Source: a virus. From it: 34,538 nucleotides of DNA. The position numbers and the translations under genes are program-made. Below, in pieces: positions 1 through 34,538 of this stretch (the stretch's first letter is position 1; each line of letters starts with the position of its first letter). The DNA is taken from IMG/VR virus record IMGVR_UViG_3300032285_003291, positions 1 to 34,538 of that record. One strand, given 5' to 3'. Below the pieces are notes generated by a model. The model saw nothing but the letters and a program-made list of their open reading frames with translations, made no database searches and was not told the origin of the DNA.

Positions 1-1
1 A

Positions 2-928
2 TTCATCGGTGCTCCCCCTGTGGACATTGATGGCATTCGTGAACCTGTATCTGGTTCACTTATGTACGGAAATAACATCATCTCTGGTGCTGTTGTTCCT
101 TCCTCTAATGCTATTGGACTTCATTTGTATCCTATCTGGGAAGCTGCTTCTCTGGATGAATGGTTATACAATGGTGGACCTTTTCAACTTGTTGTATTTC
201 ACTTCCTCATTGGCATCTTTGCTTATATGGGACGTGAATGGGAACTTTCCTATCGTCTAGGTATGCGTCCTTGGATTTGCGTTGCATACTCGGCACCTGT
301 TGCTGCTGCGACTGCTGTATTCCTGGTGTATCCTTTCGGTCAAGGTTCATTCTCTGATGCTATGCCTCTTGGTATTTCTGGCACATTCAATTATATGCTC
401 GTCTTTCAAGCAGAACATAACATTCTGATGCACCCTTTTCATATGATGGGAGTTGCTGGTGTATTTGGTGGTTCACTTTTCTCTGCGATGCACGGAAGTT
501 TGGTAACCTCATCACTGGTTCGTGAAACCACAGAAACTGAATCGCAGAACTACGGTTATAAGTTCGGTCAAGAGGAAGAAACTTATAACATATGTGCAGC
601 TCATGGATATTTTGGTCGTCTTATCTTTCAATATGCGTCCTTTAATAACTCCCGTTCGTTGCACTTCTTTTTAGCAGCGTGGCCGGTAGTTGGTATTTGG
701 TTTGCTGCTCTTGGTGTTTCTACCATGGCTTTTAATCTGAACGGACTAAATTTTAACCAGAGTATTCTTGACTCTCAAGGACACGCAATCAACACTTGGG
801 CAGATATCCTAAATCGTGCCAATCTTGGGTTTGAAGTGGTCCACGAAAGGAACGCCCATAACTATCCTTTGGATCTTGCTGCAGTATCTACTACTGAAGT
901 TGCTTTGACTGCTCCAAGTATTGGATAG
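2..928 (+). CDS. psbA: Photosystem II D1 protein, 5'-truncated by the window edge
   Basis: This is the D1 reaction-centre core protein of photosystem II, an auxiliary metabolic gene that keeps host photosynthesis running during infection. The frame is open from base 2 and its first residue aligns with about residue 52 of cyanobacterial D1, so about 51 N-terminal residues lie outside the window. The visible 308 codons give a full-length protein of about 359 residues, the usual size. Key residues can be seen by D1 numbering: redox-active Tyr161 (VYPFGQG), Asp170 (SFSDAMP), Glu189-His190 (QAEHN), His198 and His215 (SAMHGS). The tail runs past the processing site (PLDLA, then a C-terminal extension ending TAPSIG). 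No intron interrupts the visible part. The last 38 bases overlap an antisense endonuclease gene. Confidence 0.98.
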
Positions 929-1325
929 CCCTTAAAAGATTGTAGGAATTATCTTGGAAATAACCAAGAGCATAGTTACATCTATGACACAAAAGTCCTC
1001 TAACATTCTCTGTCTTGTGGCAGTGATCTACATGGAATTTATTATATCTTCCACCTGGATCTGATGTTTCACAAATAGCACACTTATTTTCTTGTGACTC
1101 CAGTAGGAATGTAAATTCTTCTGGGGTCATTTTATATTTTGAGAATAAATGTTGCTCTGCTCTTTCTTTTTTTGTGCGTCTATCTCTTTTACTTTTTCTA
1201 CTTCTATCGCAGAAATTACACATAGACCTGTGACCTTCTCGGTAAGTTCCATCTTTTCTTTTCACTCTAATTTTATAGAATTCATCAAGAGGTCTGGTAG
1301 TGTTACAATGTGTGCAGTATTTCAT
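891..1325 (-). CDS. EndoVII-like HNH endonuclease, probable free-standing homing endonuclease
   Basis: A 144-residue nuclease of the phage recombination endonuclease VII family. The N terminus carries a small Cys motif (CTHC, then CNFC at 36-39) seen in many free-standing phage copies. The catalytic zinc domain is at about 80-122: C82-x2-C85, the H98-V-D-H101 core, and C113-x2-C116-N117 in the typical [10 protein letters not shown] context. T4 EndoVII resolves Holliday junctions, but short copies beside conserved genes usually act as homing endonucleases; that role is inferred here from its place. It is antisense to psbA, and its last residues and stop are written inside the psbA 3' end. A TATAAATA late-type element lies 25 bases upstream of its ATG. 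Confidence 0.88.
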
Positions 1326-1350
1326 AGAGACATATATGCTTATATGTTTC

Positions 1351-1358
1351 TATTTATA
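1351..1358 (-). promoter_or_regulatory. T4-type late promoter element (TATAAATA) for the EndoVII-like gene
   Basis: The minus strand reads TATAAATA, the exact T4 late consensus recognised by gp55/gp33/gp45-modified polymerase. It ends 25 bases before the ATG of the antisense endonuclease gene. A plus-strand AATAAATA (1358-1365) abuts it back to back. Confidence 0.6.
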
Positions 1359-1365
1359 ATAAATA
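1358..1365 (+). promoter_or_regulatory. Late promoter-like element (AATAAATA), plus strand
   Basis: This matches the NATAAATA form reported for cyanophage late promoters. It faces a 21-codon hydrophobic micro-ORF at 1377 and the coding remnant ending at 1561. The region is very AT-rich, so chance occurrence is possible. Confidence 0.4.
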
Positions 1366-1366
1366 A

Positions 1367-1561
1367 TCAATAAAAAATGCTCCTCATTCTCCTGCTCTTC
1401 CAGTTATTCGGAGTGTTCCTTTTTCTAATGTCCCTTCTATGATAACCTCCACCACATCAAATAAACTCGCAGAAATTATTAGAGATACCTGGCCCAATCT
1501 TTATAGACCACCGGCAGATTTCAAACCACCATCAGATTATAAACCAACAAAAGACAAATAA
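1367..1561 (+). pseudogene. Orphan coding remnant between two endonuclease genes
   Basis: Frame 2 is open for 64 codons after a stop at 1364 and ends with TAA at 1559-1561. It has no ATG before 1439, which would leave only 40 residues. The translation is Pro/Ser-rich (PALPVIRSVPFSNVP, then a basic and Pro-rich tail ending YKPTKDK) and looks like real protein, not random AT-rich sequence. A reading shifted by one base gives a 21-residue purely hydrophobic peptide (1377-1442). I do not recognise either. The simplest reading is the 3' end of a gene that lost its beginning when the endonuclease gene inserted. A small intact gene with an unusual start is the alternative. Confidence 0.35.
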
Positions 1562-1564
1562 ATA
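1557..1564 (+). promoter_or_regulatory. Late promoter-like element (AATAAATA) before the HNH gene
   Basis: AATAAATA lies 7 bases before the first ATG (1572) and 19 before the second (1584) of the HNH endonuclease gene. If it is used, transcription would start close to 1571. That would favour the second ATG or leaderless translation. Confidence 0.4.
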
Positions 1565-1571
1565 CTCATAG

Positions 1572-1955
1572 ATGCTTTCCTACATGGAACTCTATAATTC
1601 TTCTTCAGATTATTTGTATCATTTACATACGAGTTCATCAGCAGAAGCAAAACGAATATGGAGAAAGTCAATTCGAGAAAAATGGAATAATAAATGTGCT
1701 TACTGTGGAGGCACAAATAAACTCACGATTGACCATGTAGTACCACAATGTAAAGGTGGTAGTGATTTTCTTACAAACGTAGTATGCTGTTGTGAGGAAT
1801 GTAATCGCTCTAAAGCACATTCCGACTGGGAAACCTGGTATTATAATCAATACTTCTTTACAGAAGAACGAATGACTGCTATAGTGAATTGGATGAAACC
1901 TCAAACTAATGAAAATCTATATAAGTACAGACCAAGAAGAAATAATGCATCTTAA
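1572..1955 (+). CDS. HNH endonuclease, probable free-standing homing endonuclease
   Basis: A 127-residue HNH nuclease of the classical McrA-like type. Visible motif: C42-x2-C45, then IDHVVP with catalytic D54-H55, GGSD, N69, C74-x2-C77, N78 and K81. Two Cys pairs hold a structural zinc and the His/Asn residues form the beta-beta-alpha-metal active site. The N-terminal 35 residues and the C-terminal 40 (Trp-rich, then basic) may contact DNA. It is the second endonuclease downstream of psbA and differs in type from the antisense one. The start is uncertain: ATG 1572 gives 127 residues and ATG 1584 gives 123; neither has a clear Shine-Dalgarno sequence. It is followed by a hairpin at 1976. Homing function is inferred from size, family and location. 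Confidence 0.85.
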   Translation: MLSYMELYNSSSDYLYHLHTSSSAEAKRIWRKSIREKWNNKCAYCGGTNKLTIDHVVPQCKGGSDFLTNVVCCCEECNRSKAHSDWETWYYNQYFFTEERMTAIVNWMKPQTNENLYKYRPRRNNAS

Positions 1956-1975
1956 TGGAATCTGAAAGTAGAATG

Positions 1976-1994
1976 CCCCTAGTAAATCTAGGGG
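1976..1994 (+). terminator. Terminator-like hairpin after the HNH gene
   Basis: A perfect 7-bp stem (CCCCTAG / CTAGGGG) with a 5-base loop. No T-run follows (GGTTCATTATCG), so it is a weak or factor-dependent terminator, or an RNA-stabilising hairpin. It separates the psbA/endonuclease block from the glutaredoxin gene. Confidence 0.5.
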
Positions 1995-2043
1995 GGTTCA
2001 TTATCGCAAACTTAACTATAATTATACCTATTTTGTTTATCTT

Positions 2044-2292
2044 ATGACATTTACAGTTTATTCGAAAAGGCTTTGTCCTTATTGCGACAAAATTAAACAA
2101 GTATTAGAACATATATCAGTCATAAAAGCATATCCAGTAGTCATTTATGAATTGGATACTCATTTTAATAGAGATGATTTCTATGCTGAATTTGGAGAAG
2201 GTTCTACTTTTCCGCAAGTAGTATATCAAGACAAACATATTGGCGGATGTTCAGATACTATCAAATATCTACAAGAACACAATATGCTTTGA
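2044..2292 (+). CDS. nrdC: Glutaredoxin
   Basis: An 82-residue glutaredoxin, normal length for the family. The dithiol active site C11-P-Y-C14 follows the first beta strand (FTVYSKRL). The cis-proline motif (STFPQVVY) and the glycine pair before the last helix (IGGCSD) are present. Glutaredoxins use glutathione to reduce ribonucleotide reductase and other disulfides. In T4-like phages they supply electrons for dNTP synthesis, which fits the thyX gene in the same region. A TATAAT lies at 2017-2022 without a convincing -35. The stop codon shares a base with an alternative ATG of the next small ORF. The gene symbol follows T4-phage use for this role; T4 NrdC itself is a distinct thioredoxin/glutaredoxin hybrid. 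Confidence 0.93.
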   Translation: MTFTVYSKRLCPYCDKIKQVLEHISVIKAYPVVIYELDTHFNRDDFYAEFGEGSTFPQVVYQDKHIGGCSDTIKYLQEHNML

Positions 2293-2299
2293 TGTCTTC

Positions 2300-2307
2300 T
2301 ATAAATA
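2300..2307 (+). promoter_or_regulatory. T4-type late promoter element (TATAAATA)
   Basis: An exact TATAAATA just after the glutaredoxin stop, preceded by CTTC. It would transcribe the small ORF at 2346 and the genes beyond. A 7-bp hairpin (2315-2338) would form very near the 5' end of that RNA. Confidence 0.5.
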
Positions 2308-2314
2308 AATCAGG

Positions 2315-2338
2315 AAACCACAATATAAATCGTGGTTT
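2315..2338 (+). other. Hairpin (AAACCAC / GTGGTTT) just after a late promoter
   Basis: A perfect 7-bp inverted repeat with a 10-base AT-rich loop that itself contains TATAAATC. It ends in TTTT, so it may be a weak terminator for the glutaredoxin transcript. It could also be a 5'-end stabiliser of RNA from the promoter at 2300. Confidence 0.45.
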
Positions 2339-2345
2339 TGAGTTA

Positions 2346-2477
2346 ATGCTTCGCAGGAGGGAGAAAACGGTTCCAGAAGAACTTCAAGGAAGAAAGTTCA
2401 GATTTGGTAAAGTTTTTTCCTTCTTTCAAAGGGAAATACGATTTAGTTTTGAACTTTCTGTAACTGATAAAACGTAA
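2346..2477 (+). CDS. Small basic hypothetical protein
   Basis: A 43-residue ORF beginning MLRRREKTVPEEL and ending FELSVTDKT. It is basic at the start, with alternating aromatic and charged residues later that suggest one or two beta strands. I do not recognise a family. The same frame has an earlier ATG at 2292 (61 residues) that overlaps the glutaredoxin stop. I prefer 2346 because the TATAAATA at 2300 would start RNA downstream of 2292. The coding sequence holds a perfect 10-bp inverted repeat (2391-2400 with 2450-2459), so the segment might instead be a structured RNA. Confidence 0.45.
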   Translation: MLRRREKTVPEELQGRKFRFGKVFSFFQREIRFSFELSVTDKT

Positions 2478-2494
2478 ATTTCTCGGAGAAAAAA

Positions 2495-2737
2495 ATGACC
2501 GCACCAGAACTCACCCTTTTTTGTTTAGTTAGTTTTTTATTTTTATGTGTTGGTGGAGTTATCGGTTGGTTAGCAAAAAATCACTCTTTTGAAATGGAGA
2601 CAAGAAATAGTGGTTGGTTACATCCTGAGTTTTTTGACTCTGATGGAAATGTAATTCCCGATGAAGTAATCTCAGTAAAATTTCAAGAAGGATTTTTTGA
2701 TAGTGACGATGAAGATGATGAAGATATTGAAGATTGA
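2495..2737 (+). CDS. Small single-span membrane protein with acidic tail
   Basis: An 80-residue protein. Residues about 5-27 form one hydrophobic membrane segment (LTLFCLVSFLFLCVGGVIGWL), given here as two parts: LTLFCLVSFL then FLCVGGVIGWL. A polar middle follows (NSGWLHPEFFDSDGNVIPDE), and the C terminus is an uninterrupted acidic stretch (DSDDEDDEDIED). The start is supported by CGGAG about 7 bases before the ATG. The layout predicts an inner-membrane anchor with a cytoplasmic or periplasmic acidic tail. Function is unknown; it resembles small membrane proteins carried by many cyanomyoviruses. It sits between small early-type genes and does not overlap its neighbours. Confidence 0.75.
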   Translation: MTAPELTLFCLVSFLFLCVGGVIGWLAKNHSFEMETRNSGWLHPEFFDSDGNVIPDEVISVKFQEGFFDSDDEDDEDIED

Positions 2738-2775
2738 TAGATAGTATATAAATTATCACTGGATTTATAAAAAAA

Positions 2776-3372
2776 ATGACCATTACATCAGTAACAAAAA
2801 AAGTCACAAGACCAAGAACAAAGGAAGTGACAATTGATCTTCCTGCCAACCCATTTGCATTTGAAGTTTTTGATCTTTTAAATAAGCAAAAAACAGAAGA
2901 AAAAAAAGTGGATGTTCTACGAAAGTATGAACATCCTTCTTTAAAAGCACTTTTTATCTGGAACTTTGATGATAGTGTAGTTACAATTCTTCCTCCTGGA
3001 GAAGTTCCTTATTCAAATTTGAAATCTGAACAAAAGTTCAGAGGAACTTTGACCGATAAAGTTGAGAATTTAGTAGATACGATGGGATATAATGAAACTA
3101 CTTCTCTTGGAAATGCTTCTGATTTGACTCAAGGGCATACCACAATTCGTAAAGAATTCAAGAGATTTTATAATTTTATTAAAGGTGGAAATGATTCACT
3201 TGCTTCTCTTCGTAGAGAAACAATGTTCATTCAAATGCTTGAAGGGCTTCATCCACTGGAAGCAGAAATTCTTTGTCTTGTAAAAGACAAAAAACTTCAA
3301 ACAAAATATAAAATCACAAAAGAAATTGTAACACAAGCATATCCAGATATTTCCTGGGGTGGACGTAGTTAA
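2776..3372 (+). CDS. Conserved cyanophage-type hypothetical protein (about 200 residues)
   Basis: A 198-residue soluble protein with no signal peptide. It looks like the widespread T4-like cyanophage family that I believe is catalogued as DUF6433, but this is from memory. Visible regions are a basic Thr-rich N terminus (to about 20), a mixed domain with the string IWNFDDSVVTILPPGEVPY at about 60-78, and a helical C-terminal half containing FKRFYNFIKGGND and EAEILCLVKDKKL. It ends with a short Gly/Arg tail. Function is unknown. It is a separate gene with an AT-rich leader and TATAAATT at 2747-2754. Confidence 0.75.
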   Translation: MTITSVTKKVTRPRTKEVTIDLPANPFAFEVFDLLNKQKTEEKKVDVLRKYEHPSLKALFIWNFDDSVVTILPPGEVPYSNLKSEQKFRGTLTDKVENLVDTMGYNETTSLGNASDLTQGHTTIRKEFKRFYNFIKGGNDSLASLRRETMFIQMLEGLHPLEAEILCLVKDKKLQTKYKITKEIVTQAYPDISWGGRS

Positions 3373-3391
3373 AAACTAAAAGGAGATTAAT

Positions 3392-3643
3392 GTGAAAATT
3401 ATTCATCAAGATTGCGAAAAATCTCTTTCTAGGAATAAAAGTCTTCCAGTAAATTCTTATCTTGTGACTTATTTTTCAAAAAATGAAGAAAAACATGATA
3501 TTGTTCAAGCTTCTACTTTAGTAGAAGTATTTGATTATTATCATGATTTGTATAAGAATGTTATTTCAATTCAATGGACTGATGGTAAGATTAGTCCAAA
3601 GATGTACGGATACACTAAACCAGAAAAGAAAAAGAAACCATAA
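3392..3643 (+). CDS. Small conserved hypothetical protein, GTG start
   Basis: An 83-residue, Lys-rich protein (ends KPEKKKKP). The start is GTG at 3392: AAAGGAGA lies 6-13 bases upstream, while the overlapping ATG at 3390 is followed at once by a stop. The middle (SYLVTYFSKNEEKHDIVQA, then ISIQWTDGKI) suggests a small alpha/beta fold. I do not recognise a family. Its stop codon shares its last base with the ATG of the phosphoesterase gene, so the two are probably translationally coupled. Confidence 0.7.
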   Translation: MKIIHQDCEKSLSRNKSLPVNSYLVTYFSKNEEKHDIVQASTLVEVFDYYHDLYKNVISIQWTDGKISPKMYGYTKPEKKKKP

Positions 3644-4350
3644 TGTACGATACGGTCTTTATCTCTGATGTTCATTTAGGAACAGACAGATGTAATATTG
3701 AAAAGTTTCTCAAGTTTCTAAATGAACTTGATACTAAGAAACTTGTAATGGTTGGCGATATTCTTGATGTGCATTGTATGGAAAAGTACAATACGCATTG
3801 GAGAGCAAGGCATACAAAGGCAGTAGAAAAAATACTTGATATTTGTAGAAAAGGAACAGAAGTAATTTATGTTCTTGGTAATCACGATGCAGTGGCAAGA
3901 AAATATGTAAACAATAAATCTTTTAAGTTTGATAATCTTGTTATCTGTGATGAATATATTCATACCAGTAAGAAAAATAAAAGATTTCTATGTATTCACG
4001 GTGATATGTATTCTGAGTTCTCTTCTGGTTCTTGGAAGCAATATTTTATGAATAAGGGGTATGAGACAATCACTCCATTGAATAACTTTTTGAATAAAAC
4101 TATTCGATTTTCTTTGGTAAACTTTCTGAAAGCTCTTCCAAGAGGAAAGAGATTTATTGATAATTATGAAATGGATTTGATTCGTTATGTGAGAAAGTTT
4201 GCTTCTTATGATGGAGTGATTGTAGGACATATTCATCACGCAAATATTCGTGAACAGAATGGTACAACCTATATGTGTTGTGGGGATTGGACGGATACTT
4301 GTTCTGCGATTGTAGAGAAAGATGGAATATTTGAAATTATTAAGTATTGA
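3643..4350 (+). CDS. Calcineurin-like metallophosphoesterase (LpxH/YbbF-type)
   Basis: A 235-residue enzyme with the complete two-metal phosphoesterase signature: SDVHLG (D9, H11), GD at 38-39, GNHD at 79-82, HGD at 119-121 and GHIHH at 195-199. These residues bind two divalent cations and hydrolyse phosphate mono- or diesters. The SDVHLGT start and overall length resemble the UDP-2,3-diacylglucosamine hydrolase branch. The true substrate is unknown and may be a nucleotide or nucleic acid. Length is normal for the family and no core residue is missing. The reading frame begins at the last base of the previous stop codon. Its own stop lies inside the -35 box of the next promoter. Confidence 0.88.
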   Translation: MYDTVFISDVHLGTDRCNIEKFLKFLNELDTKKLVMVGDILDVHCMEKYNTHWRARHTKAVEKILDICRKGTEVIYVLGNHDAVARKYVNNKSFKFDNLVICDEYIHTSKKNKRFLCIHGDMYSEFSSGSWKQYFMNKGYETITPLNNFLNKTIRFSLVNFLKALPRGKRFIDNYEMDLIRYVRKFASYDGVIVGHIHHANIREQNGTTYMCCGDWTDTCSAIVEKDGIFEIIKY

Positions 4351-4375
4351 CATCCTTTCTTTTTTTGTGTATAAT
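4347..4375 (+). promoter_or_regulatory. Consensus sigma70 early promoter (TTGACA-17-TATAAT)
   Basis: TTGACA at 4347-4352 and TATAAT at 4370-4375 with a 17-base, T-rich spacer, a perfect match to the housekeeping consensus. The start point would be about 4382, 18 bases before the ATG of the 54-residue gene. It should drive the small genes and thyX with unmodified host polymerase. The -35 box contains the stop codon of the phosphoesterase gene. Confidence 0.85.
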
Positions 4376-4399
4376 TATTTCGAGATATTCTAAAAAAGT

Positions 4400-4564
4400 A
4401 TGAACAAAGACAAACTTAAAATTCTAATTAAGAATATGGAACTTCTTGTTCAATCACTAAAAGCAGAAGTTTATTCAGACACAAAATCATATTCTTATGA
4501 AAATATTGCTCCACATATTGGAGATATTCGTGATTATGATGAAGTATTCGAAGATGATGATTGA
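4400..4564 (+). CDS. Small acidic-tailed hypothetical protein
   Basis: A 54-residue ORF starting MNKDKLKILIKNMELL and ending DEVFEDDD. The first half is a predicted amphipathic helix with a Lys-rich face; the C-terminal third is acidic. It is the first gene after the consensus promoter at 4347. Its TGA overlaps the next ATG (TGATG), a typical coupled arrangement. The codon pattern and placement make it a likely real gene. Function is unknown. Confidence 0.7.
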   Translation: MNKDKLKILIKNMELLVQSLKAEVYSDTKSYSYENIAPHIGDIRDYDEVFEDDD

Positions 4565-4764
4565 TGAGATATAAAGAAACTATTAGGTTAGTTAAAAAAG
4601 CACTTAAGACGCCTCATCTGTATTCTGAAGAGGAAATTCTTTATATGAAAAAAGCACTTGATAGTGCTTTGATTGCTCTTGCTCAAAAAAAATATAACAA
4701 AAAGAAAAAAGGTTTTGGAAATTATGAAGACCCCAGCAGTCAAACTGATACAAGCAACTCCTGA
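4564..4764 (+). CDS. Small Lys-rich helical hypothetical protein
   Basis: A 66-residue protein from the ATG at 4564 (a TTG three bases earlier is also possible). Residues 1-50 are strongly helical and basic (RLVKKALKTP; EEILYMKKALDSALIALAQKKY), and the end is polar (EDPSSQTDTSNS). It overlaps the previous gene by one base and thyX by 41 bases, so its last 13 codons double as the thyX start. Function is unknown; the basic helices would fit nucleic-acid or protein binding. Confidence 0.65.
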   Translation: MRYKETIRLVKKALKTPHLYSEEEILYMKKALDSALIALAQKKYNKKKKGFGNYEDPSSQTDTSNS

Positions 4765-5395
4765 TGCAGAAAAACATATTGCTTATTGTGCTCGTGTAAG
4801 CAATCCAAAAAATCAAGAGAATAGTTCTTTTGAGGGATTGCTTAGATATTGTATCAAGAATCAACATTGGAGCATTTTTGAACATGCATTCCTTACAGTT
4901 GAGATTAATACCTCGCTTGCGATTGCTACGCAGATCCTCCGTCATCGGAGCTTTACTTTTCAGCAATTTAGTCAGAGGTATGCAGACAGTACAGAACTTC
5001 AACTTGAAATTCCTGTACCTGATCTGCGGAGACAAGATACAAAAAATAGACAAAATAGTACAGATGATCTTGGAAGTGATCTAAAAGAAACTATGAGTTT
5101 ATTGATCAAAAAGCATTTTGAAGAGAGTTTGAATGTTTACAATCTTCTTCTTGCTCAGGGTGTTGCGAAGGAATGTGCTCGATTCGTGCTTCCGCAGGCG
5201 ACACAAACACGTCTTTATATGTCTGGGAGTATTAGATCCTGGATTCATTATATTGACCTTCGTAGTGCTCACGGGACTCAGAAAGAGCATATGGAGATTG
5301 CTGAAAACTGTAAGTGTATTTTTGTAAATCAATTTCCTATGATTGCTTCGGCACTTGATTGGGTATGTAATGACCCACCTTCACTTCTATTCTAA
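4724..5395 (+). CDS. thyX: Flavin-dependent thymidylate synthase ThyX
   Basis: A 223-residue ThyX that methylates dUMP to dTMP using methylene-tetrahydrofolate with FAD and NADPH, supplying thymidine for this AT-rich genome. The diagnostic RHRx7SxR motif is complete: R73-H74-R75, S83, R85. The conserved N-terminal region (VSNP, then IFEHAFLTVEI) and the C-terminal substrate region (RFVLPQATQTRLYMSGS, RSAHGTQKEH) are present. The start is ATG 4724, because MKTPAVKLIQATPDAEK matches the usual cyanophage N terminus; upstream codons belong to the overlapping small gene. Length is standard for phage ThyX. It is transcribed from the promoter at 4347. Confidence 0.96.
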   Translation: MKTPAVKLIQATPDAEKHIAYCARVSNPKNQENSSFEGLLRYCIKNQHWSIFEHAFLTVEINTSLAIATQILRHRSFTFQQFSQRYADSTELQLEIPVPDLRRQDTKNRQNSTDDLGSDLKETMSLLIKKHFEESLNVYNLLLAQGVAKECARFVLPQATQTRLYMSGSIRSWIHYIDLRSAHGTQKEHMEIAENCKCIFVNQFPMIASALDWVCNDPPSLLF

Positions 5396-5420
5396 ATATT
5401 TCTGTATATTATTCTAACAA

Positions 5421-5666
5421 ATGCCGACATATCCATTAATTCATAAAGAAACTGGTGAAAAGAAAGAACTCTCCATGACGATGCTAGAATATATGAAGTG
5501 GAAGGAACAAAATCCCGAATGGGACAAGGACTGGTCTGCTGGTGTTGCTGGTGTAGGAGAAGTTGGAGAATGGAAAGATAAATTAAAGAAATCTCATCCT
5601 GGATGGAACGATGTATTGCATCGTGTTAAAAAAATGCCTAGATCAAACGTAAAACCTATCTCATAA
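5421..5666 (+). CDS. Small conserved hypothetical protein (FmdB-like N terminus, no zinc ribbon)
   Basis: An 81-residue protein starting MPTYPLIHKETGEKKE. This resembles the opening of FmdB/regulatory zinc-ribbon proteins (MPTYEY...), but the cysteines are absent, so no zinc ribbon can form. A Trp-rich middle (YMKWKEQNPEWDKDW) and the end GWNDVLHRVKKMPRS match a pattern I associate with small T4-like cyanophage proteins next to phoH. Function is unknown. The stop codon is followed directly by the ATG of phoH (TAA-ATG), so both are probably made from one transcript. Confidence 0.7.
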   Translation: MPTYPLIHKETGEKKELSMTMLEYMKWKEQNPEWDKDWSAGVAGVGEVGEWKDKLKKSHPGWNDVLHRVKKMPRSNVKPIS

Positions 5667-6425
5667 ATGGCTAGAAAAAGAAGAAGCAACGATAATCAAT
5701 CCATCGGGATTGATAATGCAATGAAGCAAGTTAAGAGAAGAAAACCAATTGGTACAGATCTTCTTTTGAGTATTGAACCACTCACAGAAAATCAAAAACG
5801 ATTATTTACTTCTTATGCAGAGGGTAAGCATTTAGTTGCTTATGGTACTGCTGGAACAGGAAAAACATTTTGTGTTTTATATAATGCTCTGAAAGATGTT
5901 CTTTCTGAAGTTACACCTTACGAAAAAATCTATCTAGTAAGGTCTCTTGTGCCTACCAGAGAGATTGGATTTCTTCCAGGTAGTCACGACGATAAGGCAT
6001 CACTTTATCAAATTCCTTATAAGAATATGGTAAAGTATATGTTTCAGATGCCATCTGATACTGATTTTGAAATGCTTTATGGTAATTTGAAGTCACAGGA
6101 AACTATTAGTTTTTGGAGTACTTCTTTCATTCGTGGTACAACTTTAGATAACTGTATTATTATAGTTGATGAGTTTTCCAATCTTTCGTTTCATGAAATG
6201 GACTCCATCATTACAAGAGTTGGAGAAAATACAAAGATTATGTTCTGTGGGGATGCAACTCAAAGTGATTTGTTAAAAGCAAATGAACGAAATGGTATTG
6301 TTGATTTTATGAATATATTGAAAAAAATGCCGTCCTTTGATATTGTTGAGTTTGGTGTGAATGATATTGTTCGTTCAGGAATGGTAAAGGAATATATTCT
6401 TGCAAAAATGGAAGCTGGAATGTGA
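5667..6425 (+). CDS. phoH: PhoH-like P-loop ATPase
   Basis: A 252-residue PhoH-family ATPase. The Walker A loop is G60-TAGTGK-T67, the Walker B is IIIVDE at 164-169, and the family motif GFLPGS is at 101-106. A basic N terminus (MARKRRSNDN) precedes the ATPase core. PhoH proteins are phosphate-regulated in some bacteria and widespread in marine phages; an RNA-related NTPase role is often suggested but not settled. The gene ends with ATGTGA, and the next gene starts at the GTG inside it. No key residue is missing. Confidence 0.95.
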   Translation: MARKRRSNDNQSIGIDNAMKQVKRRKPIGTDLLLSIEPLTENQKRLFTSYAEGKHLVAYGTAGTGKTFCVLYNALKDVLSEVTPYEKIYLVRSLVPTREIGFLPGSHDDKASLYQIPYKNMVKYMFQMPSDTDFEMLYGNLKSQETISFWSTSFIRGTTLDNCIIIVDEFSNLSFHEMDSIITRVGENTKIMFCGDATQSDLLKANERNGIVDFMNILKKMPSFDIVEFGVNDIVRSGMVKEYILAKMEAGM

Positions 6426-7102
6426 ACTTCACTCATGTTGATATAAATCTTCCTGAACTTGAAAGGGAGACAATTGATGGTGTAAGATATTATAAAGTAC
6501 CAGAGGGAGATGAGTTATTACGACTTGTCTCCATTACTTCTGTGACCAGTCATAAAAATCGGCAGTTCTTTGCTGATTGGAGAAAGAAAGTAGGAGAAGA
6601 AAAAGCAAATAAAATCACAAAGCAAGCAACCAGTCGTGGAACTGATATGCATACTTTGAGTGAAAATTATTTGAAGAATGAGGAATTTACTTCTGAAGTT
6701 CTTCCAATTTCGCAGATGTTATTTGGAATTGCGAAACCATATTTAAATAAGATAAATAATATTCACGCACTTGAACGATCTTTGTATAGTAAAGTGCTCG
6801 GAATTGCTGGAACTGTTGATTGTATTGCTGAATATAATGAAGAGTTAGCAATTATTGACTTCAAGACTTCGAAGAAACCAAAGCCAAAAGAGTGGATCGA
6901 ACATTATTTCGTACAATGCGCTGCTTATGCTTGCATGTTATATGAAATTACTGGTATAATGGTAAAGAAATTTGTAATCATAATGGCCTGTGAAAACGGA
7001 GAATGTGAAATTTATGAAGAATACGACAAAGGAAAGTACATTAAGTTACTCACCGAATATATTAGAGAATTTGTTAGAGATAAACTTCAATCCTATGAAT
7101 GA
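6422..7102 (+). CDS. PD-(D/E)XK family exonuclease (RecB/MGME1-like)
   Basis: A 226-residue nuclease. The PD-(D/E)XK core reads E118 in a helix, G-T-V-D133, then the IDFKTS motif with D146 and K148, and QCAAY at 165-169 (the Q-x3-Y element of RecB-like enzymes). This arrangement is typical of phage 'exonuclease' genes related to mitochondrial MGME1, which degrade single-stranded DNA ends. The start is GTG 6422, overlapping the phoH stop by 4 bases. It precedes gp33, gp59 and gp32 in one run, which points to DNA recombination or replication. The C terminus overlaps the gp33 start by 8 bases. Confidence 0.85.
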   Translation: MNFTHVDINLPELERETIDGVRYYKVPEGDELLRLVSITSVTSHKNRQFFADWRKKVGEEKANKITKQATSRGTDMHTLSENYLKNEEFTSEVLPISQMLFGIAKPYLNKINNIHALERSLYSKVLGIAGTVDCIAEYNEELAIIDFKTSKKPKPKEWIEHYFVQCAAYACMLYEITGIMVKKFVIIMACENGECEIYEEYDKGKYIKLLTEYIREFVRDKLQSYE

Positions 7103-7349
7103 AGAAATTAAAGAAGAGTTAAGTAATAAATTTCTGTGCCCACAAAAGTTCGCACAAGAAATTGAAGGTATTGTAAAAAATTCAAGTGTTAATTATATTG
7201 ACGCAATTGTATTATATTGTGAAAATAATAGCATTGAGATTGATACAATATCCAAATTAGTTTCAAAACCACTAAAAGAAAAGTTGAAGAATGATGCAAC
7301 TCAACTTAATTTCTTAAAGAAAACCACAAAAGCAAAATTGCCTCTGTGA
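7095..7349 (+). CDS. 33: Late transcription coactivator gp33
   Basis: An 84-residue gp33-like protein. In T4, gp33 joins RNA polymerase (beta flap) to the gp45 sliding clamp and, with the sigma-like gp55, activates late promoters. The family pattern is visible: FAQEIEGIVKNSSVNYIDAI, an acidic ENNSIEIDTI segment, and a hydrophobic/basic end (NFLKKTTKAKLPL). The start is ATG 7095; a longer frame exists upstream but would lie inside the nuclease gene. The ATG-to-stop order 33-59-32 resembles the T4 cluster. The late NATAAATA elements in this window are its expected targets. Confidence 0.8.
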   Translation: MNEEIKEELSNKFLCPQKFAQEIEGIVKNSSVNYIDAIVLYCENNSIEIDTISKLVSKPLKEKLKNDATQLNFLKKTTKAKLPL

Positions 7350-7936
7350 CTGATTTTGAAACATATAAAACTTACTTAGCATTCAAAAATCATTTTACAA
7401 AAGAAACTTATGACTACCACAAGTATTGTGGAAGAAGTCGTGCGTCTAAAGATAGTTTTTATAAAAGGACTGATAGGTACTTTTTTGAAAGATTATCGAG
7501 ACAAAAAAATGACGAAGAAATCAAAGCATATTTTGTTGCAAATTTTGTAGAATGCAGTGATCCAGAAAGATTGTGGATTGGTGATATTATTCGTGAAGGT
7601 GAAGATGTATATAAGGAATGGTTAAAGAAGTCCCAAAGCTTATCTTATTTGTTTAAAACAGAAGCAGAAGTTTTTATTCATAAAAAAAACTTTGAAGAAT
7701 TATTTGATTGTAAAACAGGTAATCATCCAGAAATATTGAAAAAGTATTTACAAAAGGGTATTACACTAGAAACAATTACTATTCTGGATATGATATTGGG
7801 ATATGTAAAGAATTTTGATAAAAAACTTACAGATCCGATTTGGAATTTTGTAAGTTTACGAATTCGAAAATATAGACCATTCCTAAATATTGATGTAGAA
7901 AAGTATAAAAATGTACTTAAGGAGATTGTATTATGA
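7346..7936 (+). CDS. 59: gp59-like DNA helicase loader
   Basis: A 196-residue protein matching T4 gp59 (217 residues), which binds gp32-coated forked DNA and loads the gp41 replicative helicase. The signature is visible: DSFYKRTDRYFFERLSRQ, then FVANFVE..., then WIGDI at about 77-81, and a C-terminal helical domain ending RKYRPFLNIDVEKYKNVLKE, as in T4. It starts at GTG 7346 with a 4-base overlap of the gp33 stop. It overlaps the next gene by 4 bases. It is replication-module protein in the expected position before gp32. Confidence 0.87.
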   Translation: MTDFETYKTYLAFKNHFTKETYDYHKYCGRSRASKDSFYKRTDRYFFERLSRQKNDEEIKAYFVANFVECSDPERLWIGDIIREGEDVYKEWLKKSQSLSYLFKTEAEVFIHKKNFEELFDCKTGNHPEILKKYLQKGITLETITILDMILGYVKNFDKKLTDPIWNFVSLRIRKYRPFLNIDVEKYKNVLKEIVL

Positions 7937-8265
7937 GCAAGTTTTTTCAATCAGAAGTAGTTAGAGCAAATTTGGAAGAACTTGAAGAAATGCAGAAAAG
8001 ACTTTTTAAAGAAATGATGTATGTCCCTTTCTATGATAAAGAACAAAGAAAGGGACATTTGAATTTAATGAAAGAATTTCTAGAAAAACAAAAAGTTTTT
8101 ATTTTTAGGCTTTCACTTTCTGATGACCCAGAAGCAGTAGATATGAAAGAGCGTATGCTTGATTCTGCTGAACTTCTTGGATTTGATAAAAGTCAAGGTT
8201 TTGATGCTTTTTTCAAAATGCTCGAAGGAACTATTAAAGGACTTGAAAATACCCTTGACGACTGA
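7933..8265 (+). CDS. DUF1825-like protein of cyanobacterial type
   Basis: A 110-residue, mostly helical protein. The pattern FFxSExV at the start, then a charged helix, then KGHLNLMKEFLEKQKVFIFRLSLSDD and LLGFDKSQGFDAFFKMLEGTIKGLE aligns well in order and spacing with the cyanobacterial DUF1825 family. Its function is unknown. It sits between gp59 and gp32, overlapping gp59 by 4 bases (ATGA-type), so it is made with the replication proteins. T4 has no gene here, which suggests gain of a host-type gene. The gp32 promoter begins inside its last codons. Confidence 0.72.
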   Translation: MSKFFQSEVVRANLEELEEMQKRLFKEMMYVPFYDKEQRKGHLNLMKEFLEKQKVFIFRLSLSDDPEAVDMKERMLDSAELLGFDKSQGFDAFFKMLEGTIKGLENTLDD

Positions 8266-8283
8266 CCTTATGCGTGTTATACT
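8255..8283 (+). promoter_or_regulatory. sigma70-type promoter for gp32 (TTGACG-17-TATACT)
   Basis: TTGACG at 8255-8260 and TATACT at 8278-8283 with a 17-base spacer, one mismatch from consensus in each box. The start point would be about 8290, leaving a leader of about 39 bases with ACGGAG before the gp32 ATG. It gives gp32 its own transcript, suited to a highly expressed protein. Confidence 0.8.
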
Positions 8284-8328
8284 TGATACGTCAAACACAT
8301 CCCAATACAATTAATACGGAGAATACAA

Positions 8329-9234
8329 ATGTCATTTGCTGATTTAAAGAAGCAATCAAAGATGGGTTCTTTGACCGAGAAACTCATTAAACAAGTTGAG
8401 AAACTCAACGAAACTGGTTCCAAGGATGATGATCGTTTTTGGAAACCTGCTATGGATAAAGGTGGAACTGGTTCTGCTGTAATCCGTTTTCTTCCTGCTG
8501 CTGCTGGTTGTGAATTACCTTGGGCACAGGTTTGGTCTCACGCATTTCAAGGACCTGGTGGTTGGTTGATTGATAACTGCCTAACTACTAATAAGGGTCA
8601 ATGTCCGATTTGTGAAGCAAATCGTGAACTTTGGAATACTGGAAGTAAAGATAATCAGAATATTGTTCGTGATCGTAAGCGTAAACTTTCTTATTACGCA
8701 AACATTTATGTAGTGAAAGATCCTGCTGCTCCTGAAAATGAAGGTAAGGTATTTCTTTATAAGTTTGGTAAGAAAGTTTTTGATAAGATTATGGCTGCGA
8801 TGCAACCAGAGTTTGATGATGAAAAACCCATTAATGCTTTTGATTTCTGGGAAGGTGCAAACTTCAAGTTGAAGCTTCGTAAGGTAGAAGGATATTGGAA
8901 CTATGATAAGTCAGAGTTTGCTGAACCTGGTCCTCTCTTGAATGATGATGATGCTCTTGAGGAAATCTATAAGTCCATTCACGATTTGAATGAATTTACA
9001 GATGAAAAGAACTTTAAATCTTATGAAGATTTGAAGAAGCGTTTGGGATATGTTCTTGGAAATAAGAGTGCGTCTAAGCGTCAAGATCCAGAAACACTTG
9101 ATGAGGAAGAAGAGTTTGTGCCAACAACAAAGAGTGAATCTACATTCACTTCGTCCTCAAAGTCTAGTTCTTCTGTTGATGAAGATGAAGACGATGATGC
9201 TCTTTCTTATTTTCAAAAGTTAGCTGAAAGTTGA
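8329..9234 (+). CDS. 32: Single-stranded DNA-binding protein gp32
   Basis: A 301-residue gp32, the same size as in T4. It coats single-stranded DNA and organises replication, recombination and repair. Basic N-terminal segment (LKKQSKMGSLTEKLIKQ) for cooperative binding; core with the zinc site formed by a His (WSHAF) and three cysteines (NC...QCPIC); and an acidic, Ser-rich C terminus (SVDEDEDDDALSYF) that recruits partner proteins. CGGAG sits 10 bases before the ATG. It has its own promoter at 8255 and a strong terminator at 9264, so it is a monocistronic unit. It closes the plus-strand replication block; the next genes run the other way. Confidence 0.96.
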   Translation: MSFADLKKQSKMGSLTEKLIKQVEKLNETGSKDDDRFWKPAMDKGGTGSAVIRFLPAAAGCELPWAQVWSHAFQGPGGWLIDNCLTTNKGQCPICEANRELWNTGSKDNQNIVRDRKRKLSYYANIYVVKDPAAPENEGKVFLYKFGKKVFDKIMAAMQPEFDDEKPINAFDFWEGANFKLKLRKVEGYWNYDKSEFAEPGPLLNDDDALEEIYKSIHDLNEFTDEKNFKSYEDLKKRLGYVLGNKSASKRQDPETLDEEEEFVPTTKSESTFTSSSKSSSSVDEDEDDDALSYFQKLAES

Positions 9235-9263
9235 TTTTCAAAATCGACTTTTGATTACCTTTT

Positions 9264-9293
9264 CCCCCGAGAAAAATTTCGGGGGATTTTTTT
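9264..9293 (+). terminator. Strong intrinsic terminator after gp32
   Basis: CCCCCGA (9264-9270) pairs with TCGGGGG (9279-9285), followed by A and seven T residues. It is oriented for the plus strand: read from the other strand the hairpin is not followed by a U-run, so the minus-strand gp53 operon may continue into gp32 antisense. A second, AT-rich inverted repeat (about 9227-9251) lies just before it. Confidence 0.9.
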
Positions 9294-9306
9294 GTCTGTA
9301 GGGTTT

Positions 9307-9966
9307 TTATACCCCAGTAAGTCTTGGGTTATATGTTGATTTATTTGTTTGATTAATATAATCAGATGAAGATCCATATTTCATAGAATTTTTCAAGTCA
9401 CTAATCATTACTGATAGATAATCTGGTTTCAATACTCTAATTTTTCTCTTATCTTCATTTAAACTTGTTTCATATTCATAATTGGTCACTTGTTTGGTTG
9501 GATTTAATGTGACTCTACTGTAATCAGTTTTTGAATATGTAATTGTAAAGTTTGAATCAACTTTGAGTCCAGCAGGAATTACAACTCTATTATAATTATC
9601 TAAAACTTCAGTAGTTTCGTGATGATGTATATTTGATATATTTTCATCAGAACCATACTTTTCTAGCATGTAGTTATATAAATCATAATTACTCAATGGC
9701 CATTGTTGTCTTATGTTTGTGATGTTATTTGTATGTAAAATGACCCAATCCAATTCTGAATTGTTATAAACTTTATTTGCAATTTGTTCTGGTCTTTCGT
9801 TGTCTAAAATTTCATAATAAACAAAAGCAGTAATGACATTAATAATATCATTTCTAATTGCTGCTCTTTTAAATATATTTTTGACAGTAATATAGTTTTC
9901 GTTTGAATCTGAATCTGGTAAACGAGAAAGATATTGTAAATTTGGTAGTTCTTTGAAATAACTCAT
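9307..9966 (-). CDS. 53: Baseplate wedge protein gp53
   Basis: A 219-residue gp53-like protein (T4: 196). In T4 it joins neighbouring baseplate wedges and contains a LysM-like fold. The recognisable block is FVYYEILDNERPEQIANKVY followed by ELDWVILHTNNI, the family's most conserved part, at about 47-82. The C-terminal half is beta-rich with a Lys/Asn-rich end. It is the last gene of the minus-strand operon, starting one base beyond the gp48 stop codon. It converges on gp32. Confidence 0.88.
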   Translation of the reverse strand: MSYFKELPNLQYLSRLPDSDSNENYITVKNIFKRAAIRNDIINVITAFVYYEILDNERPEQIANKVYNNSELDWVILHTNNITNIRQQWPLSNYDLYNYMLEKYGSDENISNIHHHETTEVLDNYNRVVIPAGLKVDSNFTITYSKTDYSRVTLNPTKQVTNYEYETSLNEDKRKIRVLKPDYLSVMISDLKNSMKYGSSSDYINQTNKSTYNPRLTGV

Positions 9967-9967
9967 T

Positions 9968-11473
9968 TTAGTAACCTACATCGTCGTTTTGTACTTGATC
10001 CAAATCACCAAGATCTCCAGATCTTGTACTAAAGATAGATGTCTGATAGTCAGTGTTATAAATTGGTTCAAGTTCTGCAAATTGCATCGTAATAGTTACA
10101 GATACTGGTTGCCCTTCGTCATAAGCAGCCCAAGTTCCTTCTGGTGCATAATTTACACTAAAATTAGTCAATGCACAGACTTTGAATTTATTCAATCCAG
10201 AAATGGGATTATTTTTTCCAGTTTTATATCTTAATTTAAAAACATTTGGAGTTCCAAGAAAAAATGAACTTTGTCCTGCTTGTCCAGTTTGTTTTCTTGG
10301 AGACATACCTTGCTTGAAAAAACGAATAATTCTTTTTACATTTCTTGCTTCTTTTGTACTTCTTGGACTCAAACGATAAGCAAATGTAAATTGACGAAGT
10401 TCCGGACTATTAAATAAAAGTTCCAAGTTTGAGTTTGGAACAATTCCAAAACCTCTTGCTAAAATACTTTCCGGTGATACTTCAAATTGTGCCGTTTTAA
10501 GTATTTGTGAAGAAAAAGCAGCGGAAAAAGCTCCTAGAGATTTTGGAGAACCAACTGCAGCACCAACGACATCCTTATATATTGATAATGCTGCTGCTCC
10601 TTTTGCTGCTTGTAATATACCTAAAGGACTTTGCCCTTTTGTTAATAATTGGCCAATTCCTGCAGCACCACCACCAAGAATGCCAGCACCTAAATGTTCT
10701 GACATTTTATTTAATGCAGTTCCAGTTGCACCTGCTGTCATTGCATTCATTTGATCAGAACCCCAAGAAACATTATTGCTGTCTGATATTCCATTTGGAA
10801 TTGGAAGAATAGCTAATCCAATCAGTTCAGATAGTGCAGTATTTCTTTGTATATTATTTTGAATTACACTTGTTGGATTTGTAAAAATACTTTCTGCTCC
10901 TGTTGGTTGGTATCTATATTGTGATATTTCTAGTCTATCTTGTTCTGATGTAATCATATCAATTGGATATGTAAGTAATTTTGTGTCATTGAATAGTGCT
11001 TTTTCATTTGTATTTGCAAAAGCACTACCAGAAACATTAAAAGGAGTTAGTGACGGAATAGGATTCGTAATAGCTCCAAAAATAGCACCAACTTGTTGTA
11101 TAATTCCTTGTGGTCCAGTTGGTGATGTTCCTCCTCCAATTTGTGTATCTTGAGATCCGGCTTTATTTTTTATAAATCCAGGAAGAACACCAGTTCCTGA
11201 TGTTCCTCTTGCTTTTGTGATGCTATTGGTTACATTTTCGTGAACTGTTATTCTTTCTTTTGGATCTGATATTACACCAAGACCATTATTATTCCATACG
11301 CCATTTTCATATATTGCTACTTTTGCTGTTTGGACGCCACCAACAGTGACTATCTCATAAAGCTTTGTATTTCCATTATCTGGATCATAAGTAAGCTGAA
11401 TTTTTCTTTCCCCTACTTGTAGTGGTTGTGGGGATAGTTTGTAGAAATCGTTATTTACTGGTTTTTCAGCCAT
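9968..11473 (-). CDS. 48: Baseplate tail-tube cap protein gp48
   Basis: A 501-residue gp48-like protein that would cap the baseplate hub and start tail-tube assembly. The C-terminal half shows the tube-type fold of the gp48/gp54 group: NSNLELLFNSPELRQFTFAY, SPRSTKEARNVKRIIRFFKQ, and ALTNFSVNYAPEGTWAAYDE followed by QPVSVTITMQFAELE. It is about 140 residues longer than T4 gp48 (364). The extra part is mainly N-terminal and central, Gly/Ala/Ser-rich, with a hydrophobic stretch at about 240-300. It starts directly after the TAA of the upstream gene. Confidence 0.85.
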   Translation of the reverse strand: MAEKPVNNDFYKLSPQPLQVGERKIQLTYDPDNGNTKLYEIVTVGGVQTAKVAIYENGVWNNNGLGVISDPKERITVHENVTNSITKARGTSGTGVLPGFIKNKAGSQDTQIGGGTSPTGPQGIIQQVGAIFGAITNPIPSLTPFNVSGSAFANTNEKALFNDTKLLTYPIDMITSEQDRLEISQYRYQPTGAESIFTNPTSVIQNNIQRNTALSELIGLAILPIPNGISDSNNVSWGSDQMNAMTAGATGTALNKMSEHLGAGILGGGAAGIGQLLTKGQSPLGILQAAKGAAALSIYKDVVGAAVGSPKSLGAFSAAFSSQILKTAQFEVSPESILARGFGIVPNSNLELLFNSPELRQFTFAYRLSPRSTKEARNVKRIIRFFKQGMSPRKQTGQAGQSSFFLGTPNVFKLRYKTGKNNPISGLNKFKVCALTNFSVNYAPEGTWAAYDEGQPVSVTITMQFAELEPIYNTDYQTSIFSTRSGDLGDLDQVQNDDVGY

Positions 11474-11989
11474 TTATGGTGCCGATTGGTTATCTGGATA
11501 ATCCCAAACTCTGGATTTGAATACTGGTTGTCCTCGTTTATCAACAAATCTTTCGGTTGGAAGTAAAGATACTTCTCTCCATTCACTTTCTGGGACCTTG
11601 AAAAAATGACTACCTACACCAGAAAAAAGATAACTATGTAAAGTTTTTCTTGGTGCATTCACATTTCCTGATTTATTTATGTACGAAGCAGCAACTCCCC
11701 CACGGTACTGTGGATTTAGATAATGAAGATTAGAACCAAAGAATGATCCTTTTCTTGGATTGACTTCAATAATATATGTTAGTGGTTGTCTGTCCCAAAA
11801 TTGATACTTTTGTGGATATTTTGCGGAGTACATAAAAAATACTAAATCACCAGGAGTAATAAAGTGTGTATCAATTTCACTTATATCTTCATCTTGATAG
11901 TTTGATAACTCATTCATCAATCGATTTGTGTACCAATCAGTAGAACGATATTTTTTTCCTGCTTCTTTAAGTATTTTATCGGCAATCAT
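11474..11989 (-). CDS. Probable DNA end protector gp2-like protein
   Basis: A 171-residue protein from ATG 11989, which overlaps the gp4 stop as ATGA; an in-frame upstream start (12034) would overlap gp4 by 49 bases and is less likely. The central pattern PGDLVFFMYSAKY, then WDRQPLTYIIEV, FFGSNLHYLNP and a C-terminal SYLFSGVGSHFFKVPESEW with LLPTERFV recalls the T4 gp2 type of phage protein, which shields DNA ends from RecBCD after injection. Its position next to gp4 also fits (T4 has 2-4-53). The match is from memory and moderate. A different small structural protein is possible. Confidence 0.55.
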   Translation of the reverse strand: MIADKILKEAGKKYRSTDWYTNRLMNELSNYQDEDISEIDTHFITPGDLVFFMYSAKYPQKYQFWDRQPLTYIIEVNPRKGSFFGSNLHYLNPQYRGGVAASYINKSGNVNAPRKTLHSYLFSGVGSHFFKVPESEWREVSLLPTERFVDKRGQPVFKSRVWDYPDNQSAP

Positions 11990-12447
11990 ATTTGAATTCC
12001 TAAATCTTTTTCTGTAAATATACGAAACTCCCAATTTCTATCTGAACAATATTCACGACATGCCTTCCATTTTGCTTGATTGACTGCCCAAGTTTTAACT
12101 GAATATGCCCAAGATTTTGTTCGTTTTGGTGGATTTGTGGGTGGTTCTTTTAGATCTTTTGCTGGTTTGATTTCTACAACTACTATTCTTATATTTGCAT
12201 CTTTATCTTTATATTTAAGTTTCATATCTGGAAAATACCTATGAACTTTATTGTCTATTGGTGATACATAAGGAACCCAAAACTCTTCACTTTGATATGA
12301 GATGACATTTTCTGTTAAATCACAATATTGAAACATCTTTAATTCATAAGAAGACCTATAAACAATATTTGTTGGATCTCCGTTATATTTCTGTGGATTT
12401 TTTGGTTTGAACTTTCCTTGTTTATAGTTTTTGCTCTGACCAGACAT
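11986..12447 (-). CDS. 4: Head completion protein gp4
   Basis: A 153-residue gp4 (T4 gp4/gp50, 150 residues), needed to finish DNA-filled heads before tail joining. Family strings are clear: KFKPKNPQKYNGDPTNIVYRSSYE at the start (Arg/Ser), SEEFWVPYVSP, RYFPDM, VVVEIKPAKDLKEPP and a final WAVNQAKWKACREYC with WEFRIFTEKDL. The D-x-n-E-x-K arrangement (FPDM ... VEIKPA) resembles the TnsA/PD-(D/E)XK nuclease fold noted for this family. It is the first gene of the minus-strand late operon, with GATAAATA 22 bases upstream. Confidence 0.93.
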   Translation of the reverse strand: MSGQSKNYKQGKFKPKNPQKYNGDPTNIVYRSSYELKMFQYCDLTENVISYQSEEFWVPYVSPIDNKVHRYFPDMKLKYKDKDANIRIVVVEIKPAKDLKEPPTNPPKRTKSWAYSVKTWAVNQAKWKACREYCSDRNWEFRIFTEKDLGIQI

Positions 12448-12469
12448 ACATAGTATAAGGAATTATACA

Positions 12470-12477
12470 TATTTATC
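12470..12477 (-). promoter_or_regulatory. Late promoter element (GATAAATA) for the gp4-gp53 operon
   Basis: On the minus strand this reads GATAAATA, a NATAAATA match, ending 22 bases before the gp4 ATG. It lies in the 32-base gap between divergent structural genes, where a promoter is required. No equally good plus-strand element is visible in the same gap. Confidence 0.7.
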
Positions 12478-12479
12478 AA

Positions 12480-13229
12480 ATGTCTCCAGCTCCTAATAGG
12501 GGAAAGCCAAATATAGGACCTTTATATGTTAGGATGACTACTCCATCTCCAGGAGGAGTACTTCCTGGAGCAAGAGATATATTTGGAAAACTTTCAGTTA
12601 CGAGTCAATTTAAAGTATCTCTTCAGCTTAATAATGCAGATAGAGAACTGATGGGTTGGTTGAGAACATGTGAATTGACTAATGATGTGAGAGTTGCAAA
12701 TACATTTGATTTCTTTTGTTCCGAAACTGCACTTCCTGGTGCAACATTTGATATGGCAGAAGAAAGTGGAAGTCGTCAAGGAATTATAGAAAGATTTCCA
12801 ACAAGAAGAATATATCCAGATTTTACAATGACTTTCTATGTTGATTATGATTATAAATTGATTCGTTTATTTGAAGAATGGATGAATTATATTAATCCAA
12901 TTTATGATTCATCGGGAATAGTTCCTCCAGATGCAAGAGGACAAGGAAATGCAAAAGATAGTCCAAACTTTTTTAGATTTAAGTATCCCGATAGTTATAA
13001 AAGAATTATTTCGGTTACTAAGTTTGAAAGAGATTTTTTAGAAAATCCAAATAAAAAAGGTGGAATGACTTTATCTCCTCCTTCATTGACTTATAGGATG
13101 ATTGATTCATTTCCTACAAATATTACTGCAATTCCAGTTACTTATGAAGGAAGTACGATTACAAAAACAACAGTATCTTTTAATTACACAAGATATGTGA
13201 TTGAAAAACATAATGGGTCCAGGACATAA
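12480..13229 (+). CDS. Tail-tube-fold baseplate protein, gp54-like
   Basis: A 249-residue structural protein with the features of the gp54/gp19 tube group: a central block (TALPGATFDMAEESGSRQ, then ERFPTRRIYPDFTMTFYVDY and FEEWMNYINPIY) and a C-terminal beta block (MIDSFPTNITAIPVTYEGST, then VSFNYTRYVIE) that parallels T4 gp54, the tail-tube initiator. The N terminus is Pro/Gly-rich. It is shorter than T4 gp54 (320), so assignment to gp54 rather than another tube-fold protein is tentative. It is the first plus-strand gene of the tail block, divergent from gp4. Confidence 0.65.
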   Translation: MSPAPNRGKPNIGPLYVRMTTPSPGGVLPGARDIFGKLSVTSQFKVSLQLNNADRELMGWLRTCELTNDVRVANTFDFFCSETALPGATFDMAEESGSRQGIIERFPTRRIYPDFTMTFYVDYDYKLIRLFEEWMNYINPIYDSSGIVPPDARGQGNAKDSPNFFRFKYPDSYKRIISVTKFERDFLENPNKKGGMTLSPPSLTYRMIDSFPTNITAIPVTYEGSTITKTTVSFNYTRYVIEKHNGSRT

Positions 13230-13235
13230 TAAATA
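13228..13235 (+). promoter_or_regulatory. Late promoter element (AATAAATA) for gp26
   Basis: AATAAATA overlaps the stop of the upstream gene and ends 21 bases before the gp26 ATG (13257). It matches NATAAATA and is placed to transcribe the hub genes. Confidence 0.65.
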
Positions 13236-13256
13236 ACATTACTGTAATTGTATAAC

Positions 13257-13985
13257 ATGACTTTACCAAAAATATCTACACCGACTTTTGAGTTGGAATT
13301 GCCATCAACAGGAAAAACAATTAAATATCGTCCTTTTTTGGTCAAAGAGGAAAAGATATTACTTCTTGCACTTGAAAGTCAAGATGCAAAACAAATTACT
13401 ACAGCAATTAAAACTGTATTGAAAGATTGTATTTTGACTAGAGGTATTAAGGTGGAAGAACTACCAAGTTTTGATATTGAATATATTTTCTTGAATGTTC
13501 GTGGAAAATCAGTTGGGGAAAGTGTAGACTTAATTATTACTTGTAGTGATGATGGTGAAACTCAAGTTCCGGTAACGATTTATATTGACGAGATACAAGT
13601 CCAAAAAGATGAAACTCATACAACTGATATTCGTCTTGATGATAATTTAACTTTGAGAATGAAATATCCTTCACTTGATCAATTTATTAAGTCTAATTTT
13701 AATTTTAGTGAAGAAAAAACAATTTCAAATATTGATGAATCTTTTGATATTATTGCATCTTGTATTGATATGGTTTTTACACAAGAAGATAGTTGGGCTG
13801 CAGCAGATTGTACAAAGAAAGAACTAAAGGATTGGATTGAAACGATGGATACAAAACAATTTAAAATGATTGAGAATTTCTTTGAGACTATGCCAAAACT
13901 TGCTCATACTATTAAAGTTATAAATCCAAAAACTGAGGTTGAAAATGAAGTAACGTTGGAGGGATTAACAAGTTTTTTCGGCTGA
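13257..13985 (+). CDS. 26: Baseplate hub/assembly protein gp26
   Basis: A 242-residue gp26-like protein (T4 baseplate protein family, T4 gp26 208 residues). The N terminus is diagnostic: PTFELELPSTGKTIKYRPFL followed by VKEEKILLLALES. Also visible are FDIEYIFLNVRGKSVGE and a helical C-terminal part (DSWAAADCTKKELKDWIE, KQFKMIENFFETMPKL). The start is ATG 13257; an upstream in-frame TTG is not needed. The end of the gene carries a T TTT TTC heptamer five bases before the stop, with GGAGGG upstream, so part of the product may be extended in the -1 frame. In T4 gp26 acts with gp51 in hub assembly. Confidence 0.88.
   Translation: MTLPKISTPTFELELPSTGKTIKYRPFLVKEEKILLLALESQDAKQITTAIKTVLKDCILTRGIKVEELPSFDIEYIFLNVRGKSVGESVDLIITCSDDGETQVPVTIYIDEIQVQKDETHTTDIRLDDNLTLRMKYPSLDQFIKSNFNFSEEKTISNIDESFDIIASCIDMVFTQEDSWAAADCTKKELKDWIETMDTKQFKMIENFFETMPKLAHTIKVINPKTEVENEVTLEGLTSFFG
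13958..13979 (+). promoter_or_regulatory. Candidate -1 programmed ribosomal frameshift site
   Basis: The heptamer T TTT TTC (13973-13979) is in the right phase of the gp26 frame (agT TTT TTC) for simultaneous -1 slippage. A Shine-Dalgarno-like GGAGGG lies at 13958-13963, nine bases upstream, close to the spacing of the stimulatory element in E. coli dnaX. After the slip the frame reads Arg-Leu-Ile and then enters the gp51-like ORF at its ATG, with no stop between. The fusion would be 302 residues. GGAGGG is 24 bases from the gp51 ATG, too far to serve as its normal ribosome-binding site. I see only a 4-bp hairpin downstream, so no strong structural stimulator. Confidence 0.6.
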
Positions 13986-13987
13986 TT

Positions 13988-14164
13988 ATGGCTCATATGG
14001 AATTGGAGTCATATTTTAGACTTAATTTTGCACTTTTGCAATTTCATAAATGGCATTTGAGTGAAGTAGAAAATTTGATGCCCTGGGAAAGGGATATATA
14101 TGTCGCATTATTACAACAGCATATAGAAGAAGAAAATCTAAAACAACAACAAAATGGCTCTTAA
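13988..14164 (+). CDS. 51: gp51-like / tail assembly chaperone C-terminal ORF
   Basis: A 58-residue ORF (MAHMELESYFRLNFALLQFH...). The pattern aromatic-x-LLQFH, then LSEVENLMPWERDIYVALLQ and an acidic/Gln-rich end is typical of the short ORF before tape-measure genes in long-tailed phages (the T part of lambda G/GT). Position after gp26 corresponds to T4 gp51, the hub assembly catalyst, though T4 gp51 is much longer. It is in the -1 frame relative to gp26 and starts two bases after the gp26 stop. There is no usable Shine-Dalgarno sequence for ATG 13988. It may be made mostly as a gp26 fusion. It overlaps the next gene by 11 bases. Confidence 0.65.
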   Translation: MAHMELESYFRLNFALLQFHKWHLSEVENLMPWERDIYVALLQQHIEEENLKQQQNGS

Positions 14165-15965
14165 ATCTGTTTTATCTCCGGAAAAAATAACAGGGAAATC
14201 TAATAAGGGTGTTTTGTCTGCTCGAAAATTTATTTCTGGTGGTTCTTCTTTAGGTGGTTCTGTATTTGGTAATGCGGCAAATAAGATTGTTAATTTTCAG
14301 AGATCTGGAGTTCAACCATCTCCAGTTGATGTTGGTAGTATTATAAAAACTATATCTGCAGGAGTAGTCAATAATTATAACAATCAAGCACAAAGTATTA
14401 ATAATTCAGTCACTAATATAATCAGTAAAAGTGTAAGTAATTTATCAAAAGATTATCAGGATAGAATTAAAAAAGTAGATGAAGCAAAACCAACTGGAGT
14501 TCTTCAAAAGATTTTAGGTCTTTATAAAGACGTAATTGGTTTTATACAATTCTTTGGAAAAAGAAAATTTGTAGATGGATTAAGAGATAACTTAAAGGCA
14601 CTTCAAAAATCATTTACTGATAGTTTTGAAGTTGCAAAACTTATTCGTCAGGCAATTATTAAAATTGTAAAACAACTATCCAATCTTCCAAAAGCATCAT
14701 CATCTGGAGGTGGAGGAATAAATCTTGATGTTGATATTCCTGGTGGTGGATTGAAGAAATCTGCCCCAAGAGGTCTTGGAAGAATGATGAGAAGAGTTGG
14801 TGGTAAGGGTAGAATGCTTGCTCTTGGCGCTGGCGCTCTTGGATTGGGTGCTGCTGGTGGTGCAGCAGTAAATGCTCTTTCGGGAAGTGATGCAATACAA
14901 CCTGGTGGTGCTGCTCCCGAAATACCTGGAAATATAGTTGATAGTTTAAGTAGTATTATTGATAGATTTGCACGAGCAATTGATAGTTTAGTCAAAGGTG
15001 GTTCTGGTAAGACTTCGGGATCTTCTTCTGGGGGTGGTGGCGGAAGTGCTGGAAACGTAGAAAAACCAAAGGGAACTCCTGGTGATACTTCTGGTGCTAC
15101 TCCTGGTGCTCCTGGTGGTGCAGTTTTACCACAACAAGGAACTCCAGAAGAATTTAGAATTGCTGCTGCTCTTGCATCTGAAGGTGGATCTGGAGTAGAT
15201 GCTACTGATATATTGCAAGTGGCTGCAAATAGAATTGCTTCTGGTAAATATGGAAAAACTTATACTGATGTTTTCGCACAACCAGGTCAATTTGAAGGAG
15301 TTTTTAGTAGAGGATTATCGAAATATAAAAATATAAAAACGAAAGAAGATGCTGCAAAATTTTTGGGAGTGAGTACATCGGGAATAGATCAAAGACTTGC
15401 TGCTATCAGAGATCCAAAATTAAGAGCACAATCTGCTGAATTAGTTCAAGGAGCTTTGGAATTTAGAGCAGCTCCACAATATTATCAGAAAGAAGGGTTA
15501 GTTAAAGGAGAAATGGATACAAGTGGAAGATTTTATAATTCTAAATGGAGAGGGACCGCAGGATCTAATCAATTTTTAACTGGCCCAAAAGATCCAAAAA
15601 TTTCTGGTCCAGCACAAATTCAATTATCTACCAGTCAACCAACATCACAAGCACCACAAGCACAAACACAAGCAGCACCACAAGTACAAGCAGCACCACA
15701 AGTACAAGCAGCACCACAATTACAAACTCAAGTAGCACAAAGGGCAGCAGCAGTTTCTCAACCAGCACAAACACAACCACAAGTAAATTATCTTCCTATT
15801 AATATGGGTGGAGGACAGCAGCCGCAACAATCAGGAGGCGGCGGTCTTTCGGTCCCATCACCAGTACAGCAATCTGGACCTACAGTACCATCTCTTTCTG
15901 CTACAAATCCAGATAATTTCTTGGTTCTTTATTCAAGAATGGTTTATAATATTGTGGACGGATAA
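14154..15965 (+). CDS. Large tail protein with SleB-like cell-wall hydrolase domain
   Basis: A 603-residue protein. Residues 1-190 are helical (VNNYNNQAQSINNSVTNIIS; FVDGLRDNLKALQKSF), then a Gly-rich/hydrophobic segment (LALGAGALGLGAAGGAAV), a Gly/Ser/Pro linker, and at about 328-460 a SleB-type cell-wall hydrolase (Hydrolase_2): EEFRIAAALASEGG with candidate catalytic E343, then VAANRIASGKYGKTYTDVFA and a later GNQF-like SNQFL. A Pro/Gln/Ala tail with 18-bp repeats follows. Such a domain would cut peptidoglycan cross-links or glycan during DNA entry. Position after 26-51 and length close to T4 gp29 (590) make a hub/tape-measure role possible, but this is inference. It overlaps the next gene by one base. 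Confidence 0.75.
   Translation: MALKSVLSPEKITGKSNKGVLSARKFISGGSSLGGSVFGNAANKIVNFQRSGVQPSPVDVGSIIKTISAGVVNNYNNQAQSINNSVTNIISKSVSNLSKDYQDRIKKVDEAKPTGVLQKILGLYKDVIGFIQFFGKRKFVDGLRDNLKALQKSFTDSFEVAKLIRQAIIKIVKQLSNLPKASSSGGGGINLDVDIPGGGLKKSAPRGLGRMMRRVGGKGRMLALGAGALGLGAAGGAAVNALSGSDAIQPGGAAPEIPGNIVDSLSSIIDRFARAIDSLVKGGSGKTSGSSSGGGGGSAGNVEKPKGTPGDTSGATPGAPGGAVLPQQGTPEEFRIAAALASEGGSGVDATDILQVAANRIASGKYGKTYTDVFAQPGQFEGVFSRGLSKYKNIKTKEDAAKFLGVSTSGIDQRLAAIRDPKLRAQSAELVQGALEFRAAPQYYQKEGLVKGEMDTSGRFYNSKWRGTAGSNQFLTGPKDPKISGPAQIQLSTSQPTSQAPQAQTQAAPQVQAAPQVQAAPQLQTQVAQRAAAVSQPAQTQPQVNYLPINMGGGQQPQQSGGGGLSVPSPVQQSGPTVPSLSATNPDNFLVLYSRMVYNIVDG
15669..15722 (+). repeat. Three tandem 18-bp repeats in a Pro/Gln/Ala linker
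   Basis: Three copies of an 18-bp unit encoding QAAPQV, QAAPQV and QAAPQL (last copy with one base change). They sit in a low-complexity linker with further related units on both sides. Copy number is likely to vary between isolates. Confidence 0.85.
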
Positions 15966-18025
15966 TGGCTAAACTTCTTTCTTCTCCAATTGTTTCTGCT
16001 TCAAATAATATTGTTCTTTTTGCGAAGGGAACAAAAAATCTTCCCAAAGTGCAGAAGGGATTAGTTCAATTTAATCAGTTTTTACAAATCAAAACTGTTG
16101 AACTTGAAAGAACTAAACTTCCAGATAAGAAAAAAATTAAAGAACTTGCAAATCTGAATGTTGTATCTACGTTTGGTTCTGCTGGTGGATTGTTGGGTAG
16201 ATTGGCAAGTGGTGCTCTTGATGTTGCTGGTTTCTTGGGAAATTTCTTTCCATCGAGAGGAAAACTTGGAAAACCAAAACCCGTAAAGGGAATAAAACCA
16301 CCAAAACCAGTAGTTAGAGGACCGAAATTAAAACTTGGCGGAATAAGAGCACTTGGTGTTGTAAATGCTTTATTTGCTGGAGTTGATTTTGCGACTGGAC
16401 TTCAAGAAGGAGAAAGTGTAGGAAAAGCAGCAGCAGGTGCTGGTGGTTCTCTTGCTGGAAGTTTGCTTGGTGGAGCAATCGGTCAAGCATTAATTCCTAT
16501 TCCTGGAGTTGGATTTGTTCTTGGTAGTATGGCTGGTGGATTTTTGGGTGGTTATGCTTCTGATAGAGTATATGAAGGCGGAAGTTCACTTAAAGAAAAA
16601 CTAACTGGAAGATTAAAAAAACAACAAGAAAAACAAAAAGTACTTACAGGAGATAAAAATAGTTTTTCTGATGTAATTAGTAAGTTTAGTGGTGCTGTGA
16701 GTAAATTTGAAAGAGGAGTTGCTTCTGGTTTATTTGGTTCTGTTTCTAATGCTGGTATGGGTTCCTCTCAAGAAGGTACGACAGAATATGGAGAATATGG
16801 AAATCGTAATGAAACTCCAAGTCAAACTCCAGGAGAAATGCAAGATTTAAATGCAACTGGAGGTACTGCTCCAAGTTCTAATCCAATTACAGGAAAATAT
16901 GGAGAACAAAGAAGGGGACATATACATGCTGGAGTGGATTATGCTCCACCAGCAGGAACACCAATTAGTGTAATACAACCGGGAAGTGTTTCAAGTGCAG
17001 AGTTTAGAGACAATGGATATGGAAATCAAGTTAAAGTAGATCATCCAGGTGGAGTGAGTAGTTTTTATGCACATTTGAGTTCAATTTCAGTTAAAGTTGG
17101 GCAACAAGTATCCCCAGGAACTGTCATCGGAAAGGTTGGCAGCACAGGACATTCTACAGGACCACATTTGCATTTTGAGGTTGATGTGAATGGAAAAAGA
17201 ACAAATCCAACATCATACGCCGATAAACTTTTTAGATTTGGTGGAAATGTGAAAGTTGCACCAAAAGCATCACCACAATCTTCAATGGTTCCTGGTAGTC
17301 AAGGAATAAAACAAGGAAAGGAAAATGTAGTAATTGGTGATAGTATTGCAAAGGGTCAAATGGATGCGACTGGAAAAAAAGGAAAGGCAGTTGTTGGTGC
17401 TTCTCCAGATAAAGTGATGGGTTATATTAATGAAATGAATCAAAATGGAAGAATAAAAGGAAATACGGTTGAGTTGTCTTCTGGACTTGCAAATAATGTA
17501 AAAGATATTGGAAATGTTCAAAAGCAACTTGAATCATTGAAGTCTATGGGTGCTGCTTCTGTTTTGTTATCAGGAACTGCTAAATCTGGAAATAGAAAAG
17601 ACCAAATACAAGCAAATAATGAACTTGCTGCATTAGCAGCAAAATATCCTGGATTTGTAAAGTTTGGTGGTGGATTTACTCCAGGAGCAGATAATGTACA
17701 TCCTGCTGATGCTGCGGCATATAATAAGCAATTAACTGCTATGCAAGCAATAGTACAACCAGCACCACAAGCACAGGTTGTTCCTGCTGCTGCTCCATCA
17801 GTACCTCAAGTACAAACTTATCCAACATACAATCAACCACAATCAAGTGTAACTGTAATGCCTATAATGATGAGAAGTCAGGGTGGTGGAGGACAACAAA
17901 AACCAATGATTATTCCTGGTGGCGGAGGAGGTGGAGGAACTGTCATTCTTCCTGGTCCGAGTGAAGGTGAATTGGTAAATAGTCTTATGAAAACTATATT
18001 ACTTACTAATCTTTCGGCAACCTAA
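15965..18025 (+). CDS. Large tail protein with M23 peptidase and SGNH hydrolase domains
   Basis: A 686-residue multidomain protein. Residues 1-130 are basic and Pro-rich; 130-200 is a glycine-zipper region (GSLAGSLLGGAIGQALIPIP). The M23 metallopeptidase domain spans about 310-425, with zinc/catalytic residues H321 and D325 (HAGVD), H370 (YAHLS) and H401, H403 (PHLHFEV); it would cleave peptidoglycan peptides. A second domain at about 453-590 has the SGNH/GDSL pattern: GDS with S460 and D576-x2-H579 (DNVHP). The tail is Pro/Gln/Gly-rich and ends in a short helix, like the 603-residue protein upstream. It is probably a virion enzyme for passing the cell wall or modifying surface esters. Start TAATG overlaps the previous stop. 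Confidence 0.82.
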   Translation: MAKLLSSPIVSASNNIVLFAKGTKNLPKVQKGLVQFNQFLQIKTVELERTKLPDKKKIKELANLNVVSTFGSAGGLLGRLASGALDVAGFLGNFFPSRGKLGKPKPVKGIKPPKPVVRGPKLKLGGIRALGVVNALFAGVDFATGLQEGESVGKAAAGAGGSLAGSLLGGAIGQALIPIPGVGFVLGSMAGGFLGGYASDRVYEGGSSLKEKLTGRLKKQQEKQKVLTGDKNSFSDVISKFSGAVSKFERGVASGLFGSVSNAGMGSSQEGTTEYGEYGNRNETPSQTPGEMQDLNATGGTAPSSNPITGKYGEQRRGHIHAGVDYAPPAGTPISVIQPGSVSSAEFRDNGYGNQVKVDHPGGVSSFYAHLSSISVKVGQQVSPGTVIGKVGSTGHSTGPHLHFEVDVNGKRTNPTSYADKLFRFGGNVKVAPKASPQSSMVPGSQGIKQGKENVVIGDSIAKGQMDATGKKGKAVVGASPDKVMGYINEMNQNGRIKGNTVELSSGLANNVKDIGNVQKQLESLKSMGAASVLLSGTAKSGNRKDQIQANNELAALAAKYPGFVKFGGGFTPGADNVHPADAAAYNKQLTAMQAIVQPAPQAQVVPAAAPSVPQVQTYPTYNQPQSSVTVMPIMMRSQGGGGQQKPMIIPGGGGGGGTVILPGPSEGELVNSLMKTILLTNLSAT

Positions 18026-19341
18026 TGTCTATATCAGTCGGCGCATTTAGACCAAATTATTTTGGTATACAATCATTGGATGGAAAAAATAAAGTTGATG
18101 TGACTAATTCATTGTTATCATTTGATTATTTTGAGGATTTATTGTCTCCTTGTATAACCGCAATTGTACAAATTGTAAATTCATCTTCATTGTTTAATAT
18201 TCTTCCAATTCGTGGTGGCGAAAAGGTTGCGATTAGTATTGATACTGCTTTTGGTGAGTTTTTGCTTGATGGTGATGATGCATTATATGTGACGAAAGTG
18301 AGTGGATTAGACGCACAAACTTCAAATGAAAATTTTACATTACATATGGTTTCTAGGGAAGGTCTTACAAATGAAACAGTAAGATGTGAAAAAAAATATA
18401 ATAGTGCAACAATTGATGTTCATGTAAAAAGTATATTAAAAGATACATTAAAAACAAAAAAATTTAATAGTCAAAATATAGAAATAACATCAAATAATTA
18501 TTCTTTTATTGGAAATAATAAAAAACCATTTCATATTTTAACTTGGTTGGGACCAAAATCAGTTCCGGCAACATCAAGTAGAAGTGGAACTTCTGGTGAA
18601 GGTGAATATGCGAACGCAAAAGGAACTGCTGGATATTTATTTTATGAAAATAAAGATGGATTTAATTTTAGAAGTATTGATAGTTTAGTTGCAAATACTC
18701 AAATACAAAATCAAAGTGCAAATAAAGAAAAAATAATAACTTACATCTATACTCAAGTTATAGAAAACAATACACAATCCAATGAACTTAAAATATTAAA
18801 TTATGAATTTGAAAAAAATATAGATTTGATGAAATCGTTAAGAGTTGGAATGTATTCAAATAAAAGTTATTTTTATGATCTGTATTCAAATAGTTTGGAT
18901 ATTTACAAATATACGTTAAAGGAAGAAATTGGAAATAAGTTAGGAAACAAAGATATTGCGGTTTCTGATGAATTTGGTGATAGTATTAGTCGTATTATGG
19001 TTCGTGTTTCTGATAGAGGTGCTTTAAATAGTAATGGTACTGTTTCCGATAAAGAAAGAAGTGGTGCTGATATGGCTAAATCTTATTCTAGATATAATAT
19101 TCTATTTACTCAAGCACTAAATATGGTTGTGCCTTGTAATGTATCATTAAAAGTTGGAAGCATTATTAATGTAATATTTCCAAAAATAGACACAAAGGAA
19201 AACAAAGAATCTGATGATGAGCAGAGTGGTAATTATTTAATTAAAGGTTTGAGGCATCATTTTGAAGGAGGGCAAATGGTTACTAGTCTGAGACTAATAC
19301 GTGATAGTTATGGACTTTATGGACCCAATAATATTTTCTAA
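18025..19341 (+). CDS. 27: Baseplate hub protein gp27-like
   Basis: A 438-residue protein (T4 gp27: 391). Tube-type beta domains are suggested by the N terminus (YFEDLLSPCITAIVQIVNSS, then LPIRGGEKVAISIDT) and by LYVTKVSGLDAQTSNENFTL. The C terminus has NMVVPCNVSLKVGSIINVIF and SGNYLIKGLRHHFEGGQMVT, the pattern of gp27/gpD hub proteins that hold the gp5 spike. A Gly/Ser-rich loop is at about 190-200. It lies just before the gp5 OB-fold gene, as expected for a hub partner. It starts at the TAATG junction with the upstream gene. Confidence 0.8.
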   Translation: MSISVGAFRPNYFGIQSLDGKNKVDVTNSLLSFDYFEDLLSPCITAIVQIVNSSSLFNILPIRGGEKVAISIDTAFGEFLLDGDDALYVTKVSGLDAQTSNENFTLHMVSREGLTNETVRCEKKYNSATIDVHVKSILKDTLKTKKFNSQNIEITSNNYSFIGNNKKPFHILTWLGPKSVPATSSRSGTSGEGEYANAKGTAGYLFYENKDGFNFRSIDSLVANTQIQNQSANKEKIITYIYTQVIENNTQSNELKILNYEFEKNIDLMKSLRVGMYSNKSYFYDLYSNSLDIYKYTLKEEIGNKLGNKDIAVSDEFGDSISRIMVRVSDRGALNSNGTVSDKERSGADMAKSYSRYNILFTQALNMVVPCNVSLKVGSIINVIFPKIDTKENKESDDEQSGNYLIKGLRHHFEGGQMVTSLRLIRDSYGLYGPNNIF

Positions 19342-19346
19342 AAACT

Positions 19347-19553
19347 ATGGAATTAAAAGAACTTATTGATAAAATTTGCGAAGAAGTGCATTATTCGCAA
19401 AATGAACAAAGAAAAAGATATCTGGAAAGTTATCTTCAGGAACTTTTATCTTATCAAAAAAATAATCCAAATGAAGATAAAGTTCCGACTCCGTTGCAAT
19501 TATATTGCAACGACCACCCAGAAGCATTAGAGTGTAGATTATACGATGATTGA
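19347..19553 (+). CDS. Small conserved hypothetical protein between gp27 and gp5
   Basis: A 68-residue protein. The N-terminal two thirds are charged helix (ELIDKICEEVHYSQNEQRKR), followed by VPTPLQLYCNDHP and the short end ALECRLYDD with two cysteines. I recall this ending (PxPLxLYC...ECRxYDD) as common in small cyanophage proteins, but know no function. It overlaps the gp5 gene by 8 bases, so it is probably translated together with it and may be an assembly factor for the hub. Confidence 0.7.
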   Translation: MELKELIDKICEEVHYSQNEQRKRYLESYLQELLSYQKNNPNEDKVPTPLQLYCNDHPEALECRLYDD

Positions 19554-22395
19554 AGAAAGTTTATTAAAATCCAATTATATTGGAAAAGATGGTTTTACTT
19601 GGTGGATTGGTCAAGTGGCACATTCTTCCGTTTGGGCAGAAAAATCAGAAATGTCTTTAGAAGGTACTAAAGATGGAGTATGGGGAGCAAGATGTAAAGT
19701 TAGAATAGTTGGATATCATTCCTTTGATGGAAATATTCTTTCTGATGATGATTTGCCTTGGGCACAAGTAATGCTAGACCCTTCCTTTGGAAGTGCTCAA
19801 GGTGGTATTGGAGGAACATTGCATCTAAGAGGTGGTGAAACTTGTTTTGGATTTTTCTTGGATGGGGATGATGGACAACAACCAGTAATTATTGGATTAC
19901 TTTACCGTAGTGATGGAACAAAAAACTTACAGACAGAAGATGTCGTAACAAAAGAAAAAAGTTCAAAGTTCAAACCTTTTACTGGACATCCTGGAAATCT
20001 AATTAAACCATCACAAAAAGATAGCAGAGCGTCAAAATCTTTTACAGAAGCAGAGACATCACCATTATCTCAAGCATCTGCAACAAATATTGCCTTTAAG
20101 TCTGATTTTGGATTTAGCAGTACATCAACAACCAATAGTGCAACAATACAACAGTTTGGTGATAAAATTGCAGGAATTAAATCTGGTATTCCTGCTGCAT
20201 CTACTCTTTCGGTAGAAAAAAAGGCAGATATTACTTTAGTTAGACCAAATGGATGTGAAAATAATTTAATCGGACAGATTACACAAGCAATACAAGACTT
20301 TATTGCAGTTACAAATGGACTTGATAGATATTTGCATACTTATATTGATCCAATCTTAAATGAAGTTGTAAATGTTGGAAATTTAGTAAAAAAAACGGCA
20401 AGTCAAGTTCTTGGAATTGTAAAATTAATTATTAATAATTTAAGAGGTACAATTTTTAAATGTATTGCTTCATTATTTCGTAAGTTAGTTGGATTGGTAG
20501 TTCCACCACCACAACAAACAATTGTTTTGGAAGCAATGAAGAAAATTTTGGATACAATATTTTGTATTCTTGAAAAACTTCCTGCTAGCCTTCTTAATTT
20601 TATTGAAAATATGCTTAGTGATTTGATTTCTCCAATAAATGCACCTGCTTGTGCTATAGAGCAATTAACTGCTGGTATTCTTTCTGAAATGATAAATGCT
20701 ATTGAAGATGCACTTGCAGATATTATGTCTGGAATTAGTTGGTTGACTAATGGATTGAGTTCAATTACTGGAATTCTAAATCAAGCAAGTTCATTAGCAT
20801 CACAAATTTTAAGTTTTCTTGAATGTACTGGACTTGCTTGTAAGACTCCAAGTGTTTGGGCTGCTAAATTTGGACCAAATGAAAAGGAAGCAGACGATTG
20901 GCAAAAAATGGTCTCTAATGTGAATGTATTAAATGGATTAAGTAAAGATTTGGGTTCTATTGAAGCAGCAATTGGAGAAACACCAATTTATGGTGGAATT
21001 AATGGAAGACTCAATTCTTTGTTTAATACTTGCAATCAAAAAGTAACAAATCCAACAAATCAAAATGATATAATACCATTACCCCCTGGAGTTAGATATC
21101 CAAGTTGTATTCCTCCAATTGTAAGAATTGTTGGTGGTGATGGAATTGGTGCTAATGCAGTTCCGATTGTTGGTGCAAATGGTTCAATTTTTTCAGTAGA
21201 AGTAATTAGTGGTGGATATGGATATAACACAAAACCAACAGTTGTAATTGTGGATAATAGTGGATATGGAAGTGGAGCAACGGCAGAGGCAGTCATTGAG
21301 AACCAAAAAGTAACTTCGATCTATGTAACGAATTATGGTTCTGGGTATTGTGCCGGAAATTATACTGGTATTGGATTTACATCTCCTTCTTCTGGTATTG
21401 GATCTACATCTCCTTCTTCTGGTATTGGATCAACATCTACTTCTTCAGTCAAACCATCTATAGTTTTAAAATTAACTTCTTCTAAGAATAATATTATAGA
21501 AGGAGATAAATTTGATGTAATTCTTAATACAGAAAATGTAAATGATGGTGCAAAATTTGATTATACGATTACTGGCATTCAAAGAAATGAAATTGATAAA
21601 GATTTGAAAGGATCTTTTGTGATTAATAACCGAACTTCTATCTTATCAATTCAAACAAAAAATAATCTTCTATATGATAAAGAACTTTTTACTTTAAAAC
21701 TGAATGATTACAATAAATCTATTGACGTTTTATTTAATAAAAAACAAGTTACAAATAAAGATACACAATACATTTTAACTACTTCTTCCGATTTCATTAC
21801 AGAAGGGGAAAGTTTTGTGATTAAATTGCAAACTAAAAATATACCAGACAATACATTAGTTTCTTATTCTATTTCTGGAGTTAATTCAAGAGTATTAAAT
21901 AATTCCCCTCTAGTCGGTTCATTTCAAGTTATACAAGGAAAGGCAGAGATTTCGATTAAAACAATTAAAGGTGTGATAGATAAAAATTCTATATTTAGAT
22001 TAGTACTTGATAATAAGAAAGCATCAGTTAGTGTATTAATAAAGGTGATAGCAAAATCTACTCCACCACTAGGAATTAGAACTGATGTGAGTGGTTGTAT
22101 TGAGAAAATAATAGTAATATCTCCTGGATATGGTTATACGACTGGAGATAGAATTACTGATGGAAAAAATACATATACTCCAATTGTTTCTCCTGGTAGT
22201 GGTGCAATTGTAAATATATTACCACTTAATAGTCCAATTTGTGGTTTTACAGAACCTCCAGATCTCACTATAAATACAAGAACAGGTGTTAGTGCTCAAG
22301 TTATTCCACTTATGAAATATTATCCTTCATACGATACAATAGAACAACAAAAACTAACATCAATAGGAAGTACTTCGGTTATTGATTGTATATGA
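19546..22395 (+). CDS. gp5-type OB-fold hub protein, no lysozyme domain
   Basis: A 949-residue baseplate protein. Residues 1-130 form a gp5/VgrG-type OB domain (WWIGQVAHSSVW; WGARCKVRIVGYHSFDG; DLPWAQVMLDP; GFFLDGDDGQQPVIIGLLYR). The T4 gp5 lysozyme domain is not visible. Residues 240-480 are long hydrophobic helices (LIGQITQAIQDFIAV; LEKLPASLLNFIENML). About 530-605 is a Gly/Tyr-rich beta module (VISGGYGYNTKP; YVTNYGSGY). A three-copy GIGSTSPSS repeat leads to two related 90-residue beta domains (IVLKLTSSKNNIIEGDKFDV and ILTTSSDFITEGESFVIKL) and a second Gly/Tyr module near the end. Its stop overlaps the spike gene (ATGA). It is unusually long for a gp5 relative (T4: 575). Confidence 0.78.
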   Translation: MIEESLLKSNYIGKDGFTWWIGQVAHSSVWAEKSEMSLEGTKDGVWGARCKVRIVGYHSFDGNILSDDDLPWAQVMLDPSFGSAQGGIGGTLHLRGGETCFGFFLDGDDGQQPVIIGLLYRSDGTKNLQTEDVVTKEKSSKFKPFTGHPGNLIKPSQKDSRASKSFTEAETSPLSQASATNIAFKSDFGFSSTSTTNSATIQQFGDKIAGIKSGIPAASTLSVEKKADITLVRPNGCENNLIGQITQAIQDFIAVTNGLDRYLHTYIDPILNEVVNVGNLVKKTASQVLGIVKLIINNLRGTIFKCIASLFRKLVGLVVPPPQQTIVLEAMKKILDTIFCILEKLPASLLNFIENMLSDLISPINAPACAIEQLTAGILSEMINAIEDALADIMSGISWLTNGLSSITGILNQASSLASQILSFLECTGLACKTPSVWAAKFGPNEKEADDWQKMVSNVNVLNGLSKDLGSIEAAIGETPIYGGINGRLNSLFNTCNQKVTNPTNQNDIIPLPPGVRYPSCIPPIVRIVGGDGIGANAVPIVGANGSIFSVEVISGGYGYNTKPTVVIVDNSGYGSGATAEAVIENQKVTSIYVTNYGSGYCAGNYTGIGFTSPSSGIGSTSPSSGIGSTSTSSVKPSIVLKLTSSKNNIIEGDKFDVILNTENVNDGAKFDYTITGIQRNEIDKDLKGSFVINNRTSILSIQTKNNLLYDKELFTLKLNDYNKSIDVLFNKKQVTNKDTQYILTTSSDFITEGESFVIKLQTKNIPDNTLVSYSISGVNSRVLNNSPLVGSFQVIQGKAEISIKTIKGVIDKNSIFRLVLDNKKASVSVLIKVIAKSTPPLGIRTDVSGCIEKIIVISPGYGYTTGDRITDGKNTYTPIVSPGSGAIVNILPLNSPICGFTEPPDLTINTRTGVSAQVIPLMKYYPSYDTIEQQKLTSIGSTSVIDCI
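21364..21444 (+). repeat. Three tandem 27-bp repeats (GIGSTSPSS)
   Basis: Units at 21364-21390, 21391-21417 and 21418-21444 encode TGIGFTSPS, SGIGSTSPS and SGIGSTSTS. The two joins are exact. They form a flexible linker between the Gly/Tyr module and the paired beta domains of the hub protein. Confidence 0.9.
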
Positions 22396-22958
22396 ATAAG
22401 AGAAACCCATTTGCCAGACAGCTTCCAGGATTTAGATTTGAAGCAGGCACAGATAGTGCTAAAAACGGAAAAATAGATATTGCTTGTACAACAGATAAGG
22501 GACAAGGACTTATTATTTACGAAAATGGAAATTCTGATTTTGTTGTAAATAAAACTTCAAAAGAAGTCGTGGGACATAAAATTGCTGATGATAAAACACC
22601 AGCAAAAATAATTGATGCTCTAAATGGAGATATTCATTTGAGAGCAATCAATGGGACTATTATTCTTGAAGCAAAAAATATTCGTATTATTGGTGTAGAT
22701 GGTTCGGAAGGAGAAGTAACAATTCAGGGTTCTAAAATTGTTAAAATGAGTGCTCCAAATGTTGAAATGCAATCAAGTGGAGCTGCAACAATTGCAGCGG
22801 CACAAGGCGTAAATATTGCCGGTTCTTATACTGATATTCATGCTTCTACACAAACTACACTTTCAAGTGGTGTAGATGCAGATAGTTCTTCGATTTTGGG
22901 ACAAATAATAGCAGCGATTAAAAAATTCAAAGATTTCTTCAAATCCATATGTAACTAA
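22392..22958 (+). CDS. gp5-like beta-spike protein encoded as a separate gene
   Basis: A 188-residue protein starting MNKRNPFARQLPGF. The middle consists of short repeating beta strands (GDIHLRAINGTIILEAKNIR, then GEVTIQGSKIVKMSAPNVEM and AATIAAAQGVNIAGSYTDIH), as in the triple-stranded beta-helix of the T4 gp5 C terminus that forms the membrane-piercing needle. The C terminus is a short helix (IIAAIKKFKDFFKSICN). The start ATG overlaps the stop of the OB-fold gene; a TTG six bases earlier is unlikely. It probably forms the needle tip together with the OB-fold protein. Confidence 0.72.
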   Translation: MNKRNPFARQLPGFRFEAGTDSAKNGKIDIACTTDKGQGLIIYENGNSDFVVNKTSKEVVGHKIADDKTPAKIIDALNGDIHLRAINGTIILEAKNIRIIGVDGSEGEVTIQGSKIVKMSAPNVEMQSSGAATIAAAQGVNIAGSYTDIHASTQTTLSSGVDADSSSILGQIIAAIKKFKDFFKSICN

Positions 22959-23746
22959 TGGCTGATTTAACAATTGCGAATGTTGGGGAAAAATTAATTT
23001 GCGGGCAAGTTGATACTTCGTTTTTAACTGCAGGTGCTAAATTAACACCAGGAACTGCTGCATTAAATGGCCCAGTATATATTGGCGGAACATTACAGGC
23101 AGGAATAGCAAGAGCTGCTTGTATGATTGGTCCTCCAATAGGAGTATCAGTTCCTGCATCACTTGAAGTTACAGGCATTTCAAATCTTCTTGGACCGATT
23201 ACCAATATAACTGGTATTACCAATAATCTTGGGATTTTTAATTGCTATGGTGCAGCATTTAAAAACGGCATAGATATGTCGAATGGATTAAAAGTAAATA
23301 ATAGTTCTCATATTACAAATGGAGCAAAGGTAGTTAATGGTCCTTTAGTTGTAATGGGTATTTGTAATGTGGTGGGTATGTTTAGTGCTCTTGGCGGAGT
23401 TGCAGCACCATTTAAGTTATTTGATATTCCACATCCAACAAAGGAAAAACATAGGTTAAGGCACGGTTGTTTGGAAGGACCAGAAAATGGAGTTTATACT
23501 CGTGGTAGATTGATAAATTCGAATATAATTAATTTGCCTGATTATTGGACTGGATTAGTTGATGAGACATCAATTACAGTTCATTTGACTTCTTATATTT
23601 TACATCAAGAACTCTATGTAAAAAAGATAGAAAGTAATCAAATAAAAATACTAAACAACTCGGGTGGAAAAATAGATTGTAGTTATATTGTATATGCAAC
23701 AAGAAAAGATATTTCAAAATTGATTGTCGAGTACGAAGGAGAATAG
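22958..23746 (+). CDS. Virion structural protein with fibre-type C-terminal module
   Basis: A 262-residue protein. The N-terminal 150 residues are Gly/Asn-rich short beta repeats (GPVYIGGTLQAGI; ITNITGITNNLGIFN; NGLKVNNSSHITNGAKVVNG), suggesting a beta-helix stem. The C-terminal module begins FDIPHPTKEKHRLRHGCLEG, continues GVYTRGRL ... LPDYWTGLVDETSITVHLT, and ends with a small beta domain. I recognise this module from tail-fibre and structural proteins of many marine phages; its function is unknown and may be trimer folding or an outer cap. It starts at the TAATG join with the spike gene. Confidence 0.7.
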   Translation: MADLTIANVGEKLICGQVDTSFLTAGAKLTPGTAALNGPVYIGGTLQAGIARAACMIGPPIGVSVPASLEVTGISNLLGPITNITGITNNLGIFNCYGAAFKNGIDMSNGLKVNNSSHITNGAKVVNGPLVVMGICNVVGMFSALGGVAAPFKLFDIPHPTKEKHRLRHGCLEGPENGVYTRGRLINSNIINLPDYWTGLVDETSITVHLTSYILHQELYVKKIESNQIKILNNSGGKIDCSYIVYATRKDISKLIVEYEGE

Positions 23747-23748
23747 AT

Positions 23749-24726
23749 ATGACGAGAGAAACATTAATTATAAAATATGATGCGGAATTGAGTTTAATAC
23801 AAAATCAAATTACAACAATTGGAGAGTTGAAGGAACCACTTCAGTCTTCGATCAATGAACTTGTATCACCAATCTCACAGTTGGATGAGAATATAGCGCA
23901 AGTTACAGTAAATATTAATAAAAAAATATATGATATTTCAATTCTTTCTGGAATTGCTAATAGTTGTGGTTGTGGTACTACATCTTCTTTTTATTATTAT
24001 GAACAAGCAAAAGCACATCGTATTAATGCAGAGAGTACTTCATATTTTGGAACAAATCCATATTCCCCACTTGATGGAACAGATGGATCGACTGCACTTA
24101 CTTCTGGAATTGGATCTACTTCTGTAGTTGTTGGTGCAGATAAGAGTTCAATATTAGAATTAGTTATCAATAATCCTGGATCTGGATTTATTTCTTCTAC
24201 TTACTATGGAAAAGTTCTGAATGGTGGAGGAGGAAATGGAGCAAAGGCAGATGTGACTGTATCTTCTGGCGGAACAGTTTCGAGTGTAATTGTGAATAAT
24301 GGCGGAAGTGGATATTCGGTAAATGATGTTCTTACGATTGCTACATTATCTGGAGCATCATTTAAAGTAACTGATGTTGGTTCTCCTATTTTGGGTACTG
24401 GAGTAGATACTTATATTGTTGCGAGTGTAGGAATTGGATCTACAGAGATTTATGAAATTAGTTCTAGTGAAACAAGTTCTTGTCCTACATCTTGTTCTAC
24501 TTATGCTTCTCAAATAAGTACATTACAATCAGAGTTGAATACATTAAAATCTCAAAGAGATGGAATTATAGTTGGATCCAATTCTCTTAAAGTTGAAACT
24601 AAAAGGTCTTATACGCAAAGATATGGATACATATTTGCAGAAGGTGATTTAAATTCAAGAAAAGGTGAGATAGATAATATAAAATCAGTTTTAAACAATT
24701 CAACTTATAATCAATATTTCTCATGA
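23749..24726 (+). CDS. Structural protein with coiled coils and Gly/Tyr beta module
   Basis: A 325-residue protein. Residues 1-65 are heptad-like helix (LSLIQNQITTIGELKEPLQS; QLDENIAQVTVNINKKIYD), followed by a Cys/Gly turn (SCGCGT). About 130-205 is the Gly/Ser/Tyr-rich beta module also present in the gp5-type protein (LELVINNPGSGF; VIVNNGGSGYSVNDVLTI). A C-terminal coiled coil (YASQISTLQSELNTLKSQRD) and an aromatic end follow. Likely a trimeric fibre or connector next to the hub. GAAGGAGA 6-13 bases before the ATG is a good ribosome-binding site. Exact function unknown. Confidence 0.68.
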   Translation: MTRETLIIKYDAELSLIQNQITTIGELKEPLQSSINELVSPISQLDENIAQVTVNINKKIYDISILSGIANSCGCGTTSSFYYYEQAKAHRINAESTSYFGTNPYSPLDGTDGSTALTSGIGSTSVVVGADKSSILELVINNPGSGFISSTYYGKVLNGGGGNGAKADVTVSSGGTVSSVIVNNGGSGYSVNDVLTIATLSGASFKVTDVGSPILGTGVDTYIVASVGIGSTEIYEISSSETSSCPTSCSTYASQISTLQSELNTLKSQRDGIIVGSNSLKVETKRSYTQRYGYIFAEGDLNSRKGEIDNIKSVLNNSTYNQYFS

Positions 24727-25958
24727 GCATTCTTCTCCGAGACACTAGAACTGGTATAATTACATCTACAGATCTATTCGGAGATACACTTGGTCTATAT
24801 CTTCGTGAAAATCCAGATATTGTAAGAGTTGGTTTAGGGACAACTGCAAATTCTGATTATTATGTTTTGTTGAATTCAAATGATATTGAATCTACACAAC
24901 CAAATGTAAGTAATAACTTAAAATTTAATCCTTATACTGGTTCTTTAAGTGGAATTAGTAGTATTTCTGGAACTATTGGATATGCTTCTAATGCTGGTAT
25001 TTCTACTTATGCTACTACAGCAGGTATAGCAACTTATGCTTCTAATGCTGGATATGCTTCATCAATTACAGTTGGATTGGATAATTCAAATGAAACCAGA
25101 TATATTTCATTTGTAAAATCAACTTCTGGAATTAATACAATTTCTGTAGATACTGATTTAACTTATAATCCAAGTACTGGTGTAATCAATTCTCTCAAAT
25201 TCGTTAAAACTGGTGCGACTGCTACTAACTTTTTGAAGGCGAATGGTGATGATAGTGTATTATTATCTTCAGAAGTTGCAAATGCTCTTGGATATGTTCC
25301 GGCAAACTCTGCATCTGTTGTTGCTTATAATGGAACAACAAAAACTGCTGGACAGTTTGATGGAGGAACAACTGCACCATCAAATACTACCAGATTAAAT
25401 TATGATGGTTATTTGTATGCTACAAAAATTTATGGAGATGGTTCAAGTCTTTCTGGTATTGATGCGACTAGAATTATTAATGGAAATTCTAATGTGACCG
25501 TAAATGGTGATAATACAATCACCACAACAGCAAATTCTGCGACAATTAATACTGTTTCTTCTACTGGAGTTGCAATGTCTTCTGGCAAAAGACTTGATAT
25601 ATCTTCTTTTACTGAAACTGTTCAAACTCTTGGATCTTCTGGGTCTGCAATTAGTGGTTCAAATGCTTTGGATATTGGGACATACTCTACATTTATTGCT
25701 TATGTCGGAACATCTGCAGTTACATTTACTTTAACTGGTGGTGTTAATGGAAGACTTTCTTCTTGGACTTTAATTTTAATTTATACTAACTCTGGAACAA
25801 GATCTATAACTTTTAGTTTTGGAACATTACGATATCCCGGTGGTTCTTCGTCTATTACTTTGTCAAATGCTCAAGTTCATGATGTATTATCATTTTTTAC
25901 TGCAGATAATGCAACAAATACTTATGCCTCAATTATTGGATTGGGATTTGCAACATAA
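24723..25958 (+). CDS. Tail fibre-like protein
   Basis: A 411-residue Ser/Thr/Gly/Ala-rich protein. At about 82-116 it has short fibre repeats (GYASNAGISTYATTAGIATY ...), and further on segments typical of phage fibres (SSEVANALGYVPANSAS; LNYDGYLYATKIYGDGSSLS; VNGDNTITTTANSATINT). The C-terminal 110 residues form a distinct beta domain (IGTYSTFIAYVGTSAVTFTL, ending IIGLGFAT) that may be the host-contact tip. It overlaps the previous gene by 4 bases (ATGA) and the next by one base, so it is part of one late transcript. No function beyond structure can be read. Confidence 0.72.
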   Translation: MSILLRDTRTGIITSTDLFGDTLGLYLRENPDIVRVGLGTTANSDYYVLLNSNDIESTQPNVSNNLKFNPYTGSLSGISSISGTIGYASNAGISTYATTAGIATYASNAGYASSITVGLDNSNETRYISFVKSTSGINTISVDTDLTYNPSTGVINSLKFVKTGATATNFLKANGDDSVLLSSEVANALGYVPANSASVVAYNGTTKTAGQFDGGTTAPSNTTRLNYDGYLYATKIYGDGSSLSGIDATRIINGNSNVTVNGDNTITTTANSATINTVSSTGVAMSSGKRLDISSFTETVQTLGSSGSAISGSNALDIGTYSTFIAYVGTSAVTFTLTGGVNGRLSSWTLILIYTNSGTRSITFSFGTLRYPGGSSSITLSNAQVHDVLSFFTADNATNTYASIIGLGFAT

Positions 25959-27775
25959 TGTTTATATTAAAAAGACTTGCCGGGGCGTTTGTAAAAATTT
26001 ATAAACCCACAATCACATCACCAACAGCAAGTCAAATTGTAGGTAGTAGAACACCAACAATTACATCAAGTGCTTTTTCCAAATATGGTAACATAACTCA
26101 CGCATCAAGCGACTGGCAAGTTTCTGATGCTTCAGATTTTAATACAATTCGTTGGTCATCAAGTAATGATACATCAAATAAGACATCAATCACTTCTAGT
26201 GACTTGGCAGGTGGAGATCGTTATGTAAGAGTTAGATACAAATCAAATACTGGAATTTATTCTGATTGGTCTGATGCTGTTCTATTTACTTCTCCTTGGG
26301 CAACTGGCACTGGTGTTTTAGTAAGTTCTACAGTATTTGAACTTCCTACATCAGCACCTGTAACCATACAATCGGGAACTTATCGCATTACTCTTTGGGG
26401 TGGCGGTGGCGGTGGTGCAGCGGGTGGAGGAAATGGACCACGATCAGGTGGTGGTGCCGGATCTGTATCCAAAGATGTAACTTATCCATCACCAACATCC
26501 ATTCCATTTAGTATAGGACTTAAAGGTGGATATGGAAGTCAAAATTCTGGAGGAGGATATGGTGGATCTCCAGGTGGCGGGGATGGGGGAAATGCTGGTG
26601 GTGGTATTGAATGGTGTGGTGGTGGCGGTGGCGGATATTCAAGTGCAATAGGTATGATTGCTGCCGGTGGTGGAGGTTCTGGTGCTGATGGTGGTGGCCC
26701 TGGTGGTCCTGGTGGATCTGGTGATAGTTCTGGTGGTTCTGCTGGAGGAAATGGAAATTCTGGAAGTCCTGGAAATGGTTATGGTGGAGGAGGTGGAGGA
26801 AGTAATCAAGGAAATAGACCTCAAGGTGGACCAGGAGGTGGGGGTTCAAATGGAGGAAGTTACTCAAGTGGATATAGTTCTCCTGGAACAGTAGCAGCAA
26901 ATCGTTATTATTCTTCTACTAGTTCATATTATTATGGAGATGCTGATACTAATGGTGGTGCAAGAATTCAAAAAATTGCAGCACAAGTTACTCCAGTAGT
27001 TTCAATCACAAGCAATCTTTCATCAACTGCAAGTTCAACTGCCGGAAGTAGTTCATCTTTTAGTATTACTGCTACTGATACTGCAAATAATGATAGTACA
27101 GTTGCGTATCAGTGGTATGTAAGTACTGATGGTGGAAGCAATTATTCTGCAATTTCTGGGCAAAATGCACAAACATTAACCAGATATCAACCATTTTATT
27201 ATAGTGATAATGGGCATAAAATTAAGTGTAGGGCAACAGTTACTAATTCTGTCGGCAGTAACTATACAGATTCTACTGTTTGTACTTTAACAGTTGCACG
27301 AAATTATGATTGTAGCGGTGCAACTGTCACAGGAACACTAAACCTTTCTAGCTCAGGTCCAAAACCATCCACTAATGGTAATGGAGATGATACCTGGGGA
27401 ACTTGGTCTCCTGGATATGATGATATTTGTGAAATTAATGGAAGTACAAATAGTTTTAATGTTAAGGGTAGATTTTGTAATTGGCAAGCAAAATTAGAAC
27501 TAAGAATTACAAGGTCTACAGACGGAACTCGTCGTCATTGGGGAGATCAAACACGAAGTGGTACTCAAGACAATTATCAAAATTTTCAATTAAATGCAAA
27601 TGGTGGTGGATGGGATCCAGGAAATGATGGTATTCCGACATTTCGTTTGATGATAGTTGATAGTGATACTCAATGTCAAAATGGTAATCAAGACATTGGT
27701 GCAGAGCAAGAAACTACTGTTACATTGAGTTATTCGTATAAAAGAAGAACCTATTACTACGATAGTCGTCCATAA
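25958..27775 (+). CDS. Glycine-rich adhesin-like protein with Fn3-like and Ig-like parts
   Basis: A 605-residue protein. Residues 1-112 look like a fibronectin-III/Ig-type domain (PTITSPTASQIVGSRTPTIT; DRYVRVRYKSNTGIYSDWSD). About 130-345 is a glycine-rich domain with long runs of Gly (ITLWGGGGGGAAGGG; GGGGGGYSSAI), as in fibre adhesins where polyglycine helices pack to display receptor-binding loops. About 346-447 is an Ig-like domain (VAYQWYVSTDGGSNYSAISG; HKIKCRATVTNSVGS). The last 150 residues, Trp- and Asn-rich, are unfamiliar. It probably contacts the cell surface. TAATG overlap with the gene before; a late element overlaps its stop. Confidence 0.75.
   Translation: MFILKRLAGAFVKIYKPTITSPTASQIVGSRTPTITSSAFSKYGNITHASSDWQVSDASDFNTIRWSSSNDTSNKTSITSSDLAGGDRYVRVRYKSNTGIYSDWSDAVLFTSPWATGTGVLVSSTVFELPTSAPVTIQSGTYRITLWGGGGGGAAGGGNGPRSGGGAGSVSKDVTYPSPTSIPFSIGLKGGYGSQNSGGGYGGSPGGGDGGNAGGGIEWCGGGGGGYSSAIGMIAAGGGGSGADGGGPGGPGGSGDSSGGSAGGNGNSGSPGNGYGGGGGGSNQGNRPQGGPGGGGSNGGSYSSGYSSPGTVAANRYYSSTSSYYYGDADTNGGARIQKIAAQVTPVVSITSNLSSTASSTAGSSSSFSITATDTANNDSTVAYQWYVSTDGGSNYSAISGQNAQTLTRYQPFYYSDNGHKIKCRATVTNSVGSNYTDSTVCTLTVARNYDCSGATVTGTLNLSSSGPKPSTNGNGDDTWGTWSPGYDDICEINGSTNSFNVKGRFCNWQAKLELRITRSTDGTRRHWGDQTRSGTQDNYQNFQLNANGGGWDPGNDGIPTFRLMIVDSDTQCQNGNQDIGAEQETTVTLSYSYKRRTYYYDSRP
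26395..26880 (+). repeat. Glycine-codon-rich low-complexity tract
   Basis: About 485 bases of GGT/GGA/GGC-rich sequence encoding the Gly-rich adhesin domain. It is locally far richer in G than the rest of the window. The repeated GGTGGTGGTGG-like strings could promote slippage or recombination between related fibre genes. Confidence 0.7.
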
Positions 27776-27778
27776 ATA
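27771..27778 (+). promoter_or_regulatory. Late promoter element (CATAAATA)
   Basis: CATAAATA matches NATAAATA and overlaps the TAA stop of the adhesin-like gene. It ends 12 bases before the ATG at 27791. Confidence 0.55.
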
Positions 27779-27790
27779 GTTTAAAAAAAT

Positions 27791-28174
27791 ATGAACATAT
27801 CTCACCAAGTTAAATCAATTACTCCAAGAGTTAAAGATCATAGAGGTTATACTGATATGATTTTTGATTTGTCAGTTTTTATTGACTATACTGATGATGA
27901 AACAAACTCAAGTGTTGGGTATCAATTATCTTATAAGTTTGATACCGAAACCGAATATTCGGAAGAAAATCCTTTTATTCCATTTGCTGAAATTACCGAA
28001 GAACAAATCAATTCTTTGATTGAAACTTTAATTGAAGATGAAAGAGTGGGTGGGCAGTTAACCCTTCAAGAATGGGCTGAGAGAAGATTTACTGAAATTT
28101 ATGCAGAACCGGTTTCTAAACCATTTACTTTTCAAATTCCAGTAGATTCTGTTGGGATTGGTACATCTCCATAA
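27791..28174 (+). CDS. Hypothetical protein downstream of fibre genes
   Basis: A 127-residue acidic protein. The N terminus is beta-rich (MIFDLSVFIDYTDDETNSSV; GYQLSYKFDTETEY). The middle has FAEITEEQINSLIETLIEDE, a pattern seen in small phage proteins encoded next to tail fibres, possibly chaperones, and the end is FTFQIPVDSVGIGTSP. I do not recognise a named family with confidence. It has its own late-type element and ends the plus-strand structural run before the small early-type gene. Role in fibre folding is a guess based on position. Confidence 0.6.
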   Translation: MNISHQVKSITPRVKDHRGYTDMIFDLSVFIDYTDDETNSSVGYQLSYKFDTETEYSEENPFIPFAEITEEQINSLIETLIEDERVGGQLTLQEWAERRFTEIYAEPVSKPFTFQIPVDSVGIGTSP

Positions 28175-28189
28175 TTTTTCCAATACCCC

Positions 28190-28218
28190 TTGACAGACCC
28201 CCAAATCCGTGCTATGAT
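28190..28218 (+). promoter_or_regulatory. sigma70 early promoter (TTGACA-17-TATGAT)
   Basis: TTGACA at 28190-28195 and TATGAT at 28213-28218 with a 17-base spacer. The expected start point is about 28225, right at the GTG/ATG of the next gene, implying a leaderless or very short-leader mRNA. It is an early-type promoter inside a late region. Confidence 0.82.
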
Positions 28219-28227
28219 ATACGGGTG

Positions 28228-28410
28228 ATGAACAACGAACCACCTATGATGATTACCCGAAATGCTTTGACCGAACTTCAACAACTTCAAGAAGATGTAG
28301 CAGAACATTTTGCAGACGAAAATATAGTAAGTGGTGAACTTTATTGGACTTGTGTAGAAGCACTTGCAACTGCAAAACTTGCTGAACTTCGTGGTGAACT
28401 TGTTGCTTGA
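28228..28410 (+). CDS. Small acidic hypothetical protein
   Basis: A 60-residue helical, acidic protein (LTELQQLQEDVAEHFADENI; SGELYWTCVEALATAKLAEL). Start choice is unclear: GTG 28225, ATG 28228, or ATG 28246/28249. The promoter just upstream places the RNA start near 28225, so 28228 would be nearly leaderless, while 28246 would have a leader of about 20 bases without a Shine-Dalgarno sequence. The helical core is shared by all choices. I do not recognise a function. It is likely an early gene expressed by host polymerase. Confidence 0.68.
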   Translation: MNNEPPMMITRNALTELQQLQEDVAEHFADENIVSGELYWTCVEALATAKLAELRGELVA

Positions 28411-28432
28411 CGGATTTGTGTTTTTGGGATAT

Positions 28433-28440
28433 TATAAATG
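28433..28440 (+). promoter_or_regulatory. Late promoter-like TATAAATG upstream of the tRNA
   Basis: TATAAATG differs from the T4 late consensus at the last base. It lies about 60 bases upstream of the tRNA gene. It could give late transcription of the tRNA and the giant structural gene, which lacks a better element of its own. Confidence 0.35.
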
Positions 28441-28473
28441 AGGTGAGATACTTACTAAACCCCTTCCGTGTGC

Positions 28474-28494
28474 ATAGAACCTTTTAGGTTCTAT
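28474..28494 (+). other. Perfect 8-bp hairpin just upstream of the tRNA
   Basis: ATAGAACC pairs with GGTTCTAT around the loop TTTTA. It ends five bases before the tRNA 5' end. There is no T-run, so it is not a standard terminator; it may guide tRNA 5' processing or protect an RNA end. Confidence 0.6.
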
Positions 28495-28499
28495 TGTAT

Positions 28500-28572
28500 G
28501 CCCGTGTAGTCCAGCGGCAGAGACAGAGGACTTAAAATCCTTCCAGGGTCGGTTCGAATCCGACCACGGGCA
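28500..28572 (+). tRNA. tRNA with anticodon UAA (Leu by codon), short variable loop
   Basis: A 73-base cloverleaf. The acceptor stem GCCCGTG/CACGGGC is perfect over 7 bp with discriminator A28572. The anticodon stem is GAGGA/TCCTT with loop CTTAAAA, giving anticodon TAA (28533-28535) for codon UUA. The T arm is GTCGG-TTCGAAT-CCGAC. The variable loop has only 5 bases (CCAGG), although leucine tRNAs normally carry a long variable arm. The D stem is short (GTC/GAC). No CCA end is encoded (TAAAA follows). It would help decode UUA, frequent in this AT-rich genome. Amino-acid identity is inferred from the anticodon only. Confidence 0.88.
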
Positions 28573-28621
28573 TAAAAATATAGTGTCTAAATAAGACAGA
28601 AGAAATATCTGTGCTTATAAA

Positions 28622-31600
28622 ATGCCATTATCAAGGTTAGAGAATTTTTTAAAGAATGCTGAAGGAAATATTCTTTATGTTAATCCTTCAGATTTTGATG
28701 CTACGGATAGTTATGAGAATAAAGGAAATTCTCTAGCTCGTCCATTTAAAACTATACAAAGAGCTATAATCGAATCCGCAAGATTCTCGTATCAAGTAGG
28801 AAGAAATAACGATAAGATTGATAAAACTACAATTCTTGTATATCCAGGCACACATTATATTGATAATCGTCCTGGATTTGCACTTAAGTCTGATGCAACT
28901 CTTTATAAAAGAACAGGTTCGGGTTCTGGTGCAACTTGGACTACAAGTGGAGCAACAATTACAGAATTAGGATCTTCTTTCAATACAGACATTTTTAATG
29001 CAAATAATGATCTGTATAAGGCAAATTCTTGTTTTGGTGGTATAATTATACCTCGTGGTACATCTATTATTGGTATAGATTTAAGAAAGACAAAAATCCG
29101 CCCGCTTTATGTCCCAGATCCTTTAGATGATTACATTGAAAACTCTTCTATTTTCAATGTTACCGGAACTTGTTATTTTAGTACATTCTCTTTCTTGGAT
29201 GGTGACCCAACTAGAAGTGTTTATAAAAATTATACCGATACAACTTTTGTTCCAAATTATTCTCACCATAAACTAACAGCATTTGTATATGCTGATGGAG
29301 TAAATCAGGTTAAATTGGGAACTACTGAAACAGGTCTAACTGATCTTCAGATGTATTATTATAAAGTAGGACTGATATATGGTACTGCATCTGGAAGATC
29401 TCTTGCCGATTATCCTACTGGTGTTGATTTTGAACCATCGGTAGATGAATATCGTATTGTTGGTAATTTGAGTGCAAATCCAATTGGAATTACAAGTATT
29501 CGTGCTGGAGATGGCATTTCACCAACTCAAACAATTACTGTAAATACAAGTTCAGAACACGGATTGTATGTCGATACTCCTTTCTTAGTGAGTGGTGTCG
29601 GAATAGATACAAGTGTTTATAATGGATCTTTTACGGTAAGAGAAGTTGTAGGACTTACAACATTTACTTATACCGCATTAAGTTCTCCAGTAGTTGCATT
29701 ACCAGATGTAAATACACAACTACAAAATGCTCAAATTGTAATAGAAGCAGATAGTGTATCATCAGCTTCTCCATATATTTTTAGTTGTTCCTTAAGATCT
29801 GTTTATGGAATGTGTGGAATGTTTGCCGATGGGAGCAGAGCAACTGGATTTAAGTCTATGGTTGTTGCTCAATTTACTGGCATTTCACTTCAAAAAGATG
29901 ATAATGCATTTATTGAATATGATTTGGTCAGTAAATCATTTAAAAATAATAATGAATCATCACATTCTCCATTACACACATATTCGAACTCAATTTATAA
30001 ACCATCATATGAAAATTATCACATTAAAGTAACAAATGGTGGATTTATTCAGTGTGTTTCGATTTTTGCGATTGGTTATTCGAGACACTTTGTTTCAGAA
30101 AGTGGTGGAGATATGTCCATCACCAACTCAAACTCTAACTTTGGTGCAGTTTCTTTAGAATCTGGTGGTTTCCGTGTAGATTCTTTTGATAGAGATAATA
30201 CTGGTTATATTACTCATATTATTCCTCCAAGAGAATTAACAACACTAGAAACTGAAGTTACTTGGTTATCTTTAGATGTATCACAAATAATATCGGTCGC
30301 TAATACGTCTCGTTTGTATTTGTTTGGATATAAAAATCAAGAGATTTCTCCACCTCACCAAATTGATAGTTATAGAATTGGAGCAAAGCAAGGCGACTTG
30401 CTCAACTTAACTGTAACTGTTGGTGCTGCACTTACTACTTATACTGCTCCAATTTTAATGCAGTCTCCAGATGGAACTACATTTAACTCAAAGAAAACTT
30501 CATTTGTTGCAAGAAATGTAGGAATTAATAGTATTACAAATAATATTTTTACATTAACTAGCAATCATAAGTTCTATAACGGTGAAAAAGTTAGAGTTTT
30601 TAGTGATAATGCAGAAGGACCAAGTAATATTGAGTTGAATAAAGTTTATTATGTAAGTACAACTGGATCACCAAATTCTATTAAACTTTCACCGACTTAT
30701 AATGATGCAATTGCTGCAACTCCAAGAACAATTAGTGATATTAACAATCTTGGTGGAAATCTGACAATTATAAGTTCTGTAACCGACAAGCAACCAGGAG
30801 AATTTGGACATCCAATTCAATATGATACTTCAGTATCTTCTTGGTATATTAATAGTTCTTCTTCTATTCAAGACAATAACATTTATTCTACAATCGTAGG
30901 TCTTGGTACAACTGGACTTGGATTGGAGACTAGTTCTGTATTTATTAAGAGAAAACTAGACAATCGTTCTCTTGCTGATCGTGTTTATAAACTTCGTTAT
31001 GTAATACCAAAAGAAGCAACGAATGCTCGTCCACCAGTTTCTGGTTACATACTTCAAGAATCAAGTACTACTGGAATTGGAAGTGCAAGTATTTTGACTG
31101 GAAATCTTGCAAGTCCTTTGGATTTAAGAAATCCAAAAATTATTACAAATGCATCGTATTCTTCAAATACTATTACAGTTACAACTGAACTTCCACATAA
31201 CTTTAAGACTGGTGATGGAGTCAGAATACAAAATATAAAAAGTACAAATAATCCTGTTGGATCTGCATCTTCTACTTTTAATGGTTCATTTAGAATTTCT
31301 TCAATTCCAAGTTCAAAGATTTTTACAATTTCTGGAATTTCTACAGATCCTGGAACATTTACGAATATTACAAATCAAAGAACTACAAATCAACAAGTTG
31401 CTGCTCTTCCAAAAGTTTATCGTGAAAGATATGAAAGTACGTTCTTTATTTACAGAATAGATGAAATCAAAAAGCATATTTCTGGTTCTTCGATTTCTGG
31501 TCAGGATGGAATTTATCACTTAACTGTGATGAGTTCTGATGTTTCCCCAACACTTGCAAATGTTGGATATGGCATTAGTCTTAAAAACTTTAATCAAGAT

Positions 31601-34538
31601 GTAAGAAATCTTTATCCTCAATTGGATCGTGATAATTACAACTCTGATCCAAATGAAACATCTTCTTATTCTAATGTGAAACCTCTTGGTGGTACAAATG
31701 TTGATGATAGAAGACATTCCGTTACAAGAGAAGCAATTAATACCTTTTTAAAAGAAAATACTGTTGGATATGCAATTACTGGAGCAATTGTAAGTGGAAC
31801 TGCAGTTACTTTTTATACAGATAGAGAGCATAATTTAAATTCTATCAAAACTTTATCTTTATCTAGTGGTGGTTCTGGTTATGGTTCTACTACTCTTTAC
31901 TCTGCAGAACTTGTAAATTCTTCAATCACAGGAAGAAATGGTTCAGTAAAAGCAACTTTAGGTGGTGGTGGAGGGATTTCTGCAATTCAAATTGTTGATA
32001 ATGGTTCTGCTTATTCTATTGGAAATACGATGACGGTATCAGGAGGAACTACTCTTGGAATTGTATCTGTAACTTCTATAAACAATAATATTGGTGATGC
32101 ATTGCAGGTTGTGGGGGTTTCTAGTGATGGATATAATGGTGTATTTAAAATTACTGGTGTCCCTGATGCAAAATCAATCACTGTTTATAATCCAAATAAT
32201 GTATCAGCATTTGTGTCTAGGACAGACGGAAAATCACCTTTTGTTGCAGTTGTAGGAAAGGGATCTTCGATTGCAAGTTTAAGTTTTAGTGATATTAGAA
32301 CGGGAATTGCAACTATTACTACTACAAATTCTCACGGATTACTTGTTGGGAATAAGTTTTCAATCGTCGGAACAGCACATACAATTTACAATAACTCATT
32401 TGTAGTTAAAGAGGTTGTTGGTCTTACTACAATCACATTTAATATTGGAATCGTAACTTCAACACAATCATATACTGGTGGTGGATATGTTTTAAGGCAA
32501 GGAATTGCAGCAAATGCTCTTGCTATCGGTGAAGGAGAAATTAATCTTGGTGGACGTTCTTCTTACATCTATGCTGGTATAAGTACTACACTTTCATCTG
32601 CATTGAGTGCTTCTGATACTTCGATAGTACTTGCTGATATTGGTGGATTTAGTAAAGGAGATTTTATTCAAATTAATTCTGAAGTTCTCCGTATTATTGA
32701 TGATGCTTGTAGTTTAGTAATTCGTGGACAATTTGGTACTGTTTCTGCTGCAGCAGATAATGGAACACTAGTAAAGAAGATTCGTGTAATACCAATTCAA
32801 TTTCACCGTCCATCATATCTTCGTGCATCTGGACATACCTTTGAGTATCTTGGATTTGGACCAGGAAATTATTCAACTGGTATGCCTCAAAAACAAGATA
32901 GAGTGTTGAGTACTGATGAAGTTATTGTTTCTCAAGCAAGAGAACAAGATGGGGGAACAGTTGTTTATACTGGAATGAATGATCTTGGAGAATTTTATTC
33001 TGGTGCAAAGAAACTTGTTTCTGTAACTGGTGAAGAAGAAGTCTTTGATGCACCTATTTTTACATATACTGGTGATGATGCAAATACGGATAGTACAAAG
33101 AGATTGAGTGGAGTTTTTGATGATTTGGTTGTAAGAGATCGAATTACTGTAGAAGGTGGAGAAAATAACAATCAAACTTCGCAGTTTTATGGTCCAGTCA
33201 ACTTTACACAAAAAGTAACAAGTACTTCTACTGCTGGTGCTGAAATTCGAAATTTATTCCTTAAGGGGAATACTGCACAACCAAAACTAATCACAGTTGG
33301 AATATCAACTCCAACTTCTGCTGATATTCCTGGTGCTCGTTCTGGTGATGTTTCATTCCTAGGAACACCACAAAGAAGTGGATATGTTGGACACATTTAT
33401 GTTGATGGAGATTGGAGAAGATTTGGACCAATTAGTTCCGAAAAGGATTTATCTTATTATAGAATGGATAAATTGGGAATTGGTCAAACTTCAGTAGTTT
33501 TTAATGGTAATGAACTTCTTGAGGTGAACGGAACCGTCAAGATGAAAAATCTATATGTTACTGAAAATGTAACATTTATTGCTCAACAAACTTTTTCAAA
33601 TGTTGCTTTTGAAGGTATTACAATTTATAATGGAGCTACTTTCCCAGGAACTCCATCAACTGGCGGTATTGCTGTAACTGCTTATACACAAAAACATCTT
33701 CAAGGCATTTCGCAACTTTATAATTTAGAAGTTGTTGGTACTGCAGCAACATTTAATAGTGCAAATCTAACTGTTCAGAGTTCGCTGAATTCGACTTATC
33801 TTGGAATTTCTACATTCCTTGGTGGTTTGTATGTTGGATTTGCTACATTTGCAAATGTGACTGTTACTGGTATTACTACAACCAATAACTTAAATGTAAC
33901 TGGAATTGTAACTGCAAAATTTGGTCCAATAATTGGGGCAGGATTTAGTGGTGCTACATCTGGTGTTACGACTCTTCGTTCCGAATCTGTTGCAGGAGGA
34001 ATTTTAACATTACCGACAGTTGCAGTTTCAGATACATTAGCTGCAAAAGAAACTTCAGATATATTCAAAAATAAAACAATTTCTACTACTTATAATACGA
34101 TTAGTGGATTAACAAATGCAAATCTTTCTGGAACTGCTGGAATTACAAATGCAAATCTAGCAACTCCTACGATTTCTGGTATTTCACTTGGAAGTAATCT
34201 TGCTACATTAACATTTGGGACATATTTGACTGGAACTTCTTATAATGGTTCTACTGGTGTTACGATTGCAACAAATGCTACAAGTTCTAATACTGGAAGT
34301 ACATTAGTTGCTCGTGATGCTTCTGGTGATTTTGCAGCAAATAGAATTACATCATCTATTAAAGCAAATGGATTGACCGAAGGTGTAAGTGTAAGTGGTT
34401 CTTCTCTTACTGGTTCTGTTAATATTGATTTGATTTCAAATAATGTTTATTATTATACTGCACCTGCAACTGGGAATTGGACACCCAATTTCCAGGCAAA
34501 TTCTTCTACGTCATTAAATACATTCCTTTCAGTAGGAG
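28622..34538 (+). CDS. Giant tail fibre/structural protein, 3' end outside the window
   Basis: The frame is open from ATG 28622 to the window end: 1,972 codons without a stop. The N terminus (MPLSRLENFLKNAEGNILYV; then NPSDFDATDSYENKGNSLAR and PFKTIQRAI...ILVYPGTHYIDNRPG) is the start of a large conserved cyanomyovirus structural protein with a pectin-lyase-like beta-helix appearance; I believe relatives are called VrlC-like. Repeating Thr/Ser/Gly beta segments follow, including a Gly/Tyr module at about 31845-32049. The distal visible part has fibre repeats (TGITTTNNLNVTGIVTAKFG; STLVARDASGDFAANRITSS) typical of T4-like fibres. Probably a baseplate-attached fibre or large baseplate-ring protein. 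The ATG has no strong Shine-Dalgarno. Confidence 0.88.
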   Translation, partial: MPLSRLENFLKNAEGNILYVNPSDFDATDSYENKGNSLARPFKTIQRAIIESARFSYQVGRNNDKIDKTTILVYPGTHYIDNRPGFALKSDATLYKRTGSGSGATWTTSGATITELGSSFNTDIFNANNDLYKANSCFGGIIIPRGTSIIGIDLRKTKIRPLYVPDPLDDYIENSSIFNVTGTCYFSTFSFLDGDPTRSVYKNYTDTTFVPNYSHHKLTAFVYADGVNQVKLGTTETGLTDLQMYYYKVGLIYGTASGRSLADYPTGVDFEPSVDEYRIVGNLSANPIGITSIRAGDGISPTQTITVNTSSEHGLYVDTPFLVSGVGIDTSVYNGSFTVREVVGLTTFTYTALSSPVVALPDVNTQLQNAQIVIEADSVSSASPYIFSCSLRSVYGMCGMFADGSRATGFKSMVVAQFTGISLQKDDNAFIEYDLVSKSFKNNNESSHSPLHTYSNSIYKPSYENYHIKVTNGGFIQCVSIFAIGYSRHFVSESGGDMSITNSNSNFGAVSLESGGFRVDSFDRDNTGYITHIIPPRELTTLETEVTWLSLDVSQIISVANTSRLYLFGYKNQEISPPHQIDSYRIGAKQGDLLNLTVTVGAALTTYTAPILMQSPDGTTFNSKKTSFVARNVGINSITNNIFTLTSNHKFYNGEKVRVFSDNAEGPSNIELNKVYYVSTTGSPNSIKLSPTYNDAIAATPRTISDINNLGGNLTIISSVTDKQPGEFGHPIQYDTSVSSWYINSSSSIQDNNIYSTIVGLGTTGLGLETSSVFIKRKLDNRSLADRVYKLRYVIPKEATNARPPVSGYILQESSTTGIGSASILTGNLASPLDLRNPKIITNASYSSNTITVTTELPHNFKTGDGVRIQNIKSTNNPVGSASSTFNGSFRISSIPSSKIFTISGISTDPGTFTNITNQRTTNQQVAALPKVYRERYESTFFIYRIDEIKKHISGSSISGQDGIYHLTVMSSDVSPTLANVGYGISLKNFNQDVRNLYPQLDRDNYNSDPNETSSYSNVKPLGGTNVDDRRHSVTREAINTFLKENTVGYAITGAIVSGTAVTFYTDREHNLNSIKTLSLSSGGSGYGSTTLYSAELVNSSITGRNGSVKATLGGGGGISAIQIVDNGSAYSIGNTMTVSGGTTLGIVSVTSINNNIGDALQVVGVSSDGYNGVFKITGVPDAKSITVYNPNNVSAFVSRTDGKSPFVAVVGKGSSIASLSFSDIRTGIATITTTNSHGLLVGNKFSIVGTAHTIYNNSFVVKEVVGLTTITFNIGIVTSTQSYTGGGYVLRQGIAANALAIGEGEINLGGRSSYIYAGISTTLSSALSASDTSIVLADIGGFSKGDFIQINSEVLRIIDDACSLVIRGQFGTVSAAADNGTLVKKIRVIPIQFHRPSYLRASGHTFEYLGFGPGNYSTGMPQKQDRVLSTDEVIVSQAREQDGGTVVYTGMNDLGEFYSGAKKLVSVTGEEEVFDAPIFTYTGDDANTDSTKRLSGVFDDLVVRDRITVEGGENNNQTSQFYGPVNFTQKVTSTSTAGAEIRNLFLKGNTAQPKLITVGISTPTSADIPGARSGDVSFLGTPQRSGYVGHIYVDGDWRRFGPISSEKDLSYYRMDKLGIGQTSVVFNGNELLEVNGTVKMKNLYVTENVTFIAQQTFSNVAFEGITIYNGATFPGTPSTGGIAVTAYTQKHLQGISQLYNLEVVGTAATFNSANLTVQSSLNSTYLGISTFLGGLYVGFATFANVTVTGITTTNNLNVTGIVTAKFGPIIGAGFSGATSGVTTLRSESVAGGILTLPTVAVSDTLAAKETSDIFKNKTISTTYNTISGLTNANLSGTAGITNANLATPTISGISLGSNLATLTFGTYLTGTSYNGSTGVTIATNATSSNTGSTLVARDASGDFAANRITSSIKANGLTEGVSVSGSSLTGSVNIDLISNNVYYYTAPATGNWTPNFQANSSTSLNTFLSVG

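Follow-up and report, generated by a model that had tools for sequence, protein, structure and literature searches.

A putative leucine tRNA without a long variable arm in a cyanophage-like sequence, and its relatives in phages and bacteria

The viral sequence analysed here, a window of 34,538 nucleotides comprising positions 1 to 34,538 of IMG/VR record IMGVR_UViG_3300032285_003291, carries a gene for a tRNA in which a leucine anticodon occurs without the long variable arm, and the product of this gene is very probably a working leucine tRNA that would be charged by leucyl-tRNA synthetase (LeuRS). Judged from sequence comparisons, the likeliest role is that of a leucine-charged short-arm tRNA, predicted to serve both UUA and UUG, and belonging to a large natural family. 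We infer the charging and expression of this tRNA, its presumably cyanobacterial host and any benefit to infection.

A single tRNA was detected in the window by ARAGORN (tRNA-Leu(taa), 28499-28573, plus strand), and Rfam RF00005 matched positions 28500-28572 with 56.4 bits (E 9.6e-10), above its gathering score of 29; the gene, placed at 28500-28572 on the plus strand, has no encoded CCA. As read from the sequence, the acceptor stem (28500-28506 with 28565-28571) forms all seven of its pairs, while the anticodon stem has 5 bp including one G-U pair and the T stem 5 bp. The D arm (28509-28524) has a 3-bp stem with a C13.A22 mismatch and a D loop of the leucine type (G18 G19 C20 A20a G21 A22), and U8, A14, G18G19 and A20a are all present within 28507-28524. 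The anticodon TAA (28533-28535) reads the codon UUA, and UUG is also readable by a UAA anticodon through wobble. The variable loop (28543-28547) is CCAGG, and at 5 nt it is shorter than the variable arm of at least 10 nt that marks a class II tRNA. ARAGORN, Rfam RF00005 and the sequence itself are thus in agreement with the initial annotation, which had described a UAA anticodon and a variable loop of five bases. The last base of this loop, G48, lies opposite G15, so that the Levitt pair is G15-G48 and not the A15-U48 of E. coli. At the 3' end, the discriminator (28572) is A73, the main determinant for LeuRS (PMC9976931). With A9, the C13.A22 mismatch, a D loop of the form GGNAG(A/G), a 5-nt variable loop, A73 and the UAA anticodon, the window tRNA shows every feature by which the short-loop family is defined here.

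Relatives of this form are numerous among phages. A BLAST search with the 73 bases returned 165 phage records with E values no greater than 1; in 69 of them the match spans 80% or more of the query, and among the 60 matches listed a tRNA-Leu is annotated in phages of Synechococcus, Prochlorococcus, Pseudomonas, Vibrio, Bacillus, Myxococcus, Streptomyces and Rhodococcus, the arm length having been read in the three phages S-SRM01, S-CREM1 and P-SSM7. A pattern requiring the short loop matched at least 120 stretches in IMG/VR. When ARAGORN was applied to the window and 242 viral loci (L002-L243), 1118 tRNAs were found and 1117 measured, a tRNA of L099 with a two-base anticodon being left out; at least 121 short-loop tRNA-Leu(UAA) genes, that of the window included, stood beside 88 long-arm ones, a ratio set by the choice of loci. 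The other leucine anticodons, which occurred as neighbours, gave short/long counts of 19/14 for UAG, 10/6 for CAA, 3/4 for GAG (one of the three short rows, in L029, looks mis-parsed), 2/2 for AAG and 1/0 for CAG, meaning that short loops were seen with all six leucine anticodons. The corresponding counts in the same contigs were 1/61 for serine and 1/21 for tyrosine, and of the three kinds of long-arm tRNA, widespread arm loss is therefore limited to leucine in these viral contigs. In the 80 listed of 120 stretches from one of the IMG/VR scans, 14 had a short-loop tRNA-Leu(UAA), 49 a long-arm one and 17 neither; this short-loop share is biased, as the GTTCAAGTCC T arm, which many long-arm forms have, does not fit the scan pattern. 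The initial annotation had stated that many known phage leucine tRNAs of the same form would count against its proposal, and such tRNAs are supplied by the 121 or more phage genes for short-loop tRNA-Leu(UAA); its assumption of a class II structure for leucine tRNAs cannot be generalised to bacteria and phages.

Further unusual phage tRNAs were observed. As a reverse anomaly, 11 viral tRNA-Ile(UAU) genes (L126, L155, L159, L161, L012, L032, L034, L063, L068, L092 and L223) have a variable region of 21-24 nt, within which CAGATTAG or CAGATAATTGG is found in nine of the 11, and a D arm that is short or odd in 10; their sequences suggest a conserved phage family of isoleucine tRNAs with a long arm. 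The contig L157 carries serine-like long-arm bodies with G73 and the asparagine anticodon GUU at 4717-4803 and 9473-9559 (-), which are candidates for a mismatch between anticodon and identity, as well as two long-arm CAU tRNAs. In Prochlorococcus phage P-SSM7 (L512:28124-28210), an annotated tRNA-Asn of 85 nt with a long variable arm lies near a short-loop tRNA-Leu(UAA), and in L093 (3304-3394, minus strand) the lysine anticodon UUU is found on a long-arm body in the same tRNA cluster as a short-loop Leu(UAA) and a long-arm Leu(UAG). The tRNA-Leu(taa) row of L099 departs from the leucine family in having G73 and a 4-bp D arm of the usual class I type, and the amino acid of this UAA tRNA may differ from its anticodon.

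The strongest evidence for a leucine function is natural replacement, the short form being the sole UAA-anticodon tRNA identified in Leucobacter coleopterorum and in the picocyanobacterial genome G325. A GTDB scan with the same short-loop pattern gave at least 117 stretches, in which ARAGORN found at least 93 short-loop tRNA-Leu(UAA) genes; 24 of the 117 loci had no such gene, and a long-arm UAA gene was not found by ARAGORN in these stretches of 8 kb or less. Among the 80 of 117 titles listed, 64 loci were short-loop, 46 of them Actinomycetota as assigned by name. Only 17 of 296 genomes drawn from the phylum of Leucobacter matched the pattern, so that only a minority there has the short form. 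Leucobacter coleopterorum has a complete chromosome, in which all 45 tRNA loci from the Rfam model (44 distinct sequences) were read: the leucine tRNAs with CAA, CAG, GAG and UAG anticodons have long arms and UAA is present in the short form only; a looser pattern matched two further places, neither of which overlaps a tRNA match. Similarly, all 41 tRNA loci found in G325, a single contig of 2.2 Mb, were read, and its four other leucine tRNAs are long-arm while UAA occurs in the short form only. The possibility that a long-arm tRNA-Leu(UAA) is hidden in picocyanobacteria because an intron splits it was rejected, since a group I intron able to do so had no match in 13 genomes including G325, with a positive S. 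elongatus control.

The distribution within the picocyanobacteria was assessed in 61 genomes drawn from the Synechococcus lacustris family, which stands nearer to the probable hosts of the phage. The genomes were classified by matched-string length, ARAGORN confirming the loci that were read: tRNA-Leu(UAA) was long-arm in 50, short in 7 and neither in 4. In one of the seven (G358) the gene lies inside a small tRNA cluster, which may be mobile. Inspection of the regions around trpA and ndhL in 13 chosen genomes, 10 long-arm and 3 short-arm, placed tRNA-Leu(UAA) within about 0.5 kb of ndhL in all 13. The 10 long-arm genes are oriented away from ndhL, and the three short-arm genes (G309, G333 and G345) are co-oriented with it, as are, beyond these 13, those of G325 and S. 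lacustris. In these picocyanobacteria tRNA-Leu(UAA) has thus been replaced in the same neighbourhood and in the opposite orientation, which suggests that a second gene was gained and the first lost rather than that the arm was trimmed. The short-arm ndhL regions show synteny among themselves, with 65-80% nucleotide identity, which speaks for an old chromosomal residence of the short-arm gene. The native long-arm tRNA-Leu(UAA) has the anticodon, A73 and the ndhL neighbourhood in common with its short-arm replacement, but its variable arm is 15-17 nt long in the rows read, and three native genes tested against the window tRNA gave 43-46 matches over 84-88 aligned columns. The five chromosomal short-arm tRNAs have an acceptor stem identical to that of the window tRNA and 59-62 matching bases over 73-74 columns.

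A FastTree phylogeny of 375 tRNAs (377 rows, two merged by name) contained a split, with a support of 0.95, that had 112 of the 117 long-arm leucine tRNAs on one side and 236 of the 258 short-loop ones on the other, in a tree that is rough given the short sequences and the dependence of columns 9, 13 and 46 on the arm itself. The remaining 22 short-loop genes fall among long-arm bodies, 15 of them with UAG, CAA, AAG or CAG anticodons, so that loss of the arm probably occurred repeatedly. The closest neighbours of the window tRNA are tRNAs of other phages, and the picocyanobacterial chromosomal ones that have its acceptor stem group apart; the tree therefore gives no support for deriving the window tRNA directly from the chromosomal form. 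One plausible direction of transfer is from phage to host, and a possible route is offered by the known phages that inactivate a tRNA gene of the host and bring a copy of their own (PMC10865867). It is possible, though less likely than not, that the short-arm leucine tRNAs are a mobile, phage-shaped lineage that entered the chromosomes of bacteria and took the place of their own long-arm tRNA-Leu(UAA), so that these hosts came to rely on a phage-type tRNA for UUA; in a picocyanobacterial group including Synechococcus lacustris this would have occurred beside ndhL, with the gene in flipped orientation.

A possible explanation for the loss of the arm, compatible with leucine charging though in our judgement unlikely, is that the short form is an escape variant, in which the arm was lost as the handle of a host toxin, nuclease or modification enzyme while charging with leucine was kept. 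The restriction of wide arm loss in phage contigs to leucine tRNAs would fit such an origin, but no system recognising this arm on tRNA-Leu was found in the portions of the literature consulted, and the bacteria that have the gene in a syntenic chromosomal place use the short form as well.

The window also contains psbA and a PhoH-like gene, and is therefore taken for a fragment of a T4-like cyanophage. Small ORFs beside psbA at 891-1325 (-) and 1572-1955 (+) have, by eye, cysteine/histidine patterns like those of HNH endonucleases, and S-SRM01 has endonuclease genes within and after psbA. The tRNA gene is flanked by a small ORF and, downstream, by a tail fibre gene (28622-34537, plus strand, phrog_529) that is open at the window end; further upstream lies a gp5-type baseplate hub/tail lysozyme gene (19546-22395, plus strand, phrog_1922). 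The same kind of tRNA is found downstream of the hub/lysozyme gene in S-SRM01 and S-CREM1, both Kyanoviridae, and in S-SRM01 a tail fibre gene likewise follows the tRNA, one small ORF further on. All 73 tRNA bases recur identically in L094, a viral contig closely related to the window (98% over 3886 bases), and 72 of the 73 are the same in Synechococcus phage S-SRM01, a recurrence that places the sequence far from chance. This conservation bears on the alternative that the tRNA is unused in translation and is either decaying or a decoy, for example a bait for host defences that cut tRNAs. Evasion of tRNA-targeting defences has been proposed for phage tRNAs (PMC10264068), and the predicted minimum-energy fold (-26.2 kcal/mol, against -24.6 kcal/mol for the cloverleaf) is not a cloverleaf. 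Against this stand the 72 of 73 bases kept in S-SRM01, whose proteins have a median identity of only 48% to those of the window (23 ORFs), the integrity of every stem, the recurrence of the form in many viral contigs, and the relatives that must work in Leucobacter coleopterorum and G325; decay or a decoy function is accordingly judged very improbable.

The D arm of E. coli tRNA-Leu has a 3-bp stem and a 13-22 mismatch. According to excerpts of a 2023 review of tRNA identity (PMC9976931), leucine identity in E. coli resides in A73, D-loop/T-loop contacts, G18G19, A20a and A15-U48, the last called essential in an E. coli selection, whereas the anticodon and the long arm are dispensable and variants without the anticodon arm and the variable arm are still charged. 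The window tRNA has A73, A14, G18G19, A20a and the 3-bp D stem with its 13-22 mismatch in common with this class II tRNA, and differs from it and from its minimal laboratory variants in a short loop that is natural, in A9 and C13, and in having G15-G48 instead of A15-U48. The features were compared in 115 distinct phage and 90 distinct bacterial short-loop UAA tRNAs, 119 long-arm leucine tRNAs, 73 long-arm serine tRNAs and 814 other class I tRNAs. A73 was found in 114/115, 90/90, 118/119, 5/73 and 470/814 of these, respectively, and the 13-22 mismatch in 111/115, 90/90, 116/119, 55/73 and 117/814. The motif GGNAG(A/G), that is G18 G19 N20 A20a G21 A/G22, together with a 3-bp D stem, was present in 88 of the 115 phage, 86 of the 90 bacterial and 64 of the 119 long-arm leucine tRNAs, while outside leucine it was seen in none of the 73 long-arm serine tRNAs and in five of the 814 others. 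The combination of A9 and C13 characterizes the short-loop tRNAs (103/115 phage, 82/90 bacterial) as opposed to the long-arm UAA rows (0/86); the long-arm UAA tRNAs compared have G9 with G, A or T at position 13. The 15-48 pair of the 115 phage rows is A-U in 73, G-C in 28, G-G in 10 and other in 4, which puts the window in the G-G minority. Overall, the window tRNA has the leucine features that a bacterial LeuRS reads (A73, A14, G18G19, A20a and the 3-bp D stem), with G15-G48 as the deviation, and this G15-G48 core may lower its charging.

A body-only classifier was also applied, from which the anticodon was excluded and which had no short-loop leucine tRNA in its training set; duplicates and rows with fewer than five acceptor pairs were removed, the window tRNA being represented by the identical row of L094. 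In leave-one-out testing, 812 of 1027 tRNAs were called correctly, including 113 of 119 for leucine. For the 115 phage UAA rows the top call was Leu in 52, Tyr in 16, Cys in 15, Ile in 11, Met in 9, Lys in 8 and other in 4, and for the 90 bacterial rows Leu came first in 31 and Lys in 32. The window sequence itself was narrowly assigned to Leu (3.1 versus 1.6 for Cys). We read these results as probably reflecting the short-loop family's own core (A9, C13) rather than another identity, the 13-22-46 contact probably having been re-set in this family.

The residues that UUA faces in homologous proteins were examined in both host and phage. Between G325 and its long-arm relative G310 (133 orthologue pairs, those below 45% identity excluded), UUA codons of G325 faced leucine at 74 of 106 sites (70%), compared with 70-79% for its other five leucine codons. 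UUA makes up 2.1% of the leucine codons in the G325 genes compared, and with a codon so rare even a poorly charged tRNA might suffice there. For the phage, 26 ORFs of the window with homologues in S-SRM01 or S-CREM1 were used, the P-SSM7 piece giving no homologue usable in this test. UUA, which accounts for 28% of the leucine codons in these ORFs, faced leucine at 90 of 191 sites (47%), followed by Val (18), Ile (15) and Phe (13). The other leucine codons faced leucine at 81/140 sites for UUG (58%), 129/212 for CUU (61%), 34/55 for CUA, 21/30 for CUC and 25/34 for CUG, so that UUA faces leucine less than every other leucine codon (58-74%), with no other residue standing out.

Most synthetases, with the exception of those for leucine, serine and alanine, also read the anticodon, and among these we know of none for which UAA with A73 would serve. 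The alternative raised by the initial annotation, that the tRNA carries another amino acid and that UUA is ambiguous or reassigned during infection, could draw on the short-loop body unlike that of a textbook tRNA-Leu, on a body-only classifier that is indecisive for the family, on the somewhat lower share of phage UUA codons facing leucine, and on the differing 15:48 interaction, which contributes to cysteine and proline identity in bacteria (PMC9976931), but it is rejected as hardly credible in the face of A73 with the leucine D-loop signature, of all six leucine anticodons occurring on short loops, of two fully read tRNA sets in which the short form is the sole UAA-anticodon tRNA, and of alignments in which leucine is the residue most often opposite UUA in phage and host, and then Val, Ile and, in the phage, Phe, as with the other leucine codons. 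The other reading in that annotation, charging with leucine despite the short loop, gains indirect support from the leucine determinants, the two bacteria with a sole UAA tRNA and the finding that UUA faces leucine most. On this reading of a leucine-charged tRNA, the host LeuRS would recognise A73, the core formed by the D loop and T loop (A14, G18G19, A20a) and the acceptor end, and would add leucine without needing the long arm; the 3' end would be completed by the host CCA-adding enzyme, and the charged tRNA would then decode UUA and UUG.

Among known systems, the animal mitochondrial tRNA-Leu(UUR) is likewise a leucine tRNA for UUA and UUG without a long variable arm, and in humans its charging relies on A73 and A14 (PMC9976931). 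It differs in being organellar and served by its own mitochondrial LeuRS, whereas a bacterial LeuRS is expected for the phage tRNA, which has a bacterial leucine D loop with A20a. A bacterial parallel is the short-loop tRNA-Leu(UAG) of a mycobacterial tRNA cluster, which, as described in part of PMC6582537, comes from genomes that have a normal isoacceptor with a larger loop elsewhere; it differs in its UAG anticodon and in being an extra copy in a cluster. A published leucine-anticodon tRNA without the long arm was, in the portion of the report consulted, described as an isotype mismatch with seven differences from a methionine tRNA, possibly a silenced pseudogene, whereas the phage tRNA has leucine-type features. 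Other natural short-loop bacterial tRNA-Leu genes besides the mycobacterial UAG gene were not found in the open-access papers searched, and the excerpts of a review of tRNAs with unusual structures do not mention a short-arm bacterial tRNA-Leu (PMC7609411). In the excerpts of a 2008 study, short-arm leucine tRNAs were noted in a global tree, their source not being stated there (PMC2474678). A description of the short-loop tRNA-Leu(UAA) family as such was likewise not found in these papers.

In textbooks, leucine tRNAs are invariably given a long variable arm, those of animal mitochondria excepted. The available text of the 2023 identity review makes the same statement (PMC9976931), which the short-loop family contradicts. 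A leucine anticodon on a short loop is insufficient alone for calling a tRNA mis-assigned. A natural short-arm family, whose members are sometimes the sole tRNA for UUA, would provide ready-made substrates for studying what a bacterial LeuRS requires, and the picocyanobacterial case would make it possible to trace how a host tRNA gene that is presumably essential gave way to a phage-like one.
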